The position numbers and the translations under genes were made by a program. From positions 1,116,001 through 1,180,000 of the forward strand of contig NZ_CP118164.1 of the NCBI RefSeq assembly GCF_028748185.1: a DNA stretch of 64,000 nucleotides, given 5' to 3'. Each line of letters starts with the position of its first letter. Position 1 is the stretch's first letter. The notes beneath the pieces were generated by a model that saw only the letters and a list, made by a program, of their open reading frames with translations, searched no databases and was not told where the DNA came from. Source of the stretch: Bremerella sp. P1. Its GTDB lineage: Bacteria > Planctomycetota > Planctomycetia > Pirellulales > Pirellulaceae. Below, piece by piece: positions 1 through 64,000 of the stretch.

Positions 1-857
1 TCGAAGCAGGTGCCGGGCAGATCGAGTGCACCATCAACGGGATCGGCGAACGAGCCGGGAACGCCTCGCTCGAAGAAGTCGTCATGGCCCTTCGCACGCG
101 GCACGACTACTACAACATCGGCACCCGCATCAACACCAAGCGTCTGGTGCCGACCAGCCGATTGCTTTCCAACATCACCGGTCTTCAGGTGCAGCGGAAC
201 AAAGCGATCGTCGGCCGCAACGCATTCGCCCACGAGTCAGGCATTCACCAGGACGGGATGCTCAAAGAGCCGACCACCTACGAGATCATGCGGCCGGAAG
301 ACGTCGGGCTCGAAAAGACCGACTTGGTTCTCGGCAAGCACAGCGGCCGGGCAGCGTTGTCCGATCGCGCGAAGGCCCTCGGCTATCACCTCTCGGCCGA
401 ACAGCTTCAAGAGGTGTTCGACGAGTTCAAGAAGCTGGCCGATAAGAAGAAGGACATCTACGACGGCGACATCGCTTCGCTTTGCGACCAGCAAATCCGC
501 GGCGAAGTTCGCGAAGGCTGGACGCTCGAAAGCCTGGACGTCACCCACGGCACCGGCAAGCCGCCGCACGTGAAGATGACCCTGCGTCGCGGCCACGAAA
601 CCGAGACCGCCGAAATCTCCGAAGGAGACGGCCCGATCGACGCCGCCTTCTGGGCGATCGAACGCATCACGAGCGTGCCGATCACCTGCAAAGACTTCCA
701 GGTCCACAGCGCCACCTTGGGCCGAGACGCCCTAGGGGAAGTCACCGTCGAAATCGAATCGAACAAACAAACGGCCCGCGGCCGCGGCAGTTCGACCGAT
801 ACGGTAGAAGCGACGGTTCATGCGATTTTGGACGCGGTGAACCGGATTAGCGGGTAG
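1..857 (+). CDS. leuA: 2-isopropylmalate synthase, C-terminal part (5' end outside window)
   Basis: LeuA condenses acetyl-CoA with 2-oxoisovalerate, the first committed step of leucine synthesis in the cytoplasm. The reading frame is open from base 3, so the start lies upstream of the window. The visible protein begins inside the catalytic TIM barrel (GAGQIECTINGIGERAGN, then HESGIHQDG, typical of LeuA) and runs through the linker into the C-terminal regulatory domain, with the glycine/serine-rich segment ARGRGSSTDTVEA near the end that belongs to the leucine-binding fold. The gene stops at TAG 855-857 and is followed 30 bases later by a strong terminator, so it ends its transcription unit. 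Citramalate synthase and homocitrate synthase are related, but the full regulatory domain and motif set fit LeuA best. Confidence 0.93.
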   Translation, partial: EAGAGQIECTINGIGERAGNASLEEVVMALRTRHDYYNIGTRINTKRLVPTSRLLSNITGLQVQRNKAIVGRNAFAHESGIHQDGMLKEPTTYEIMRPEDVGLEKTDLVLGKHSGRAALSDRAKALGYHLSAEQLQEVFDEFKKLADKKKDIYDGDIASLCDQQIRGEVREGWTLESLDVTHGTGKPPHVKMTLRRGHETETAEISEGDGPIDAAFWAIERITSVPITCKDFQVHSATLGRDALGEVTVEIESNKQTARGRGSSTDTVEATVHAILDAVNRISG

Positions 858-886
858 GTTGATTGCCCGTTACAAATTGAAATGCG

Positions 887-921
887 AAGAGCCCAGGCAA
901 CGTGTTGCCTGGGCTCTTTTT
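887..921 (+). terminator. Rho-independent terminator of leuA
   Basis: A perfect 14-bp inverted repeat (887-900 with 905-918) encloses the 4-base loop CGTG and runs into a T tract. It lies 30 bases after the leuA stop codon. The T tract favours termination of the plus-strand transcript, but the A-rich left flank could also help stop the convergent TIR-like gene at 959. Confidence 0.9.
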
Positions 922-958
922 AATTACAGAAAACTATCACACATTGCGAGTTGGCGTG

Positions 959-2086
959 TTACGAAATTACGCCTTCTCGCTTTAGGGTATCAGCAACTTC
1001 ATGAAAAGCCCCACTAATCTTTCCGCTGTCGAAACGTATCTGACCAAGACCGTGAATATTTGAAAACTCTTCGCAATCACTCTCAAGCATAACTATCGCT
1101 TTTTCAAAACCAAGCTTTCCCTGAAACAAACCCGCTTCATGAACGACATTCAATCGAGCATGTACTCGATCATCTTTCTGAATATCCTCGGCAGTTAGCA
1201 CAAGAAAAGCAAAGCATGCTTCTTCGAGCATGGTCGTCAGTCTCGAAATCGTTGTTTGTCCAGCCGTTGCCTGTCGATTGAAGTCATCGCATGTAACACC
1301 GAGGCGATCTTGGATATAGTTCTTTAGTTCTAACCAAGCCGTAGACTTACCATGGCCGATGAATACCCTGGTCCCTGTTTGATCGCCCATTAGATAATCC
1401 TTCGTCTCGATTTTCGACTTGAGATAATTGTTAGTCCGTCGTGCAATCTTCGCAAGGTCTTGAGGGATTTCAAGTAAAGTACGAACCGATTGAAGAGAAG
1501 CCCGAAACGTCACATGTGGAGGCACAACAGTCCCCCCTGATACCGCAGTATGGTCGTGTGTAATTGGCGGAGGAGGCGGTGCAATCGATCGACAAAACTT
1601 CTCTTGAGGAACCATGCGTGCTTTATCAACTTGTGACTTTACCTTTTCAAGATATTGATCACTAGCATTGGAAAGGCACGCTTCAATGATGGCTAACAAG
1701 TCTTCTCTCAGATCGTCAATTTCCGCCGCATTTTCCTTGGCGACATCAAGTATCTCCTCAAAATCGGCTTTGCCTAGCTGCGCTACTAGATAGTCGTAAA
1801 TTTCACTATGACTATACTTTACCCAATCACCTTCAGTTGAGTTACTGAATCGATCCTGCAAACCCCATTGGCGGTCAAAGAATGCCCCTGATGGCGGCCT
1901 TTCGATTCCCTCATAATAAACGAGAGAGTGATAACCGAGCCACGACCCCGAATGGGCAATATCGAATTCATGCGAAAGTGTAATTGCTTTTTCAATTAAA
2001 AGCTTTCGTTCTTCCGTATACAGAGACTGAAACAGGTTCAATGCTCTTACTTCGAGTTCGGTTAAGAGAGTTGCAAATTCCGGCAT
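959..2086 (-). CDS. TIR-like nucleotide-binding domain protein, probable immune effector
   Basis: A 375-residue protein with no signal peptide. Residues about 239-375 form a TIR-like domain of the predicted nucleotide-binding type (PF10137-like, as in the CAP12/Pycsar effector TIRs): RVFIGHGKSTAWLELK at the start, FNRQATAGQTTISRLTTMLE, FAFLVLTAED, VVHEAGLFQGKLGF and the closing GLGQIRF. Members studied in CBASS and Pycsar systems degrade NAD+ after infection; that activity is inferred here. Residues 1-230 form a separate N-terminal region (GSWLGYHSLVYYEG, PPSGAFF, an acidic helical stretch, a proline run at 170-174) that I do not recognise and that could be the sensor. The start is supported by GCGAGG four bases upstream. 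The gene is visibly more AT-rich than its neighbours and has no cyclase, STING or other defence gene beside it, which suggests transfer as a stand-alone unit. Function is uncertain; the domain call is fairly secure. Confidence 0.8.
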   Translation of the reverse strand: MPEFATLLTELEVRALNLFQSLYTEERKLLIEKAITLSHEFDIAHSGSWLGYHSLVYYEGIERPPSGAFFDRQWGLQDRFSNSTEGDWVKYSHSEIYDYLVAQLGKADFEEILDVAKENAAEIDDLREDLLAIIEACLSNASDQYLEKVKSQVDKARMVPQEKFCRSIAPPPPPITHDHTAVSGGTVVPPHVTFRASLQSVRTLLEIPQDLAKIARRTNNYLKSKIETKDYLMGDQTGTRVFIGHGKSTAWLELKNYIQDRLGVTCDDFNRQATAGQTTISRLTTMLEEACFAFLVLTAEDIQKDDRVHARLNVVHEAGLFQGKLGFEKAIVMLESDCEEFSNIHGLGQIRFDSGKISGAFHEVADTLKREGVIS

Positions 2087-2261
2087 AGAACCTCGCGGCT
2101 AGTTTAACAAGTACGAAGACTTAGCTTTGATGTCAGACTTGTTATTACTTCGGAATAATTCTTCGGTACAGTGTCCACAGCTTTCGATTGCGTGAGATAT
2201 ATCATAGCAACTTTCGTGAACTTGTTGTCATCTTAGCCGTAGTTCAATTCACCTAAACCTT

Positions 2262-2699
2262 CTACCGAAACGAATCCCGAACCTCAGGCTTCGACAGCAC
2301 CACCAAGGCCCAGATGCCAAACGGGATGCCCAGGAAGCAGCATGGGCCGAGGCATGGGATTACTGAGATGATCGCAGCAGTCTTAGCCGCGGTGTAGTTG
2401 GTGAAGTTTTTCATCTGGATCGCGCCGTACAGGACGTAGGCAGAGGCGGCGATGAGGATGAGGCCCCAGATCGTGCGGATGAAGATGTCCTGGTATTTGG
2501 AGCCTGGGCCGTCGTTCATCTCTTCCAATTGTGCGATCGCACCTGAGAACAGCAGGAAGGCATCGCCCAGCAGGCTAAAGATGCCGACGACAATGGCAAT
2601 GCCCGCGACCACCATCAAGGCAATCGCCGGGGCTTTCACTTCAGGCGGGCGGCCAGACGATGGAGCATGATAATCAGGACTCGAGTAAGGGTTCGACAT
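2262..2699 (-). CDS. Small hypothetical membrane protein
   Basis: The 145-residue protein has a short polar N-terminus rich in Pro, Ser and Tyr (MSNPYSSPDYHAPSS), then about four hydrophobic segments: residues near 25-50, 73-92, a cysteine-containing stretch around 108-122 (IPCLGPCCFLGIPFG) and the following helix. This layout, a proline-rich cytoplasmic head followed by helices with a PCLGPCC motif, is common in planctomycete proteins of unknown role. The ATG at 2699 has no clear Shine-Dalgarno sequence. There is no operon partner: the TIR-like gene downstream starts 175 bases away. No function can be assigned. Confidence 0.65.
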   Translation of the reverse strand: MSNPYSSPDYHAPSSGRPPEVKAPAIALMVVAGIAIVVGIFSLLGDAFLLFSGAIAQLEEMNDGPGSKYQDIFIRTIWGLILIAASAYVLYGAIQMKNFTNYTAAKTAAIISVIPCLGPCCFLGIPFGIWALVVLSKPEVRDSFR

Positions 2700-2955
2700 G
2701 CGGCAGCTTTCAGCTTATTCAGGTGGATACAGTTCACGGATGCAAAGCAGTGCCCATGGTAACGTGTGGCACCGGCGCGATCGAATGCTTCTCGTGAAAA
2801 CGAATTCTGTTTCGCAATCGATGTGCGACGCATCCGCCCGATTCGCTAAACTTCTGCCCGATGTGAAACAATCGTACTCGGCGTGAAATCGTGAGGTTAC
2901 CAAAAATCCTCCGCAAAATATGCTTTAGTGAAAGCTACTCAACTGTCTCTTCTCC

Positions 2956-3075
2956 ATGAGCTCGTCCTATGGCCAAGTGTTTCGCCGGCCGCAAAAGCAC
3001 AACTCGAAATCTGAGTTGACGGTGACCGTCGACTCCCATGAAACGAACGCCGACTTTGAATTGACGTCGAAGTAA
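2956..3075 (+). CDS. Possible small protein gene (39 codons)
   Basis: An ATG at 2956 opens 39 codons ending in TAA at 3073-3075. The product is polar and basic at first (MSSSYGQVFRRPQKHNSKSE), then alternates Thr, Val, Asp and Glu like a small beta strand protein. The support is contextual: a proper Rho-independent terminator begins 50 bases after the stop, with no other plus-strand gene to serve. There is no clear Shine-Dalgarno sequence. The transcript could instead be a small RNA that happens to contain an open frame. Confidence 0.33.
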   Translation: MSSSYGQVFRRPQKHNSKSELTVTVDSHETNADFELTSK

Positions 3076-3124
3076 TCGGGGCAGCGTACTTAGTCGCTGA
3101 TTCACTGTCGGCTTCCTAACCCAG

Positions 3125-3160
3125 GCCAGGACTCTCTTCGACGAGGTCCTGGCTTTTTTT
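3125..3160 (+). terminator. Rho-independent terminator of an unassigned short transcript
   Basis: GCCAGGAC (3125-3132) pairs with GTCCTGGC (3146-3153) around a 13-base loop, and seven T residues follow. It lies 120 bases upstream of the DUF502 gene and downstream of the possible 39-codon gene, so some short plus-strand transcript appears to end here. Confidence 0.75.
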
Positions 3161-3281
3161 GTTCCAGCACGTCTTGTCCGAGGGGAATCATCCTGTCGTG
3201 ACCTTCCCTCATCTTCTCACTTGAGTCGCGCCCACGTCAGACAGTAAGGTAAACCCTTCTGCGAGTCACATCTTTCACCGT

Positions 3282-4019
3282 GTGGGGTGCCCCTTGTCCA
3301 GCTCGAACGAACCGTCTCATCTACCGGGAGAACCCCATAACAACGGCATTCTCGGCTGGATCGTCCGGACGATCTTTGGCGGGATCGTGTTGGTTCTGCC
3401 GTTTGCCGTGATGCTGGCGATCGTGCATTACATCTTCAGCTTGATGAACGACTATGTCGTCACGCCGCTGGCGAAGCTGCTGCTTCCCAAGGGGTTCGAG
3501 GACCTGTTCATTTACTACTGGGGGCCATTCGTCTCGATCATCGCCGGCCTCGTGTTTCTATTCTTCATGGGGCTGTTGTTCCGCACGCGGGTACGAAACT
3601 TCTTGGACTGGGCATTCGGCAAAGTGCCTGGCGTGAACACTATCTATTCGGCCATCAGCGATACGGCCAAGGCGCTCACCGGCCCGCCGGGTCTGGCGAA
3701 TGTCAACACGGTGGTTCTTGTGCCCTTCCCCCACAACGATGCCCGCATGGCCGGGTACCTGATGACCAAAAGCAAGCAGCCCAACGGGCGAACGCTGGTC
3801 GCCGTGTACGTTCCGCTGGTGTTGTTCCCGCCGTCTGGCTATACGCTTGTGGTGCCGGAAGAAAAGATCGTCTACACCGACTGGCCCACGAAAGATGTCT
3901 GGAAGCTATTGCTCTCGGGCGGGCTGACGATTCCGGCGAATATCCCCTTCGAACCGGAAGAAGGAATCAACAAGGTTCAGACCACCAGCGGCGAGGCGGC
4001 GGTGGATCATAACGAGTAG
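3282..4019 (+). CDS. DUF502 family membrane protein
   Basis: The 245-residue protein matches the DUF502 pattern: a first helix (about residues 24-52, GWIVRTIFGGIVLVLPFAVM), a second helix around 82-104, then the conserved soluble part with RVRNFLDWAFGKVPGVNTIY, a VLVPFP strand and a YVPLVLFPPSGYTLVVP segment. The function of DUF502 is unknown; it is an inner-membrane protein found across many phyla. The start used is GTG 3282; a TTG at 3294 is an alternative that removes four residues. The C-terminal end converges with the glycoside hydrolase gene and shares an inverted repeat with it. Confidence 0.85.
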   Translation: MGCPLSSSNEPSHLPGEPHNNGILGWIVRTIFGGIVLVLPFAVMLAIVHYIFSLMNDYVVTPLAKLLLPKGFEDLFIYYWGPFVSIIAGLVFLFFMGLLFRTRVRNFLDWAFGKVPGVNTIYSAISDTAKALTGPPGLANVNTVVLVPFPHNDARMAGYLMTKSKQPNGRTLVAVYVPLVLFPPSGYTLVVPEEKIVYTDWPTKDVWKLLLSGGLTIPANIPFEPEEGINKVQTTSGEAAVDHNE

Positions 4020-4039
4020 CAAGCCAGTTACTTGCTACT
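4015..4039. terminator. Inverted repeat spanning both stop codons of convergent genes
   Basis: AGTAGCAAG (4015-4023) pairs perfectly with CTTGCTACT (4031-4039) across a 7-base loop. It contains the TAG of the plus-strand DUF502 gene and the TAA of the minus-strand hydrolase gene. It lacks a T tract, so its role as a shared bidirectional terminator is inferred. Confidence 0.5.
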
Positions 4040-5380
4040 GGTCAGCACGGTCGTCCCGGTGGGCGTAAAGCCGGCCAGCTTCAACCCGCGCTGGGCAGCC
4101 GGGTGCTGCATGAAGAGGTTCCACAGACCGCCGGTCAGCATGTTCTCGGCCATCACCAGCGAGATGCCGGTATCGATGCCGATCACGTCGGAGTTCACCC
4201 AGCCGTTGGCCGGATTGAACGCGTTGACGAAGCCGTAGTGCCCGTAGATTTTTTCGCCGAAGCGAGCCTTCTGGTACTCGAGCGTACGCAGCGCTTCTTG
4301 CGGCATCACAGCGAGCGCGCCGGCGGCGGCACTCGGGACGATTGTGCCGTCGATTTCGCGATCAGGCTCGACGCGGTCGTTCTTATAAGGGCCGCCCCAA
4401 TCGCGATAGCCATGCTGACTGTCGCTGCTGGTGATGCCCCATAGATCGGCGCCGTAGTGCCCCATCCGTTCGGGATACTTCTGGCCTAGCTTCGTGAGGA
4501 AGTCGACGTGGGCGTGATGGGCGATCTTCGCGTTGTTCCAGAAGCTGCGACCACTGGGGGCGCGGTAGCTCTGGAAGTCGAAGAAGGCCATCGGATACTG
4601 ATGCACAAACAACGGCGGGTAGCTGAGGAATTCCTGGCCGTTGAAGCTCAGCACCGGTTCGCGTCGCCAGGCATCCCAACTCGATGGAGGAATTGGATTG
4701 GAAGGCGCACCGATGGCCAGCAGCGACAAGATCAGATGCTCGCTGAACTGATCCCACTGATGCGGCAAGATCCCAATCTCGGGCAGGTAGCCCATGTGCA
4801 GGCAACCGTTTTCACCCAACAGCCATGACCACTCGACGCGGTTGTAAAGCTGATCGGTCAGGCGGCCGATTTCAGAATCGTCCTCGAAAGCGACCGAAGC
4901 GGACATCGCGCCGGCCAGCATCAAAGCCGTATCGACCGACGAGGCTTCCGAGCGCATCGCTCGTTTGCCGGTTTTGATATCGAAGAAGTGATAGACGAAA
5001 CCCTTTTCGTGCGCGGCGAGTTCATTGAGCGAATGCAGCATGGTCCGCACTCGGCTTCGGATCTCTTCGCGCGGAGCCCACCCATACTGGGCCGCGATCG
5101 CGTGCGAGGCCAGGCCGAAACCGCATGCGGCACTACTGGCATGCCGACTGTAATTGCTTCCGTCCGCCGCCGCTCGGTCGGCCACCAGCTGCGTCTTGGG
5201 ATCGACCGCTTCCAGAAAGTACCGGTAGCAGCGCCGCTGCATGTCACGGACCAGCGTTTCGCCCCGCAGATCGTAAGTGGGCGAATCGGAGATGGTTTCG
5301 GAATGTGCCCTGCGCGGCAGCACTCCACTCATCACCAAAGGAAGCGAGAGGCCGGCCGCGAGGAAAGTACGACGCTTCAC
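4028..5380 (-). CDS. Secreted glucoamylase-family (GH144-like) glycoside hydrolase
   Basis: A 450-residue exported protein. The N-terminus MKRRTFLAAGLSLPLVM resembles a Tat or Sec signal with twin basic residues. The mature part fits the glycoamylase family PF10091, whose characterised members are endo-beta-1,2-glucanases (CAZy GH144): YRYFLEAVDP, SSAACGFGLASHA, a FVYHFFDIKTG block, EASSVDTALMLAGAM, GYLPEIGILPHQWDQFSEHL, LWGITSSDS, and the acidic segment near GTIVPSAAAGALAVMP. Start GTG 5380 is chosen because GAGGAGG lies about six bases upstream. It stands alone and probably acts in the periplasm or outside the cell on a beta-glucan; exact substrate unknown. Confidence 0.8.
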   Translation of the reverse strand: MKRRTFLAAGLSLPLVMSGVLPRRAHSETISDSPTYDLRGETLVRDMQRRCYRYFLEAVDPKTQLVADRAAADGSNYSRHASSAACGFGLASHAIAAQYGWAPREEIRSRVRTMLHSLNELAAHEKGFVYHFFDIKTGKRAMRSEASSVDTALMLAGAMSASVAFEDDSEIGRLTDQLYNRVEWSWLLGENGCLHMGYLPEIGILPHQWDQFSEHLILSLLAIGAPSNPIPPSSWDAWRREPVLSFNGQEFLSYPPLFVHQYPMAFFDFQSYRAPSGRSFWNNAKIAHHAHVDFLTKLGQKYPERMGHYGADLWGITSSDSQHGYRDWGGPYKNDRVEPDREIDGTIVPSAAAGALAVMPQEALRTLEYQKARFGEKIYGHYGFVNAFNPANGWVNSDVIGIDTGISLVMAENMLTGGLWNLFMQHPAAQRGLKLAGFTPTGTTVLTSSK

Positions 5381-5708
5381 GTGCGACCTCCTCGGTTATG
5401 GGAAGGATAGGTTGGGGATGCAAAGGCAGGCGGAATTTGCCCAAATCAGCTCGCTGCGGGGATCACGTTTGCCCTCTAATGGCAGTGCTATCAGCTGAGC
5501 GAGCAGTGAATAATATACAAGAATGGTCGGCTTTTAAAGGACAAGGGCACTTTATAAAAGACGTTTTAAGGTGCGACTTTCCACAATGACCCCATGCAGA
5601 GGGGCGACGAGACGGCAATACCGTAAAAATTTACGCTTTTAACTTGGCAAGCAGGGAGAGTTGAACAAGCGATGCGCACTCAAGGACAAAACGTGACCAG
5701 GGCTTGTC
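5381..5708. other. Intergenic region, AT-rich, with a short palindrome
   Basis: About 330 bases without a convincing gene. It holds the leader of the GH144-like gene and the tail of the minus-strand immunity-like gene. A near-perfect palindrome, CGTAAA-AA-TTTACG (5622-5635), and an inverted repeat AGGACAA/TTGTCCT (5683-5710) that overlaps the stop codon of the next gene are the only visible structures. The first could be an operator or a weak terminator. Confidence 0.4.
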
Positions 5709-6254
5709 CTAGTCCGCCAGACGCAACTTTTCAAAAAAGAAGCCCGTGAAGCCTTCGGCCAAAGCGATATCTTTCACTTGTTGAGATGTGAACGCCTCGA
5801 GCCTATACGTTTCGGGGAGGCGAAAAAGGCTGCTTCCCTGCATCGCTTTTTCATGAAACTTATAACGACTCACCGACCGGACCTTAGTTCGCTCTTCGTC
5901 GGAGTACCAGACTTTCGATTGATCTCGATCAAGGCAATCGACCTGCTTGGTGACATGAAACAGCAGGTATGGTCCGCGGCTCGTTTCCGCCGGATAGGTT
6001 TCGCCGGCATCTTCCCACAGGGGCTGCAGTGCTTCGTAGACGTGGGGCTTCAACAGGTACATGCCCGGGCTCACACTGCCGAAGTCGGGGGGACCTAGTT
6101 TCAATATCTTTTTCGGCAGCCCCGGCGAAATGATTGCCGGCGGTTTCCACTTGGGGCCTAGTGGATCGGATGAGATAAAAGCCATGTAGTTCGACTTGTC
6201 TTCCCAAAAGAATCCGCCGTACGTGTCGACGTCGTCTTCGAGTTTGTAGAACAT
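5709..6254 (-). CDS. Immunity-like protein (DUF1629/Imm43-type C-terminus)
   Basis: A 181-residue soluble protein. The start MFYKLEDDVDTYGGF at 6254 is chosen over an upstream in-frame ATG (6350) because GAGGGGG lies just before it and because the longer version would run into the divergent gene's leader. The C-terminal end (LFRLPETYRLEAFTSQQVKD followed by GFTGFFFEKL) matches in style the ending of DUF1629/Imm43 proteins, which include predicted immunity proteins in polymorphic toxin and type VI systems. No toxin gene is adjacent. It is transcribed divergently from the DUF7832-like gene 155 bases away. The family call is by eye and only moderately certain. Confidence 0.55.
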   Translation of the reverse strand: MFYKLEDDVDTYGGFFWEDKSNYMAFISSDPLGPKWKPPAIISPGLPKKILKLGPPDFGSVSPGMYLLKPHVYEALQPLWEDAGETYPAETSRGPYLLFHVTKQVDCLDRDQSKVWYSDEERTKVRSVSRYKFHEKAMQGSSLFRLPETYRLEAFTSQQVKDIALAEGFTGFFFEKLRLAD

Positions 6255-6408
6255 TCGGCCCCCTCGATGACTTGGCATCGATCGCTTGAGAAAATGCTGG
6301 AATGCGCCAGCTCGCGATGGTAAAAAATGCCGACCCCCGATCATTCGCATGGATGCAGCAAATCCCGCGTCTGTGCGAGGATATCAACCCCATCAAGAGA
6401 CTGCAAAC

Positions 6409-6846
6409 ATGAAATACGACGACGCCTCGTGGCATTACGGTTCGGACAACTTCCCCAAAGATCTGTCCGAAGAAGCAGGCGGTACGCACATCGGTATGTT
6501 CGTGGCCTGGGCAGTATTGTCGGGCTTGGGTAGTTCGCAGTTCGAGCAGGATTTCACAGAGCTCGTCGAGAAGCTCAAGGCTCGCCAGATCACGCCGGGG
6601 GCCTTCTTCATGGCGGCCTGCGATGGGAAGTTCACCAGCTCAGAACTCAACGAGACCGGTCAGGAGTTCACCGATGATTACTTTGACATGGAAGCCGGCG
6701 AGTATATCGAAGACTACGAAGAACTTCTCGCGGAAGATGTCGACAGTATCTATGAGATCGAAGATAGCTGGGCCAACTACGACCTACTGAAACCGGTTCT
6801 GGATGAACGCCTGGCCGATTGGAAAGAGTATGCCCAAGAGTCGTGA
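6409..6846 (+). CDS. DUF7832-like small acidic protein
   Basis: The 145-residue, strongly acidic protein starts MKYDDASWHYG and continues with THIGMFVAWAVLSGL, the pattern I associate with the DUF7832 family: DDASWHYGG, EAGATHIGMFLAW. The role of that family is not established; its members occur as small solitary proteins often near toxin or immunity genes. The start at 6409 follows AAGAG in the leader; an upstream in-frame ATG at 6286 would add residues without family character and overlap the divergent gene region. The stop is only seven bases before the ATG of the secreted hydrolase, so the two probably share a transcript. Confidence 0.65.
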   Translation: MKYDDASWHYGSDNFPKDLSEEAGGTHIGMFVAWAVLSGLGSSQFEQDFTELVEKLKARQITPGAFFMAACDGKFTSSELNETGQEFTDDYFDMEAGEYIEDYEELLAEDVDSIYEIEDSWANYDLLKPVLDERLADWKEYAQES

Positions 6847-6853
6847 ACCAGGC

Positions 6854-7798
6854 ATGAATCGCTTTCCCAATAAGACGCTCCTGGTCGGCTGTTGCCTGCT
6901 TAGTTTGGCGCTGGCCGCCCATGCGCATGCAGCTGAGTTAGCCCCAGAATCAACGGCAACGCTAACCCTTCCGCAAGTCGTAGAGGGCCAACCGAAAGCT
7001 GGCGTGCGTTCGCGGCAGCAGGCAATCGAATACGCGGATACCGACGTCCACCATACCGTCTACTTGCCGAAGCAATGGTCGGCCGAAGGAGAACGGCTGC
7101 CGATCATCTTTGAATACACCGGCAACTATTACCCGGCTGCGGGATCGACCGGCAAGGTCGAGGACGCGGGCCTCGGCTATGGACTCTCAGGCGGCCAGTT
7201 CATTTGGGTCGTTCTGCCGATGATCGCGCCCGATGGCAAGTCGAACGCAATTACCTGGTGGGGCGATGTCGATGCAACCGCTGCTTACGCCAAGACGAAC
7301 GTCCCCCGCATCATCGAGCAGTTTCATGCCAATCCCGATGCGGTCTACTTGTGTGGTTTCTCGCGTGGGGCGATTGGCGTGAACTTCCTGGGGCTGCACG
7401 ATGACGAAGTCGCCAAACTCTGGACCGGCTTCATCACGCACGATCACTTCGACGGCGTACGCTCCTGGCGGGGAACTGAATGGGGTAGCCCATTGGAAGC
7501 CTACCGCAAGCAGGCCAGCGAGCGGCTTAAGCGCGTCGCTGGCCGACCTTACCTGGTGTGCGAGAACGGCAATATCGAACCAACGAAGGAGTTGGTCGAG
7601 TCGGTACTAGGCGACCAGCAAGCATTCACGTTCCTGCCAATCAACACGCGGTCGATCTTCGGAGAGTTCCCCCACCAGCACGCCAGGCATCCCCATAACG
7701 ACCGCTGGCCGTTATTGCCGAGCAAGTATCGCACGGCAGCTTGGCGTTGGATGAACGAGGCAACGAGTCACTCACCGCGCAGGGAAGAAGGGAAATAG
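6854..7798 (+). CDS. Secreted alpha/beta-hydrolase-fold protein
   Basis: A 314-residue protein with a signal peptide (LLVGCCLLSLALAAHAHAAE). The mature part shows an alpha/beta hydrolase layout: an early strand with a likely oxyanion region (PIIFEYTGNYYPA), and the nucleophile elbow CGFSRGAIG, giving Ser in a G-F-S-R-G motif; a late His-rich stretch (FPHQHARHPHNDRWPLLP) may supply the catalytic His. It may be an esterase or peptidase of the PHB-depolymerase-like group, but the substrate cannot be told. It follows the DUF7832-like gene by seven bases. Its last 27 bases overlap the 3' end of the convergent PIG-L gene. Confidence 0.72.
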   Translation: MNRFPNKTLLVGCCLLSLALAAHAHAAELAPESTATLTLPQVVEGQPKAGVRSRQQAIEYADTDVHHTVYLPKQWSAEGERLPIIFEYTGNYYPAAGSTGKVEDAGLGYGLSGGQFIWVVLPMIAPDGKSNAITWWGDVDATAAYAKTNVPRIIEQFHANPDAVYLCGFSRGAIGVNFLGLHDDEVAKLWTGFITHDHFDGVRSWRGTEWGSPLEAYRKQASERLKRVAGRPYLVCENGNIEPTKELVESVLGDQQAFTFLPINTRSIFGEFPHQHARHPHNDRWPLLPSKYRTAAWRWMNEATSHSPRREEGK

Positions 7799-8719
7799 TT
7801 CCCGCAGTTCTTCCGGGGTTGGCTGGCGACCATATTCGCACACCTCAAAGGTCTCGGCGAATTGAATCTTGTTGCCGAGTTCTTCTCCGTACCATTGCTG
7901 CAGCAGGCCGCGGTACTGCTTGGCTTCGCCCCCTTGGCGTTTGACCCAGCGATCGTGCAGGTACGCGCGACGCAGTTCTGGCTGCGAGGCAGGCGGGACT
8001 TTCGCCACAAACTCAGGACTGCCCAGGGCGCCCCCTTCAAAGATCTGCGATTCCAAGGCCATCAACGCGTCGACCTTTTCCTCGAACACGTCGTCCAGCG
8101 AAACGGCGACATCGGGACGGAAAGGATACGGCTTTTGAAAACGGTCGCTCGAATAGAGGAAGACCGGGTTCTTTTCAAGCGCCGGCGTATCGGGACAGAA
8201 GTATGGTACCAACACCATGAACGCCGCGTCCTGCACAAGCACACCGACATTACGGTGATCGGGATGGTAATCCCACGGACGATGGCTGATCACGATATCG
8301 GCTTTCCAGTCGCGGATCAGACGCGTGATCTTCCGGCGGTTCTCCAAGGTCGGCATCAGTTCGCCGTCGTGAATGTCGAGTACTTCCGATGTGACTCCCA
8401 TCCGCTTGGCGACTTCCGCCGATTCGGCCGCGCGGCGCTGGGCCAGTTCACCACCGGACATCTGCCAATGGCCGATGTCGCCATTGGTTACCGAGACAAG
8501 CTTCACGTGGTGCCCTTGCTTGGCCCACTTGATAGCTGACCCGCCACTCTTGTATTCGGCATCGTCCGGATGGGCGCCGAAGCAAATGATACGCAGCTTC
8601 TTGCCGGAGTCGGCCTCGGTGGCCTCAGGCGACTGGGCCTGGGCGACGGCAGGTTTCAGTCCAACAAACAACACAAGAGCGGCCACCAGGAGGAGGCCAT
8701 TGCGGAGGGAGATGAGCAT
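7772..8719 (-). CDS. Secreted PIG-L family deacetylase
   Basis: The 315-residue protein has an N-terminal signal (LISLRNGLLLVAALVLFVG...AVAQA) followed by a LmbE/PIG-L domain. Zinc-site motifs are intact: AHPDDAEYKSGG (His-Pro-Asp-Asp) and HRPWDYHPDHRNVG. Family members remove acetyl groups from N-acetylglucosamine-containing small molecules or glycans; the export signal suggests work on polysaccharide in the periplasm or outside. ATG 8719 is preferred to a TTG at 8734. The gene converges with and overlaps the 3' end of the alpha/beta hydrolase by 27 bases. Confidence 0.88.
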   Translation of the reverse strand: MLISLRNGLLLVAALVLFVGLKPAVAQAQSPEATEADSGKKLRIICFGAHPDDAEYKSGGSAIKWAKQGHHVKLVSVTNGDIGHWQMSGGELAQRRAAESAEVAKRMGVTSEVLDIHDGELMPTLENRRKITRLIRDWKADIVISHRPWDYHPDHRNVGVLVQDAAFMVLVPYFCPDTPALEKNPVFLYSSDRFQKPYPFRPDVAVSLDDVFEEKVDALMALESQIFEGGALGSPEFVAKVPPASQPELRRAYLHDRWVKRQGGEAKQYRGLLQQWYGEELGNKIQFAETFEVCEYGRQPTPEELRELFPFFPAR

Positions 8720-8999
8720 GGGAGCAATCACCAATGGAGGGAAGATTGAGAAGGCGAACTCTCTCCAGCATAGTCAAGGAAAATCACCAAAGTCGAGTCC
8801 TGACCTAGGGAAACCAGCAAGATTCGTGGGCCGTTCCTGGTGCAAATAGATCGTGACATCTTATCTCACATACCATCCCGATCAGGGTGATCCGTCCGCC
8901 AGATCATTTTTACCCGCCGTGTCACCCAAAAAATGCTACACTCGCAGCGTATCGCGATCGGTTTAATCCTCTCGGCCACACTACTTGCAAAGGTTTCCG

Positions 9000-9467
9000 A
9001 TGAACTGGTTCACACGCCCCTGGATGATTTCTCTTGGACTGGTTGTGATTGGTGGGCTGAGCATGGTCTGGGCTCACGATCCAGGCGGTCCGCTGAAAGT
9101 CACCGTTTTGGCCAAGTCGGTCGATGCCTGGGATGGCAAGCCGCTGCCGGCCTACCCGAAGGGGCAACCGGAGATCACCATTCTGCGGATCGTGATTCCC
9201 GCTGGCTCGAAGACGCCGCTGCATCTGCACACGGTGATCAACGCTGGGGTTCTACTCAAGGGTGAACTCGACGTGCACATGGAGAATGGGAAAACCTTAA
9301 AGCTCAAAGCCGGCGACTCGTTAATCGAAGTGGTTGAGAAGCCGCACTGGGGACAGAACAACGGCAAGACCGATGCCGAGATCATCGTCTTCTACGCCGG
9401 CGTTCAAGGCGAGAAGGTTACCAAGGAACTCGATGATCATGACCACGATCATCCATCTGGTCTCTAA
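9000..9467 (+). CDS. Exported cupin-domain protein
   Basis: A 155-residue protein with an N-terminal signal or anchor helix (MISLGLVVIGGLSMVWA) and one conserved-barrel cupin domain: ITILRIVIPAGSKTPLHLHTVINAGVLLKGEL gives the first cupin motif with paired His, and KLKAGDSLIEVVEKPHWGQNN the second. The tail DDHDHDHPSGL is a short histidine/aspartate metal-binding stretch. ATG 9000 is chosen because AAAGG sits six bases upstream; a TTG at 8985 is in frame. The role is probably metal-dependent binding or catalysis in the periplasm; the substrate is unknown. Confidence 0.85.
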   Translation: MNWFTRPWMISLGLVVIGGLSMVWAHDPGGPLKVTVLAKSVDAWDGKPLPAYPKGQPEITILRIVIPAGSKTPLHLHTVINAGVLLKGELDVHMENGKTLKLKAGDSLIEVVEKPHWGQNNGKTDAEIIVFYAGVQGEKVTKELDDHDHDHPSGL

Positions 9468-9633
9468 TCGTCAACTTGGCCAACGTAGAGGTCAGGCAAT
9501 GCCCGTTCAGCGGCTGTCGGTTTGGTCCGCCGTATTCGGGAAGTAGTTCTGCATTTCAATCGTATATCGCTCGCCAACACGGCAATCATCTATCGCTTAG
9601 TCGAAGGAACGAATCCCTCAACAACTTGACGCC

Positions 9634-10029
9634 ATGGCCAAACCAAATCCAAATGACATTTCAATAGGCGAAGGCCGGTGGATCGAGTTTCGTAATTCCG
9701 ACTGGCAGCAGGCAGAACCACTCGACGGTGATCTTAAGCATGTTGCTGATTTTCTGAACCGCCTGGAAACAGAGTGTGACGCCGGTTGCTGCGGTATCGA
9801 TGCTTACACGTTTTGGGAAAAAGACATTTCCTCTGCCGTCGAATCATTCGAAGTCCACGAATTACTTCAACGCTTTGCAGAGATCTCGGATAAGATCGCC
9901 AGTCGAGATACTGAGACCTACTTCAGCGAACGAATGAACAACTATTTCCATCGACAGACGATTTTGGCACTCTTCGAACATATCATGGTGACTTTGCATA
10001 GACTGAAGGATGAGACGAATCCTTCTTGA
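9634..10029 (+). CDS. DUF6331-like protein
   Basis: The 131-residue soluble protein contains FLNRLETECDAGCCGIDAYTFW, close to the Cys-rich signature CxAECCGIDAF that I associate with DUF6331. The rest is acidic and helical with no membrane segment. The family's function is unknown; it appears among small orphan proteins in bacteria with polymorphic toxins, so an immunity role is possible but not shown. The gene stands alone 166 bases after the cupin gene, and its base composition is more AT-rich than the flanking genes. Confidence 0.6.
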   Translation: MAKPNPNDISIGEGRWIEFRNSDWQQAEPLDGDLKHVADFLNRLETECDAGCCGIDAYTFWEKDISSAVESFEVHELLQRFAEISDKIASRDTETYFSERMNNYFHRQTILALFEHIMVTLHRLKDETNPS

Positions 10030-10061
10030 TCCTGAGCTAGTCCCTCATAGCCCTCGCTGGG

Positions 10062-10679
10062 TCATTTCGCTTCCACTGCTTCTACGGGGATTTGAACCTC
10101 CCAGAGACGTTTTGCCTGGGGTGTCATCGGGCCGTGATAGCCGAGGCGACGAGGATCTCCATTTTGCTTCCACTGGGGATTCTTCTCGAGCCACGCCTGG
10201 AGCTCTTTCAAAGAGGTTTGGTACACCTCGGCGTTCATCTTGCCTTGCACGACCAACGTTGCGAAGGTTTGCTCTGGATGGTCTTCGACCTTAACCTGGC
10301 CAAGACCGTTGCCGGCTTCGCCTTGCTTGGTGGTGCGGTACAAGAATTCCATCTCGACTTGATCACTCTCGCCGGACGTATTGTACGTGTTGACGACGGG
10401 AGCCGTCATGGCGATTTCGTTGGCTTGAATGTGGGCAAACAACTGCCAAAAGAGTATCCCATCGGCACGGTCCATCTTCATACCGCTCTTGGCCACCGCA
10501 CTACGATAGGCCGGATACTGTTTCACTTCGATCTCACCAGGGGCGGATGGTTCAGGCCAACCGTCAGGTAGCGGCGCGTCGAGCTTGGCCGCTGGCGGTA
10601 GGTTATCCGCTTGAGCCGTGAGGGAAACGGTCCACAACATCACGATCGCGAGCAGGCTGAGAGCCCATTTAGCAGACAT
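10062..10679 (-). CDS. Exported SOUL-family haem-binding-like protein
   Basis: A 205-residue protein with a signal peptide (LSLLAIVMLWTVSLTAQA) followed by a SOUL/HBP domain (PF04832): IEVKQYPAYRSAVAKSG near the start, NEIAMTAPVVNTY in the middle, and DPRRLGYHGPMTP near the end. Eukaryotic relatives bind haem; the bacterial ones are little studied. Start ATG 10679 (MSAKWALSL) is preferred to an upstream frame extension that would lengthen the signal. It is transcribed alone, with the membrane protein gene 127 bases upstream. Confidence 0.88.
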   Translation of the reverse strand: MSAKWALSLLAIVMLWTVSLTAQADNLPPAAKLDAPLPDGWPEPSAPGEIEVKQYPAYRSAVAKSGMKMDRADGILFWQLFAHIQANEIAMTAPVVNTYNTSGESDQVEMEFLYRTTKQGEAGNGLGQVKVEDHPEQTFATLVVQGKMNAEVYQTSLKELQAWLEKNPQWKQNGDPRRLGYHGPMTPQAKRLWEVQIPVEAVEAK

Positions 10680-10805
10680 ACGAATGGTTCCTATCGAAGA
10701 GCAAAAAGCTAACACTTCGATGAACCGCAAGAGCTGCTGGGCAGTAACTACCGGCGGGCAACAGGAATAAGCGATGAGGGAAAGTTAGCCAAGGTGCGGC
10801 CAGCA

Positions 10806-11216
10806 CTACTCTTCTTCCATGGTTCCAAACTTGAAGCCTTCGTAGATCGCAATTCCGTAGAACAGGAGATCCATCGGCGAAAAGGTCGCGTACAGAACCT
10901 CGAAGGTATGGGCGTAATTGAAGCTAATCAGGGCCTCAAAAAAACCAACCCCAGCCCCGTCCGCAATCACACCGATCACGGTCAGAAAATTGCCGAGCAC
11001 ACACCCGAAAAGTGCGAAGAGCGCGCCGACAACGCCAAACGCCGGAGAACCTCCCTGGCCTGCCAGGCGAACGGCAATGCCGACGAGAAAACCGACGCCA
11101 ATCGCCATGAAGCCGATTTGATAGCCAGTCAGCAAGGTGACTGTCGCCCAAATGGCAGCCCCTACCACCGCAGCGATGGCGCCGCCAATAATCGCCAAAG
11201 GCAAATTCCCACTCAT
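10806..11216 (-). CDS. Small hypothetical membrane protein
   Basis: The 136-residue product starts MSGNLPLAIIGG and has about three to four hydrophobic helices rich in Gly and Ala (AIIGGAIAAVVGAAIWATVTLL; GFMAIGVGFLVGIAV; FGVVGALFALFGCVLGNFLTVIGV). It then ends in a charged tail. This four-helix Gly-rich pattern is frequent in Gram-negative bacteria beside DUF and rhomboid-like genes, but I cannot name a family. The start at 11216 is preferred to GTG/ATG options a few codons upstream because the helix begins directly after it. Confidence 0.6.
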   Translation of the reverse strand: MSGNLPLAIIGGAIAAVVGAAIWATVTLLTGYQIGFMAIGVGFLVGIAVRLAGQGGSPAFGVVGALFALFGCVLGNFLTVIGVIADGAGVGFFEALISFNYAHTFEVLYATFSPMDLLFYGIAIYEGFKFGTMEEE

Positions 11217-11395
11217 TTCGATTCTCTCGCAGTCCAATGCACCGTTACCAATGTGGGCAAACGCACATCGCGATCGCCCAGTGGATACGATTTGTATCAG
11301 ATCGAGAGACCGTATTGAAGCAACACTATAAATAAGGTGGATATTATTTTGATATGCATGTCAGAACACGCATCATATAACATCCCTTAATAGAC

Positions 11396-11791
11396 TTAAT
11401 TGCTCGAAATCGTGATCGGGGGAATCTCGCTGCTTTCGGGTGCGATGGTCAAGGTAATCGGCGTTGTCTCCGTACTGCGGTACTGATTGGGAACGACACT
11501 TTTGCCTCCCATTTCCTGCGGAACTTTGTCGACCACCACGATGTAGTCCCCTGGCGAAAGCGGATTGTTAGGGTCTTCTTGAATCGTGAACTTGCCGGCG
11601 GCATCGGTCGTGCTGAAATGCTCGCCGCGAGCCGAACTATCTTTGGAAACGAGTTTGACGCCGGCGCTATCAAGCGGATTTCCATCTAAGGTAACCGAGC
11701 CTGTGAATGTTTTGCTTTCAGCGGTACAACCAGCCAGCAACACGAACATAACGGCAGCGCACAACAGCGAGCCAAGGACATTGGCTTTCAT
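11396..11791 (-). CDS. Planctomycete-type small lipoprotein with carboxypeptidase-regulatory-like fold
   Basis: The 131-residue protein starts with a lipoprotein signal (VMFVLLAGC, lipobox Cys at about residue 22) and continues as one beta-sandwich resembling a carboxypeptidase regulatory-like domain: FTGSVTLDGNPLDSAGVKLVS, TTDAAGKFTI and SPGDYIVVVDK. Such short lipoproteins often sit right after DUF1559 genes in planctomycetes, as here (85-base gap with a hairpin). They are thought to lie at the outer surface, but the role of the pair is unknown. Confidence 0.82.
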   Translation of the reverse strand: MKANVLGSLLCAAVMFVLLAGCTAESKTFTGSVTLDGNPLDSAGVKLVSKDSSARGEHFSTTDAAGKFTIQEDPNNPLSPGDYIVVVDKVPQEMGGKSVVPNQYRSTETTPITLTIAPESSEIPPITISSN

Positions 11792-11819
11792 GGTTCCATC
11801 CTTTACAGAATGAGAGAAT

Positions 11820-11847
11820 CACCGCGTCCCTTGGGAAGGACGCGGTG
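11820..11847. terminator. Hairpin between DUF1559 gene and lipoprotein gene
   Basis: A perfect 10-bp stem (CACCGCGTCC at 11820-11829 with GGACGCGGTG at 11838-11847) encloses an 8-base loop in the short gap between the two minus-strand genes. No T tract follows, so it more likely stabilises or processes the shared message, or attenuates it, than ends it. Confidence 0.5.
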
Positions 11848-11876
11848 GTTGAAATCAGAGGTGTAAACGCAAACGA

Positions 11877-12758
11877 CTAGAATTCACCAACCACGTTGCC
11901 ATCGACTGGGTTAGTCAGATTGTGCCAGACAGCCGCTTCGATCGTGGCGGCTACATTTCTGACGCTGCCGTCTCCCAGGCCGATGTTCATCGCCCCTGGA
12001 TGTGGCGAGCTGCCCCCGCTGCTGGCGTCGCCGGCACTGGTATAGATCGGCGTCACTTGAAAGACAGGACAAGTCGCATTGTTCGGATTGCGACCACGGC
12101 AAATCTGGGGCGCCCATGTTCCGGACGAATTCGCCCACAGGCTCGAGCGGTTCGAGGTGCACTGGCCGTAACGTTCGGCAAAGAAGACCGTATTGGTCAG
12201 ACCATCGGTAATCGATGCGATATTCGATGCCCCTTCCTGGTTGTTGTTGGACTTTTCGCAGAACGCCATGTAATTCACACCGTAATTCGAAATCGCATGC
12301 GTCCCATCAGGGCCGGTCGGATATCCATAGCCGGTCGACGCAGCCGGACTGCGGGCCGAGGGGCAACGGAAGGCCTCGATGATGTAGTTGTTCACGCGGC
12401 GGCTATTGACTGTGCTGTCCATGTTGCCGCTGGCGGCAATGGCCTTGTCGTACAAGGCGTTCTCTTCAATGTACGGCAAGATATGAAAGAAGAACGATCC
12501 GGCCAGGTTATGGAACGGCCCCTTTCGTTCGACACGAGCGTTGTGTGCCCCCGACTTTCCACCGGCTGGTGGGAAGACACGATAGGTGTCGTGCACGTTG
12601 TGCGAGGCGATCAGCAACTGCTTGATCTTGTTTGTGCACTCCATGCGACGGGCAGCTTCGCGAGCCTGTTGCACCGCAGGAAGAAGCAGTGCGATGAGCA
12701 CACCAATAATCGCAATCACCACCAATAACTCGACGAGAGTAAATCCACGACGGGACAT
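11877..12758 (-). CDS. DUF1559 domain protein with prepilin-type N-terminus
   Basis: The 293-residue protein begins MSRRGFTLVELLVVIAIIG, a type IV prepilin/pseudopilin leader with cleavage after Gly and Phe at +1 and Glu at +5. The DUF1559 (SBP_bac_10) body follows: AVQQAREAARRMECTNKIKQ, HNVHDTYRVFPPAG and the closing HPGAMNIGLGDGSVRNVA. This family is hugely expanded in planctomycetes and presumed to be a surface or pilus-like protein. ATG 12758 is chosen because it places the leader peptide correctly. A small lipoprotein gene follows in the same direction. Confidence 0.95.
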   Translation of the reverse strand: MSRRGFTLVELLVVIAIIGVLIALLLPAVQQAREAARRMECTNKIKQLLIASHNVHDTYRVFPPAGGKSGAHNARVERKGPFHNLAGSFFFHILPYIEENALYDKAIAASGNMDSTVNSRRVNNYIIEAFRCPSARSPAASTGYGYPTGPDGTHAISNYGVNYMAFCEKSNNNQEGASNIASITDGLTNTVFFAERYGQCTSNRSSLWANSSGTWAPQICRGRNPNNATCPVFQVTPIYTSAGDASSGGSSPHPGAMNIGLGDGSVRNVAATIEAAVWHNLTNPVDGNVVGEF

Positions 12759-13193
12759 ACCAACTCCTTTACAACCGCAAGACAAGAATGAGAAAAGGAT
12801 AAGGAAAAGGAAAAGCGGCTTCGACCACCTCGTAAGGTGCTAAAACCAATCACTAAAGACGGCTCCGATAAAGCTAAGGCGACCATCTTCAGCAATGCAA
12901 TAGAAAGAGCGTAAAGTCAGACTCTATCTACCCTTAGGGGATTCGTGCTAACCCGAAAGAAATATTCCTAGAAACATAAATTTTCTTTACTCGCTTTCCA
13001 CGAGACGCTCAATCCGTCCAGATACCAGGCTGGGTGAATCTCTTCCGTAATCCGCAAAGTCGTTAAAGATTACCAACCGGTGTTTGCGATACCGAAAAGG
13101 ATGTGATCCGAAGTTTCCCGCCTGCCAATGCTATCAATGCCAGCAGAAGCGGAGGGACGGAGGCATCCCAATGCGGCTCACCACGACGGTCTG
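12759..13193. other. Divergent promoter region
   Basis: About 435 bases between the minus-strand DUF1559 gene and the plus-strand porin gene. It should contain both promoters. The middle part (about 12840-13000) is AT-rich. I see no RNA gene, repeat or clear operator; short in-frame extensions of the porin gene back to 13128 look non-coding. Confidence 0.5.
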
Positions 13194-14699
13194 ATGAAGA
13201 CAATGTTTCACCATTTCCAAACACCGCGGCCTGTCACCTCAGGCATACACTGGGCTCGCTGCCTGGTTGTGGTGGTCGTTTGGATATCGGCAAGTTGTCT
13301 TCAGGCCGACGACTGGTTTCGTGATGCGGAAGAAGCCTATCCCAGCGTCACGTCCAACTTTGGCGAGCAGTTCGCTTATCCGCTTGCCGTCACCTCACAG
13401 GCAGGCGAAGTAATGCTGGCATCGCACTATCAGCCGGTGGTAACAGCGGCGGCCAACCTTCAGCCAACCGAGTTGACGCCACCGCAGCCTCCGAACTTGT
13501 TGCCGGTCTCGACAACGTTTTTGCAGCCGGCGGCCGAGACGGTCGTTTCCATGGATCCCGTTCTGCAGAACTTCTCGGGCCAGCAGTTCATGAGTGATTC
13601 GCGCCGGCTCGATATTGGCTTCGACTTTTACTCGGCTCCATCCTTCGACGATGGATTGATCCTCTACGGCAATAACGTCGCCATGAAAATTGGCGGCTAC
13701 GTGAAGGCCGACTTCATCTACGACTTCGATCCGATCGACTCGACCGATTCCTTCGTGACGACCGATATCCCGGTCGGTGCACCACCACGAACGAACTCCC
13801 GATTTCATGCTCGGCAGACGCGTATGAGTTTCGATACGCGCTGGCTGGCGACCGACAATCATGTCGTTCGCATTTACGTCGAAGGGGATTTCTTCAGCGA
13901 TGACAATCAGTTTCGCCTGCGACATGCCTATGGCGAGTCGGGGCACCTGCTAGTCGGACGAACCTTTACCACGTTCACCGATACCTCGGCGGCCCCTGCA
14001 ACGCTCGACTTTGAAGGCTCAGTCTCGGCGGTCAATCGCCGTCAGGCCCAGGCTCGCTGGACGACCTTCTTCCTGCGGGAAGATATTGAGCTGGCTGTCG
14101 CGGTCGAAGATACCCGCTTCATCATCGATGTTCCGATGGGCGTGATGGGTGAGTCACGCTCCCCTTCCCCGGACTTTGTCGGGCACTTGCGATGGGACAA
14201 GGAATGGGGGCAGTTCCAGGTTGCATCACTACATCGCATCGGTGGCTTTCAGCCGGACGGCGAAGAGGTGATTACGCGTTATGCGTGGGGCTTCAATTTC
14301 ACGGGAGCCATGCTCGTACGTCCCCGCACCAAGGCCTACTACCAGATCGTCTTTGGTGACGGGATCGGCAGTTACCGTGACCTTCCGGATGCCGCTCCGA
14401 TTTCGGCAACCCAGAGTGATCTGCTAAGCATGGTTGGCTGGATGGTCGGGATGACGCACGAATGGAATGACGAGTGGGCGTCGAACTTCACGTACGCCGA
14501 AAACACACTGGATAACCTGCCAGGGCAAGATGGCGATGATGTCCACGAGACGACCTACCTGGCGGTTAACTTGATCTGGCAACCGTCCGATCGAATTCGC
14601 ATTGGCACCGAATACCTGTACGGTATCCGCGAGAATATCAACGGCGATATCGGTGCCGCCAACCGTTTGCAGACGTCGTTTATTTTCGATCTTCCATGA
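13194..14699 (+). CDS. DcaP-like outer-membrane porin
   Basis: A 501-residue protein with a signal segment (ARCLVVVVVWISASCLQADD) and a beta-barrel C-terminal half in the style of DcaP/OprO-type porins: MKIGGYVKADFIYDFDPID, TNSRFHARQTRMSFDTR, VRIYVEGDFF, FRLRHAYGESGHLLVGRTFT, then alternating strands to the end. DcaP-type porins pass negatively charged solutes. It ends FIFDLP and so lacks a terminal Phe. Start ATG 13194 is chosen near the signal; 13128 is possible. The last 20 bases overlap the convergent dehydrogenase gene. Confidence 0.83.
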   Translation: MKTMFHHFQTPRPVTSGIHWARCLVVVVVWISASCLQADDWFRDAEEAYPSVTSNFGEQFAYPLAVTSQAGEVMLASHYQPVVTAAANLQPTELTPPQPPNLLPVSTTFLQPAAETVVSMDPVLQNFSGQQFMSDSRRLDIGFDFYSAPSFDDGLILYGNNVAMKIGGYVKADFIYDFDPIDSTDSFVTTDIPVGAPPRTNSRFHARQTRMSFDTRWLATDNHVVRIYVEGDFFSDDNQFRLRHAYGESGHLLVGRTFTTFTDTSAAPATLDFEGSVSAVNRRQAQARWTTFFLREDIELAVAVEDTRFIIDVPMGVMGESRSPSPDFVGHLRWDKEWGQFQVASLHRIGGFQPDGEEVITRYAWGFNFTGAMLVRPRTKAYYQIVFGDGIGSYRDLPDAAPISATQSDLLSMVGWMVGMTHEWNDEWASNFTYAENTLDNLPGQDGDDVHETTYLAVNLIWQPSDRIRIGTEYLYGIRENINGDIGAANRLQTSFIFDLP

Positions 14700-15606
14700 T
14701 CGTGCCCATGCCGCGAATGCAATTACCAACTGCTTCTCCGCAGCGTTTGAACGCGGCCTGTTCGTCTTCCGAAAGGGGCGGCCGTAGCACGCGTGTGATG
14801 CCTTGCCGACCGATGACCGCCGGCAAACTCAAGCAGACGTCCTTCACGCCGAAGTAGTCTTCAATCAACACGCTAACCGGCATCGTATGACGAAGATCGT
14901 AGACGATACTGTCCAGGATCATCATCGTCCCAAGCGCGATGCCGTAGCTGGTATGCCCTTTGAGCCGTGAGACTTCGTAGCCGACGTTTACGGTCTTCTC
15001 GAATAGACGTCGCGACATATCACTTGGGTAAAAACGCTCGCCGCCGGTCATCGACAACGAATGCGCCGCGAACTGCGTGTCGCCATGTTCCCCCAGGATG
15101 TAGGCTCGGATGTCGTCGGCGTGGATTTCGAGTTCGGTCGACAGCATCGCGCGGTAGCGAACGCTATCGAGCAACGTTCCTGTTCCTAGCACGCGATGAG
15201 GCGGAAATCCCGAGAGCTTCAGCGCCGCGAAGGTCATTGCATCGACCGGGTTACTGACCATGATGATGATCGCGTCAGGACTGGCTTCGGCTAGTGGAGG
15301 GATCCAGTGCTGGAGGATTGCCAGGTTGTCGCTGGCCAGTGCCGACCGCTTGCGATTGGGATCGCCGTAAGGAACCGACGCGGTGAAGATGATCACATCC
15401 GATCCAGCCGAATCGGCGATATCACCAGCCCGAATGCGCATGCTACTGTTTTGGGTGGCCGTGGCATGCGAAAGATCGATCGCCTCGCCTTCGGCCGTGT
15501 CTCGTGTGCGATTTAAGAGCAGCAGTTCGCTGGCCATGGGATTGATGGTTGCCGCGAACGCGATCGCTGCTCCGACGCGACCGGTGCCAACGATGGTGAT
15601 TTTCAT
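14680..15606 (-). CDS. Lactate/malate dehydrogenase family protein
   Basis: The 308-residue NAD-dependent 2-hydroxyacid dehydrogenase shows the Rossmann motif VGTGRVGAAIAF, the catalytic region VSNPVDAMT, GTGTLLDSVRYR (Arg171 equivalent) and the catalytic His in GEHGDTQ. The substrate loop reads SVPYGDPNRKRSALASDN: the Arg109 equivalent is present, but neither the Gln102 of lactate dehydrogenases nor the Arg of malate dehydrogenases is in place and the loop seems two residues longer. It is therefore safer to call the substrate unknown. It overlaps the upstream interrupted ORF by four bases (ATGA) and the porin by 20 bases at the 3' end. Confidence 0.88.
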   Translation of the reverse strand: MKITIVGTGRVGAAIAFAATINPMASELLLLNRTRDTAEGEAIDLSHATATQNSSMRIRAGDIADSAGSDVIIFTASVPYGDPNRKRSALASDNLAILQHWIPPLAEASPDAIIIMVSNPVDAMTFAALKLSGFPPHRVLGTGTLLDSVRYRAMLSTELEIHADDIRAYILGEHGDTQFAAHSLSMTGGERFYPSDMSRRLFEKTVNVGYEVSRLKGHTSYGIALGTMMILDSIVYDLRHTMPVSVLIEDYFGVKDVCLSLPAVIGRQGITRVLRPPLSEDEQAAFKRCGEAVGNCIRGMGTIMEDRK

Positions 15607-16070
15607 GTCCGTTGATCTTCGATTTCATCCAGCTTGTTGGTTACGTACTGCCACGCATCCTCAAGCGTATCGAAGATCTCGTCCCGCTGACAGGCATCTT
15701 CCTTCGAGTTTATCCCGAAGCAAAGGGTCCCAATGGCCTCGCGGCATTGCGGTCCCACAATGACGGACGAGGGAAGTCGCAGATGGCCACCGATGTCGAA
15801 GACACATTCGAGCATATCACCCCACTCGTAGGCCAACTGGGACATATCCAGAACAACCGCACCGGGCCCGAATGCCTCGACGGCCGCATTTCCCATGGCA
15901 AACATGAAGCTCGCGTCAGGGTTTCCGGACGAGCCCACGCGGTAAGTCCCGGCAAATTGAATTACCAAGACTTTGCGTGGGTACGATGTTCCCTGATGCG
16001 TCCCGATTTAGAAGCGACAGGCAATCTCGCTCAGATCTTCAAACCGGACGTCCGTGAGTTGAATTTCCAT
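15603..16070 (-). pseudogene. Hypothetical ORF interrupted by an in-frame TAA
   Basis: A frame runs from ATG 16070 (six bases after the sulfatase stop) to the TGA at 15603, which overlaps the dehydrogenase start. It would encode about 154 residues: MEIQLTDVRFEDLSEIACRF, a TAA at 16008-16010, then IGTHQGTSYPRKVLVIQFAG and a soluble acidic remainder (AFGPGAVVLDMSQLAYEWGDML). The coding character is the same on both sides of the stop, and the placement in a tightly packed three-gene cluster argues that the ATG is the original start. Either the gene is a recent pseudogene, or translation restarts at TTG 15968 to give a 121-residue protein. I do not recognise the family. Confidence 0.5.
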
Positions 16071-16076
16071 CAGTGG

Positions 16077-17531
16077 CTACTTCTTCCTGCGCATCCCCTT
16101 CGCTTTCCAGTTGCCGTAGGTCGCATTGAGCACCTCATCGACCTTCGCGCGATCGTCGCGATTGGCGAACGCTGCCAGCATTGGGTCTTCGGTTGCTTTC
16201 ATGTGAGCGACCAGCTGCTTTTGAAGCTCTTTGATCTGGTCAGCATACTCGGGGTTGTCGATCAAGTTGTGCAAGCAGTCTGGATCCTTCTTCAAATCGT
16301 AAAACTCTTCCGGCACACGGTAGCGGAAAAGATCGACGCGGGCCTGGATGGCTGGGTCGGTCTTGGCGGCCTCATTCATTGCGGCCATCGTCTTACCTTC
16401 GTTGTTGTTGCGATACCAGTACTCGCCGTTGCTGAAGGGATTGTAGATGTAGCCAAAGTTTTCGTTCTGCACACAGCGCATCGGCACGGCAGCCCCGCCG
16501 GCCTTGGAGTCGATCTGCGTGAAGACGTATTCACGCCCCTCTTGCTTCTCGCCTTTGAGAAGCGGCAGGAACGAACGACCGTCGAGCCCTTCCGGACCAG
16601 CGGCCTTAGTTACATCGAGGAACGTCGGGAAGAAGTCAACGACCGAGACGAAATTCTGATCGTCGACCGAGCCTGGCTGAATACGTCCTGGCCACCGCAC
16701 TAATAGCGGACTGCGGGTACTATGGAACCAAGCGTTGCACTTAGCGAAAGGAACGGCAATGCCGTTATCGGTGATGAACAGCACCAGCGTGTTGTCGGCT
16801 TCGCCGGACTCTTCGAGGGCCTGCATCACGCTGCCAAACGTATCATCGAGCCGCCGGGTCGAGTTCATGTAGGTCGCCAGTTCTTCACGAACGCCCGGCA
16901 GGTCAGGCAGGAAGCCTGGCACGTCGACGTCTTCCGCCATGTACACCTTCGAGGGCATAGCGGCTCCCTTGGTGAGCTTCTCTGGATTGCAATACGGACG
17001 ATGCGGATCGTGCGAGTTGACCATGAAGTAGAACGGCTTGTCCGCATCCTTGCACTCTTTAAGAAAGGTCTTCGCACGCTCGTAGTAAATCTGTGGATTG
17101 CGTCCGTTGCCCAGATCCTTTTGATCGAACGCGTAGTCCCAGTTCATCGACTTCTTCGGCGTCGAGTGAGGAACCTTGCCCAGGATACCTGCGTGATATC
17201 CGGCCGCTTGCAATGTGTTCACGATATCCGGCACGTCTTCCCGAGCCGGCATGAAGCCCATCGCGCCGGAGCGATGGCTGTAACGCCCCGTCGCGATGAT
17301 CGCTCGGCACGGGGCACAGATCGCGGCATTCACATGAGCCCGGTTGAACTTCATGCTCTCGGCCGCAAAGGCATCGAGATTCGGCGTGAGGTCTTTCGGT
17401 TTACCACCGTAAACGCCAAGCGATCCCGCGTGCAGGTCATCGGCGGTAAAGAGCAGAATATTAGGACGCTCGGCCGCGAACAGCGAGCTGGTCAGAAGCG
17501 TGAAGAGGATAGCCAGGAGTGTTGTCTTCAT
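16077..17531 (-). CDS. Secreted sulfatase (Cys-type, formylglycine-dependent)
   Basis: A 484-residue exported arylsulfatase-family enzyme. Signal peptide TTLLAILFTLLTSSLFAAE; metal-binding start PNILLFTADDLHAGSLGVYG; sulfatase signature CAPCRAIIATG with Cys at the formylglycine position (C-x-P-x-R); later VNSHDPHRPYCNP and FITDNGIAVPFAK complete the site. It would hydrolyse sulfate esters, probably of marine polysaccharides, after conversion of Cys by a formylglycine-generating enzyme encoded elsewhere. ATG 17531 is chosen because it starts the signal peptide; the frame is open further upstream. It heads a unit with the interrupted ORF and the dehydrogenase. Confidence 0.93.
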   Translation of the reverse strand: MKTTLLAILFTLLTSSLFAAERPNILLFTADDLHAGSLGVYGGKPKDLTPNLDAFAAESMKFNRAHVNAAICAPCRAIIATGRYSHRSGAMGFMPAREDVPDIVNTLQAAGYHAGILGKVPHSTPKKSMNWDYAFDQKDLGNGRNPQIYYERAKTFLKECKDADKPFYFMVNSHDPHRPYCNPEKLTKGAAMPSKVYMAEDVDVPGFLPDLPGVREELATYMNSTRRLDDTFGSVMQALEESGEADNTLVLFITDNGIAVPFAKCNAWFHSTRSPLLVRWPGRIQPGSVDDQNFVSVVDFFPTFLDVTKAAGPEGLDGRSFLPLLKGEKQEGREYVFTQIDSKAGGAAVPMRCVQNENFGYIYNPFSNGEYWYRNNNEGKTMAAMNEAAKTDPAIQARVDLFRYRVPEEFYDLKKDPDCLHNLIDNPEYADQIKELQKQLVAHMKATEDPMLAAFANRDDRAKVDEVLNATYGNWKAKGMRRKK

Positions 17532-17743
17532 GTGGGCTCTCGAATTGGAAGCGTATTCGATAGAAGAGAGAGCCCCATTGTAAATACCGGGGAGTGATTG
17601 AGCCAATATTCTATGAAACTCTGCCGGTTTTGTTCTTGGTCGTGATTGTGGGCGAGAAACAGAATCTAACTGTTTCGACGTCACTTTCAGAAGTTTACAA
17701 TCAGCCGCTCTAGCATCGTTCCTGACACCCTAAGAGTCGCAAC

Positions 17744-18241
17744 GTGAAACCAGAACACCAACTTCTGATGCTTGGAATTTGCTCTGTCCCCTTGATTGCT
17801 GTCTTTCATGTCTACTTTCTGCGGGCTGGGATTAGGCTCTTTAACAAGCTGTTCGTGAAGGTTCCTAAGGAGGTCAAACAGCAAGGTATGGAACAATACT
17901 ATTGCGATAATGGCGCTGTTCGAGAACAATCTTTCTTCACGACCTACCTGTTTATGGTGGGGGCCTATGTCGTAGTGAACCTGTTTTGGCTTTTCGCCGG
18001 GCCGTGGTTCGCCAGCTATGTAGACCTGGACCTTCAGAATAAATTCCACGGTTTCCTTTTGGTCGTCATCAGCCTGGTCGGCAACACTATTCTGATGGCA
18101 ATCATGTTGTTACCGTTTCTGGCGACAACGATTACGCGAGCACTCATCATCGCCATTTTTCAAACAGTGATCGGCGCGGTCATCGTAGGCTTATTAACGG
18201 GGATCGGCTACGCCGTTTACTACGCCACGAATGCCGCGTAA
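17744..18241 (+). CDS. Hypothetical membrane protein
   Basis: The 165-residue protein (GTG start) has four hydrophobic segments: about residues 7-27 (LLMLGICSVPLIAVFHVYFL), 66-89, 103-128 and 133-160. A soluble loop between the first two carries VKVPKEVKQQGMEQYYCDN. No family is recognised. It is alone on the plus strand, and its final 22 bases overlap the 3' end of the convergent DUF420 gene. Its composition is somewhat AT-richer than its neighbours. Confidence 0.6.
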   Translation: MKPEHQLLMLGICSVPLIAVFHVYFLRAGIRLFNKLFVKVPKEVKQQGMEQYYCDNGAVREQSFFTTYLFMVGAYVVVNLFWLFAGPWFASYVDLDLQNKFHGFLLVVISLVGNTILMAIMLLPFLATTITRALIIAIFQTVIGAVIVGLLTGIGYAVYYATNAA

Positions 18242-18714
18242 TAGAATACCCACCCTGTAACCGCCGTCAGCAGCATGCCGATGGCGGCCAGGCGTGCCCA
18301 AAAGATATGAGTCTGGCTGTAGGGGCTGGGTTCGGCTGGGTTTGGGAATTTGGTGATGCCGTGCCAGATGACGAAGATCCACAACAAGGGCGTCGGGATG
18401 GCAAACAGCAAGTGGAAGTACAGCAGTCCGTGAACGGTGCCTGAGCTGAAGCTGGACGGTTCGGCCAACGCTTCCCAATCGGTGAAGAAGCGAACGTCGA
18501 CTTCAAAGGCCGTCACCGCGACCAGCAGCACCACGCCAGTGACAATCTGAATCCACTTGTGCAGTTGGTACAGACGGCGATAACGCACCAGGTAGATGCT
18601 TACTCCCAACACCAAGATAATGCCGAACATCGCCGCAGCGACGAAGTCGATCATGATCGAGCCACGAGTTGGCAGGAAGCCGGCGTTCTGTGCAATCAGC
18701 GATAAAGCGTTCAT
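18220..18714 (-). CDS. DUF420 family membrane protein
   Basis: A 164-residue integral membrane protein with about four to five helices. The core, FLPTRGSIMIDFVAAAMFGI, followed by LVRYRRLYQLHKWIQIVTGVV and a helix with HGLLYFHLLFAIPTPLLWIF, fits DUF420, the group that includes the CtaM oxidase-assembly protein. It is 24 kb away from the oxidase operon, which carries its own DUF420 gene. ATG 18714 is preferred to TTG 18717. Its 3' end overlaps the convergent membrane protein gene by 22 bases. The role is probably linked to membrane haem or copper proteins; inferred. Confidence 0.7.
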   Translation of the reverse strand: MNALSLIAQNAGFLPTRGSIMIDFVAAAMFGIILVLGVSIYLVRYRRLYQLHKWIQIVTGVVLLVAVTAFEVDVRFFTDWEALAEPSSFSSGTVHGLLYFHLLFAIPTPLLWIFVIWHGITKFPNPAEPSPYSQTHIFWARLAAIGMLLTAVTGWVFYYAAFVA

Positions 18715-18981
18715 CAATAAGCCCCATGGCGAGCTGTCAGATGGTTTTTCAATAAAGGTGCTCGCTCCGTTTTACTATCGTCACCTCCCGATGATATCAC
18801 CGATACAAATCTTTCCCAGACCGGCTTGAAGTGACTGTTTCTTGCGGAGTTACGGCGTCTGCCAGGGGCAGCTGCTAGCAGTCGGGACTTCTCTTTGGAA
18901 ACTGGCCTGTCGGTGATTGGCTCGTTTTGACATACTCTCGCCCGATTATTTCCCTGGATTCGCTTCGTAGTGAGCCCTTGT

Positions 18982-19731
18982 ATGCGCGAGTTGTCCCTAT
19001 TTATTCCCTACGCCGATTGGAACGAATCGATCCGTCAGCAGGTGGAAACGATGACGGACATCCTGCGCGCAAGTGACCTGACCAGCGAAGTGATTCTGCT
19101 ATCTCTGTCCGCCGATAGCCAGGACACCCCGAAGGTTTTTGACCAACGGGAGGGCATTCGGCGCGTCGAGATACATCGGCCTCGGACGTATTCATCGGCC
19201 CTGTTTTGCGGGACTCAGGTAGCCGAAGGAGAACTGATTGTCCACTTGCCGGCCGAGACCAGCATTCCGCGTGGCATGCTTCACGGATTGTTGCAGCAGT
19301 TGATCCAGCAGGATTTAGTGCTTGTTTCGGCAAGCAAAGAACATGTGCCAGGTATGCGAATCGTTCCCGGTTGGCTATCGCGGCGCATGGGAGGTAATAC
19401 ACGATGGGACGTTTCGCGGCTGGTGTGGGGAGCACGCCGTGAAGCCTTGGCCCGCTTGCCACAGATTCAAGGGCTCAGCCGCGGCTTGCCCTTACTGGTT
19501 GGCATGCAAGGGTACCGGGTTGCCGTTTGTCCGTCTCATACGATCGGTGGCCAGCCGACAGACTCCTCCCCACTTCCCGATTGTTGGTCCTGGAAAGATT
19601 GGGCCGGGCACCGCTGGTTACAGCAGCGATGGACCCAAGTCGATTTCAGCGAAGCAAACGGGCCTGCAGATATCCATCCGAATCTGCGAGTCGCGTTCTT
19701 CGAAGACGAATCAAGACGCAAGGCGGGCTAA
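18982..19731 (+). CDS. Degenerate glycosyltransferase-like protein upstream of lpxB
   Basis: The 249-residue soluble protein begins RELSLFIPYADWNESIRQQV, like the first strand of a family 2 glycosyltransferase, and its GTQVAEGELIVHLPAETSIP segment occupies the place of the DxD-containing strand, but with HLPAE instead of an acidic pair. Catalytic motifs are therefore not convincing. ATG 18982 is used; a GTG four codons upstream is possible. The stop is 17 bases before lpxB, so the two are probably co-transcribed and this gene may belong to lipid A or envelope synthesis. The fold assignment is an inference. Confidence 0.5.
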   Translation: MRELSLFIPYADWNESIRQQVETMTDILRASDLTSEVILLSLSADSQDTPKVFDQREGIRRVEIHRPRTYSSALFCGTQVAEGELIVHLPAETSIPRGMLHGLLQQLIQQDLVLVSASKEHVPGMRIVPGWLSRRMGGNTRWDVSRLVWGARREALARLPQIQGLSRGLPLLVGMQGYRVAVCPSHTIGGQPTDSSPLPDCWSWKDWAGHRWLQQRWTQVDFSEANGPADIHPNLRVAFFEDESRRKAG

Positions 19732-19748
19732 AAAGGTTGACGGAACCG

Positions 19749-20969
19749 ATGGAGATATTTTTCAGCGTCGGCGAACCGAGCGGCGACCTGCATGGTGCGA
19801 ATTTAATTCGTGCCCTCAAGTCGCGCCGACCAGACATTAAGTGCGTTGGCTACGGCGGGCCTAAGATGGCCGAAGCCGGTTGCCAACTTCACGAGGACCT
19901 GACGCGTTGGGCCATCATGTGGTTCCTGCGCGCGCTGTTGAATCTGCACAACTTCATTGGCCTCATGCTGCGGGCCAATCGATACTTTCGCGAACACAAG
20001 CCGGACGCAGTCGTCCTGATCGACTACCCAGGCTTCAACTGGTGGATTGCCGGGCGCGCCAAAGCGCACGGCATTCCGGTCTTCTACTACGGGACACCTC
20101 AGCTGTGGGCCTGGGCCGAATGGCGCGTCAACAAGATGCGTCGGCTGGTCGATCACGCGCTCTGCAAGCTTCCGTTTGAAGAAGAATGGTACCGCGAGCG
20201 AGACTGTAACGCGACCTACGTCGGACATCCTTACTTCGACGAACTGGAACACCAGGTCCTCGACACCGACTTTGTCCGCCAACAAAACGAGAACACCACA
20301 CCGTTGGTCACGCTACTGCCAGGCTCGCGAAGCCAGGAAGTCAGCTCGAACTTGCCGGTCTTTTTGGAAACCGCCAAGAAGATCAAAGCCGAAGTACCCA
20401 ACGTTCGCTTCGCCATTGCCGCATTCAACGACAAACACGCCGCACTGGCCTTCGAGCACGTGCTGGCGTCCGGCGTGGAAGCCGAAGTCCATGTCGACCT
20501 GACACCGGAACTGATTCACAGCGCGACCTGCTGCCTGGCTTGCAGTGGCTCGGTTTCGCTGGAACTCTTGTACCACGAAAAGCCTTCGGTGGTGCACTAC
20601 AAGATCAGCCCGTTTGCTCACTGGGTGCAAAGTCACTTTCGCAAGGTGAAGTACATCACCTTGGTGAACCTGCTCTCGCGGAACGACCTGTTTTACGAAA
20701 ACGGCTACTTCACGTACGATCCCGATGCCCAGGGAGCCGACGAGGTGGTCTTTCCGGAATACCTGACGTACCGCAATCGTAGCGACGACATGGCCAAGCG
20801 AATCGCGGCCTGGCTGCAGGAGCCAAGCTCGACTCGCAAGACGGTCGAGCAACTGCGCACCTTGAAGCAACGTGTCGTTGGCCAAGGGGCTTCCAGTCGT
20901 GGTGCGGACTACATCCTGTCGCACCTTGCAGCAGGCAAACACGAAGACCAAGGCTCGAAAGCGGCGTAG
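19749..20969 (+). CDS. lpxB: Lipid-A-disaccharide synthase
   Basis: LpxB joins UDP-2,3-diacylglucosamine and lipid X to form the lipid A disaccharide on the inner face of the inner membrane. The 406-residue protein shows the family start EIFFSVGEPSGDLHGANL, then KCVGYGGPKMAEAGCQL, IDYPGFNWWIAGRAKAHG, YYGTPQLWAWAEWR, LLPGSRSQEV and the C-terminal ACSGSVSLELLYHEKPSVV. ATG 19749 aligns with the family start; the frame upstream belongs to another gene. Together with the efflux TolC-type gene it shows a Gram-negative envelope. The preceding gene lies 17 bases upstream. Confidence 0.96.
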   Translation: MEIFFSVGEPSGDLHGANLIRALKSRRPDIKCVGYGGPKMAEAGCQLHEDLTRWAIMWFLRALLNLHNFIGLMLRANRYFREHKPDAVVLIDYPGFNWWIAGRAKAHGIPVFYYGTPQLWAWAEWRVNKMRRLVDHALCKLPFEEEWYRERDCNATYVGHPYFDELEHQVLDTDFVRQQNENTTPLVTLLPGSRSQEVSSNLPVFLETAKKIKAEVPNVRFAIAAFNDKHAALAFEHVLASGVEAEVHVDLTPELIHSATCCLACSGSVSLELLYHEKPSVVHYKISPFAHWVQSHFRKVKYITLVNLLSRNDLFYENGYFTYDPDAQGADEVVFPEYLTYRNRSDDMAKRIAAWLQEPSSTRKTVEQLRTLKQRVVGQGASSRGADYILSHLAAGKHEDQGSKAA

Positions 20970-20983
20970 CTTACCAGCCGCTT
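20959..20983. terminator. Weak hairpin between lpxB and the convergent hydrolase gene
   Basis: AAGCGGC (20959-20965) pairs with GCCGCTT (20977-20983) around an 11-base loop at the end of lpxB. There is no T tract. A possible shared 3' structure only. Confidence 0.35.
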
Positions 20984-20997
20984 AGGCTTGAAAACCA

Positions 20998-21705
20998 CTA
21001 ATGGATTTCCAACGTCTGCCCTGGTTCTAGAACGTGGGGTGTGGCGTTGGTCTCGTGACGGACTTTGCTGGCCCAAGCCGTGGCATCTTGTTCAATCGGT
21101 GGCCACGTGTTGTAGTGCCCGGGGATAACCTGCTTTGGCTGAAGCAGTTTGACGGCGCGGATCGAATCTTCGACGCCCATGGTGTACAGGTCACCAATGG
21201 GAAGCACCGCGGCGTCCAGGACCATGTCGCCGATCAACTTCATATCGCTGAACAGGGCCGTATCGCCAGCGAAGTAGATCTTCCGGCCAGCCGCTTCGAC
21301 AACAAACCCAGTCGGCATGCCGCCGTAGGTTCCATCCGGCAGGCCGTTGCTGTGCAGAGCCAATGTCATGGTCACCGAGCCAAACGGCATCTTAAGTGTT
21401 CCCCCGAGGTTCATCCCGGTGACGCCTTCCACTTCATGGGCCGACAACCAATTGGCCGTTTCGTAGATGGTTACGACATGGGCTTTGGTTCGCTTGGCGA
21501 TCTCGACAATGTCGTACTTGCCATCCCCTTTCGCGCCGACGTGATCGCCGTGGCCATGCGTCAGCAAGATGGTATCGGCCTCGACCGCATCGGCCGCGAT
21601 ATCAGCTACCGGATTACCTGAGAAGAACGGGTCGATCAAGATTTTGTGGTCTGCGGTATGAAGCGACCATGTGCCGTGTCCGTGCCAAATAAGCTTGAGC
21701 GTCAT
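20998..21705 (-). CDS. UPF0173-type metal-dependent hydrolase
   Basis: The 235-residue cytoplasmic protein is a small metallo-beta-lactamase-fold hydrolase: LKLIWHGHGTWSLHTADHKILIDPF at the start, the metal motif THGHGDHVGAKG, later YFAGDTALFSDM and VIPGHYNTWP. This matches UPF0173 proteins; substrates are unknown. ATG 21705 is chosen since it opens the conserved fold and GGGAG lies about eleven bases before it; an ATG at 21762 would add an unconserved head. It converges with lpxB. Confidence 0.9.
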   Translation of the reverse strand: MTLKLIWHGHGTWSLHTADHKILIDPFFSGNPVADIAADAVEADTILLTHGHGDHVGAKGDGKYDIVEIAKRTKAHVVTIYETANWLSAHEVEGVTGMNLGGTLKMPFGSVTMTLALHSNGLPDGTYGGMPTGFVVEAAGRKIYFAGDTALFSDMKLIGDMVLDAAVLPIGDLYTMGVEDSIRAVKLLQPKQVIPGHYNTWPPIEQDATAWASKVRHETNATPHVLEPGQTLEIH

Positions 21706-21955
21706 CGAAGGTTTCTCCCTGGATGGTTGAGGCGGGGCTGCTTGCCAAGTGGTATTCGTCATCGCCTTTTCCTAATCACCACCATAGCGGACGTCGGCAA
21801 TCGCTGCCAAGTACCGCCTAGATGAAGGTTTAGGGTGTTTTCCCTGCCAATCAGGCATGGTTGTGATAAGCCCAAAAAACCCGATAATTAACCGCTGTGC
21901 CCCTGATGCAAATTACCCACCCATCCACTTGTTAGATCGCAAAGAGAGCAACGCC

Positions 21956-23164
21956 ATGGACCAAATCGACCTGGTGCGCAGTCTGAAGACCAAGAACAAC
22001 ACGAAGATCGTCATGTTTGTCGGCGACGGCCTGGGTGGGCTGCCGCACGAACCAGGCGGCAAGACGGAACTGGAAGCCGCCAAAACACCAAACCTGGATG
22101 CCCTGGCCGCCAAGAGCGTGCAAGGCGGAAGCATCCCAGTGAAGCCAGGCATCAGCCCTGGTAGCGGCCCGGGTCACTTGGGACTATTTGGCTACGATCC
22201 GCTGAAGTTCCTGATCGGACGTGGAGCCTTGGAAGCGACCGGTATCGGTCTGCCTCTGCAAGAAGGGGACGTCGCCGTTCGCTGCAACTTCTGCACGATC
22301 GACGCCGACGGCAAGATCACCGATCGCCGTGCCGGCCGTATTCCAACCGAAGAAAGCGCTCCGCTAGCCGAAAGCCTGAACGCAATCAAAATCCCCGGTG
22401 TCGAGGTGATCGTCAAGCCCGTGAAAGAACACCGCTTCGTGGTGGTCTTCCGCGGTGGTGATGGCTTGGGCGGTAATGTTGCCGACACCGACCCGCAAGC
22501 GACCGGCGTTCTTCCACTCGATCCGGTTGGTGCCGACGAAGCGAGCAACAAGACGGCTGCGATCGCGAAGCAGTTTGTTGAAGAAGCCAAGAAGATGCTC
22601 AAGGACGAGAAGAAGGCCAACTGCCTGACCATGCGTGGTTTCTCGGCCAAGCCTTCGATTCCTTCGTACGAAGAAGTCTACGGCCTGAAGGCCGGTGCCA
22701 TCGCCGTGTACCCAATGTACAAGGGCTTGGCGAGCCTGGTCGGCATGGACATCCTGGGCGAAGCTCAATCGCTGGACGAAGAGCTCGAAGTCCTTAAGCA
22801 GAACTGGGACGACTACGACTTCTTCTTCATCCACTTCAAGTACACCGACTCGAGTGGTGAAGATGGCGATTTCGATGCCAAGGTGAAGCGAACCGAAGAG
22901 TTCGACGCTCAGATTCCTAAGATCCTGGATCTGAACCCGGACGTGCTGATCGTCACCGGCGACCACAGCACCCCTTCGTTCCTGGCCAGCCACAGTTGGC
23001 ACCCGGTTCCCACCTTGCTGTACTCGAACTGCTGCCGACCGGACGGTCACACCACCTTCGGCGAAGCGACTGCCTGCCGGGGTGGCTTGGGTTTGTTTGA
23101 AGCCCAGTACCTCATGTCCCTGGCCATGGCCAACGCCGGCCGACTGCAAAAGTACGGAGCCTAG
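21956..23164 (+). CDS. apgM: 2,3-bisphosphoglycerate-independent phosphoglycerate mutase, archaeal type
   Basis: The enzyme interconverts 3- and 2-phosphoglycerate in glycolysis and gluconeogenesis. The 402-residue protein belongs to the alkaline phosphatase superfamily: KIVMFVGDGLGG supplies the first metal-binding Asp, TPNLDALAAKSV follows, SPGSGPGHLGLFGYDP holds the likely nucleophilic Ser, and VTGDHSTPS supplies late metal ligands. Length and motifs match the apgM type rather than gpmI. ATG 21956 (MDQIDLVRSL) is preceded by AAAGAGAG; the frame is open further upstream without conservation. It is a single-gene unit followed by a hairpin. Confidence 0.9.
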   Translation: MDQIDLVRSLKTKNNTKIVMFVGDGLGGLPHEPGGKTELEAAKTPNLDALAAKSVQGGSIPVKPGISPGSGPGHLGLFGYDPLKFLIGRGALEATGIGLPLQEGDVAVRCNFCTIDADGKITDRRAGRIPTEESAPLAESLNAIKIPGVEVIVKPVKEHRFVVVFRGGDGLGGNVADTDPQATGVLPLDPVGADEASNKTAAIAKQFVEEAKKMLKDEKKANCLTMRGFSAKPSIPSYEEVYGLKAGAIAVYPMYKGLASLVGMDILGEAQSLDEELEVLKQNWDDYDFFFIHFKYTDSSGEDGDFDAKVKRTEEFDAQIPKILDLNPDVLIVTGDHSTPSFLASHSWHPVPTLLYSNCCRPDGHTTFGEATACRGGLGLFEAQYLMSLAMANAGRLQKYGA

Positions 23165-23545
23165 GCCTCGTCCTTTTTAAATAAGAGAAATCCAGGTAAC
23201 ACGGCACCTGCGCCGTGTTACCTCCCCCCTTAAAAGTGGCGAGTACTACAGCCCGGCCTCCCATTGCGGTTACCCGCAACAGCATAACAGGCCTCCCTTA
23301 AACTGGGATTCTCGGGAACTTTCTTTCCCATACAACAAATAAGTCCACCCCTGCGGCTATCGAATTGCCCCTTCTAACGTGGGCAAATTTAGATCGGACA
23401 GCGGCCTGCCATCAGTGCAGTCCTATGTTTCTTCAGAAATGCAATTGCTTCATGCCTCGCACTTGCATTGCGCAATTTACTTACACGGGGCATGATCGAC
23501 GCAACGGGCCCACTCGATCTCAGGGCCTAATAAAGGCAGGGGCAA
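23165..23545. other. Intergenic region before the chemoreceptor gene
   Basis: About 380 bases. After the apgM hairpin (23195-23222) there is a small stem TGCGG-TTAC-CCGCA near 23266-23280. I found no gene, no RNA gene and no obvious sigma-28 promoter for the chemoreceptor. Confidence 0.4.
23195..23222 (+). terminator. Hairpin downstream of apgM
   Basis: A perfect 11-bp stem (GGTAACACGGC at 23195-23205 with GCCGTGTTACC at 23212-23222) around a 6-base loop, 30 bases after the apgM stop. C residues rather than T follow, so termination would be weak or factor-assisted. Confidence 0.6.
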
Positions 23546-25534
23546 ATGTTGAATCGACTAAGCATTATGCAGAAGACCCTTATGGGCTTCGCAGCAATCT
23601 TGTTGCTGATGGTAATTGTGGGCGGCGTTGCCTGGAACGGACTCAGCAGTTCGTCCGACGGATTTCAGCGCTATCGCAAGCTGGCGCGAGACTCCAACTT
23701 CTGTTCCAATTTGATGGACCAGATGATGCAGCTTCGGTTTGCTGCCAAGAACTTTGACATCGCGGCCGATCCCAAGCACGTCACTCGCTTCAACGAGGTG
23801 CGTGGCCAAATCGATCAGCTATTGACCGAGGCGGACGAGCGAATCAACAACCCAGAACGTCGAGAGTACCTCAGCGGCATCGAGTCAGCCGTCGGTCTTT
23901 ATTACACCGGCTTTGAGAAGGTCGTCGAGAATCGTCAACTGCGTGAGGAACGTCTGGCGAATGTGCTGGATGTGGAGGGCCCGAAAGCATCGGAAAACCT
24001 GAACTCGATCATGACTTCGGCTCGAGCCGACGATGATGCGATTGCAGCCAGTTCGGCCGGCTTGGCCCTGAAGGACCTGCTGCAAGTTCGCTTGAGCGTC
24101 TTCAAGCTGCTCAAAACCAACAACTTGCAGTACCACGAGAAAACGCTTGCGGCAATTGATCAGGTTCAAACCGATTTCGACAAGCTCGATCAGGAAATTC
24201 AAAACCCAGAGCGTCGCAAGCTGCTGGCCGCTTCGCGTGAGAGTATCGAGACTTACCGGACTGCTTATGAAGAATTGGCCACTGCCCTTGCGACGGAACG
24301 TCGTTTGTTTAGCCAAGAACTCGATACGATCGGCCCAGAAGTCGCTGGTCTGAGCAATGATCTCAGCGGTTCGATCAAGGCCGAACAAGACCAACTGGGA
24401 CCGCAACTGGAAGCCTCGAACCGTACCACGGTGGCCGTGGTGGGAGTCGTGTGCCTGGGTGCGTTAGTCGCGGGCATCATCATCGCCGTTTTCCAAAGTC
24501 GTGCGATTGTGCTGCCTATCCGCCGCGTGATGACGATTTTGGGTGCCGTCTCGGAAGGCGACTTGCGACAGCGTCTGCAAGTGACCAGCAAGGACGAAAT
24601 CGGTGCCATGTCTGGCTCGCTCAATGTCATGGTCGAGAACCTCCAAAAAGCCATGACGGCTCTTGCCGAAAACAGCAAGGCGATCGCCAGCTCGGCTTCC
24701 GAAATGAACATGACGGCCGACAACATGGCCCACGTTTCGACCGAAACCAAGTCGCAATCGACGACGGCAGCCGCTGCCGCCGAAGAAATGTCGGCCAACA
24801 TGCGAAGCATGTCTGCCGCTGCCACGCAGATGTCTTCCAACATGGAATCGGTGGCCAGTGCTGTCGAGGAAATGTCGATCAGCATCGGCCAGATCGCCAA
24901 CAACATGGAAAAGGCCAGCGAAGTTTCGATGGAAGCCAACCAGTTGGCCGATGGTAGCCGCGATCGTTTGAACCAGCTCAACATCGCAGCCAACGAGATT
25001 GGCGACGTCGTGGAACTGATTCAAGACATCGCAGAACAAACCAATCTGCTGGCCCTGAATGCCACCATTGAAGCTGCCCGGGCTGGCGAAGCTGGCAAGG
25101 GATTTGCTGTGGTTGCTGAAGAGGTTAAGGAACTCGCCCGTCAAACGGCTTCCGCGACCGGTGACATTGAACGCCGCGTGAACGGCATCCAGGAAGCTTC
25201 CGATGAATCGATCCAATCGATTGACAAGATCCGCGAAGTTATCGAACGGATGAATCAGATCTCGCAGGAAGTTGCTGCCGCCGTGGAAGAGCAATCGGTG
25301 ACCACGCAAGAGATTGCCAATAACGTCACGCAGACTAACTCGGCCGTGCAACAGGTTTCCCGTTCGGTTTCGGAATCGGCCGTTGCTGGCGAAGAAATCG
25401 CTCGTTCGGTCAACTCGGTCGATGGCAGTGCCCTCCGAGTTTCCGAAGGTGCCGGAAAGACCAAGAACTGCAGCGGTGTGCTCAACGGTATTTCCGAGAA
25501 GCTACAAACGCTCGTTTGCCAGTTCCAGGTTTAG
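23546..25534 (+). CDS. Methyl-accepting chemotaxis protein
   Basis: The 662-residue transmembrane chemoreceptor has a first helix (about residues 11-32, [19 protein letters not shown]), a long helical periplasmic sensor of about 260 residues resembling the double four-helix-bundle (HBM) type, a second helix near 292-316 ([19 protein letters not shown]), a HAMP domain, and a methyl-accepting signalling domain with the conserved hairpin tip [19 protein letters not shown] followed by [19 protein letters not shown]. It ends without the NWETF pentapeptide. AGGGGC precedes the ATG. No che or flagellar genes are nearby, so it is an orphan receptor; the ligand is unknown. Confidence 0.95.
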
Positions 25535-25560
25535 TCGCCTGCTCGATGAACAGAAACGAA

Positions 25561-25597
25561 GAAGTTGGGGCAAGGTTATCCTTGTCCCAACTTTTTT
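25561..25597. terminator. Bidirectional terminator between chemoreceptor gene and convergent small gene
   Basis: AAGTTGGGGCAAGG (25562-25575) pairs with CCTTGTCCCAACTT (25580-25593) with one G-U pair, around the loop TTAT, then a T run. The stop codon of the convergent gene (25576-25578, TAA on the minus strand) lies in the loop, so one arm of the terminator codes for the last residues of that protein. Confidence 0.88.
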
Positions 25598-25872
25598 GCG
25601 CAGTAGGTCAGAACTTCCAGCAGAATTTCATCGGGGCACTGCGGGTCGTTGACAAAGAACCACCACTCGCCGCATTGTGTATTCGCGGCAAACTGATGAC
25701 CGCGATATCGAAAGTGCAGCCACGCTTCGGTTACACCATCGGACACAAAGCGAGTGACCTTTGCTTCCGGCAACTTGGCAACATGATCGCGTAGCTGCTC
25801 AAATGGAAAACATTCAGGCAGAGCACCAAAGTCCCGCGAGCCATCATGCATGAGGATATTGGTGAGCTTCAT
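25576..25872 (-). CDS. Small hypothetical protein at the end of the Bat-like operon
   Basis: The 98-residue soluble protein starts MKLTNILMHDGSRDFG and contains WLHFRYRGHQFAANTQCGEWWFFVND. I do not recognise it. ATG 25872 is preferred because GCGAGG lies eight bases upstream; a GTG at 25896 overlaps the upstream stop (GTGA) and is the alternative, giving eight more residues. It lies 20 bases after the NPCBM gene and closes the minus-strand operon. Its last codons form one arm of a terminator. Confidence 0.6.
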   Translation of the reverse strand: MKLTNILMHDGSRDFGALPECFPFEQLRDHVAKLPEAKVTRFVSDGVTEAWLHFRYRGHQFAANTQCGEWWFFVNDPQCPDEILLEVLTYCAKKLGQG

Positions 25873-25892
25873 TACGGAAACCTCGCCCCGGG

Positions 25893-27101
25893 TCACTCCA
25901 TCTCGAACCGGGCATCCATCCAGTTCGCGTGGTCGAGCACGTCAGCTCCGTCCGCATATTCAACCACCAAGGCCAGGCCCTTCATGCCTTGCACCGAGAC
26001 GTCGACATCCAGCGGAGATTGCCCCCCGCGAACAATCGGGCTCTCATAGATTGTCTTCCACGACTTGCCGGTTTCGCTGGCAAAGACCTTGAAGATCACG
26101 CTGCCGGCGCCATCGGTATCATCGTCGATGCCGACCTTGGCTCGCAGCCGGGATGCCTGATTTTCGACCTTATAGGCCAGACGCGCGGTCGCGTGCAAGC
26201 CGAGGCCTTTCTGACTGACATACCCGTTCGACTTGAGCGTGCCTCCTTGGACATTGCGGTCCTTGCGGTAGTCCCAATTCGCATTCAAAAAGCCAAGGCT
26301 CTTAAAGCCGATCGCCTCGAGATCGCTCAAATAACGAACATCGCTATCGAGCGGGCGAAGATACTTCACATAGGCAAACGCATTCTCCAGCGTCGACGAT
26401 CGCATCGAGATGCCTTGGCTGAGACGAACCTTGAGGATGTCATCGGCCAAGGAAAGCTCGGTAGTCAGAACCATCGAACCGTCGCGTAGCCCAACCCAGA
26501 CCCCCTGCTCTGCCGTCGGCAACTTGCCTGCCGAACGAGCGAAGTGGATCTCGGCGATCCGCTTGCGATCCAGCTTCAGGGCTTTGTCGCCGATCTGAAA
26601 TTCGACCGACAAAGGAGTCAGCCGGCGAAACGTGCCGTCGATATAGTCGCCGTTGGCCAGTAGCAAACGATCGCGTGTTCCCTCGTAAGCATGAATGCGA
26701 TCGAGCGAGATTTGTGTCTTGTCAGGATCCAAATACGAACGAAGCAGGATCCCACGCAAAGGACGTAGTGGGAATTTCATTTCGTCCCACAAGCGATTGT
26801 AGGCGTGCAGTTGCGTGCCTTCGGTACGAAGTTCCTTGGCCACGATGCGTGAACCATCCTCGAAGACCACGACGCCATCGTCACGAATCAGCTGTGGGTT
26901 ACCAAACCGGACGATGCTTGCCGGATCGATCTCGCCGTCGCTAGTTATCCAGCCGTCGATCGACGGGATCGCGGTAATTGCGACGTTGGCTTCCGGCTTG
27001 CCGATGGCAATCAGTGGTCCGTCCAGACGCGACTGACCGTAGGCCATGGTCGAAGCCAGCAAGATCCACGCGAAGACAAAACTACGGGCAAGCAAAGTCA
27101 T
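25893..27101 (-). CDS. Secreted NPCBM-domain protein
   Basis: The 402-residue exported protein has a signal peptide (FVFAWILLASTMAYGQ), a middle beta region that reads like a repeated strand pattern around RDDGVVVFEDGSRIVAKEL and GDYIDGTFRRLTP, and a C-terminal NPCBM/NEW2-type carbohydrate-binding module: GGTLKSNGYVSQKGLGLHA, LRAKVGIDDDTDGAGSVIFKV, VDVSVQGMKGLALVVEYADG and DHANWMDARF. These modules bind glycans. It starts on the stop of the prenyltransferase-repeat gene (TAATG, one shared base), so the two are translationally coupled. Confidence 0.85.
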   Translation of the reverse strand: MTLLARSFVFAWILLASTMAYGQSRLDGPLIAIGKPEANVAITAIPSIDGWITSDGEIDPASIVRFGNPQLIRDDGVVVFEDGSRIVAKELRTEGTQLHAYNRLWDEMKFPLRPLRGILLRSYLDPDKTQISLDRIHAYEGTRDRLLLANGDYIDGTFRRLTPLSVEFQIGDKALKLDRKRIAEIHFARSAGKLPTAEQGVWVGLRDGSMVLTTELSLADDILKVRLSQGISMRSSTLENAFAYVKYLRPLDSDVRYLSDLEAIGFKSLGFLNANWDYRKDRNVQGGTLKSNGYVSQKGLGLHATARLAYKVENQASRLRAKVGIDDDTDGAGSVIFKVFASETGKSWKTIYESPIVRGGQSPLDVDVSVQGMKGLALVVEYADGADVLDHANWMDARFEME

Positions 27102-28168
27102 TACTTCTGGAAGATAGGGAGATAGTTATTGGGAAGTTGCAGCACGATGCAAGCCATCGCAGTGCCGTACTCGGGACAGATGAAGTCGGTCCAGAAGCCT
27201 TGGGCCGTTTGCCGTTCGGTCAAGACTTCACGAATCATGCGGTAGTATCGATCCCACCGCTGGGTGCCGACATGCCAAAATGCCTGAGCCGCGTAATACT
27301 GGCCGTAGAAGAAGTGATTGTTCCCACGGAACGTGCTTTCCTGGGGAAGGTTGTCGTCCAGGTACTTCAGGGCCCGCTCGATGATTTCCCCTTCGTACAT
27401 CCCCGCACTATACAGCGCAACGACACCAGCGGCCGAACGAGGAAACGCACTAGGACCACCACTGAGCATGTAGCTGAACCCACCATCGGCGTTCTGACTG
27501 CGGGTGACGTAATCGATACAGCGGTCAACCGTTTCATTGGGGACAAAAATGCCCGCGTTGCGTGCCGCACGCAGAGCCATCATCTGGCACACGGTTACTG
27601 AGATATCCGCTTCGCTACGAACCGGCTGATAACGCCAACCGCCGTCGGCATTCTGCGTGTCGACGATCAACTTCACCGCCGCGCGGACCGTATCGCGAAG
27701 TTCAGCAGCGCCAGACATGCCGTACACTTCCGCTAGAAACAGCGTCGCAAAACCGTGCCCGTACATCGGACCATGCGTGCGAGCGTTGGGCAACGCGACA
27801 AAGCCGCCGCTCTGCGTGTTGGCCAACAGGTAATCAAGACACGCCGAGATATTCGCTCCGTAGGGACCCCGATTGGGCGAACTGCCCGCAGCCATGAATG
27901 CCAGACCGGCGAGGCCAACAACCGCCGTATTCGCGCGGTAGCCGTCGGTACCGAACGCACCACGTTGGCTACCGTTCATCGTTTGCCGCTGAACGAGGTA
28001 CTGCAGCCCTTGATCGATGCTCGATTGAACTTCACGCGTGATCAAACCACGCGAGTTCCGCCGGGACGTACCGCGCCACTCTTGGGCAGACAGCAGCGAC
28101 CCAACACCGCAACTCCCGGCGGCGGCCAACGCAGACTTCAATAGTGTTCGGCGAGTGGTTTGGCTCAT
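27101..28168 (-). CDS. Secreted prenyltransferase/squalene-oxidase-repeat protein
   Basis: The 355-residue protein starts with a twin-arginine-type leader (TRRTLLKSALAAAGSCGVG) and folds as an alpha/alpha toroid of QW-type repeats: TQSGGFVALPNA, QNADGGWRYQPVRS and QNADGGFSYMLSGG mark successive repeats. Terpene-cyclase catalytic DxDD or DCTAE motifs are not visible, so a binding or structural role is more likely. In planctomycetes such proteins are found in the MoxR/DUF58/BatA clusters, as here. It follows the Q-rich gene by 13 bases. Confidence 0.85.
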   Translation of the reverse strand: MSQTTRRTLLKSALAAAGSCGVGSLLSAQEWRGTSRRNSRGLITREVQSSIDQGLQYLVQRQTMNGSQRGAFGTDGYRANTAVVGLAGLAFMAAGSSPNRGPYGANISACLDYLLANTQSGGFVALPNARTHGPMYGHGFATLFLAEVYGMSGAAELRDTVRAAVKLIVDTQNADGGWRYQPVRSEADISVTVCQMMALRAARNAGIFVPNETVDRCIDYVTRSQNADGGFSYMLSGGPSAFPRSAAGVVALYSAGMYEGEIIERALKYLDDNLPQESTFRGNNHFFYGQYYAAQAFWHVGTQRWDRYYRMIREVLTERQTAQGFWTDFICPEYGTAMACIVLQLPNNYLPIFQK

Positions 28169-28181
28169 ACGGCTTCGCTGC

Positions 28182-29120
28182 TTATTCTTCGATTTCGGCC
28201 AGCTTGCGGAAATACTCTTGGGTCAACCGCTCGTACTTCGGCAGAAAACGCTCCATCGAGCTGTTCGAGATCTGCTTCCGCAAATGAGGCGGCAAGTTAC
28301 CCCAGGCCTTTTTTATCAACGCGTCTTGTTCCTCAGGCGAGATCGCTAGGACCTTCGCATCACGCAATTTGTCGCTGCTATCCTGGGAGTCTTCGCTTTT
28401 TTCACCTTGTTGCATCTGGGCCTGGCTTGGCTGCGAATCGCCCCCTTGCTGCTCTTGCGGTTGCGACTGACTTTGTCCTTTTTGCTGTTGTTGGGACTGC
28501 TGCTGACCCGTTTGCTGCTGTTGCTGTTGCCCTTGCTGCTGATTCTGCTGTTGGTTTTGTTGCTGCTGGCTCTGCGACTGATTCTGTTGCTGTTGTTGGT
28601 TCTGCTGCTGGTTTTGATTTTGCGAATTATTGTTGGATTGGTTTTGATTGTTCTGGTTGTTTTGCTGCTCCAACAGCTTTTCGATTTCCACGATGATCTC
28701 TTGCTGCATCGCCACGGTTTGCGATTCGGCCTGACCACCGGCCATTCGCTTTTGTACTTCTCGCATGAGGCCCCCGATCTTGGTCAGGGGGTCTTCTCCT
28801 TGCATCTGATTGGTCTGATCGGATCCAAAACCGCGTGGCCCCTCGGCTCCATCTGGGGAACCTTCCTCGCCGATATCTTCACCATCCGTATTCCTACCAG
28901 CATCGGTCGGTGGCTTTGTGTCGTCAGGTGCCGCTTTAGCTTCTTCGGGCAGGTCGAGATCGTCGAACAGGTCACTACCCAGGTCGTTGAACAGTTCTTC
29001 ATCCAGCGACGACATGCCGGCTCCATCGTCGGACGGTTCCTGGGCAGAGATCGGGGCCGCAATGATCGCGATTAACAGACTGGCGATCACCCAACTGGTG
29101 ATGACAAATCGTTTAGACAT
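28182..29120 (-). CDS. Exported Gln/Asn-rich low-complexity protein
   Basis: The 312-residue protein has a signal or anchor (ITSWVIASLLIAIIAAPISA), an acidic region (SSLDEELFNDLGSDLFDDLD), then about 90 residues composed almost only of Gln, Asn and Ser, and a conserved-looking C-terminus (NLPPHLRKQISNSSMERFLP) with an amphipathic helix. The C-terminal block is the part most likely to be functional; the Gln tract is probably a flexible or self-associating linker. ATG 29120 overlaps the DUF4175 stop by eight bases. No enzyme motif is visible. It presumably works with the DUF4175 protein, which also has a Gln-rich tail. Confidence 0.75.
   Translation of the reverse strand: MSKRFVITSWVIASLLIAIIAAPISAQEPSDDGAGMSSLDEELFNDLGSDLFDDLDLPEEAKAAPDDTKPPTDAGRNTDGEDIGEEGSPDGAEGPRGFGSDQTNQMQGEDPLTKIGGLMREVQKRMAGGQAESQTVAMQQEIIVEIEKLLEQQNNQNNQNQSNNNSQNQNQQQNQQQQQNQSQSQQQQNQQQNQQQGQQQQQQTGQQQSQQQQKGQSQSQPQEQQGGDSQPSQAQMQQGEKSEDSQDSSDKLRDAKVLAISPEEQDALIKKAWGNLPPHLRKQISNSSMERFLPKYERLTQEYFRKLAEIEE
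28430..28685 (-). repeat. Gln/Asn-codon low-complexity tract
   Basis: A run of CAG/CAA/AAC triplets inside the Q-rich gene. Read on the plus strand it gives a false poly-leucine frame. The tract is the kind that expands and contracts by slippage; bounds are approximate. Confidence 0.85.
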
Positions 29121-32100
29121 CGTTGTCCTCCTCCTGATCGGCATCGGCAGGCTCGGTCGGTTCGATATCAGGCAAGTTCTCGGGATCGAAGATTTCCTCT
29201 TCCGTATTCTTGATCAGGTTCAACGTCATCTCCGAAAGTCGCCCCTGCTCGGCGGCCAGTCGCGACAGTTCAGCCTGGTCGGCGTCGTTGGGGTCCTTTT
29301 CAATCTTCTCGCCCAACGTCTGAGTGCGAGCCTTGAGAGACTCTTGCATCATCTTCAAAAGCCGCAGCTGAGCCGTTTGGCTGATTCCGTCCTGGCTCCC
29401 TTGCTGCTGTTGCTGCTGGTCGCCTTGATCTTGTTGCTGCTGGTCGTCCTGCTGCTGGTCCTGCGAGCCTTGCTGGTTTTCTTGCTCTTCCATGGCGGTA
29501 ATTAACTGCTCGAGCCGCAGGACGGCTTCATCGGCCAGCGAAAGCATTCTTGCATCGATCTCTCCGGTGTCCAGCAAACGCGACAGATCGGTCGTGACTT
29601 CGGCCGTCAATTGCAGCGACAGATGGTAGACCTCAGCCTTGGCGATCGACTCGGCGAACGAGCGGATCTCGTCGGTCAGGGTTGCTTGTTCCAGCGAGAT
29701 CCCTTCGAGCGTTTGCTTCTGGGCCTGGGTCAGTAGGCCGTTTTTCTTTTTCAATTCGTCCAAGCGAACCAGTTCGTCCCGAATGCGTGTTTGCCGAATG
29801 ATCAACTGTTCGATCGACTGCTTCAGCTTGGCCGCTTGTTCCTGAGCCAGGTCCTGTTCGACTTGCTCTTGGCGCTGCTGCAGTTCCTGTTGAGCATCTT
29901 CCAGATCCTTCTGCGCCTGGTCGATTTCGTCTTGAAGCTGCTGCGTGTCCATGTTCTGAGCGTTCTTGGCCGCCTCTTCTAAACGCTCGGCGGCGTCGCG
30001 AACTTTTTCAGCTGCTTTGTTGGAGGTAAGTCTTTCCAGCTTACGCGCCAAACGTTCGGCTTGGTCTTGTAACTGCTGGGCCTGCTGTTTCAGGTTCTCG
30101 AGCTTTCGCTGTTGCGACTGCTGAGCCTGCTGACTGCCCATGTCGCCCGACTGCATCTGGGCTTCATCCGCTTTTCGCTTCAGTTCTTTCTGGCGGTCCT
30201 GCAGATCTTCAAGTTCCTGCTGGGCCTCGTCCAGCTTTCGTTTCAATTCTTTCTTATCGGTTTCGCGGCGGTTTTGGAGGGTGTCGAGCACATCCTCCAG
30301 CGACTTTTCGACCTGCTGCTGCGACTCTTTGGCCGAAGAGAGTTGATTTTGCTCGATACGCTGGCCTGCTTGCCGCATCCGCTGCGAGACAGCCGCATCC
30401 CGGTTTTCGTTGATCGCGTCCTTGAGCGTATTGGCGACCTCTTCACTTTCAGGATCGTTTTCCATCATGTCCCGCATTCGCGACTGAATGCGATCGAGTT
30501 CGCCAGCCAGGTTCGTTTGCTCTTCGGCCATCTGCTTCAGGTCGGCACGATCCTCCGGCGACATCCGTTCGACATCTTGGCCGAGCGTTTCAGTCTGCTT
30601 CGCTTCGGTTCGCTTCTCGAGATCTTTCTGACGATTGGCCAGGTCACGCACATCCATCGCGAAGCGTCGGAACGTATCCCACTTGTTCAGGTCGTTCTGC
30701 CAATCTTGCAATTGCCCGGCGACCTTCTCTTGCCGCTTGCCAATCTCATCGAGCTGCTGCTTGGTGCGCTGGGCATTCTGCTTTTTCGTTTCGGCAGAAG
30801 CCTCACCGGTCGGCGTTGATTCCATCGGCTGGTCGGACGATTCTTCGCCGGAAGCAGGACTCTCTTCATTGTCTTCCGTGCTGCTGCCTTCGGGCTTGGC
30901 ATCTTCCTCCTCAGGCTTCCCTTCGGTTGGCTTTTCGCCGGCCTCGGAACCATCCGAATTTTCTTGCGGTTTCTCATCGGCATTGTTCTCGCCAGTCTGC
31001 TCGCCCATGTCCGTTTCCGACGGCTTGTTGCTACCGCTCGGCTGGTTGGCAGACTCCACACCGCGCGGTGTTTGACGTCGAAGCTGAGTGATCTCCGATT
31101 CGATCGGGGTCAATTCCGCATCCGCGATTGACTCGATCTTTTCCTTGAGGTCTTGCAATATCTCCGAAGCATCGTGGTCGGTCTGGCGATTCTGCTTCAA
31201 CTCATCCAGGAGTTCATCAATCAGTTTGGCGGCACTATCACGGCCGGTGACTAGTTTCTCGCGAACGTTCTTTTGGTTCTGTTCGCTGTTTTGCAGGTTG
31301 GCAAGTTCAGCCGGCCCCAGCTGAGAGCCTTCTTCTAACTTGATTTCAACGCTACGCGTCTGCTGCCGGGCATCTTGCTGCAATCGGCGAGCCTCGGCGA
31401 TCTTGGAAATAATCTCACGCTGCTGCCGATTCACCCGCTGATCGAGTTGTTCTTCGGAGATGATCGTGATGATCCGCGGCAAGCTCGTCCCGGTTTGTGG
31501 CCGGTAGTCGTTGGCGGCAATGGTCATTTCCAGAATCGTACCCGGCGTCAAGCCCTCAAGCTCAGAAAAGTCGAGAGAGTGCGTGATCTCTAGATCTTCC
31601 GAGAGCCCCATCGCCAGGTTACTGGGAGCAGATTCGAAGGGACGCTCCTCTGGGCCAGTAAACAGAGACTGCTCAATCAGGACCGAATCGTCGGCCTGCT
31701 TCTTGACGACCAGCTTCACGTCTTGTGTCTGCAGGTCATCGCGAACGGCAGCCGAAAGTTCCAATAGGGCCGAAGGGGTAAGCGACATATTACGATCAGG
31801 CTGAACCCAGGACACAATCGGCGCTTTATCGGGAATCACACGTACCGGGAAGCGTCGTCCTTCGGCTTTCTTCAGACCAGACTCGACCGTCACTTCAATC
31901 CAGTAACTTCCACTGGCCGCCAGTACCGGCCCCTTGGCAGGCTCGCCCTCGGCACCTTCCTGCGGGGTCGAGAAGCTGTAGCCATCTTCGCCTATCACCA
32001 GGGGAAAAACTTCCGACTTGCCGGCGGTCTCGAAGACGAATTCGGCCTGGGTGATCTTCTGATCGACCTTGCCATACAACTGCGCGGTCGTGCCTTGCAA

Positions 32101-33075
32101 AGCGATGATCGAACGTGGCGACTGGCTGGGCAGCCAACGCGTATAGTCAGGCGGGACCAACGTAACTTGCACGTCCGAGAACTTCGGCGGTTTGACCACT
32201 TCGACCGCGTGCCACGTCATCGTATCGTCGTCGCCACCTTCGACGCGAAACTCGAAGGCTCGCTGAATGCCGTCCAACTGGTAAACCATTCGGTTGGCTT
32301 CCAGATCGAGCTGCATGGGGTGCGTCATCGGCCGGCCATCAGCTTCGTAACGAACTTGCAGTTCGACCATCTCGGGCAGGTTGCGATTGAGGTCTTCCAC
32401 CTCGATCACTGCGCGGCCTCCCAGGGGAACCACCTTCGGCGGATCCACCAAGGCCAGATTATTTTGCCGCGGCCACTCGATGGACTTCCACGGCATCGCT
32501 AAACGCGAAACGGCCGTGCCGAATTGCTGTGGGGAAAAGAGCAAGACCGACAAGGTGACGAAAATAACACCACCCAGGGCATACAGTGCCTTGGTGGCCA
32601 GATGGCGATTGAGTGCGACCGACAAGTCCGTATAGGTCAGCGTGTCCGCCATCTCGCTAATGTGCTTACGGCGGAAGTAAATCGAACTTCCGGCGGCATC
32701 CTGTTCGTCTTGCTCCAGGAAGAACAAGGCGCTCGATATCTTGTCACGCAGTTCGGGAAAGAACTGCTCGATCCGCTGGGCAATCTGCTGCAGCGACGGC
32801 GACCAATTCCAGGCCGGGACCATCCACCAGATGACCGCGAACACCAATCCACCGAGCGTTATCAGCGACAGAAACCAACGCGTTCCGATATCGTCTTGCC
32901 GCAACAGATAGTCGAACAGGGCCATTCCCAGAAGCAGCAGCATCCCGGCGGCCAGCCCCCACGCCGTACCACGCAGACGAACCCGCCGCATCGCGCCGCG
33001 ACGTGCTTCTTCGACCCGCTGCACCACCAGGTGATGCACGGGCCGGGTGTTCGATTTTTGTGCGTCGGATGCCAT
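29113..33075 (-). CDS. DUF4175-like giant coiled-coil membrane protein
   Basis: The 1320-residue protein starts with a basic cytoplasmic head and two helices (about residues 38-58 and 68-88, GLAAGMLLLLGMALFDYLL). The DUF4175-type part follows: QRIEQFFPELRDKISSALFF, then Ig-like segments (LVDPPKVVPLGGRAVIEVED, KFSDVQVTLVPPDYTRW). From about residue 540 on it is almost all coiled coil, with acidic low complexity near 690-790 and a Gln-rich tract near residues 1200-1230. It should span the inner membrane with a long periplasmic rod. It lies 21 bases after the VWA gene and overlaps the Q-rich gene by eight. Confidence 0.85.
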   Translation of the reverse strand: MASDAQKSNTRPVHHLVVQRVEEARRGAMRRVRLRGTAWGLAAGMLLLLGMALFDYLLRQDDIGTRWFLSLITLGGLVFAVIWWMVPAWNWSPSLQQIAQRIEQFFPELRDKISSALFFLEQDEQDAAGSSIYFRRKHISEMADTLTYTDLSVALNRHLATKALYALGGVIFVTLSVLLFSPQQFGTAVSRLAMPWKSIEWPRQNNLALVDPPKVVPLGGRAVIEVEDLNRNLPEMVELQVRYEADGRPMTHPMQLDLEANRMVYQLDGIQRAFEFRVEGGDDDTMTWHAVEVVKPPKFSDVQVTLVPPDYTRWLPSQSPRSIIALQGTTAQLYGKVDQKITQAEFVFETAGKSEVFPLVIGEDGYSFSTPQEGAEGEPAKGPVLAASGSYWIEVTVESGLKKAEGRRFPVRVIPDKAPIVSWVQPDRNMSLTPSALLELSAAVRDDLQTQDVKLVVKKQADDSVLIEQSLFTGPEERPFESAPSNLAMGLSEDLEITHSLDFSELEGLTPGTILEMTIAANDYRPQTGTSLPRIITIISEEQLDQRVNRQQREIISKIAEARRLQQDARQQTRSVEIKLEEGSQLGPAELANLQNSEQNQKNVREKLVTGRDSAAKLIDELLDELKQNRQTDHDASEILQDLKEKIESIADAELTPIESEITQLRRQTPRGVESANQPSGSNKPSETDMGEQTGENNADEKPQENSDGSEAGEKPTEGKPEEEDAKPEGSSTEDNEESPASGEESSDQPMESTPTGEASAETKKQNAQRTKQQLDEIGKRQEKVAGQLQDWQNDLNKWDTFRRFAMDVRDLANRQKDLEKRTEAKQTETLGQDVERMSPEDRADLKQMAEEQTNLAGELDRIQSRMRDMMENDPESEEVANTLKDAINENRDAAVSQRMRQAGQRIEQNQLSSAKESQQQVEKSLEDVLDTLQNRRETDKKELKRKLDEAQQELEDLQDRQKELKRKADEAQMQSGDMGSQQAQQSQQRKLENLKQQAQQLQDQAERLARKLERLTSNKAAEKVRDAAERLEEAAKNAQNMDTQQLQDEIDQAQKDLEDAQQELQQRQEQVEQDLAQEQAAKLKQSIEQLIIRQTRIRDELVRLDELKKKNGLLTQAQKQTLEGISLEQATLTDEIRSFAESIAKAEVYHLSLQLTAEVTTDLSRLLDTGEIDARMLSLADEAVLRLEQLITAMEEQENQQGSQDQQQDDQQQQDQGDQQQQQQGSQDGISQTAQLRLLKMMQESLKARTQTLGEKIEKDPNDADQAELSRLAAEQGRLSEMTLNLIKNTEEEIFDPENLPDIEPTEPADADQEEDNDV

Positions 33076-33096
33076 CCGTACTATCCTCGGGAAAAA

Positions 33097-35499
33097 CTAA
33101 ACCAGGCCCATACGTTTTCGCAGAACCCACTCACCAATTAATAGTGTGACGAACAACAGGGCAAGTTTCCAGGAATTCCATAGCGGCTCGGGGGGCAAGG
33201 TCTGAATTCTTACCTGTCGTCCTCGTGGTAGGGCTTCTAACAACGAGTCCGCCTCCAAAAACGAAAAATACTGTCCTCGCGTCGACGAGGCCGTCTGGCG
33301 GAGCTCGGTGAGATCCATATCCAAGCGGGTCATTTCTCCCGCAACCGGCTCGACGGTGAACTGCGTTGACGGGGGTTCGGTCTCACCGGAATCGCCTCGC
33401 AAAAGAGGCTGCACGATCCACAGTCGATGGTCGCCGGCAGTAAGCCCTGGAATGGTGGCTTCAAATAAATCTCGGTTGCCGGCTACCCGCGACATGGTAA
33501 TCGTTCGCGTCCTTCCGTCCGGTTTCTCAAGCGTCAACTGAACGCCATCGTCTTCGGGTGGTGCTTCACTCTCGTCGAAGAAACGCACCCGGGCGGTTGC
33601 CGATTCGCCGGTGCGATAGGTCGAACGATCGACCGTGATCTCGACCGATCCATCCGAGTCTAGCAGGCTGGAACGGGCCAGGTAACGAATCGTCTGCATC
33701 CAGAATTCATCGTGATAGTCCCACCGCCACAGATCATCGCTTCCCAGGAACATGACCTTGCCACGGCCAACAAACTGCTGCGTTAGCAGCGGTTGCTTCG
33801 ATCCATCCGGACGCGACGCCGTGGCCAGTGTTTGGGCCCCAGGCTTGAGGTGCTCGATCGGAACGTGCCAGTAAACCTGGTTCATGCCCCGCCATGCGGC
33901 GATGGTGTCGGCAGGCATTTCGGTAACCTGCAGCGGCAACGTGTTCAGACCCAAGTCGGACAGTTCAACCGGGACCGGCTGGGTGTACGCCTGATCGGGA
34001 TCCGACCGCCGAACATCATCCAGCGAAAACGGAAGCAGAGCAGCCAGCGGCGTCGAGCGGTAGTCCCACGGTAAGTAACTCTGCCCACCGACAAAGATCA
34101 AGCCGCCACCTTTGACCTGCACAAAATCTTGCAGATTCTGCAGTTGTTCGCGACTGAGAAACGCCGGATTGACATCCCCCATGATGACGACATCGTAGTC
34201 GAACAGTTCTTCGCGTGTCCCCGGAAACGCTACCTCGGCGGTCTCGTCCTGGTCGGCGTACGACTGATCAGCGTCTTGCAGAATGGTGGTCAGCTCGAAC
34301 GCTTTCTCATCGGCCCCTGACACCGGGCTGCGTTTCAACTGCCGCTCGAGGAGCATCTTCAGAAAGCGGAACTGAAACCGCGGATAGGCCTGGACGTACA
34401 GCACGCGAATGGTCGCGTCGAGCACTTTCACTTTGCGCGTCACCGAGAAGTTATCGTCCGGCGTATTGCCCCCTTCCAGCTCGGCTTGAACCACGTAGTC
34501 GAACTCGCCCACCTTTTCCGGGCGGAATTGCAAGCGAATCTCGCGCGTGACGCGTTCGGCCGGCAGGGTCACGTTCTGCTCGTCGAGTGTAAGCGTAGGG
34601 TTCTCTCGGTCGGCAACCGAAAGTCGAACCGACTCTCCAGACATACCTTGAGCCGAAAGACGCACCACAAAGGTGAGTGTATCACCCACAAACGCAATCG
34701 GGTCGACGACCACTTCTTCAATCCGCAGGTCGCGTGAAAGTTGCTGGCTACCGATCCCGATCGGGAAGATCGGCACACCACGCAGCGCGGCTTGCTGGGC
34801 ACCTTCGGACAGGCTCGGCCCTTCGATCGTCACGCCGTCACTTAACAGGACGATGGCGGCGGTCGGCCGGCCACGTTGTTGTTCCAAGATTTGTGACAAG
34901 CTGGTACCGAGTCGGCTGACCTGGCCATCGGGCGTCGCCGTTCGCAGCGTCTGAGTGAACTGGTCGTCGGGGATAGTCAGGGCCCGACCAGATTCTCCCA
35001 TCCAATAAGTTCGTACGTTATAGCGATCGCGAAGCTTGGCCATCAGCGATTCGTTATTTTCCAGAAGCAGCGTGCGGGCCTGATTCCAGCGGGTCGGCTC
35101 GCCCAGGTTGGCGGCTTCCACACGGGAACGAATCAGCGACTCGTCACCTGGCGCGAATGTATCGAGGTGCGACATACTCTCGGTATCGTCAACCGCAATC
35201 ACCAAGTCCGGGGCGTCAGTCTGAAATGGCTGCTGCTGAAGACCATACAGCATGAACAGCACAATACCGATCAGCGTGAGCCGGGCTGCCAACAGCGCTG
35301 CCCACTTGGGGATAGCCCTCTGGATGTTTTCTTTGTGGTAGATCCAGCCGAAGAAAAGAACCGCTGCGATAACCAACGCCAGCGTGATCCAGGCGGCCCA
35401 CGGAGGTGCCCACTGCAAGGTCACTTCCATGGTGGAATCGGTGGCCGGACTTTCATCCGCCAAGGTCCACCGAACGAATTGTCGCCATGCGTCGTTCAT
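33097..35499 (-). CDS. VWA and glutamine-amidotransferase-like membrane protein of Bat-like operon
   Basis: The 800-residue protein has helices near residues 36-52 and 70-88, then a von Willebrand A-like domain with a MIDAS-like DDTESMSHLD and AIVLLSDGVTIEG, Ig-like strands (VSLSV-type repeats around EVVVDPIAFVGDTLTFVV), a class I amidotransferase-like fold (FDYDVVIMGDVNPAFLS, GGGLIFVGG) without a visible catalytic Cys, and a last helix at 778-796. The start is fixed by an ATGA overlap with the BatA-like gene stop. Such proteins are thought to sense or organise envelope complexes with MoxR and DUF58; the exact role is unknown. Confidence 0.85.
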   Translation of the reverse strand: MNDAWRQFVRWTLADESPATDSTMEVTLQWAPPWAAWITLALVIAAVLFFGWIYHKENIQRAIPKWAALLAARLTLIGIVLFMLYGLQQQPFQTDAPDLVIAVDDTESMSHLDTFAPGDESLIRSRVEAANLGEPTRWNQARTLLLENNESLMAKLRDRYNVRTYWMGESGRALTIPDDQFTQTLRTATPDGQVSRLGTSLSQILEQQRGRPTAAIVLLSDGVTIEGPSLSEGAQQAALRGVPIFPIGIGSQQLSRDLRIEEVVVDPIAFVGDTLTFVVRLSAQGMSGESVRLSVADRENPTLTLDEQNVTLPAERVTREIRLQFRPEKVGEFDYVVQAELEGGNTPDDNFSVTRKVKVLDATIRVLYVQAYPRFQFRFLKMLLERQLKRSPVSGADEKAFELTTILQDADQSYADQDETAEVAFPGTREELFDYDVVIMGDVNPAFLSREQLQNLQDFVQVKGGGLIFVGGQSYLPWDYRSTPLAALLPFSLDDVRRSDPDQAYTQPVPVELSDLGLNTLPLQVTEMPADTIAAWRGMNQVYWHVPIEHLKPGAQTLATASRPDGSKQPLLTQQFVGRGKVMFLGSDDLWRWDYHDEFWMQTIRYLARSSLLDSDGSVEITVDRSTYRTGESATARVRFFDESEAPPEDDGVQLTLEKPDGRTRTITMSRVAGNRDLFEATIPGLTAGDHRLWIVQPLLRGDSGETEPPSTQFTVEPVAGEMTRLDMDLTELRQTASSTRGQYFSFLEADSLLEALPRGRQVRIQTLPPEPLWNSWKLALLFVTLLIGEWVLRKRMGLV

Positions 35500-37715
35500 C
35501 GTGCGGCGGCCCCAAATCGATAGGCCAGGAAACTCTCAAAAAACAACAATCCCATCACGAGCACTAACGCGTAGCGGAAGAGTTCCACCGAAGCCGGTAC
35601 GGCTGCCATCTGACCGCCGGAGGCCGGGTCGAATCCACGGTCACCTGGCTGGAGCGATGGCGGCACGTTCTCCATCGAGACCCGGCTCAAATCACTTTCG
35701 CGGGTATCGGCGTTAACGGCGAATTCAACCTTTTCGGTCGCCCTATCAGAAAGTGACTTCGAGCGATAAATGCCAACCTTATCGGTTCCGTCAAACGCCC
35801 AGAACAAGCGATCATCACGGGCCACCGCTTCGATCCGGCTCGATTGATCATCCGGCAAAATCACCTCGATGAGGTTCGCACCAGGGTCTCCTTCGATGAC
35901 ACCTTCAAAGACGTCGCCGAGCTCGCGATTACGGCGATCGAACTGCGAAGCGACGGCCAGCGAGAGAGACTCTTGCACCAACGGTGGGAAGCTTGGCCAA
36001 GTCGGAAAAACTGTCCAAGCAGCCGGCGGATCGAGCGAACGATCGACCGAGTCGGTACTGGCCGGCAGGCAGAAAACAATCACGTTGCCCCCAAGTCGAG
36101 TCGCGACGGCATCTTCCTTATCTTGCGAAAGCGTTTGATAACGCGACGTCACAATCGCGGGATCGCCGGTACCAAACCAGAGGGCCGTTTGTGCCGTGGA
36201 GTCTTCGCTGGTGGTGACCTTGAAGTAATTCCACACAGGGGTCGTTAGCAGGCCGCCAGCTTGCTGTCCGCGAAACGACTCCAGCAGTGGACTCTCATAC
36301 TGTCGGGGATCTAAAAAGTACTCGCCGCGCGGGGTCGGTCCATCGAGCTTGATATCGATTAGCGACGACGCAGTATCATCCCCTTTGGCCAAGGCTGCGT
36401 TGTAGCTGGCCGCTTGCACCCGGTCGCCCAGGAACAACACGAGTCCGCCGCCGCGTTGGACAAACGTGCGAAGAATGGCGGCCTCGTCCGGAGCGATCTG
36501 AGCCACGTTGGACAGGTAGACGGCATCGTAGGACAGCAGGTCGATATCCATCAGTGCCGAAGCACTCATCGTCTCGACCTTGACGGGCGACTGGATCGAA
36601 TCCGACGGATCGAGGGCCAGCTTCAAAAACTTGAGCGAAGGAACGTCGTCGGCCAAACACAAGATCCGCAACTGCGGCTTTACTTCCACCACAATAAAGC
36701 GACGGTTATCAGTCGCCAGCAGGTCGTCCTCTAATCGAAACTCGATCGCATGGGTACCAGGCTGGGTGAAGACCGTATTCATTTCGACCGATACCACCTG
36801 ATTGTCAACGAACGGCACCACCTTCTGTGAGACGAGCCGACCATCGACGAGCATCTGTACGACCTGGCTGGGAAGTTGCGAGGCGTTGTCGCACGAAAGA
36901 TCAACTCGAAACCGAGCCGACTGGTTTGGCGTTAGATAAGGCGTAAGCTGCGTCGCCCCGATGATCGCACTGTTGGTTGTTTGCGGCTGACCGACATCGA
37001 ATGTCTGCATGACCGCCAGCTCTTCGATCTTGGCCAGTACCTGTTCGTTAGTTTGCGAAGCGGCCTCTTTCCAAGTCACATCGCCGTAGTCGGTCAGAAT
37101 GCAGACCTGGGCACGACGAAGTCGAGGGAAGTCCCGGGCTGCCATTCGTAGTGTTCCTTCGATTTCCGCCAGGGCAAGATCAAGCGCCGCGACGCCAGGG
37201 TCGATCTCGATCTGCTCGAGTTCCCGCAGCACGTCGTTCGGGTCGAACGCTGGTTCGGAAATGATTCCTTTGGCCGTGCGGCCCATCGCCAGCAGCGTGA
37301 ACCCATCTCCTTCGCCAGCTTCGTTGACGATTCGACGAGCCAGTTCCTTGGCCTGATCGAGGCGAGTCTGACCTTCTTCGCCGTAAGCCATGCTGTACGA
37401 CTGATCGATCACTAAAACGGTATGTGTGGCCGAGCCGGGACCGCCAAAGCCACTGATGCCTGAGCCACCGGTGCAAGAGATATCGGCCAAAGCGATCGCG
37501 AAAAACAACAGAATCGCACAGCGAACCAACAGCAATAGCAACTGTTCGACTTGAATGCGGCGACGATTCTTCTTCATCGCAGCCAACAGAAACTTCATCG
37601 CGGCCCAATCCGTTTCGCGATAGCGACGACGATTCCACAGATGAATGAGAATCGGCGCCACGGCGGCCAATCCCCATAACAGCATCGTCGCACTGGAAAA
37701 AGCGAATGGATTCAC
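35496..37715 (-). CDS. BatA/aerotolerance-type VWA membrane protein
   Basis: The 739-residue protein carries the aerotolerance N-terminal domain (PF07584): ATMLLWGLAAVAPILIHLWNRRRYRE and RRRIQVEQLLLLLVRCAILL. A VWA domain follows with a full MIDAS start DQSYSMAYGEEG and the later VCILTDYGDVTW. The central part is beta-rich with an amidotransferase-like fold (YDAVYLSNVAQIAPDEAAIL, GGGLVLFLGDRV), and a last helix lies near 717-735. BatA-like proteins act with MoxR ATPases in stress tolerance and complex assembly. It lies 29 bases after DUF58. Confidence 0.88.
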   Translation of the reverse strand: MNPFAFSSATMLLWGLAAVAPILIHLWNRRRYRETDWAAMKFLLAAMKKNRRRIQVEQLLLLLVRCAILLFFAIALADISCTGGSGISGFGGPGSATHTVLVIDQSYSMAYGEEGQTRLDQAKELARRIVNEAGEGDGFTLLAMGRTAKGIISEPAFDPNDVLRELEQIEIDPGVAALDLALAEIEGTLRMAARDFPRLRRAQVCILTDYGDVTWKEAASQTNEQVLAKIEELAVMQTFDVGQPQTTNSAIIGATQLTPYLTPNQSARFRVDLSCDNASQLPSQVVQMLVDGRLVSQKVVPFVDNQVVSVEMNTVFTQPGTHAIEFRLEDDLLATDNRRFIVVEVKPQLRILCLADDVPSLKFLKLALDPSDSIQSPVKVETMSASALMDIDLLSYDAVYLSNVAQIAPDEAAILRTFVQRGGGLVLFLGDRVQAASYNAALAKGDDTASSLIDIKLDGPTPRGEYFLDPRQYESPLLESFRGQQAGGLLTTPVWNYFKVTTSEDSTAQTALWFGTGDPAIVTSRYQTLSQDKEDAVATRLGGNVIVFCLPASTDSVDRSLDPPAAWTVFPTWPSFPPLVQESLSLAVASQFDRRNRELGDVFEGVIEGDPGANLIEVILPDDQSSRIEAVARDDRLFWAFDGTDKVGIYRSKSLSDRATEKVEFAVNADTRESDLSRVSMENVPPSLQPGDRGFDPASGGQMAAVPASVELFRYALVLVMGLLFFESFLAYRFGAAAR

Positions 37716-37744
37716 AGGGTTAACAAGCGTTTCGTTAAAGTGGG

Positions 37745-38638
37745 CTACACAAGCCGGGCATTGCGGTGATTGAAAAAGTTACGAAGCACGGCGTCGAAAG
37801 GTTGGTCGGTACGGATCTGGACGAAATCCATCTGGTTCGCCAAAGACTGGCTGCGAAGGTCATTGACGAAAGCCTCGATCTCTTCGCGATACGCTTTGCG
37901 AACGGAAATAGGATCGGCCAACAACTCGGGAAATGCCTCCAGTCCGTTGAACATAGTGGGACGATCAAAGGGAAAATCGAGTTCCGCTGGGTCGAGCACC
38001 TGCATCAAAATGATGTCGTGCTTGCGAAACCGCAGATGCTTCAGACCGGCCATGATCGACTCGACATCGTCGAAGAAGTCACTGAGCACGATCACTAAGC
38101 CTCGACGACTCAGCCGGCCTGATAGTTCGTGCAAAAGGGGGCCAATCTGTGTTTTCTCTTTCGATTCGACGGTTTGCAGTACGTCGATGACTTGCTGCAG
38201 TTGCACAGGACTTCCACTGGGGGATACCAGCGAACGAACCTGATCGTCGAACGTAACCAGCCCGACGGCGTCTTGCTGCTGCAAAATTAACCAGGCCAGC
38301 GTCGCCCCAATACACTGGGCATACTCAAGCTTGCTCATCGCGGCATCGGGACTCTTGTAGCGCATGCTTTCGCTGACATCGACCACAAGGTTACAGATCA
38401 AATTCGTTTCGTCTTCGAACTGCTTGATGTAGTACTTGTCAGTTCGGCCGAGGACTTTCCAGTCGAGGTAGCGCAGATCATCCCCGGGCGCGTAGTCGCG
38501 ATGCTCGGCGAACTCAATCGAGAACCCGCGGTGCGGGCTACGATGCGAGCCGGCGATCAGCCCTTCCACGATATGCTTTGCCCGCAGCCGCAGCCCCTGG
38601 ACTTTAGCCAGCGTCTGAGGATCTAAAAGCGTCGACAA
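37745..38638 (-). CDS. DUF58 domain protein
   Basis: The 297-residue protein has the DUF58 signature [23 protein letters not shown], then a VWA-like part with the MIDAS motif [12 protein letters not shown] and the later [13 protein letters not shown]. It acts as the usual partner of MoxR. The start is TTG at 38638, which makes it overlap the moxR-like gene by 35 bases; the family-like N-terminus ([20 protein letters not shown]) begins right there and no later ATG or GTG keeps it, so the start is reasonable. No membrane helix. Confidence 0.9.
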
Positions 38639-39644
38639 ATTGCTGGTCCTCTACCGTGGTGGGAATGTTTTCCAAAAGCTGCTGAACGACATGATCGGTC
38701 GTGATGCCCTCCGCGTCGGCGTTGAAGCTCGTTCGAATGCGGTGCCGCAGTACCGGCAGCGCCACGGCTTTCACGTCGTCGGTGGTAGCGAACTCGCGAC
38801 CTTGCAAAATGGCTCGTGCTTTCGCGCCAAGCACCAGGAACTGGCTGGCCCGCGGACCGGCACCCCATTGGATGTACGGCTCCATCTTCGACGGAATGTC
38901 GTTGCCGCGACGTGTCATGCGGACCAGACGAATTGCGTACTGGGCCACCGGATCCGCTACCGGCACACGCCGCACGACCTGAGCAAGCTGAATGATTTCT
39001 TCGCCAGTCAGTAGCGGCGAAATCTCCGTATTAACATCGGCGGTCGTGCGTTTGACGATCTCCAGTTCTTCCAGTTCGGAAGGGTAGTCAATCCGCACGT
39101 TGAACATGAATCGGTCAAGCTGCGCTTCCGGCAGCGGGTAGGTACCTTCCTGCTCGATCGGGTTTTGCGTGGCGAGCACGAAGAACGGCTTGGGCAACGC
39201 ATGCTTCGAGCCACCGGCAGTGACCTGCTTCTCCTGCATCGACTCGAGCAAAGCGGCCTGAGTCTTGGGAGGCGTTCGGTTGATTTCGTCCGCCAGGATC
39301 ACATTACTGAAGATCGGACCGGGAACGAAGCGGTAGGCTCGTTCCCCGGTGCTGCGATTCTCTTGAATGATTTCCGTGCCAGTGATATCCGACGGCATCA
39401 GGTCAGGCGTGAACTGAATACGGTTGAACTCCAGGTGCAACGCGCTGGCCAAAGAACGGACCATCAACGTTTTCGCCAGCCCTGGCACCCCTTCCAGCAG
39501 ACAGTGACCGCCTGCAAACAGGGCGATCAGAAGCTGCTCGACTACTTCTTCCTGACCGACAATCACGCGGCCAATTTCGCGTTGCAGAAGTTCATACGCC
39601 TCGGCCAGTCTGGCGGCTGCGGCGGCATCATTTTCGCTCGTCAT
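38604..39644 (-). CDS. MoxR-type AAA+ ATPase
   Basis: A 346-residue MoxR ATPase: Walker [12 protein letters not shown], Walker [20 protein letters not shown] with the MoxR-typical [10 protein letters not shown] loop, [25 protein letters not shown] (sensor), and the C-terminal lid [13 protein letters not shown]. MoxR proteins act as chaperones that load or activate VWA partners, here very likely the DUF58 and BatA-like products of the same operon. It lies 66 bases after the PQQ-propeller gene and could be the first gene of the Bat-like unit or continue from it. Confidence 0.95.
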
Positions 39645-39710
39645 TCGATCGTTGTCCGTAGGAAGTCAATTGCGGAAATGGATTACGTGACGCGTAACGG
39701 TTCGTTGTGC

Positions 39711-42185
39711 TTAGTTGGATTCGTTTGTGGAAGAGGCGTCGGGAGGTTCTAGCAGGGGCGATGGCGAATAAACCGTCAAACGGCTAGGAGAAGCAACGAT
39801 CATCTGCCCTCCGGCTACGACGACATTGCCACCTTCTTCCCCGTATTGCAGCAGATCGACTGGCAACGCGGCTTCTTTCACGCTGCCGCTCGAATCAAGC
39901 TGCGTTGCAAGGCGGAAGATCTTGTCGCGAGTCGGCCAGTACACTTGGTCACCGACCAGCGCCGGACGGCCGTATCCTCGATCGCGGAACATTTGATCTA
40001 CGTTGGGGAACTCGGCCCGAATCTTGCCGGAATATAGGTGAACCCAGAACAGTTGTTCGCCACTGACCAGGACATCATCCTTGGTCGCACCCACCAGGTG
40101 CAGCGGATCGAGACCGCCGGGGACCGTTTGCCAGACTAACTGCCCCGTTGCCGCATCAAGGGCCAACAGACGCTCGCAGTCAAGCGGCATAGTGACTACG
40201 AGCCCGCGGGTAACAATGCATGGGTTGACGTTGCGCTGTACCAGCGAGTGTGCCATTTCAAGCTTATCGGGAATCAAGCCCCGGCGTGGATAACGCGTGA
40301 GCCACAGCATTTCGCCGCGATCAGCCTGGAGTGCAGCGATCACGCCATGATTGGTGTTGTAATACAGGACGCCATCTTTGAGCGTCAGCAAGTTGTGCGA
40401 ACGAAAGCCATACTCTCCGCCGGCGACCAGACCACTTCCGTAGGGCTGTGTCAGGCAGATCGTTCGCCGCCACAACATCTGCGAAGTCGTCCAGTCGAAG
40501 CATGCCACGGCAGACTCGTCTCGAACGCCTGACTTGATCATCCCGCAGTAAAGACGGTTTCCCTGGATGATCGCCGTGCCTTCGAATGACCAAGGACCGG
40601 AAAGCTCGGTCACTGGAGGTATCCGCGCTTCGAGCTTGCCTTCCTTCCGCATGTCGAACACGACCATGTCGGCCGGGTCTTGAAACTGCGACTGGACGTA
40701 GGGAACACCGATCGCGGTCGTTCCGATCCGTGCGACGAGTTTCCTGTCGTCGGACGAGAGCGTGAAGCGATCGGGGCCCAGGGCATGAATCAGTTTCAGC
40801 GACATGGCCGACAGGGGTGAACCACGTCGACGACCACGCATATTAAAATCGAAATCGAGTCGACGACCGCCGGTATGGAACGCACCGTAATCGAGTTCAT
40901 CTCGATCAAAGAACTGGGAGCCCTCGGTCGGAAACGCAGGCAGGCCGCTATCGAGCTGGAACGCACGTACTCGCTCTTCATCCGCGACGATGACATTGCC
41001 ATCCATTACCGCGGGAAACGTACTGAGGAGTGCATCGGACGATTCAGCCACCAATGGAATACGTTGCAGTTCCCGATCTTCGCCAAAGCCGTTTCGGCCT
41101 CCGACACGCGACAACGATTGAGTCTCGAGCGAGACGCTCCAGTTCGGTTTGAACGTCTTGGCCCGCTCCGGCAATTCGGCCTTGGCGGTGCGAGCGTAGG
41201 AGCCTGCATAGGTTGGCCAGGTATTCGCGTGTCGCGAAGCATGCTCGCCAGGTGACGAGGCTACCAGCTTGGTCAGGAACTGGGCATAGTTAACGTCACG
41301 CCCTCCCAGATACCCCTGGGCATCGGGATGGAGTTGCCGCAACAGTTCCAGTTCGACGGCAGCACGATCGCTGCTCCCTTCCAGCCACGATGCCAGGCAA
41401 AGTCGAGCCCAGACGGCGGCCGGATCGACATCGCTATCGGCGGTGGTCGCCAGCGAACTCGATGCCTGGTTCTCGTCTAATAAGCTTTCGATGTAATCGA
41501 GGTGCTTTCCCCAGTCGACACCATCGACGGCAACCCAGATTGGCTGCCCCGGCATGGCCAGCAAAACACCTTCCGGATCTTCTGGCGTCCGATAACGGGG
41601 AGAGATGCGTTCCCAGGCAGTGCGGGCTTCGTTAAAGCGACCTTGTTCGAGAAGGAGATCTCCCATGTGCAGCAGCGCCTCGTCGGCGTGCTTGCTGAGA
41701 AAGTAGGTATTGATCGCAGCAGAGAGCTGGGCCGGATCGCGGGAGGCTATCGCGGCGTCGAGATCTTGCTTGGCCAACGAATCGATGCGTGTGCGGTAGA
41801 CCTCGAGGAACTCGGGCATCTGCCGAGAATACTCGGAGATGCGGCGACGCAGATACGTCTTCAGTTCGACGTAGTAGACATACTCACTTCCCAGGTCGAC
41901 CTGGTCGCTTCCCTGGACAATGAGTTCGTCACCATGACCACTGATAAGCCGTTCCAGGGTGTCGATCGCATCCTGCCACTTTTGTTGTTGCAGTTGCTGA
42001 TCGACCTGGGCCAGCAGGTTCTTGGTGTCGTTTTTGGTTTCAGGTAGTTCGACCGTCAGCGAGAACTCAGCCCGGGCAAATACATCCTGAGCCTGGCCCA
42101 AGGCTTGAGTCGCGCCCAGGAGCAAGAGGGGAAGGACCCAAACAAGTCCTGCAGATCGCGATGTCAGCGTTGGCCTAGATCTCAT
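39711..42185 (-). CDS. Exported protein with TPR-like helices and PQQ-type beta-propeller
   Basis: The 824-residue protein has a signal peptide (GLVWVLPLLLLGATQALG). The N-terminal third is helical with TPR-like repeats (QQLQQQKWQDAIDTLERLI; EALLHMGDLLLEQGRFNEAR). From about residue 330 it is a beta-propeller of PQQ-like type: LLTLKDGVLYYNTNHGVIAALQ, LLALDAATGQLVWQTVPGG and ALVGDQVYWPTRDKIFRLA mark blades. No catalytic residues of quinoprotein dehydrogenases are obvious, so it is probably a scaffold. ATG 42185 starts the signal; an ATG at 42221 is upstream. It lies between the oxidase operon and moxR. Confidence 0.85.
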   Translation of the reverse strand: MRSRPTLTSRSAGLVWVLPLLLLGATQALGQAQDVFARAEFSLTVELPETKNDTKNLLAQVDQQLQQQKWQDAIDTLERLISGHGDELIVQGSDQVDLGSEYVYYVELKTYLRRRISEYSRQMPEFLEVYRTRIDSLAKQDLDAAIASRDPAQLSAAINTYFLSKHADEALLHMGDLLLEQGRFNEARTAWERISPRYRTPEDPEGVLLAMPGQPIWVAVDGVDWGKHLDYIESLLDENQASSSLATTADSDVDPAAVWARLCLASWLEGSSDRAAVELELLRQLHPDAQGYLGGRDVNYAQFLTKLVASSPGEHASRHANTWPTYAGSYARTAKAELPERAKTFKPNWSVSLETQSLSRVGGRNGFGEDRELQRIPLVAESSDALLSTFPAVMDGNVIVADEERVRAFQLDSGLPAFPTEGSQFFDRDELDYGAFHTGGRRLDFDFNMRGRRRGSPLSAMSLKLIHALGPDRFTLSSDDRKLVARIGTTAIGVPYVQSQFQDPADMVVFDMRKEGKLEARIPPVTELSGPWSFEGTAIIQGNRLYCGMIKSGVRDESAVACFDWTTSQMLWRRTICLTQPYGSGLVAGGEYGFRSHNLLTLKDGVLYYNTNHGVIAALQADRGEMLWLTRYPRRGLIPDKLEMAHSLVQRNVNPCIVTRGLVVTMPLDCERLLALDAATGQLVWQTVPGGLDPLHLVGATKDDVLVSGEQLFWVHLYSGKIRAEFPNVDQMFRDRGYGRPALVGDQVYWPTRDKIFRLATQLDSSGSVKEAALPVDLLQYGEEGGNVVVAGGQMIVASPSRLTVYSPSPLLEPPDASSTNESN

Positions 42186-42355
42186 GCACTCGCTATTCCT
42201 GACGATAATTGCCTTCCGCATACAGTATAGAAGCCGCCACTGCCCCGGAAAAGCAAAGCGTCAGCCTGGAACTTGCGATTCCACCAACTATTGGGGGAAA
42301 GGGTCCGATTAAGCTGGCTGTTTCGTCAAGAAAAGACGCGAAGAAACCCGGCGAA

Positions 42356-42679
42356 CTAGTCAAACGCAGGGGGCTGGGTCGGAATCCCCTGCTTCGCTTT
42401 TTTCAGCGCAATATCGGTCAACTCATCAGCGGACAGTTCTTTTCGCTCGGCCGCTGGTCTGCGCAGGTAGCACACCACGATGTAAAGGAAAAAGCCTCCC
42501 AGCAGCACGTAGGGAACGATCATCATGAACAGGATGCTGAATGCGTACGCGCTCACGTAGTTGTCGCTCAAGCCATCTTTGCACGTCGGACACGCCCAAG
42601 CCCACGAAGGGGCCCCGAGCACCAACAGTAGTGCTGCGGCGCAGTTCAACTTGGCGAAGATGGCTTTCAGGGCGTTCAT
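42356..42679 (-). CDS. Small CxxC membrane protein of the oxidase operon
   Basis: The 107-residue protein has a signal-like first segment (AALLLVLGAPSWAWA), directly followed by CPTCKDGLSDNYVSAYAFS, then one clear helix (ILFMMIVPYVLLGGFFLYIVVCYL) and a basic tail. The CPTC pair just outside the membrane could bind a metal such as copper or act in thiol exchange. It is the last gene of the oxidase unit, four bases after the DUF420 gene, which suggests a role in oxidase assembly. I do not know a family name. Confidence 0.75.
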   Translation of the reverse strand: MNALKAIFAKLNCAAALLLVLGAPSWAWACPTCKDGLSDNYVSAYAFSILFMMIVPYVLLGGFFLYIVVCYLRRPAAERKELSADELTDIALKKAKQGIPTQPPAFD

Positions 42680-42683
42680 AATC

Positions 42684-43133
42684 CTAGGTTGCGGCCTCTG
42701 GAGGAAAGAACTGATACAAACAAAGATAAACTAAGACGCCGGTAATGGAAACATAAAGCCAGATCGGAAAGGTCCATTTGGCAATCTTGCGGTGGGCTTC
42801 GCGGCGATCCTTGAGGCCCAGATAAATGGTAATGACCGCCAAAAAGGGCACAACCGCAGCCAGCACCACGTGGCTAAGCAGCATGATGTAATAGCTGTAT
42901 CGAATCCAAGCAGCCGGATAATCAGGGAACGTCTTGCTGTGCCCTTCCATCAAGGCGTGATACACCAGGTAGCACACCAGAAAGACCACCGATACGCCGA
43001 AGCAGCCCAGCATCGTCCATTTGTGCGCATCGACTTTACCCAGCTTGATCAGCACAAAGCCGACCACCAACAGCAGGGTCGCCAGGCCGTTGAGCGATGC
43101 ATTCACATGGGGTAAGAGCGTTACCAAATCCAC
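42684..43133 (-). CDS. DUF420 membrane protein (CtaM-like, oxidase assembly)
   Basis: The 149-residue protein has four hydrophobic helices with the DUF420 core: NASLNGLATLLLVVGFVLI, KVDAHKWTMLGCFGVSVVFL, YYIMLLSHVVLAAVVPFLAV and the final WLYVSITGVLVYLCLY. Relatives in Gram-positive bacteria (CtaM) are needed for maturation of haem A oxidases. The neighbours fit: it starts three bases after the SCO stop and precedes the CxxC protein by four. A second, more divergent DUF420 protein is encoded at 18220-18714. Confidence 0.9.
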   Translation of the reverse strand: MDLVTLLPHVNASLNGLATLLLVVGFVLIKLGKVDAHKWTMLGCFGVSVVFLVCYLVYHALMEGHSKTFPDYPAAWIRYSYYIMLLSHVVLAAVVPFLAVITIYLGLKDRREAHRKIAKWTFPIWLYVSITGVLVYLCLYQFFPPEAAT

Positions 43134-43136
43134 ACG

Positions 43137-44312
43137 TTAGTCCTTCTTCTCGGTTTCACTTGGGGCAGCTTCGTCCTTGGCCGGCGGAAGCATTTCATCC
43201 AGCGTCTTGTGCAGCGACTCCATCTGATCTTTCTGGCTGGTGCGGAACGAGTCGATCACCTTGCCATCAGGCCCCACCAGAAAAACGCGATCGCTGTGAT
43301 ACTGCGGTTCGACTTTGATATCAAAGAAGTCGCTGCCGATCTTCTGGATATAGTCGAACTCGCCGGTACAGAAGTACCAGCGATCGGGATCGGCCTGGAA
43401 GCGTTCGGCATATCCAGCCAATGCTGCCGGGGTATCGTTATCGGGGTCGCAGGTGATGCTGACCAGTTTCAAGCCACGATCTTTGAATTCGTTTCGCAGC
43501 CGAGCCTTCTCCATGTTCTGCATGATGCAGCTGCCGGGGCACGACGTATAGAAGAAGCTGCCCAGCCAGATATCTCCTTCGAGCGACTCACTATTAAATG
43601 GCTGATCCAGACTATCGGTCAGCTGAAAGCTATCCATCGTCTGCTTGCGAGGTTCTTCCTTTTCTGCGACTTCCTCTTCGGTCGCTTTCTTATCATAAGG
43701 CTCAGCCAACAGTTCCTTCAGCATCTTCTTCGCACGCAAAAAGTCCGTGGAATCGGTCGCACGGAAAGTCCCGCGAAGCTTGCCGGCTTTGTCGATGACC
43801 ATCAGGCGGTCACTGTGCGTTTGTGTCTCGAAGGCAACCTGAAACGATCCTTCGGTGATCTGCTTCAGCTGCTCCATATCACCAGTCAAAAAAGTCCATA
43901 CGCCAGGCTTCGCTTGAAATGACTCCGCATACTGACGCAAAACGGCCGGCGTGTCGTTATCGGGATCGCAGGTGATACTAACGAACTTGATGCCTTCGTC
44001 GGCGAACTCTTCCTGCAGGATCGCGATCTGCTGGTTTTGCATCTTGCAGATCGAAGGACACGCGGTGAAGAAGAAGCTGGCAATCCAGACGTCTCCATCC
44101 AAAGATGCCGTATCGAATGTCTCTTCCTGGGCCGACATCAGCTCGAACGGGGCGATCTCACGGTTCAGCTCGACCTCGGGTCCCTCAGTTGCGTGATCGT
44201 CAATCGGCATGCTACCGCCGCTGGGGCCACGATTGAGTGCTGCCCAGAACATCGTCAGTCCCAACAGGATCAACAGCACGGCAGAAACGAAAATTCCGGT
44301 GGTGGGTTTCAT
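43137..44312 (-). CDS. Double-domain SCO1/SenC copper chaperone
   Basis: The 391-residue protein is anchored by one helix (residues 7-26) and carries two complete SCO domains. Domain 1 (about 55-200) has CPSIC (C85, C89), SITCDPDNDTP and the distal His in THSDRL (H166). Domain 2 (about 228-375) has CPGSC (C258, C262), SITCDPDNDTP and H339 in YHSDRV. SCO proteins deliver copper to the CuA site of subunit II or reduce its cysteines. A linker of acidic and basic residues (KKATEEEVAEKEEPRK) joins them. Start ATG 44312 overlaps the permease stop (ATGA). A tandem fusion is unusual; single-domain SCO is the norm. Confidence 0.93.
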   Translation of the reverse strand: MKPTTGIFVSAVLLILLGLTMFWAALNRGPSGGSMPIDDHATEGPEVELNREIAPFELMSAQEETFDTASLDGDVWIASFFFTACPSICKMQNQQIAILQEEFADEGIKFVSITCDPDNDTPAVLRQYAESFQAKPGVWTFLTGDMEQLKQITEGSFQVAFETQTHSDRLMVIDKAGKLRGTFRATDSTDFLRAKKMLKELLAEPYDKKATEEEVAEKEEPRKQTMDSFQLTDSLDQPFNSESLEGDIWLGSFFYTSCPGSCIMQNMEKARLRNEFKDRGLKLVSITCDPDNDTPAALAGYAERFQADPDRWYFCTGEFDYIQKIGSDFFDIKVEPQYHSDRVFLVGPDGKVIDSFRTSQKDQMESLHKTLDEMLPPAKDEAAPSETEKKD

Positions 44313-45166
44313 ATCCAATCTCCTCGCCTTGTTTTCCCTGCCGCACGGCAGGCCAAGGCGAACATGACGATGGCAAATAGTATGGTAATCGTTACGCCAA
44401 GGCCTACGCCGGGCAACCAAAATTGCCCAGTCGTCTCCCCACCCAAAAAGCTTGGCGCGGTTTCCGCATGCAGGATTTGTCGGATGGCCCCCAGTGCATA
44501 GGTAACCGGATTGAGCGTCATCACCCAACTCAAAACCCACTGCCCGATCGACGACGTATTGGTGGGAATGGGAAAGAACGCCCCGGACAAAAGCCACATG
44601 GGCATCAGCAGCAAATTCATCACAGCGTGAAACCCCTGCGTCGAGTCCATCCGCCACGCCAGCCAGAACCCCAGCGACGTCAGCCCAATACCGACGACCA
44701 CCAAAAGTCCAAAAATGGAGACCAACTGCACGGCATTCATATGAATACCGACGAAGTAGCCCAACAAGAGAAAGATCATCGCCTGCCCTACGGCGAGAAT
44801 CGTTCCGCCGAGCACCTTACCCAGCACCATCGACCACCGCGGGATGGGCGAAACGAGCACCGATTGCAGGAAGCCTTCGTTGCGGTCTTCGATGATCGAA
44901 ATCGTTGCGAAGATCGCTGTGAACAGCACAATCAGCAGCAAGGTGCCTGGGAAGAAATAAACGGTGAAGCTTTCGTCCGTGCCCCCCTGCCCTGATGTCC
45001 GAAAGACGCCCGTTAGCCCGGTACCAAACAGAAGCCAGAAAATAATCGGCTGGCCTATCGCCCCAACAATGCGGTTCCGCTGCCGCAGAAACCGTACGAT
45101 CTCGCGGCGGCAGAGCGACCAGGCGGCGGCCAATGGGTTGGGGCTGGCAATCGCTTCGGAGGTCAT
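44309..45166 (-). CDS. ABC-2 type transporter permease
   Basis: The 285-residue integral membrane protein has six helices. Typical features: PLAAAWSLCRREIVRFLRQRNRIVG amphipathic start, FPGTLLLIVLFTAIFATISI, a RNEGFLQSVLVSPIPRWSMVLGKVLGG loop and the LSGAFFPIP motif of ABC-2 exporters. It pairs with the ATP-binding protein encoded just upstream (ATGA overlap). Sharing of the oxidase operon suggests export of a component needed for haem or copper centre assembly, as with the NodJ/CcmB-like exporters; the substrate is unknown. Confidence 0.9.
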   Translation of the reverse strand: MTSEAIASPNPLAAAWSLCRREIVRFLRQRNRIVGAIGQPIIFWLLFGTGLTGVFRTSGQGGTDESFTVYFFPGTLLLIVLFTAIFATISIIEDRNEGFLQSVLVSPIPRWSMVLGKVLGGTILAVGQAMIFLLLGYFVGIHMNAVQLVSIFGLLVVVGIGLTSLGFWLAWRMDSTQGFHAVMNLLLMPMWLLSGAFFPIPTNTSSIGQWVLSWVMTLNPVTYALGAIRQILHAETAPSFLGGETTGQFWLPGVGLGVTITILFAIVMFALACRAAGKTRRGDWI

Positions 45167-46101
45167 GGGGTTACCTCCTCGGTAAACTGCCGACCAGTCA
45201 TCGCGATAAAGACATCTTCCAGCGAAGGCTTGGCAAGCGTGATCGCATCGACCAGTTCGCTGGCCGTTTGCATGATCGAACGGATCGTGGCGGGGCCGTC
45301 TTCGGTTTCCAGACGCACCAGTTCGCTGACCTCGCTGGCATTCAATTGCAACTCGTCGTGCAGTTTTCGAATGAGTGCTTCGGGCTGACGCGAACGAATG
45401 GTGATCGTATCGCCGCCGATTTTATCCTTCAGGGCATCCGGTGTATCGAGCGCGACCAGCTTGCCTTGATCGAGGATAGCAATCCGATCGGCCTTCTCCG
45501 CTTCTTCTAAGAGATGCGAGGTAAGAATGACCGTGACGCCTTGGTCGGTTCGCAGGAATTCCAGGTAACGCCACATCGCTTGACGGGCAGCCGGATCGAG
45601 TCCCGTGCTGGGCTCGTCCAGCAGCAAGATCTTTGGCGAATGCAACATTCCCTTGGCCAGTTCGACACGTCGTCGCAGACCTCCGGAAAGGTCCTCAACG
45701 ATGTCCTTCTGGCGATCTTCTAGTTCCAGCTTGTTCAGCAGCAAGGCAGTTCGCTCGGTGAGCGCGGCCCCGGTAATTCCGTACAGAGCGGCCTGCTGGT
45801 GGATGTTTTCCAGGACGGTCAGCTTTTTATCGAGACTGGGCATCTGAAAGACGACCCCAATCTGCTGGCGAACCTGGTGCTGATGCGAACGCACCCCATT
45901 ACCCAGGATGCTGATATCGCCGTGAGCGAGTGGCATCAACGTGGAAAGCAGCCGAAACAAGGTCGACTTGCCGCCCCCATTGGGACCGAGAAAGACGAAG
46001 ATCTCGCCCGGGTCGATCGATAGCGTGACATCGACCAGCGCTTGCCGCTTTCCATAAAAATGGGAAACGTTTTCGATGGATACGGCGCGCGGGGCAATCA
46101 T
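45163..46101 (-). CDS. ABC transporter ATP-binding protein
   Basis: The 312-residue ATPase shows Walker A GPNGGGKSTLF, the Q-loop region VVFQMPSLDKKLTV, signature LSGGLRRRVELAKG and Walker B ILLLDEPSTGLD, followed by the H-loop TSHLLEEAEKADR. The C-terminal extension (about residues 225-312) is typical of drug/polysaccharide-type exporters of the CcmA/NodI branch. It forms a transporter with the downstream permease. It starts 12 bases after the subunit IV gene. Confidence 0.93.
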   Translation of the reverse strand: MIAPRAVSIENVSHFYGKRQALVDVTLSIDPGEIFVFLGPNGGGKSTLFRLLSTLMPLAHGDISILGNGVRSHQHQVRQQIGVVFQMPSLDKKLTVLENIHQQAALYGITGAALTERTALLLNKLELEDRQKDIVEDLSGGLRRRVELAKGMLHSPKILLLDEPSTGLDPAARQAMWRYLEFLRTDQGVTVILTSHLLEEAEKADRIAILDQGKLVALDTPDALKDKIGGDTITIRSRQPEALIRKLHDELQLNASEVSELVRLETEDGPATIRSIMQTASELVDAITLAKPSLEDVFIAMTGRQFTEEVTP

Positions 46102-46113
46102 TCGCAGTTCAAC

Positions 46114-46557
46114 TTAATGAGCAGCCGGGGCCTGATCCAGCGCGGCGGCATCGTCGACATGGACATGGGGCACCGGAGCGTGCAGCCAACGGCTTTGCGA
46201 GTACTTTTCGGTTCGCATGCCGATATCCGGAATCAGCATACAAGCCAGGAAGATGGCCATCATGCCAGCGGGAACGGTCAGCACCCACTTCCAGTTGGCT
46301 TCCCACAAAAGGTGCATGAAGAACAACATGACCAGCAAGGCCTTGCCGCACGAGACGGCCATCATGAAGGCCATGCTCACGTGGGGCGGAATGGCCGTAT
46401 CCCACCAATCGAAATAGGTCAGAAACGAGCACATCGTCAGCAGGCACAAAGCCACAAAGACCACCCAGTACTTGGTGTTACCGGTCGAAGCATGCAGCTC
46501 TTCGTCGTTGTGCAAATGATGCTCGTGCGCCGGTGGATGTGTATTCGGTTCGCTCAC
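46114..46557 (-). CDS. ctaF: Cytochrome c oxidase subunit IV (bacterial type)
   Basis: The 147-residue protein has a His-rich N-terminus (THPPAHEHHLHNDEELHAS), then three helices: VVFVALCLLTMCSFLTYF, VSMAFMMAVSCGKALLVMLFF and VLTVPAGMMAIFLACMLI, the pattern of prokaryotic oxidase subunit IV (PF03626), where MHLLWEANWKWV is typical. The subunit has no redox centre and stabilises the complex. It lies 12 bases after the subunit III gene. Confidence 0.85.
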   Translation of the reverse strand: MSEPNTHPPAHEHHLHNDEELHASTGNTKYWVVFVALCLLTMCSFLTYFDWWDTAIPPHVSMAFMMAVSCGKALLVMLFFMHLLWEANWKWVLTVPAGMMAIFLACMLIPDIGMRTEKYSQSRWLHAPVPHVHVDDAAALDQAPAAH

Positions 46558-46569
46558 GGATTCACTTCT

Positions 46570-47787
<1,218 letters not shown>

Positions 47788-47820
47788 GCGGGGTCAGTCT
47801 ACTTGAGGTTCTTTTTTCCG

Positions 47821-48732
47821 TTAGACACTGCTGGGCAAAATGACCAGCAAAGCCAGTTGGCAGGGCAAATAGATCAACGAGGCAAATAACAACTGCCGGG
47901 CGGTCTTGTCGTCTCGCGATGTGAAAAAACGCCACGAGGCAACCAACATGAACACGCCACCAAGCAAGGAAAGGAGCATGTAGAAAACATTGGGCATCGC
48001 AGCCTGGCCGATGCCTGGAACCACGCTGACCAGCAGCAGGGCCATCGCTCCGGAAACGGCTTGAATGCCTGCCTTGGTTCCGCTGTTATCGACAACGGAC
48101 CACATCTTCATGCCGCCTTGGGCATAGTCTTCACGATACAGCCAGGCGATCGCCATGAAGTGCGGGAACTGCCAGAAGAACAAGATCGCAAACAGAGCGA
48201 CAGCCTTCAGATCCAGCACGGGGTTCACGGCCAGCCAGCCCATCAGCATCGGCAACGCGCCAGCGATCGCACCGACGGTTGTGTTCCATGGCGTGACCTG
48301 CTTCATGGGCGTGTAGATGAATACATACAGGATCCAAGTCAGCGCCCCGATCAGTGCCGGCATAACACCCACGGTCGCGAGCAGATACGAGATACCAACC
48401 GAACCCAACAGCGTGCCGAACAAAGCGCTCGAGTAACGCGACAAGCGACCGCTGGGAATGGGACGCTGGGAGGTGCGGTTCATGCGGCGATCGACGTGAA
48501 CTTCCAGGCACTGGTTCCAAACGCAGCTACTGGCGGCCACCAAGGCGGTGCCAACGATCACGTGAATCAGGCGGGCCACGTCAGGCTGACCGTTGCTTGC
48601 GCAGTAAGCGGCAATCGCGACGCATACCAACAAAAGGACGGCGATCTTGGGCTTGGTAAGCTCGAGATAGTCGCTCAATTGCTGCTTTACGCGTGCTTTG
48701 CGATCGGTCAACGTGGCAGGACCACTACTCAT
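47821..48732 (-). CDS. ctaB: Protohaem IX farnesyltransferase (haem O synthase)
   Basis: CtaB adds a farnesyl group to haem B, giving haem O, the precursor of haem A. The 303-residue UbiA-family membrane protein has about nine helices; DYLELTKPKIAVLLLVCVAI is the family start and NQCLEVHVDRRMNRTSQRP the prenyl-diphosphate Asp motif, followed by LYVFIYTPMKQVTPWNTTVG and FFWQFPHFMAIAWLYREDY. ATG 48732 overlaps the CtaA stop (ATGA); the frame is open far upstream but without family character. Confidence 0.95.
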   Translation of the reverse strand: MSSGPATLTDRKARVKQQLSDYLELTKPKIAVLLLVCVAIAAYCASNGQPDVARLIHVIVGTALVAASSCVWNQCLEVHVDRRMNRTSQRPIPSGRLSRYSSALFGTLLGSVGISYLLATVGVMPALIGALTWILYVFIYTPMKQVTPWNTTVGAIAGALPMLMGWLAVNPVLDLKAVALFAILFFWQFPHFMAIAWLYREDYAQGGMKMWSVVDNSGTKAGIQAVSGAMALLLVSVVPGIGQAAMPNVFYMLLSLLGGVFMLVASWRFFTSRDDKTARQLLFASLIYLPCQLALLVILPSSV

Positions 48733-49751
48733 GCCATCACCTCTTTGCCCGGAGTCCCGGTGAGCTTGGCTGGGGAGGAATTCGCTTGCGAAGAAGCGAT
48801 TGGATAACAACGCAGACAATAGGCCACCAGCATCACGCTGCAAGCCAGAATTAACGATCCAACCGCAACATGCCCCGTCACGATCATCGACTGCATCGCA
48901 CTTTCCCACTGAACGACGAAGCTACCGAAATAGGCTCCGCCTGGCAGGAAAGTTGGCCAACCGTACTTGACGGTGTAGGCCGCGATACCAAGGAGAATTT
49001 GCCCAACGATCAGCAGCACCGCGAAGGTCGATGTGAATCGAATGCTTCGCTGACCCTGTGCGTCTCGCCACGCAGTAAAGCAAATCGCGATGGCACTGAC
49101 GGCCACCAGAAATGCCGTAATCACATGAAACAGCAACGCCGCGCGAAAGGCGCCGTGCGTCATCGAAAGGGGCACGTGCCGAATCAACGATCCAAGCACG
49201 ATCTGTAAAAACGCGACGACCATGAAACCGATCGACAACCGCAGGTAGCTACCGCTGCGGGTCGACTCGATTGGAGACATCGCCTGAAGCCGCTTCGATG
49301 TGAAGCATTCCAGGTAAACCAGGAAGCCAAAGAAGAGCGGCCCCACGCAGCCATGGACGCGGGCAATGGTCGTTTTGTCCCAGACGACTCGCAGACCACC
49401 AAGCACGCCTTGTGAAAGGACCAGCACCAGGGCAATCACCCCCAGCGTGATCAACGACTTGTCTTTTCGCCAAATGGCCAACACCAAAAAGGCAATGCAG
49501 AGCATGCCAACGGTCGAGGCCAACAACCGGTGACCATGTTCCAGGAAGAGGTCGTACGGCCCGAACACCCACGTCTGCCAAGGATACAAGAACATGTTGT
49601 ATCCATAGGTCGACGGCCAGTCCGGCACAGCCATGCCGCTTTTGGTTGTCGTGACCAGACCACCGATCCAGATCAGCGGGAAGGTCGCGCAGACCAACAG
49701 CATCGCCAGGCGATGTGGCCAAGGGGACTCGGATTGTACCGGGTTAGCCAT
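48729..49751 (-). CDS. ctaA: Haem A synthase (COX15/CtaA family)
   Basis: CtaA oxidises the C8 methyl of haem O to make haem A. The 340-residue membrane protein has eight helices with a paired architecture. Family signs: IWIGGLVTTTKSGMAVPDWP, LEHGHRLLASTVG, IARVHGCVGPLFFGFLVYL, HVPLSMTHGAFRAALLFHVI and the last HVAVGSLILACSVMLV, which together supply the four haem-ligand His. The gene follows ctaD by four bases and precedes ctaB with a four-base overlap, so haem A synthesis is coupled to oxidase subunit expression. Confidence 0.95.
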   Translation of the reverse strand: MANPVQSESPWPHRLAMLLVCATFPLIWIGGLVTTTKSGMAVPDWPSTYGYNMFLYPWQTWVFGPYDLFLEHGHRLLASTVGMLCIAFLVLAIWRKDKSLITLGVIALVLVLSQGVLGGLRVVWDKTTIARVHGCVGPLFFGFLVYLECFTSKRLQAMSPIESTRSGSYLRLSIGFMVVAFLQIVLGSLIRHVPLSMTHGAFRAALLFHVITAFLVAVSAIAICFTAWRDAQGQRSIRFTSTFAVLLIVGQILLGIAAYTVKYGWPTFLPGGAYFGSFVVQWESAMQSMIVTGHVAVGSLILACSVMLVAYCLRCYPIASSQANSSPAKLTGTPGKEVMA

Positions 49752-49755
49752 GCGT

Positions 49756-51570
49756 TTAGTGATTCACCATTGTCGCAGGCTCGTCCGTGTCGCCGCGTTC
49801 GTTCGGTGGTTGGGTTTGCGGGTAATAGTCTTCATCCACTTCAGGCGAACCATACTCGTACGGGCCGCGGTAGACGATCGGCTGGAAGTCGAAGTTTCCG
49901 TGGCCAGGAGGGCTCGGAGCTTGCCATTCCAGACCGTTGGCGTGCCAAGGATTTCGACCGGCCTTTGGCCCGAAGAAAATGCTGTAGAAGAAGTTCACGA
50001 TGAAGAATATCTGACAGGCAACCATCAGAATGGCGCAGATCGTCATGAACTGATTCATCGGCAACAGGTGCCGGAAGGTCTCGTAGTGGTACGGGTCGGC
50101 CAATCGGCGCGGGAAGCCCACGGCCCCCAGAATGTGCATCGTAAAGAACGTGCCGTTCATAAACAGGAACGTCAGCAGGAAGTGAATCTTGCCCAGTGGT
50201 TCGTTCATCATCCGGCCGAACATCTTGGGGAACCAGAAGTAGATTGCCCCGAATACGGCCATCGCCGTTCCACCAAACAGCACATAGTGGAAGTGAGCAA
50301 CAATGAAGTAGGTGTCGTGAATAAAGATATCGACCGGCGTAGCGGCCATGAAGATCCCGGACAAACCGCCGATCACAAACATCAACACAAAGGACAACGC
50401 GAACAGCATCGGTGTGGTGAAGCTGATCTTGCCCCCGTAGATCGTGCCGAGCCAGTTAAACGTCTTCACCGCACTAGGCAAAGCGATCATCATCGTTGCG
50501 ACCATGAAGGTCATACCCAGTCCCGGGTTCATGCCTGAGACAAACATATGGTGACCCCAGACAATAAAGCCCAGGCCGGCGATCCCGCAAATGGCATACA
50601 CCATCGGCTTGTAGCCAAACAGCGGCTTGCGGGCAAAACAGGAGAGGATGTCCGAGACCATACCCATCGCCGGCAGAATCATGATGTACACCGCCGGGTG
50701 CGAGTAGAACCAGAACAAGTGCTGCCACAACAACGGCTGACCACCACCGGCGACCATTTCGGAGTTATTCACGATCAGCCCTTCCGGCACGAAGAAGCCG
50801 GTGCCAAACACGCGGTCAGCCAATTGCATGAAACCAGCGGCCGTCAACACAGGCAGCGCGAATGCTTGTAGTAGTGCCGTGATAAACATGCCCCAAATCG
50901 TCATCGGCAGACGCATCATCGTCATGCCTGGAGCACGCATCTGGATGATGGTGGTCATATAGTTGACCGAACCCATCATCGAACTGATACCCACGCACGT
51001 TAGTGCGATGAGCCACATGGTTTGTGCCAGCCCGCTACCTGGTGCGGCTTCCGTCACCGAGGAAAGAGGCGGGTAACTTGTCCAACCGCTCGACGCCCCG
51101 TTACCGGCAACAAAAAAGCTTCCTCCGAAAAAGAGAAACGCCGGCCACATCACCCAGTAGCTGAGCATATTCAGCGTGGGGAAGGCCATATCGTCGGCAC
51201 CAATCATCAGCGGGATCAGGTAGTTACCAAACGCACCAGCGAGGATCGGAATGATGACCAGGAAGGTCATCACCGTGGCATGCATGGTGAAGAGCATGGT
51301 GTAGAACTCAGGAGAAATCTGTCCCCCTTCGGCCGAAAAGAGCATCGGACCGATCACCGGCATATCGCTCCACGGCCAAGCCAGTTGCCAGCGAATACCA
51401 ATCGCCAAGAGGCCGCCGATCAAGAACCACAAAAGCGTGGAAAACAGGAACTGCAGCCCGATCACTTTATGATCGCGCGAGAATACGTAAGTGGAAATGA
51501 ATTCGCCAACGCCGAATTCGCCTGATGTGTGGGCGTGAGTCGCTTGCCCATCCGCGGTGATGCTGCTCAT
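49756..51570 (-). CDS. ctaD: Cytochrome c oxidase subunit I, A2 type
   Basis: The 604-residue catalytic subunit of a haem-copper oxidase has the full set of ligands: TMLFTMHATVMTF (haem a), HPAVYIMILPAMG and WGHHMFVSGMNPG (CuB), and DIFIHDTYFIVAHFHYVL (both haem ligands). Helix VI reads FWFYSHPAVYIM: the Glu of the usual HPEVY is missing and a Tyr-Ser pair precedes it, the mark of A2-type oxidases. The C-terminal tail (QPPNERGDTDEPATM) is acidic and outside the fold. It starts six bases after the subunit II gene. Confidence 0.97.
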   Translation of the reverse strand: MSSITADGQATHAHTSGEFGVGEFISTYVFSRDHKVIGLQFLFSTLLWFLIGGLLAIGIRWQLAWPWSDMPVIGPMLFSAEGGQISPEFYTMLFTMHATVMTFLVIIPILAGAFGNYLIPLMIGADDMAFPTLNMLSYWVMWPAFLFFGGSFFVAGNGASSGWTSYPPLSSVTEAAPGSGLAQTMWLIALTCVGISSMMGSVNYMTTIIQMRAPGMTMMRLPMTIWGMFITALLQAFALPVLTAAGFMQLADRVFGTGFFVPEGLIVNNSEMVAGGGQPLLWQHLFWFYSHPAVYIMILPAMGMVSDILSCFARKPLFGYKPMVYAICGIAGLGFIVWGHHMFVSGMNPGLGMTFMVATMMIALPSAVKTFNWLGTIYGGKISFTTPMLFALSFVLMFVIGGLSGIFMAATPVDIFIHDTYFIVAHFHYVLFGGTAMAVFGAIYFWFPKMFGRMMNEPLGKIHFLLTFLFMNGTFFTMHILGAVGFPRRLADPYHYETFRHLLPMNQFMTICAILMVACQIFFIVNFFYSIFFGPKAGRNPWHANGLEWQAPSPPGHGNFDFQPIVYRGPYEYGSPEVDEDYYPQTQPPNERGDTDEPATMVNH

Positions 51571-51576
51571 CGTTTC

Positions 51577-52377
51577 TTACTCTGCCTCAGCCAGCGAATA
51601 CTCGGACAATTCTTGTTCGTTATAGGCCTTCTCAAGCCACGCTCGATAATCGCTAGCCGACTCGACCGTGATCTGGCCTTTCATTTTGTAGTGTCCCCAG
51701 CCACACAGTTCGGCACAGACGATGTCGTACTTCCCGTCCTTCACCGGTTTGAACCATATGAACTGCTTCATGCCAGGCACCACATCCTGCTTCTCTCGAA
51801 AGTTCGGCAGGAAGAAACTATGCAGCACGTCTTCGCTGGTGATCTCGAGAACCACCTCTTCATCGCGAGGAACGTGCAAGTCATTCGTCGTATAGAGATC
51901 GTCCGGCGTATCGAACTTCTTGTCATTGCCGGGATATTGAATCTTCCATTCAAATTGGCGGCCAATCACGCGTGCCATCGCCGGCTTGGGCTGGCCGTTT
52001 TCGAGCATGGGTCGACGCATGCGAGCCCCAGCCCAGGCATCCATCTGGTAGATCGCCAAAAACAGGATCAGCACAGCTGGGATCACCGACCAGATGATTT
52101 CCAACATGTGACTACCGTGCGAATACCAAACGGGACCGTCGTATTTCTTATCGTCGTACTTCCACAGGAACCAGAACATGGCCAGCCCGGTTCCGATGAA
52201 CACGATGCCAGTCATCGCAAGAATCACGTAGAACAAGTGATCGATGTTACTATCTGCAACGACCAGTTCAGGAAACCAATGGCGTTCAAGCGGATACAAT
52301 CCCATGGCCGACCACACGAATGTGATGACCCCCAGGATTGGGACGCTAAGAAAAAGCAGACTCCAGAATCTTCCCAC
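51577..52377 (-). CDS. ctaC: Cytochrome c oxidase subunit II
   Basis: Subunit II takes electrons from cytochrome c through the CuA centre. The 266-residue protein has N-terminal helices (about 3-22, 46-70 and 87-108, the last with WSVIPAVLILFLAIYQM), then a cupredoxin domain with EDVLHSFFLPNFREK and the CuA motif CAELCGWGHYKM. There is no fused cytochrome c domain; electrons probably come from the separate dihaem lipoprotein encoded upstream. It lies 84 bases after that gene. Confidence 0.95.
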   Translation of the reverse strand: MGRFWSLLFLSVPILGVITFVWSAMGLYPLERHWFPELVVADSNIDHLFYVILAMTGIVFIGTGLAMFWFLWKYDDKKYDGPVWYSHGSHMLEIIWSVIPAVLILFLAIYQMDAWAGARMRRPMLENGQPKPAMARVIGRQFEWKIQYPGNDKKFDTPDDLYTTNDLHVPRDEEVVLEITSEDVLHSFFLPNFREKQDVVPGMKQFIWFKPVKDGKYDIVCAELCGWGHYKMKGQITVESASDYRAWLEKAYNEQELSEYSLAEAE

Positions 52378-52461
52378 CAGGGACTCTCCTACTTCCAGCC
52401 GTGGCTGTTCTACTAATCAGGCAACCAGTCGCTGCCTGGTTCTTATCACGATTTGCTATGA

Positions 52462-53760
52462 CTAATTTCGGACGCGGACGTTCTCTTGCTCGTGCTCAGG
52501 CGGCTGACTCAAGGTGTCGTACGGTAAGCCTTTGCGGACATAGTCCACGACGTGCCAAATCTCTTCTTCGGAAAGCTGCTGAGCGGCAGGCATCTTGGCC
52601 CCTTCAATCCCGTTGCGAATCCGCCAGTAGACATCTACCGGTCGGCGACCGCCACGGAAGTTACCCAAACGCAAATTACGCGGATCGAGCTTTCTTGGCG
52701 GCAAGGCACCCAGGGCCAAAAACTCTTCCAAATGTTCAGGAGCTTTCGGGTCGTAATACTCTTCGGTCCAGTCGTCGTAGAACATCTCGGCCGTTTGGCC
52801 ATCGCCCACGCCTGACTGACCGTGGCAGGTGGCACAACCACCTTTGTTGAAGAACAAATCCCGACCAGCGGCAATCGACTCTGCAAGCTCGGATTCCGGC
52901 TTCTCCGGTACTTCAGTCACGTTTTCGTACGCGAATGCCCAACCTTCGACGATGGGAGCCAGGAATTCTTCCAATACTACTTCCGGATCGGTCAACTCTT
53001 CGACGACGTCGTCCAGGTCGGCCTTCTCTTCCTCAAGATCTTCCGGCGAGAGACTGGCGACGTATTCTTGCTCTTCCTTAGATCGCTTTTCGACCGGCTT
53101 CACGACCGACGTATCCAGGTCCGAAAACTCGAGCAGCAGGTTTCGCTCGAGTTCGCCACGCAGCGTGAGGTACTTCACATACTGCACGAGGGCTTCGACC
53201 TCGTCTTCTGGAAGCAAGGCAAAGCTAGGCATCGCCGTACCAGGAACACCATTAACCAGGACGCGTTTCAGGTCATCATGCGTCGGTGGCGAACCGGTCT
53301 TGGTGGACTTCCACTTGTACTTGCCCGTCAGAAAGTTTCGCGGGTAAGGGTTCAGAAACGCGGCCGTTGGACCGGCTCCGTTGCCGGTGATGCCGTGGCA
53401 ATGAACACAGTGCTGGCGATAGAGCCCGCGCGGGCTGCCATCTTCGTCGCTGCCATAGGGACCAGCAGCCATCTTCAGGTGCTCGATGTCCATCACCTCT
53501 TCGATATCGGGGACATCGGGGACGATGGGCTCGTCGGGCGTGCCGAACGTTTCGTCGAGGACCTTGGCGATCGGATCGATCTGATACGCCTGGTCCAGGT
53601 TCGCACCTAGCGAGACCTCGGACTTGTGCATCGCGATCCGGTTTAACTCGAATTGGGCTGGCTCCGAAGAGCATCCGACGATTGCCCCAACCAGAGCGGC
53701 CAAGACCAGGCCTCCCGCCCAGTGTCGCCCGCCAAACTCAGGGGCCTGGCTGATTCGCAT
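52462..53760 (-). CDS. Dihaem cytochrome c lipoprotein
   Basis: The 432-residue protein has a lipoprotein signal with lipobox ending at C30 (LVGAIVGC) and two class I cytochrome c domains: CVHCH at 118-122 with the distal Met in GTAMPSF, and CATCH at 308-312 with Met in GAKMPAA. Between them (about 205-300) is an acidic helical linker (LSPEDLEEEKADLDDVVEEL). It would be tethered to the membrane and pass electrons to CuA of subunit II, replacing the cytochrome domain fused to subunit II in caa3 oxidases. ATG 53760 gives the lipoprotein signal; the frame is open upstream. Confidence 0.92.
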   Translation of the reverse strand: MRISQAPEFGGRHWAGGLVLAALVGAIVGCSSEPAQFELNRIAMHKSEVSLGANLDQAYQIDPIAKVLDETFGTPDEPIVPDVPDIEEVMDIEHLKMAAGPYGSDEDGSPRGLYRQHCVHCHGITGNGAGPTAAFLNPYPRNFLTGKYKWKSTKTGSPPTHDDLKRVLVNGVPGTAMPSFALLPEDEVEALVQYVKYLTLRGELERNLLLEFSDLDTSVVKPVEKRSKEEQEYVASLSPEDLEEEKADLDDVVEELTDPEVVLEEFLAPIVEGWAFAYENVTEVPEKPESELAESIAAGRDLFFNKGGCATCHGQSGVGDGQTAEMFYDDWTEEYYDPKAPEHLEEFLALGALPPRKLDPRNLRLGNFRGGRRPVDVYWRIRNGIEGAKMPAAQQLSEEEIWHVVDYVRKGLPYDTLSQPPEHEQENVRVRN

Positions 53761-53937
53761 TGTTTGTTCCAGTTTGCCGTCACCTGCTTGGGTGACAGTC
53801 TGCTGCCTACGGAAACGATTGAGGAAAACGGTAACTTCCCGACTTCTCCACACAGGAGAACCGATCATTCGGTCCAAAAATAAACAAGCGAGGGTCAGTG
53901 ACGACGCCACGCTTGTGGTTGATTTGATTCGGCCCTA

Positions 53938-54720
53938 TTACAAGAGGCCAGCGTTGATCATGATATCGCCCAGGTTGTTCTGCCCGGGTTTGACCACGAT
54001 CTCGACAACGCCTTTACGGTCCTTAAGGACTTTGCCACCTAGGGTTAGCTCTTTGATGTTCCCAGGTCTTTCATGCCAGACCTGAAACTTGTGGGTTCCC
54101 ACTGGCAGATTCTCGATCGTAAATTTGCCGTCATGACCAGAGACCGCCATGTAGGGCGATTCCCGGATGACGATCTTCGCGGTCATCCAAGGATGAATCG
54201 TACAACTGGCGTTCATCGGATAACGCTCTTCATCGGCGAAAACGTGAGCTTGCTTCTGACCGACAGGTACCAGGAAGTTGATGCCTGCGTTCGCGAAGCC
54301 TTCGACTTTGAAATTGTGCGGAAGAGGATCCGCGTTGACGAGGTCGACCGTTTGTCCTGGCCGGACCATCACCACGTGCGGTTCATAAATGCATCCTTTA
54401 TTGGATACCTGTACGGCCTGGTTCTTGAGAGGCGCGTACATCGGATGCGGCGTAGGGGCTTCCTCGCCGCGATCCACGTACAACCACAGTGCCACGTCTT
54501 GCAACTCGTTTTTCGGACCGATTCGCAACGATGGATCGGGGACTTTGTCTCCGCAGAATCCTACAGCAGGCGCGGTGACCGCAAGTGCTGGCAGTTTTGG
54601 AATCACAATTCCCTGCACCACGAAACGACCGGTAACCGTTCCCCATTGCTGCGCAACGAGGTCCTGGGCAAAGATGCCCAGGACAGTCAGCGTCAAAATA
54701 GCAACGTGGGTTAGTCGCAT
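53938..54720 (-). CDS. Exported cupredoxin-like protein A
   Basis: The 260-residue exported protein has a signal peptide (VAILTLTVLGIFAQDLVA), a middle domain that looks like a cupredoxin with possible type 1 copper ligands H135 (PLPHNFKVEG), C173, H176 and M179 (ASCTIHPWM), and a C-terminal carboxypeptidase-regulatory-like sandwich (GHDGKFTIENLPVGTHKFQV). Such proteins are found near cytochrome c and methylamine-type clusters. It is a paralogue of the next gene in the operon, 25 bases upstream in transcription order. A copper role is inferred from the ligand set. Confidence 0.8.
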   Translation of the reverse strand: MRLTHVAILTLTVLGIFAQDLVAQQWGTVTGRFVVQGIVIPKLPALAVTAPAVGFCGDKVPDPSLRIGPKNELQDVALWLYVDRGEEAPTPHPMYAPLKNQAVQVSNKGCIYEPHVVMVRPGQTVDLVNADPLPHNFKVEGFANAGINFLVPVGQKQAHVFADEERYPMNASCTIHPWMTAKIVIRESPYMAVSGHDGKFTIENLPVGTHKFQVWHERPGNIKELTLGGKVLKDRKGVVEIVVKPGQNNLGDIMINAGLL

Positions 54721-54745
54721 CGGATTCGTTCCGAGTAAGGGCGAG

Positions 54746-55525
54746 TTACTTCAGGTCGCCGGCATCGATGGAGATGTCACCCAGGTCGTTTTCACCTGCT
54801 TTGACGGTGATTTCCAGCAGACCCTTGCGGTCCTTGACCTTCTTGCCACCAACGGTCATTTCCTTGATGGTGCCAGGAACTTCGTGCCAGATTTGCAGCT
54901 TGTGCTCACCAACCGGCAAGTTCTTGATCTCGAACGAACCATCTTCGCCGGTAACGGCCATGTAAGGCAGTTCACGAACGACGAGCTTAGCCGACATCCA
55001 AGGGTGGATCGAGCAGCTGGCGTTCATTGGGTAACGTTCTTCGCTGTCGAACTTGTGTTCGTAAACGCCACCAACAGGAACCAGGTTGTTCATGCCAGCG
55101 TTGGCGAAACCTTCGACCTTGAAGTTATGTGGAATTGGGTCCGAGTTTTTGAATTCAACCGGCTGACCGACCATGATCGTCGCCACGTGTGGGGCATACA
55201 GGCAAGCCTTGTTGTCGACCACGACTGGCACCTTGGCAGCAGCAGCGTAATCCGGGTGAACGGCCGGGGCCTTGTCGCCACGATCCAGATACAACCACAT
55301 GGCCACGTTTTGCAGGCCATTCTTTTCGCCCACCAATATGGATGGGTCAGGCAGGTTTGGACCACAGAATTCGGCGTCCTTGGTCACGCTCATCGCAGGA
55401 AGAGCGGCAACGTCGCCATCAACCACAAAACGTCCCTTAACGGTGCCCCATTCCTGAGCGACGGCACTTTGTGCACAAATGCCGATAACCGCTAACAGCA
55501 TCAATCCAAGTTGTGTCTTCTTCAT
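54746..55525 (-). CDS. Exported cupredoxin-like protein B, first gene of the oxidase operon
   Basis: The 259-residue paralogue of the downstream gene has the same layout: signal peptide (LGLMLLAVIGICAQSAVAQ), PIPHNFKVEG (His), NASCSIHPWM (Cys, His, Met) and the C-terminal GEDGSFEIKNLPVGEHKLQI. A strong Shine-Dalgarno AAGGAG lies seven bases before the ATG, suggesting high expression. Its codon choice is also more biased (many CTG, AAG, GTT repeats of preferred codons) than that of protein A. It may be a soluble copper electron carrier feeding the cytochrome. Confidence 0.82.
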   Translation of the reverse strand: MKKTQLGLMLLAVIGICAQSAVAQEWGTVKGRFVVDGDVAALPAMSVTKDAEFCGPNLPDPSILVGEKNGLQNVAMWLYLDRGDKAPAVHPDYAAAAKVPVVVDNKACLYAPHVATIMVGQPVEFKNSDPIPHNFKVEGFANAGMNNLVPVGGVYEHKFDSEERYPMNASCSIHPWMSAKLVVRELPYMAVTGEDGSFEIKNLPVGEHKLQIWHEVPGTIKEMTVGGKKVKDRKGLLEITVKAGENDLGDISIDAGDLK

Positions 55526-56061
55526 AAGTTACTCCTTAGTCGGACTCTTCTCTGAGGTGGTGGGTAAATTAAGTGGCCACGAGAAGCGAGGGGAGCCCAA
55601 CGCCCGGGGGGACGTTTCAATCCATCTCACATTATATGCATTCATAGTTCTCGTGCCCGAGTTTTCTGTCGCACCCGGATGAGGGGAGCGCATTCCGTTT
55701 ACTTTACGGACTTTACAGCACGAATTCCACCCCCTTGGAGATGGTTTCAGATCGCTGTAAAACTTCTCAAAAACAGGGAGATCTGCTAACAGCAGAGGTC
55801 GGTAGGAATCGAAAAAAAGCGTTCAGGCAGGATGCTTTTGCATATTGCCTGTTTTACCAGACCAAAATCCGGAAACAAGCAAGACGATCTAACATTTACC
55901 GTCACTTTTTGCCGGAACCTGCCCCCATTTTTGACAATCACGTCTGATTTCGCCCAAGATGACCGATTTGTACCAGGTGGTGAGCGACAGGACGTAAATT
56001 TGCTACACTGCGAGATTGCTTACCCCGGTTGTTTTAGCGCCTTCACAGCGGCAACGATGCT
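55526..56061. other. Divergent regulatory region between oxidase operon and purD
   Basis: A stretch of about 536 bases without a convincing gene, AT-rich in its middle (55700-55930). It should hold the promoter of the fourteen-gene oxidase operon and that of purD. A TTGACA at 55931-55936 faces purD, but the -10 region 17-18 bases later is poor. Small in-frame pieces at 55735-55947 lack coding character. No operator symmetry is obvious. Confidence 0.5.
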
Positions 56062-57357
56062 ATGAACGTATTGGTCCTCGGTTCTGGCGGACGCGAACAC
56101 GCGTTGGCCTGGAAGTTGTCACAAAGCTCACGCGTACGAAACGTGTTCGTTGCCCCTGGCAATGCCGGCACGCAAATCGACGCCGAGAACGTCCCGATCG
56201 CGGAAACCGATTTCGCCGAACTCGTTTCGTTTGCCAAACGCAACGAAGTGGGTCTGACCGTCGTCGGCCCCGAGGCCCCGTTGGTTGCGGGCGCTGTCGA
56301 CTACTTCCGCGAGCAGGGCCTGACGATCTTCGGCCCGAACAAAGCCGCTGCCCAACTGGAAGGTAGCAAATCGTTCTGCAAGCAAACGCTTCGTAGTGCC
56401 GACGTCCCGACCGCTGACTACCGCGTTTTCCGCGAAGCCGACGCGGCCGCTCGCTACATCAAAGACCGCTTCCCGCACGAAGGGGAAGACGTCAACGTCG
56501 TCGTGAAAGCGGACGGTCTAGCCGCCGGCAAAGGCGTAACCGTTTGCGATACGGCCGAAGAAGCCCTGGAAGCAATCGACCAGATCGGTCGGCAGCGCGT
56601 GTTTGGCGATGCGGGTGCTCAGATCATCATCGAAGAACGGCTCGACGGCGAAGAGGCCAGCGTTCTGGCAATTACCGATGGCAAGACGATCCTCACCCTG
56701 CCACCGGCCCAAGACCACAAACCTGCCTACGACGACGACCAAGGCCCCAACACCGGCGGCATGGGAGCGTACTCCCCTACCCCACTGGTCACGCCGCAAG
56801 TGATGCAGATGGTCGAAGAAAAGGTCCTGGTACCAACCGTCCACGGGATGAAGCGTGCCCGAAATCCTTTCCAAGGCGTTCTGTATGCCGGCCTGATGAT
56901 GACCAACCAGGGGCCAAAGGTCCTGGAATACAACGTTCGCTTCGGCGACCCAGAGTGCCAGCCAATCTTGATGCGGTTGAAGTCCGACCTGGTCGACATC
57001 CTGGAAGCCTGTGCCGTGGGCGACCTCGAATCGATCGATCCGCCGGAGTGGGACACGCGCCCCGCGGTGTGCGTCGTGATGGCCTCGGAAGGGTATCCCG
57101 GCAGCTACGAAAAGGGGAAGCCGATTCGCGGCCTCGACGAAGCCGCGAAACTGGAAGACGTAAAGGTCTTCCACGCAGGCACCAAGATGGATGGCGATCA
57201 GGTCGTGACCAACGGCGGACGCGTCCTGGGTGTAACTGCGATCGGCGACACCATCTCGGCCGCCAAGCTGAAAGCCTACACCGCAGTCAAATGCATCCGC
57301 TGGGACGGTGCCTGGTGCCGGAAAGATATTTCCGACAAGGCCCTACGTCACTCGTAA
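56062..57357 (+). CDS. purD: Phosphoribosylamine-glycine ligase
   Basis: PurD makes glycinamide ribonucleotide from phosphoribosylamine, glycine and ATP in purine synthesis. The 431-residue ATP-grasp enzyme has the family start MNVLVLGSGGREHALAWKL, GPEAPLVAGAVDYF, VVKADGLAAGKGVTVC (ATP-grasp), QDHKPAYDDDQGPNTGGMGAY and NVRFGDPECQ. It is a single-gene unit ending in a strong terminator shared with the convergent NHL gene. Confidence 0.97.
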   Translation: MNVLVLGSGGREHALAWKLSQSSRVRNVFVAPGNAGTQIDAENVPIAETDFAELVSFAKRNEVGLTVVGPEAPLVAGAVDYFREQGLTIFGPNKAAAQLEGSKSFCKQTLRSADVPTADYRVFREADAAARYIKDRFPHEGEDVNVVVKADGLAAGKGVTVCDTAEEALEAIDQIGRQRVFGDAGAQIIIEERLDGEEASVLAITDGKTILTLPPAQDHKPAYDDDQGPNTGGMGAYSPTPLVTPQVMQMVEEKVLVPTVHGMKRARNPFQGVLYAGLMMTNQGPKVLEYNVRFGDPECQPILMRLKSDLVDILEACAVGDLESIDPPEWDTRPAVCVVMASEGYPGSYEKGKPIRGLDEAAKLEDVKVFHAGTKMDGDQVVTNGGRVLGVTAIGDTISAAKLKAYTAVKCIRWDGAWCRKDISDKALRHS

Positions 57358-57387
57358 GCACGAGTGGTCTTTGACACGAGCCAAAAG

Positions 57388-57420
57388 AAAAAGGGGACGC
57401 GACATATGCGTCCCCTTTTT
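57388..57420. terminator. Bidirectional terminator after purD
   Basis: AAAAAGGGGACGC (57388-57400) pairs with GCGTCCCCTTTTT (57408-57420) around a 7-base loop. The T tract on one strand and the A tract on the other suit both purD and the convergent NHL-type gene, whose stop is at 57425. Confidence 0.88.
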
Positions 57421-57424
57421 TGTT

Positions 57425-59470
57425 CTACCATCCCCACCAGGGATTGAATGGGAACCACTTGCTGGGTCCGAATCCGCGGAAGCCAAACCGCGGGTGGAAG
57501 AACTCTGGGTTTTGCGGCGGACCAATCAGTGGTGTCTTCACCGGCGTTGCCACACCGATGGCCTGTACCAGGCCGTCACCGCCGATGATGTTGGTCTTGG
57601 TCGAGTCCAACTGCCAGTTGTTGCAGGTCCAGACATTTCCGGAAGCATCGATCTGTAGCCCCGTAACGTGTTGGAACGAAGGATTCGAGTAGCTAAACAA
57701 CACGTCGCCGCGATCGGCGCCACTTCCCTGCATCACGGTGATAAATGGCGGTACATTCTGATCAGGCGTACCACCGGGCGGATTGGTAAAGCTGGCAATC
57801 CAGATCTGATTGCTACCGTCAACCGCCAGTCCCCAACCGTGGGTCGTAGGATCGGCTTCATAATCGGTGGGCGTAAAGGTTGTTCCATCGATAAACGTCA
57901 CCTTGTTCGATTCAAAATTGCTGATCCATCCGTTGCCTCCCTGGTCGATGGCAATGGTCTTGGGCGAAGAGAAATCGCCGTATTTTCGCAGCAGCGACAA
58001 GTCAGGCGTCTGTCCCAGCCCTGGCGAATCGATCTGAGCGACGACTCTGATTCTGCCGCGAGGCGTCAGTTCGAGCACGCATACATTCCCGACGCCAATT
58101 GGGGCAAAGCCTGAGTTGGCAACCCATGCCCTCCCCTTGGCATCGATTGCTACGCTAAATGGCTTGCGAACGATCAGTCCTTCGTTCTTTCCACGGGGAA
58201 AGGTAATCGCCCGATTGCGATTGGCACCGAGAAACACCGTGATCGAACCGTTGGAAAGCGGGTCGGACGAGTCACCCATGTTCGTCACCCATAAGTTCCC
58301 CTTCTGATCGAACGCGATCCCCATCGCTTTGACCGGTGGGTCCTCATCGTAGACGGTCGACGGAATGTACCGCCGCAAATCGCCGCGTGGCGAGAACGAC
58401 GTGATATCACCGTTGCCAAAGTTCGAGATCCAGCCGTTGTCGAAACGATCGACCGCCGTGCCATAGCCCGAACCATTAACAAGTGGATTGACGATCGGGC
58501 TACCGAGAATCGGCTGGCCCAAAGGACTCAAAACGGTGACCTGCTCGCCAGGATCAACGTCTGGCGGCAAGTTATTGAAGTTATTGTTGGACCATACGTT
58601 CCCTTTGGAATCGAAGGCCGTCCGGCCCGGTGCGTTGAATCCACCTTCGGTGAAATGCAGCATCAGAATCCAGGCCATCGGAGGTTCAAGCAAAAGCGGT
58701 GCGTATAGCGGCGATGTTTGAGCCAACGCCAACAACGCACTGTTGTCGAACGAGGCCGGATTGCGTGCGATGTTGTGAATGGCCTCGAATGTATTGGTCG
58801 GGGTAGGTGAACCGAGTGGAGTCGTCAAAGCGAACAACGTATCGCATGCGACACCGGTATTGTCGGTAGCACACGCAACGATCATATCGGCCAACGTATT
58901 GAAGGTAACCAAAGCCTGAGTGGTACGCGGATACTCGAGAAGCGTCGTCCCGTTGTTCTGATTCGAGATCACTGCGGCGGCTTCGCCGGTCTGCACATCG
59001 ACCAGGTTGGTCGTCGTAGCGAATGCGTTATCCAGCCCCGGCGAGAAGCCGTAGATTTTGTGGCCATCGATAAACTGAGCACAGGCAAACGCGGTAGCAA
59101 CCGTCGTCAGTTCGTTGACCTGGATCGCGATCGAAAGGTTCTTGCCAACCTGACCAACCGCAGCGACAAGCACCAGTTCGCTATCGCCTGGTTCGCCGGC
59201 TGAGACGACCACGTACAGCAGATCTTTGTGGCTGGCTCGGCGATAGTTAACGCTGAACAAGCCATTTTCGTCCGTGGTATCACTATCCAGCAAATAGGCA
59301 TGTCCCCATCCGGCCGAATACAACTCGACTGTCGCACTTTCCAGCGGCAAAGCACCAGCGGTCGCGATGCCCGTGATCGTGCGACCACCACCTTTGGCAT
59401 AGGATACCTCGGTAAGTGCCAGACAGACTCCGGCGGCTAGGATTGTTGCGATCCAGAGAGAACGAAACAT
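57425..59470 (-). CDS. Secreted NHL/SMP-type beta-propeller protein with aromatic C-terminus
   Basis: The 681-residue exported protein has a signal peptide (LWIATILAAGVCLALTEVSYA), an N-terminal Ig-like/carboxypeptidase-regulatory domain (ITGIATAGALPLESATVEL), a helical middle part, and a C-terminal propeller of repeated strands with the signature GNVWxxNxxxN/G (DSKGNVWSNNNFN; DQKGNLWVTNMGD; DAKGRAWVANSGF; DQGGNGWISNFES; DASGNVWTCNNWQ). The last 20 residues are crowded with Phe, Trp, Gly and Pro (FGPSKWFPFNPWWGW). Start ATG 59470 is preceded by AGGTG. Function unknown; the propeller suggests binding of a polymer or partner. Confidence 0.85.
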   Translation of the reverse strand: MFRSLWIATILAAGVCLALTEVSYAKGGGRTITGIATAGALPLESATVELYSAGWGHAYLLDSDTTDENGLFSVNYRRASHKDLLYVVVSAGEPGDSELVLVAAVGQVGKNLSIAIQVNELTTVATAFACAQFIDGHKIYGFSPGLDNAFATTTNLVDVQTGEAAAVISNQNNGTTLLEYPRTTQALVTFNTLADMIVACATDNTGVACDTLFALTTPLGSPTPTNTFEAIHNIARNPASFDNSALLALAQTSPLYAPLLLEPPMAWILMLHFTEGGFNAPGRTAFDSKGNVWSNNNFNNLPPDVDPGEQVTVLSPLGQPILGSPIVNPLVNGSGYGTAVDRFDNGWISNFGNGDITSFSPRGDLRRYIPSTVYDEDPPVKAMGIAFDQKGNLWVTNMGDSSDPLSNGSITVFLGANRNRAITFPRGKNEGLIVRKPFSVAIDAKGRAWVANSGFAPIGVGNVCVLELTPRGRIRVVAQIDSPGLGQTPDLSLLRKYGDFSSPKTIAIDQGGNGWISNFESNKVTFIDGTTFTPTDYEADPTTHGWGLAVDGSNQIWIASFTNPPGGTPDQNVPPFITVMQGSGADRGDVLFSYSNPSFQHVTGLQIDASGNVWTCNNWQLDSTKTNIIGGDGLVQAIGVATPVKTPLIGPPQNPEFFHPRFGFRGFGPSKWFPFNPWWGW

Positions 59471-59748
59471 GGAAGCACCTCGATGAACTGACGCATAATG
59501 AAGAGTGTTCTGGCCGTTGCAGAGAGCATCCCTTGCCGCCTGCGAAAGGTCACCGTGCGGCAAACCACATCAGGACCTCTACTTGGGCATAGCCTAACTG
59601 CGTCCCATAGTCATTTCAAACTTCTTCGCGTGGTTTTCAGCTCGAGCGAAACCAGGACGACAACAGAATTGCGCCACCTTTTTCGTGCCATGCCTCTAAA
59701 TGCATCACTCTACGAGTCAGGCCCTACCAACGCTTGTGAAGTCAGGCG

Positions 59749-60450
59749 TTACGATTCGCCGAAGAACTCTTCGGCAATCTTCTTCAGATAGTCGTCCGAA
59801 AAGACATTGGGGGCTGGCTTCTCGGTCGGCTTCGCCCCAGGCCGGCTTGGCTTGCCAGGCGGGGTCTTCGGCTGGGGCGCTGGCATAGCGGTGGGAACAC
59901 TTCGCGATTGATCTTCCGACGGTGCCAACGCATCGACGTCGATCTTACCGAAGAATTCGACCCACTCGCTTACTTCGTTTTCGGGAATAGCCGGAGCACT
60001 TGGCCGTTTAGGCAGTGGCGGTTTCTTGGCTTCCTCTTCCCGGCGACGGGCACGCGATTGCCGCATCAAGCGATACCAGCTATCGCTATCGATGGCCTTC
60101 GCTTTGCGGCGTCGGGCCGCACGCTGCACGCGGTGATCGCTGGAGACCACCGTTAGACGCTTGGGAGCATGATGCTCTTGAATCAGCTCTTCGATCATCT
60201 CGTCGGCGTCGGCATAGCCGGTGGCAAACCGTACAGTGATCTGATGATAGTCGTAGACACGCGGCAACCCAGGCGGGGCCTTGGCCGAGTCGAAGACAAC
60301 GACGGTCTGCGTCAGTTCCTTCGGATCGATCACCGCCAGCAAGGCATCTAAGAGAGCCCTGCGTTCGCCTTCAAAAGAACCTTCACCATCGACAGAACCG
60401 ACTAGCCCAGCCGCGTATAGCAGATTGTATCCATCAATAATCAGCGGCAT
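59749..60450 (-). CDS. NYN-domain protein (YacP/Rae1-like RNase family)
   Basis: The 233-residue protein starts with an NYN/PIN-like nuclease domain: MPLIIDGYNLLYAAG (first Asp), VVVFDSAKAPPG, ITVRFATGYADADEMIEELI and LTVVSSDHRVQRAARR, which together form the acidic site of the YacP family; in Bacillus the homologue Rae1 cuts mRNA on ribosomes. The C-terminal 90 residues are Pro, Lys and Glu-rich and end in a short conserved-looking helix (DDYLKKIAEEFFGE). It lies 56 bases after the dihydroorotase-like gene. Confidence 0.88.
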   Translation of the reverse strand: MPLIIDGYNLLYAAGLVGSVDGEGSFEGERRALLDALLAVIDPKELTQTVVVFDSAKAPPGLPRVYDYHQITVRFATGYADADEMIEELIQEHHAPKRLTVVSSDHRVQRAARRRKAKAIDSDSWYRLMRQSRARRREEEAKKPPLPKRPSAPAIPENEVSEWVEFFGKIDVDALAPSEDQSRSVPTAMPAPQPKTPPGKPSRPGAKPTEKPAPNVFSDDYLKKIAEEFFGES

Positions 60451-60506
60451 GGCAGCGCCATCGACTCGGCTGCGAAAGGAACGTTCGGGAAAGCCCGTCG
60501 TGCGGG

Positions 60507-61790
60507 TTAGTTCCCATCGTAGCGGAACTTCGTCACTCCGCCTACGATCGTTTCCACCGCACGTCCGGTCAGTTCAACACCACCGAAGGGAGAATTGAAA
60601 CTCTTCGAGCGGAAGGTGGACGGATCGACCGTCCACTTGGCTTCCGGATCGATCAGCGTCACATCGGCATCGGCACCAGGCTTGAGCGTTCCCTTTTCGA
60701 CACCCAATACTGTGGCAACATTGGTCGACATGGCCCGAATCACCGTCAGCCAGTCGAGGTGCCCGGCATGCACCAAGTGCGTGCTGACCAACCCCAAGGC
60801 TGTCTCCAATCCGACCATACCAAACGGAGCTTCCGTAATCGCGCACATCTTCTTTTCCGAAGACCGCGGAGCATGCCCGCTGGCGATGACGTCGATCGTG
60901 CCATCTTTCAGCCCAGCAATACACGCGTCAATATGATCGCGTGAACGCAAGGGCGGATTGAGTTTTAAACTGGTGTGAAAGCCTCGCATGGCCGCGTCGG
61001 TCAACGCGAACTGATAGGCACAGATACTTGCCGTTACGCTTACGTCGCGGTCCTTTGCCCGGCGAAGGATATCGACCGTGCCGCTACAGGAAATGGCCAG
61101 CAAATGCAGCTTACCGCCGGTGGCTTCACAAATACGAATGTCGCGAGCGGCCATCACATCTTCGGCCTCGGCCGGCATCGGGGCGAGCCCTAGCACGGTA
61201 CTGACCGAGCCGTCGTGCATGACGCCATCACGTGAGAGTTCGACCATCTCGGGCCGATTCAGCACGGGGCGATCGAACATGAGCGTGTATTCCAGGGCCC
61301 GGCGAAGCAGTTCCGGGTTGGACACCGGCCGTTGACCATCGCTGAACGCGATCGCTCCGGCATTGTGCAGAATGCCGATCTCAGCCATTTCTTCCCCTTG
61401 GCGTCCACTGCTAACGCACGCCACGGGAAACACGTTGCAATGATCGGCCTCGGATGCCTGGCGACCGAGATACGTCACGGCGGCGGCACTATCAACCGGT
61501 GGATTGGTTTCAGAAATGGCCGCGATGGATGTGAACCCGCCGGCAAGCGCTGCACAGCCAGCCGATTCGATCGTTTCGTCTTCCTCAAAACCTGGCTCAC
61601 GAATCTGCACGTGCAGATCAATCAGCCCCGGGACGACCAACTTACCGGTAGCATCGATGACCTTCATCTCGTCCGTCGGCTCGACGTCGATGGCAGCGAT
61701 GCGTCCCTCTTCGATCAGCAGGTTGGTAACGCGATCGATTTCTTGGCTTGGGTCGATGACCCGACCGTTTTGTATCAGCGTTTTCAGCAT
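60507..61790 (-). CDS. Dihydroorotase-like protein lacking metal ligands (pseudo-PyrC)
   Basis: The 427-residue protein follows the type I dihydroorotase fold (VVPGLIDLHVQIREPG, ALAGGFTSIAAISETNPPVD, EAPFGMVGLETAL), so annotation tools will call it pyrC. The zinc ligands are missing: HVH is HVQ (H60, Q62); the EHCED motif is LNRPE (177-181); AHVS is LAIS (231-234); TDHAPH is SGHAPR (304-309), removing the catalytic Asp. It resembles the inactive PyrC' of Pseudomonas, which only supports aspartate transcarbamoylase. It lies 80 bases after pyrB. A working dihydroorotase must then be elsewhere. The loss of ligands is seen; the role is inferred. Confidence 0.9.
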   Translation of the reverse strand: MLKTLIQNGRVIDPSQEIDRVTNLLIEEGRIAAIDVEPTDEMKVIDATGKLVVPGLIDLHVQIREPGFEEDETIESAGCAALAGGFTSIAAISETNPPVDSAAAVTYLGRQASEADHCNVFPVACVSSGRQGEEMAEIGILHNAGAIAFSDGQRPVSNPELLRRALEYTLMFDRPVLNRPEMVELSRDGVMHDGSVSTVLGLAPMPAEAEDVMAARDIRICEATGGKLHLLAISCSGTVDILRRAKDRDVSVTASICAYQFALTDAAMRGFHTSLKLNPPLRSRDHIDACIAGLKDGTIDVIASGHAPRSSEKKMCAITEAPFGMVGLETALGLVSTHLVHAGHLDWLTVIRAMSTNVATVLGVEKGTLKPGADADVTLIDPEAKWTVDPSTFRSKSFNSPFGGVELTGRAVETIVGGVTKFRYDGN

Positions 61791-61806
61791 GGTCTCACGT
61801 CCAGTC

Positions 61807-61830
61807 CCTTCGCCCCTTCACCGGCGAAGG
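61807..61830. repeat. Hairpin in the pyrB/pyrC' gap, possible REP-like element
   Basis: CCTTCGCC (61807-61814) pairs with GGCGAAGG (61823-61830) around an 8-base loop, and the flank reads GGATGGGGTGCGG. The style recalls short palindromic interspersed elements of GC-rich bacteria. A single copy cannot prove this. Confidence 0.4.
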
Positions 61831-61870
61831 ATGGGGTGCGGTTATGATTCTCTCTTCGATTCAAGCCCAA

Positions 61871-62830
61871 TCAATTGGCACGCCCTGCGCTGACCAGCCA
61901 CATGGCCGCCATGCGAACCGCCAAGCCGTTGTTCACCTGGTGCAGGATCACCGAATGCTCGCCGTCGGCCACCTCTGGGGTGATTTCAACACCGCGGTTG
62001 ATCGGCCCAGGAGCCATAATCAAGATGTCTGACTTGGCCCGCTGCATGCGATTTTGATCCATCGCATAAAGCAACGCGTACTCGCGAACCGATGGGAAGG
62101 GACGCGTGTATTGCCGCTCGAATTGGATACGAAGCAAGTTCAAAACATCGCAACGGGGCAGGATCGCGTCCAAATCGTACGAGACCTCGACGCCGTATTC
62201 TTCCCAGCGGCGGGAAACAAGCGTCGACGGGCCACACACGATGACGTGCGCCCCAAGCTTTTGTAGTCCCCAGATATTCGACCGGGCCGTCCGGCTATGG
62301 GCGATATCCCCTACCAATGCGACGGTCTTGCCGCGTAAGTCGCCGCGATGCTGACGAATGGTTAGGATGTCGAGCAGACCTTGCGTGGGGTGCTCATGCG
62401 GACCGTCACCGGCGTTGATCACGGAAACGTCCATGTTTTCGGACAGCATCTGAGCGGTGCCGGGCGCCTTATGCCGACAGACGAGCGTATCGATACACAT
62501 CGACTGGATCGTCTTGGCCGTGTCTAGCAGCGTTTCTCCCTTGGAGAGACTACTACTGGATGCCGAGAACTCGATGACATCGGAACCCAAGCGACGAGCC
62601 GCAAGCGAAAAACTGATTCGTGTGCGTGTCGAGTCTTCAAAGAACAGATTGACGCTGGTGCGACCGGTCAATAGCGGCAGCTTCTGGCGGCAATCTTGGG
62701 TGGATTCTTTGAACGCTTGAGCAACGTCGAGAAGAAGCGTGATTTCGTCTGACGTTAAACTTTCCAAATCGAGCAGATGCCGCTTTGTCCAGCGGCCTAC
62801 GAAGGGCTCGAGAAAACCAGGCGTCTCCAT
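61871..62830 (-). CDS. pyrB: Aspartate carbamoyltransferase
   Basis: PyrB joins carbamoyl phosphate and aspartate in pyrimidine synthesis. The 319-residue protein has the carbamoyl phosphate motif FFEDSTRTRISFSLAARRLG, LSKGETLLDTAKTI, HEHPTQGLLDILTI, VGDIAHSRTARSNI and the closing GPINRGVEI and HQVNNGLAVRMA. All active-site residues appear present. ATG 62830 starts the conserved part; an in-frame upstream ATG exists at 62878. The next gene codes for a dihydroorotase-like protein without metal ligands, the arrangement of Pseudomonas pyrBC'. Confidence 0.96.
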   Translation of the reverse strand: METPGFLEPFVGRWTKRHLLDLESLTSDEITLLLDVAQAFKESTQDCRQKLPLLTGRTSVNLFFEDSTRTRISFSLAARRLGSDVIEFSASSSSLSKGETLLDTAKTIQSMCIDTLVCRHKAPGTAQMLSENMDVSVINAGDGPHEHPTQGLLDILTIRQHRGDLRGKTVALVGDIAHSRTARSNIWGLQKLGAHVIVCGPSTLVSRRWEEYGVEVSYDLDAILPRCDVLNLLRIQFERQYTRPFPSVREYALLYAMDQNRMQRAKSDILIMAPGPINRGVEITPEVADGEHSVILHQVNNGLAVRMAAMWLVSAGRAN

Positions 62831-62920
62831 GGAATCCCAGAATATGTAAGCGAAATGGGCCGGTTTACGTTGGGGCAAATTCTACGGATTCCGCAGCATG
62901 CTCACAACCTGGGGCGCGCG

Positions 62921-62961
62921 AAAAAGGACGACTGGGGCGAAAAAGTGCACCAGCCGTCCTT
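62921..62961 (-). terminator. Terminator of the efflux gene
   Basis: On the minus strand AAGGACGGCTGG pairs with CCAGTCGTCCTT (one mismatch) around a loop, followed by five T residues. It lies about 30 bases after the stop of the TolC-type gene and upstream of pyrB, separating the two units. Confidence 0.75.
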
Positions 62962-62990
62962 GTTTTCTCGTCCAAACCAACTCGCAGGAC

Positions 62991-64000
62991 TTAGTTGGCG
63001 TCAGCCGCCGGAGGTGGCAAGGCATCGGCCGGCTGCAAAGCGTCCTTGGGAACTGGAAGGTTGGGGATCAGGTTATCATCCAGCGGGATGTCCTTGTTGT
63101 TTTCCCCATCGTTGGCGTCGGCGTTGTCGCCATCGGGATTGGCTGGGGTCGGCTCGATGATCTCCCCGGCTGGCACGGCCGTCGGATCAGGTGCGACCGC
63201 GAACGGATCGATCCAACCACCCCCCAGGGCCTTGTACAACGAGACCACCGCCAGGTAGATATCCCCTTCGGCCGCGGCTGCTTGGTCGTCCAGTTCCGCC
63301 TGGAAACGCTGAGCGTCGAGAAGCGTCTGGAACGGGATGATCCCCCCCTTGTACTGCTCTTCGGAAATCTCAGCTGCCGCACGAGCCGCCAAGGCTGCTT
63401 CGCGAAGGCTTCTGGCTCGCTCGATGCTGTAGCGGTACTGCGACAACGAGTCTTCCACTTCCTGCGCGGCCGAGATCACTTCGTTCTGGTAGAAGTAGAC
63501 CAGACCTCGCCAACGAGCACGCTGGACTTCGATATCACTTCGCACGCGACCGAAGTCTAACAATCGCCATCGCATTGCCGGACCAGCCGCATAAGCAATA
63601 CTGTTACTCGTAAACCAGCGGCTAAACTTGGTCGAGTCAACGGTGAACGAACCAGTAATCGTGAATCGCGGATACAGTTCCGATACGGCAACACCGATTC
63701 GAGCTGCTTGAGCTGCTAACTGACGTTCGGCCGAGCGAATATCAGGTCGCTGACGAATCAATTCGATCGGTAGACCAACATCGATGTCTTGCGGCAACAT
63801 CGGAAATTGCTGCTGCGGGGTGATCTGCTTCGACAAGTCGGATGGTGGTTCGCCCATCAACACCGACAAGCGGTGGTAGGCCAGTTCCATTTCCTGACGT
63901 AGAAGCGGAAGGCCAGCTTCGGTGCTATACAAGTTGGACTTGGCCTGTTCGACGTCGAGTTGGCTCACCGTACCAGCGGCGAATCGGTCTTCGGTAATCT
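62991..64000 (-). CDS. TolC/NodT-type outer-membrane efflux protein, C-terminal part
   Basis: The frame is open to the window edge (ITEDRFAAGTVSQLDVEQAK), so the N-terminus lies outside; about 335 residues are visible. It is the second half of an outer membrane factor of the OEP family: YHRLSVLMGEPPSDL, LPIELIRQRPDIRSAERQLAAQAARIGVAVSELYPRFTITGSF and FLS-like QAAAAEGDIYLAVVSLYKALGGGW. These proteins form trimers that span the outer membrane and periplasm for RND or ABC efflux pumps. The C-terminal tail (PTPANPDGDNADANDGENN) is acidic and low in complexity. The pump partners would be upstream, outside the window. Confidence 0.92.
   Translation of the reverse strand, partial: ITEDRFAAGTVSQLDVEQAKSNLYSTEAGLPLLRQEMELAYHRLSVLMGEPPSDLSKQITPQQQFPMLPQDIDVGLPIELIRQRPDIRSAERQLAAQAARIGVAVSELYPRFTITGSFTVDSTKFSRWFTSNSIAYAAGPAMRWRLLDFGRVRSDIEVQRARWRGLVYFYQNEVISAAQEVEDSLSQYRYSIERARSLREAALAARAAAEISEEQYKGGIIPFQTLLDAQRFQAELDDQAAAAEGDIYLAVVSLYKALGGGWIDPFAVAPDPTAVPAGEIIEPTPANPDGDNADANDGENNKDIPLDDNLIPNLPVPKDALQPADALPPPAADAN

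Follow-up and report, generated by a model that had tools for sequence, protein, structure and literature searches.

Outside the group reported here, non-catalytic dihydroorotase (DHO) subunits of aspartate transcarbamoylase (ATCase) have been described for Proteobacteria and fungi. The pDHO of Pseudomonas aeruginosa is required to assemble active ATCase (PMC7053772). Disruption of the pyrB-adjacent gene smc01361 of Sinorhizobium meliloti is reported to lead to pyrimidine auxotrophy, and an inactive PyrX has been proposed (PMC5929573). In the DHO of Aquifex aeolicus, after which ligands are numbered in this study, the alpha-zinc ligands are His61, His63 and Asp153, the beta-site residues are His180 and His232, and Asp305 is the next nearest (PMC3880350). 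Among planctomycetes, the pyrB neighbour of Rhodopirellula baltica has been termed a DHOase (PMC4016543); among the matches listed in our search of the open-licence literature, none dealt with a non-catalytic dihydroorotase from this phylum.

A type I DHO homologue, P0001, adjoins pyrB in the window (the whole 64,000-nucleotide stretch of Bremerella sp. P1 that was analysed). The gene lies 80 bp downstream of pyrB on the same strand (Table 1), which bears out the adjacency reported in the first-pass annotation. Judged from sequence, it very probably encodes a non-catalytic DHO-fold subunit (PyrC'/PyrX/pDHO) of a class A2 ATCase. P0001 is a full-length type I homologue that scores 322.5 bits against TIGR00857 "dihydroorotase" (cut-off 279.05) and matches the Aquifex DHO chain with an E-value of 4.1e-84. 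Because it passes the TIGR00857 cut-off, it would be named dihydroorotase; the first-pass annotation had likewise expected automatic pipelines to call it an active pyrC. The pyrB product, P0002, scores above the cut-offs of TIGR00670 and NF002032 and contains STRTR, KGET and HPTQ, which we take to be the ATCase active-site motifs. An alternative ATG start at 62830 lies 16 codons inside its TTG-initiated frame. The plus strand of 60507-61790 has stops in the frame examined. Elsewhere in the window, two minus-strand ORFs of about 260 aa each (53938-54720 and 54746-55525) appear to be a tandem duplication, their translations having been compared by eye.

Table 1. Features of the pyrB locus, altered active-site motifs of P0001 and the second predicted dihydroorotase of the same genome.
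Feature	Position	Strand	Basis or remark
Putative non-catalytic type I dihydroorotase homologue (PyrC'/PyrX-like, pDHO), P0001	60507..61790	minus	ORF, ATG start, 427 aa
pyrB, aspartate transcarbamoylase catalytic chain, P0002	61871..62878	minus	TTG-initiated ORF, over NCBIfam cut-offs
YacP-like NYN-domain protein (PF05991)	59749-60450	minus	Immediately downstream of the decayed DHO gene
Metal site HxH to HxQ (H60-V61-Q62); His63 to Gln62	61605..61613	minus	Alignment
Metal ligand Asp153 to Gly152 (D151-G152); FTDDG to FSDGQ	61335..61340	minus	Alignment
HCED motif, His180 to Arg179 (N178-R179)	61254..61259	minus	Alignment
HVS motif, His232 to Ala232 (A232-I-S234)	61089..61097	minus	Alignment
TDHAPH to SGHAPR, residues 304-309; Asp305 to Gly305, last His to Arg309	60864..60881	minus	Alignment
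Second predicted DHO, P0003	G000:C1:4141982-4143310		HxH, Lys in GIKIYM, HAED, HVS and TDHAPH intact

P0001 has lost most of the residues that define a working active site. Alignment to the Aquifex enzyme shows that five of six metal or catalytic positions are gone (His63, Asp153, His180, His232 and Asp305) and that only His61, as H60, is retained. Asn95 is also replaced (Glu94). From the set of alpha-metal ligands and catalytic Asp305 by which an active type I PyrC is recognized, P0001 thus keeps His61 alone. The four motif changes listed by the first-pass annotation (HxQ, the EHCED and AHVS motifs without their His, and SGHAPR) are all as it described, including the loss of the catalytic Asp, while the loss of Asp153 had been overlooked. 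Since His180 and His232 are dispensable in the Aquifex DHO (PMC3880350), the weight rests on His63, Asp153 and Asp305. The alignments at the ligand positions, a check advised at first pass, have no gap or shift at the motifs and the losses stand; we found no obvious case of a ligand being supplied by a neighbouring residue. The changes recur across the genus and its nearest relatives and all six positions are kept in most related loci (118 of 170), so they are not due to chance.

Intact and decayed copies occur side by side among related loci. We compared 170 loci, all selected for their similarity to P0001 or to its alignment: the window's own, 29 further best matches, 60 match regions and 80 named loci (the best 80 of 288). 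These do not equate to 170 genomes, as L030 and L055 belong to one genome and L106 equals L019. The six positions are kept in 118 loci, 51 keep between zero and four, and one is a fragment (L176). Within the fetched flanks, which differ and in some cases reach contig ends, pyrB was present at 48 of the 51 decayed loci (on the same strand) and at 77 of the 118 intact ones. Two of the decayed loci, L049 and L054, have their pyrB elsewhere in the genome (G105 and G087, respectively), and no pyrB was found in the 3 kb upstream of decayed L134. Decayed and intact states are even found within a single family (G118 and G149, respectively).

Decay is focused on the former active site. Sixty-two positions hardly vary among the 118 intact loci. 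The 51 decayed loci have lost 12 of these, and all 12 lie in, or beside, the ligand/metal, catalytic and substrate motifs. Averaged over all columns, entropy is the same (1.43) for intact and decayed loci. Every copy in the window's group (23 loci) lacks Asp305 and has Gln or Glu in place of His63. Family f4 (25 loci) retains Asp305 in all copies and His61 in 22, and has Ala, Gly or Ser at the His63 position, with Trp, Phe and Thr once each. An extremely diverged copy beside pyrB (L216, G361:C1:4193707-4194924) has 31-35% identity to P0001, with the stretch that held the first metal motif rewritten as well; decay seems to continue in this lineage. Another locus (L152:3001-4254) keeps all six positions but has Asn95 changed to Asp and His309 to Leu, possibly an early stage of decay.

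The vacated pocket could have found a new use. P0001 might bind PyrB with a mainly regulatory present role, its pocket sensing a nucleotide or a metabolite of the pathway, and a polar pair that is consistent across the window's group, Gln/Glu at 62 (23/23) with Arg at 309 (21/23), would fit such a role. As a set, however, the 12 ex-active-site positions vary above average in this group (mean percentile of variability 0.62, against 0.04 in intact loci), and nucleotide effects in P. aeruginosa have been ascribed to instability of the complex, not to allostery (PMC7053772). We therefore regard a primarily regulatory subunit as quite unlikely.

The genome that carries P0001 encodes a second predicted DHO. 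We searched this genome (a single contig of 6.96 Mb) for another DHO with intact ligands, as had been suggested at first pass, and found P0003, which scores above the NCBIfam cut-off of NF005751 (PRK07575). A type II PyrC (TIGR00856) was not found over cut-off, the sole match lying inside the P0003 gene. PyrI had no match in this genome, while the same search was positive in seven of 14 control genomes; a separate search of 10 genomes likewise gave no match.

A second DHO accompanies decay throughout the genomes compared. P0003 was searched in 80 of 91 listed genomes, of which 38 have a decayed copy, 41 an intact one and one (G365) neither. The decayed set consists of nine genomes from family f1, 26 from f4 (including extremely diverged G361), G118, G064 and G148. 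Another predicted DHO was present in 38/38 decayed genomes and in 0/41 intact genomes. The second DHOs are of three kinds: 24 resemble P0003 (PRK07575), one is of the PRK09060 kind (G118) and 13 form a kind of 411-414 aa. Motifs were read in all 38 and NCBIfam was run on ten, P0003 included; of the 411-414-aa kind, five were scanned and all score below the TIGR00857 cut-off. Proteins of this last kind (L230-L242, e.g., L230:1176-2408) carry DIHIHARDD-like and YKxYMGPS motifs. The first His of HxH is replaced by Gln (DDQVH or DPQVH) in 17 of the 24 PRK07575-kind proteins and in the PRK09060-kind protein, 18 of the 38 in all; thus, their activity is predicted, from family naming. Yet the remaining motifs of these proteins (L193-L211) are intact, and HxH by itself is therefore a poor test.

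The extra matches in the 41 intact genomes are 15 genes that score over a dihydropyrimidinase or allantoinase cut-off; one intact genome (G010) has an additional trace match (E 6.4e-4). Several of the intact genomes are incomplete (drafts at 72-95%), and the absence of a second DHO is weaker evidence there. Independent pairs on starred branches agree in 4/4 cases, a small test that remains below significance (sign test p 0.125). In the G365 draft (L250, L251), neither a close pyrB nor a PyrB-linked DHO, intact or decayed, is present. An OTCase and a 471-aa transcarbamoylase were found. This pattern would fit joint loss of the gene and pyrB; we give it no weight, because the genome is a draft and the carbamoyltransferase at L251 scores under the ATCase cut-off.

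The presence of a second DHO also bears on whether P0001 is still an enzyme, with a zinc-free or rearranged metal site and perhaps held in reserve for times of metal shortage. DHO activity has been attributed to a PyrC paralogue devoid of zinc-binding residues (as cited in PMC2770081), so ligand loss alone is no proof of inactivity; this metal-poor paralogue belongs to a Zur-regulated, zinc-stress gene cluster (PMC2770081). The dispensable pair His180 and His232, and the retention of Asp305 and mostly of His61 in f4, also speak for continued activity. Against this, P0001 has in addition lost His63, Asp153, Asp305, Asn95 and His309, its ex-active-site positions have become more variable than average, and every decayed genome has another predicted DHO. 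We consider residual catalysis very improbable.

The decayed gene is under strong purifying selection similar to that on pyrB. Within the genus and its nearest MAG (L010, L016, L017, L018 and L105), dN/dS (NG86) is 0.037-0.077 for the decayed gene (10 pairs) and 0.033-0.072 for pyrB, and the second DHO gives 0.029-0.061 (six pairs of the four genus copies). The decayed gene outpaces pyrB in Blastopirellula (0.039-0.117 versus 0.033-0.056). It does so in genus g9 as well (0.016-0.072 versus 0.013-0.029), although synonymous sites there have reached or almost reached saturation. L019 (G389) and L106 (Blastopirellula marina DSM 3645) are identical in this measure, with dN = dS = 0 for both the gene and pyrB. 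The window's genome shares a family with G389, which makes it a relative of Blastopirellula (Pirellulaceae in the NCBI scheme). Low dN/dS, on a par with pyrB, indicates that the decayed gene is no pseudogene. That it is dying or a sequencing artefact, as the lost catalytic residues might suggest, is scarcely credible when its frame is open in four genomes of the genus (its own and three others, at 86-95% identity), dN/dS is about 0.05 and 57 other intact-invariant positions are still conserved (entropy 0.28).

The DHO fold of P0001 is predicted to be intact. An AF2 model built from 36 sequences has a pLDDT of 88.2 and a pTM of 0.91, with residues 131-140 and 181-200 as its weakest blocks. In Foldseek, the model ranks 4yiw first and 3d6n next; against 3d6n_A, the Aquifex DHO from the ATCase complex, rmsd is 1.7.

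Phylogenies of both partners suggest that the active site was lost independently at least four times within Planctomycetota. The PyrB tree is independent of the trait gene and contains 84 of 125 pyrB rows (32 decayed, 52 intact), near-copies having been thinned and L079, L080, L093 and L172 excluded as too long or gappy. The decayed label needs five changes on this tree, at least four of them forced by starred branches, and five to six in bootstraps. The DHO tree, made from 78 hand-picked rows with the trait columns removed, also needs five changes, at least four by starred branches. This tree divides the decayed planctomycete copies among four groups, namely G118, G064 with G148, f4 and the window's group. 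L044 (G274) falls inside the window's group in the DHO tree and apart from it, on an open branch, in the PyrB tree. That the window's group shares a single loss with f4, a grouping named after the tree had been seen, was rejected by the AU test (p 0.0099). We infer that these changes are losses; although the counts are blind to gain versus loss, simultaneous regain of several ligands is less likely.

His61 to Arg together with Arg65 to Gly is shared by three decayed planctomycete loci (L040, L049 and L054) and three alphaproteobacterial loci (L268-L270), possibly by convergence. This double change and the common architecture would suit a joint acquisition of pyrB and an already inactive gene from Proteobacteria that had PyrX, but in the DHO tree the window's group (99/96) sits amid intact planctomycete copies, separate from the alphaproteobacterial branch (100/99; only three such rows), leaving next to no chance of such a transfer.

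Thus, P0001 is best read as a non-catalytic ATCase subunit. The PyrC' proposal of the first-pass annotation agrees with all the sequence-level predictions tested: pyrB linkage, ligand loss, selection, a second DHO and no PyrI. P0001 dimers would bridge two PyrB trimers in the manner of the Aquifex DHO dimers. PyrB may need the protein for assembly or stability. Such a need would explain why P0001 has been retained though its chemistry is lost. PyrB's nearest solved relatives include the Bacillus subtilis enzyme. The B. subtilis ATCase is a free trimer, and PyrB itself therefore cannot reveal whether it needs a partner. The ancestral DHO was presumably active and bound to PyrB (class A1), a state in which many present-day planctomycetes appear to remain. 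A free-standing DHO would then have been gained, after which the PyrB-bound active site would have decayed, with the remainder maintained because the complex required it; we propose this sequence of events. Such decay seems to have occurred at least four times in Planctomycetota. These events could form a one-way ratchet, in which gain of a free-standing DHO leads the PyrB-bound DHO to lose its chemistry while being kept, some pockets becoming a ligand or regulatory site (Gln/Glu62 with Arg309 in the window's group); we find this idea unlikely.

The class A2 kind of ATCase is known. What is new, as far as we have searched, is the phylum, to which the first-pass annotation had already proposed to extend the non-catalytic partner, and the repeated, replacement-linked loss. 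Because Planctomycetota hold both states side by side, the step from active to inactive subunit can be traced and tested. There is also a consequence for annotation, as a decayed gene would carry the name of a dihydroorotase.

P0001 can be compared with four described systems. The fungal pseudo-DHO domain of the CAD-like Ura2 is likewise a DHO without ligands beside an ATCase (PMC7053772); unlike P0001, it is part of a fused polypeptide and eukaryotic. The Aquifex aeolicus DHO of the ATCase-DHO dodecamer (class A1) shares the fold (TM 0.95 to 3d6n_A) and the gene-product partner, but this enzyme has kept its zinc site and remains catalytic within the complex (PMC3880350).

As with P0001, the S. 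meliloti PyrX gene is directly downstream of pyrB. In S. meliloti record CP090106.1, the gene beside pyrB, which we infer from its position only to be smc01361, reads RFGDGGESQ at nine positions where intact enzymes have HHRNDHHDH, and is decayed at all six metal or catalytic positions. Partly decayed controls are Methylobacterium (RFGDGHMDQ) and Azospirillum (RLGNGHHDQ), while Bacillus velezensis and Monoglobus are intact controls. The S. meliloti protein differs from P0001 in identity (approximately 38%) and is separate in the DHO tree.

The fourth comparison, by published description, is with Pseudomonas PyrC'/PyrX of the class A2 ATCase, an inactive type I DHO homologue of approximately 45 kDa that is encoded with pyrB, in genomes where other dihydroorotases are present (PMC7053772, PMC2770081). 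For P0001 the corresponding complex is putative. P0001 differs from the Pseudomonas protein in belonging to Planctomycetota and in an origin that traces to an intact planctomycete enzyme.
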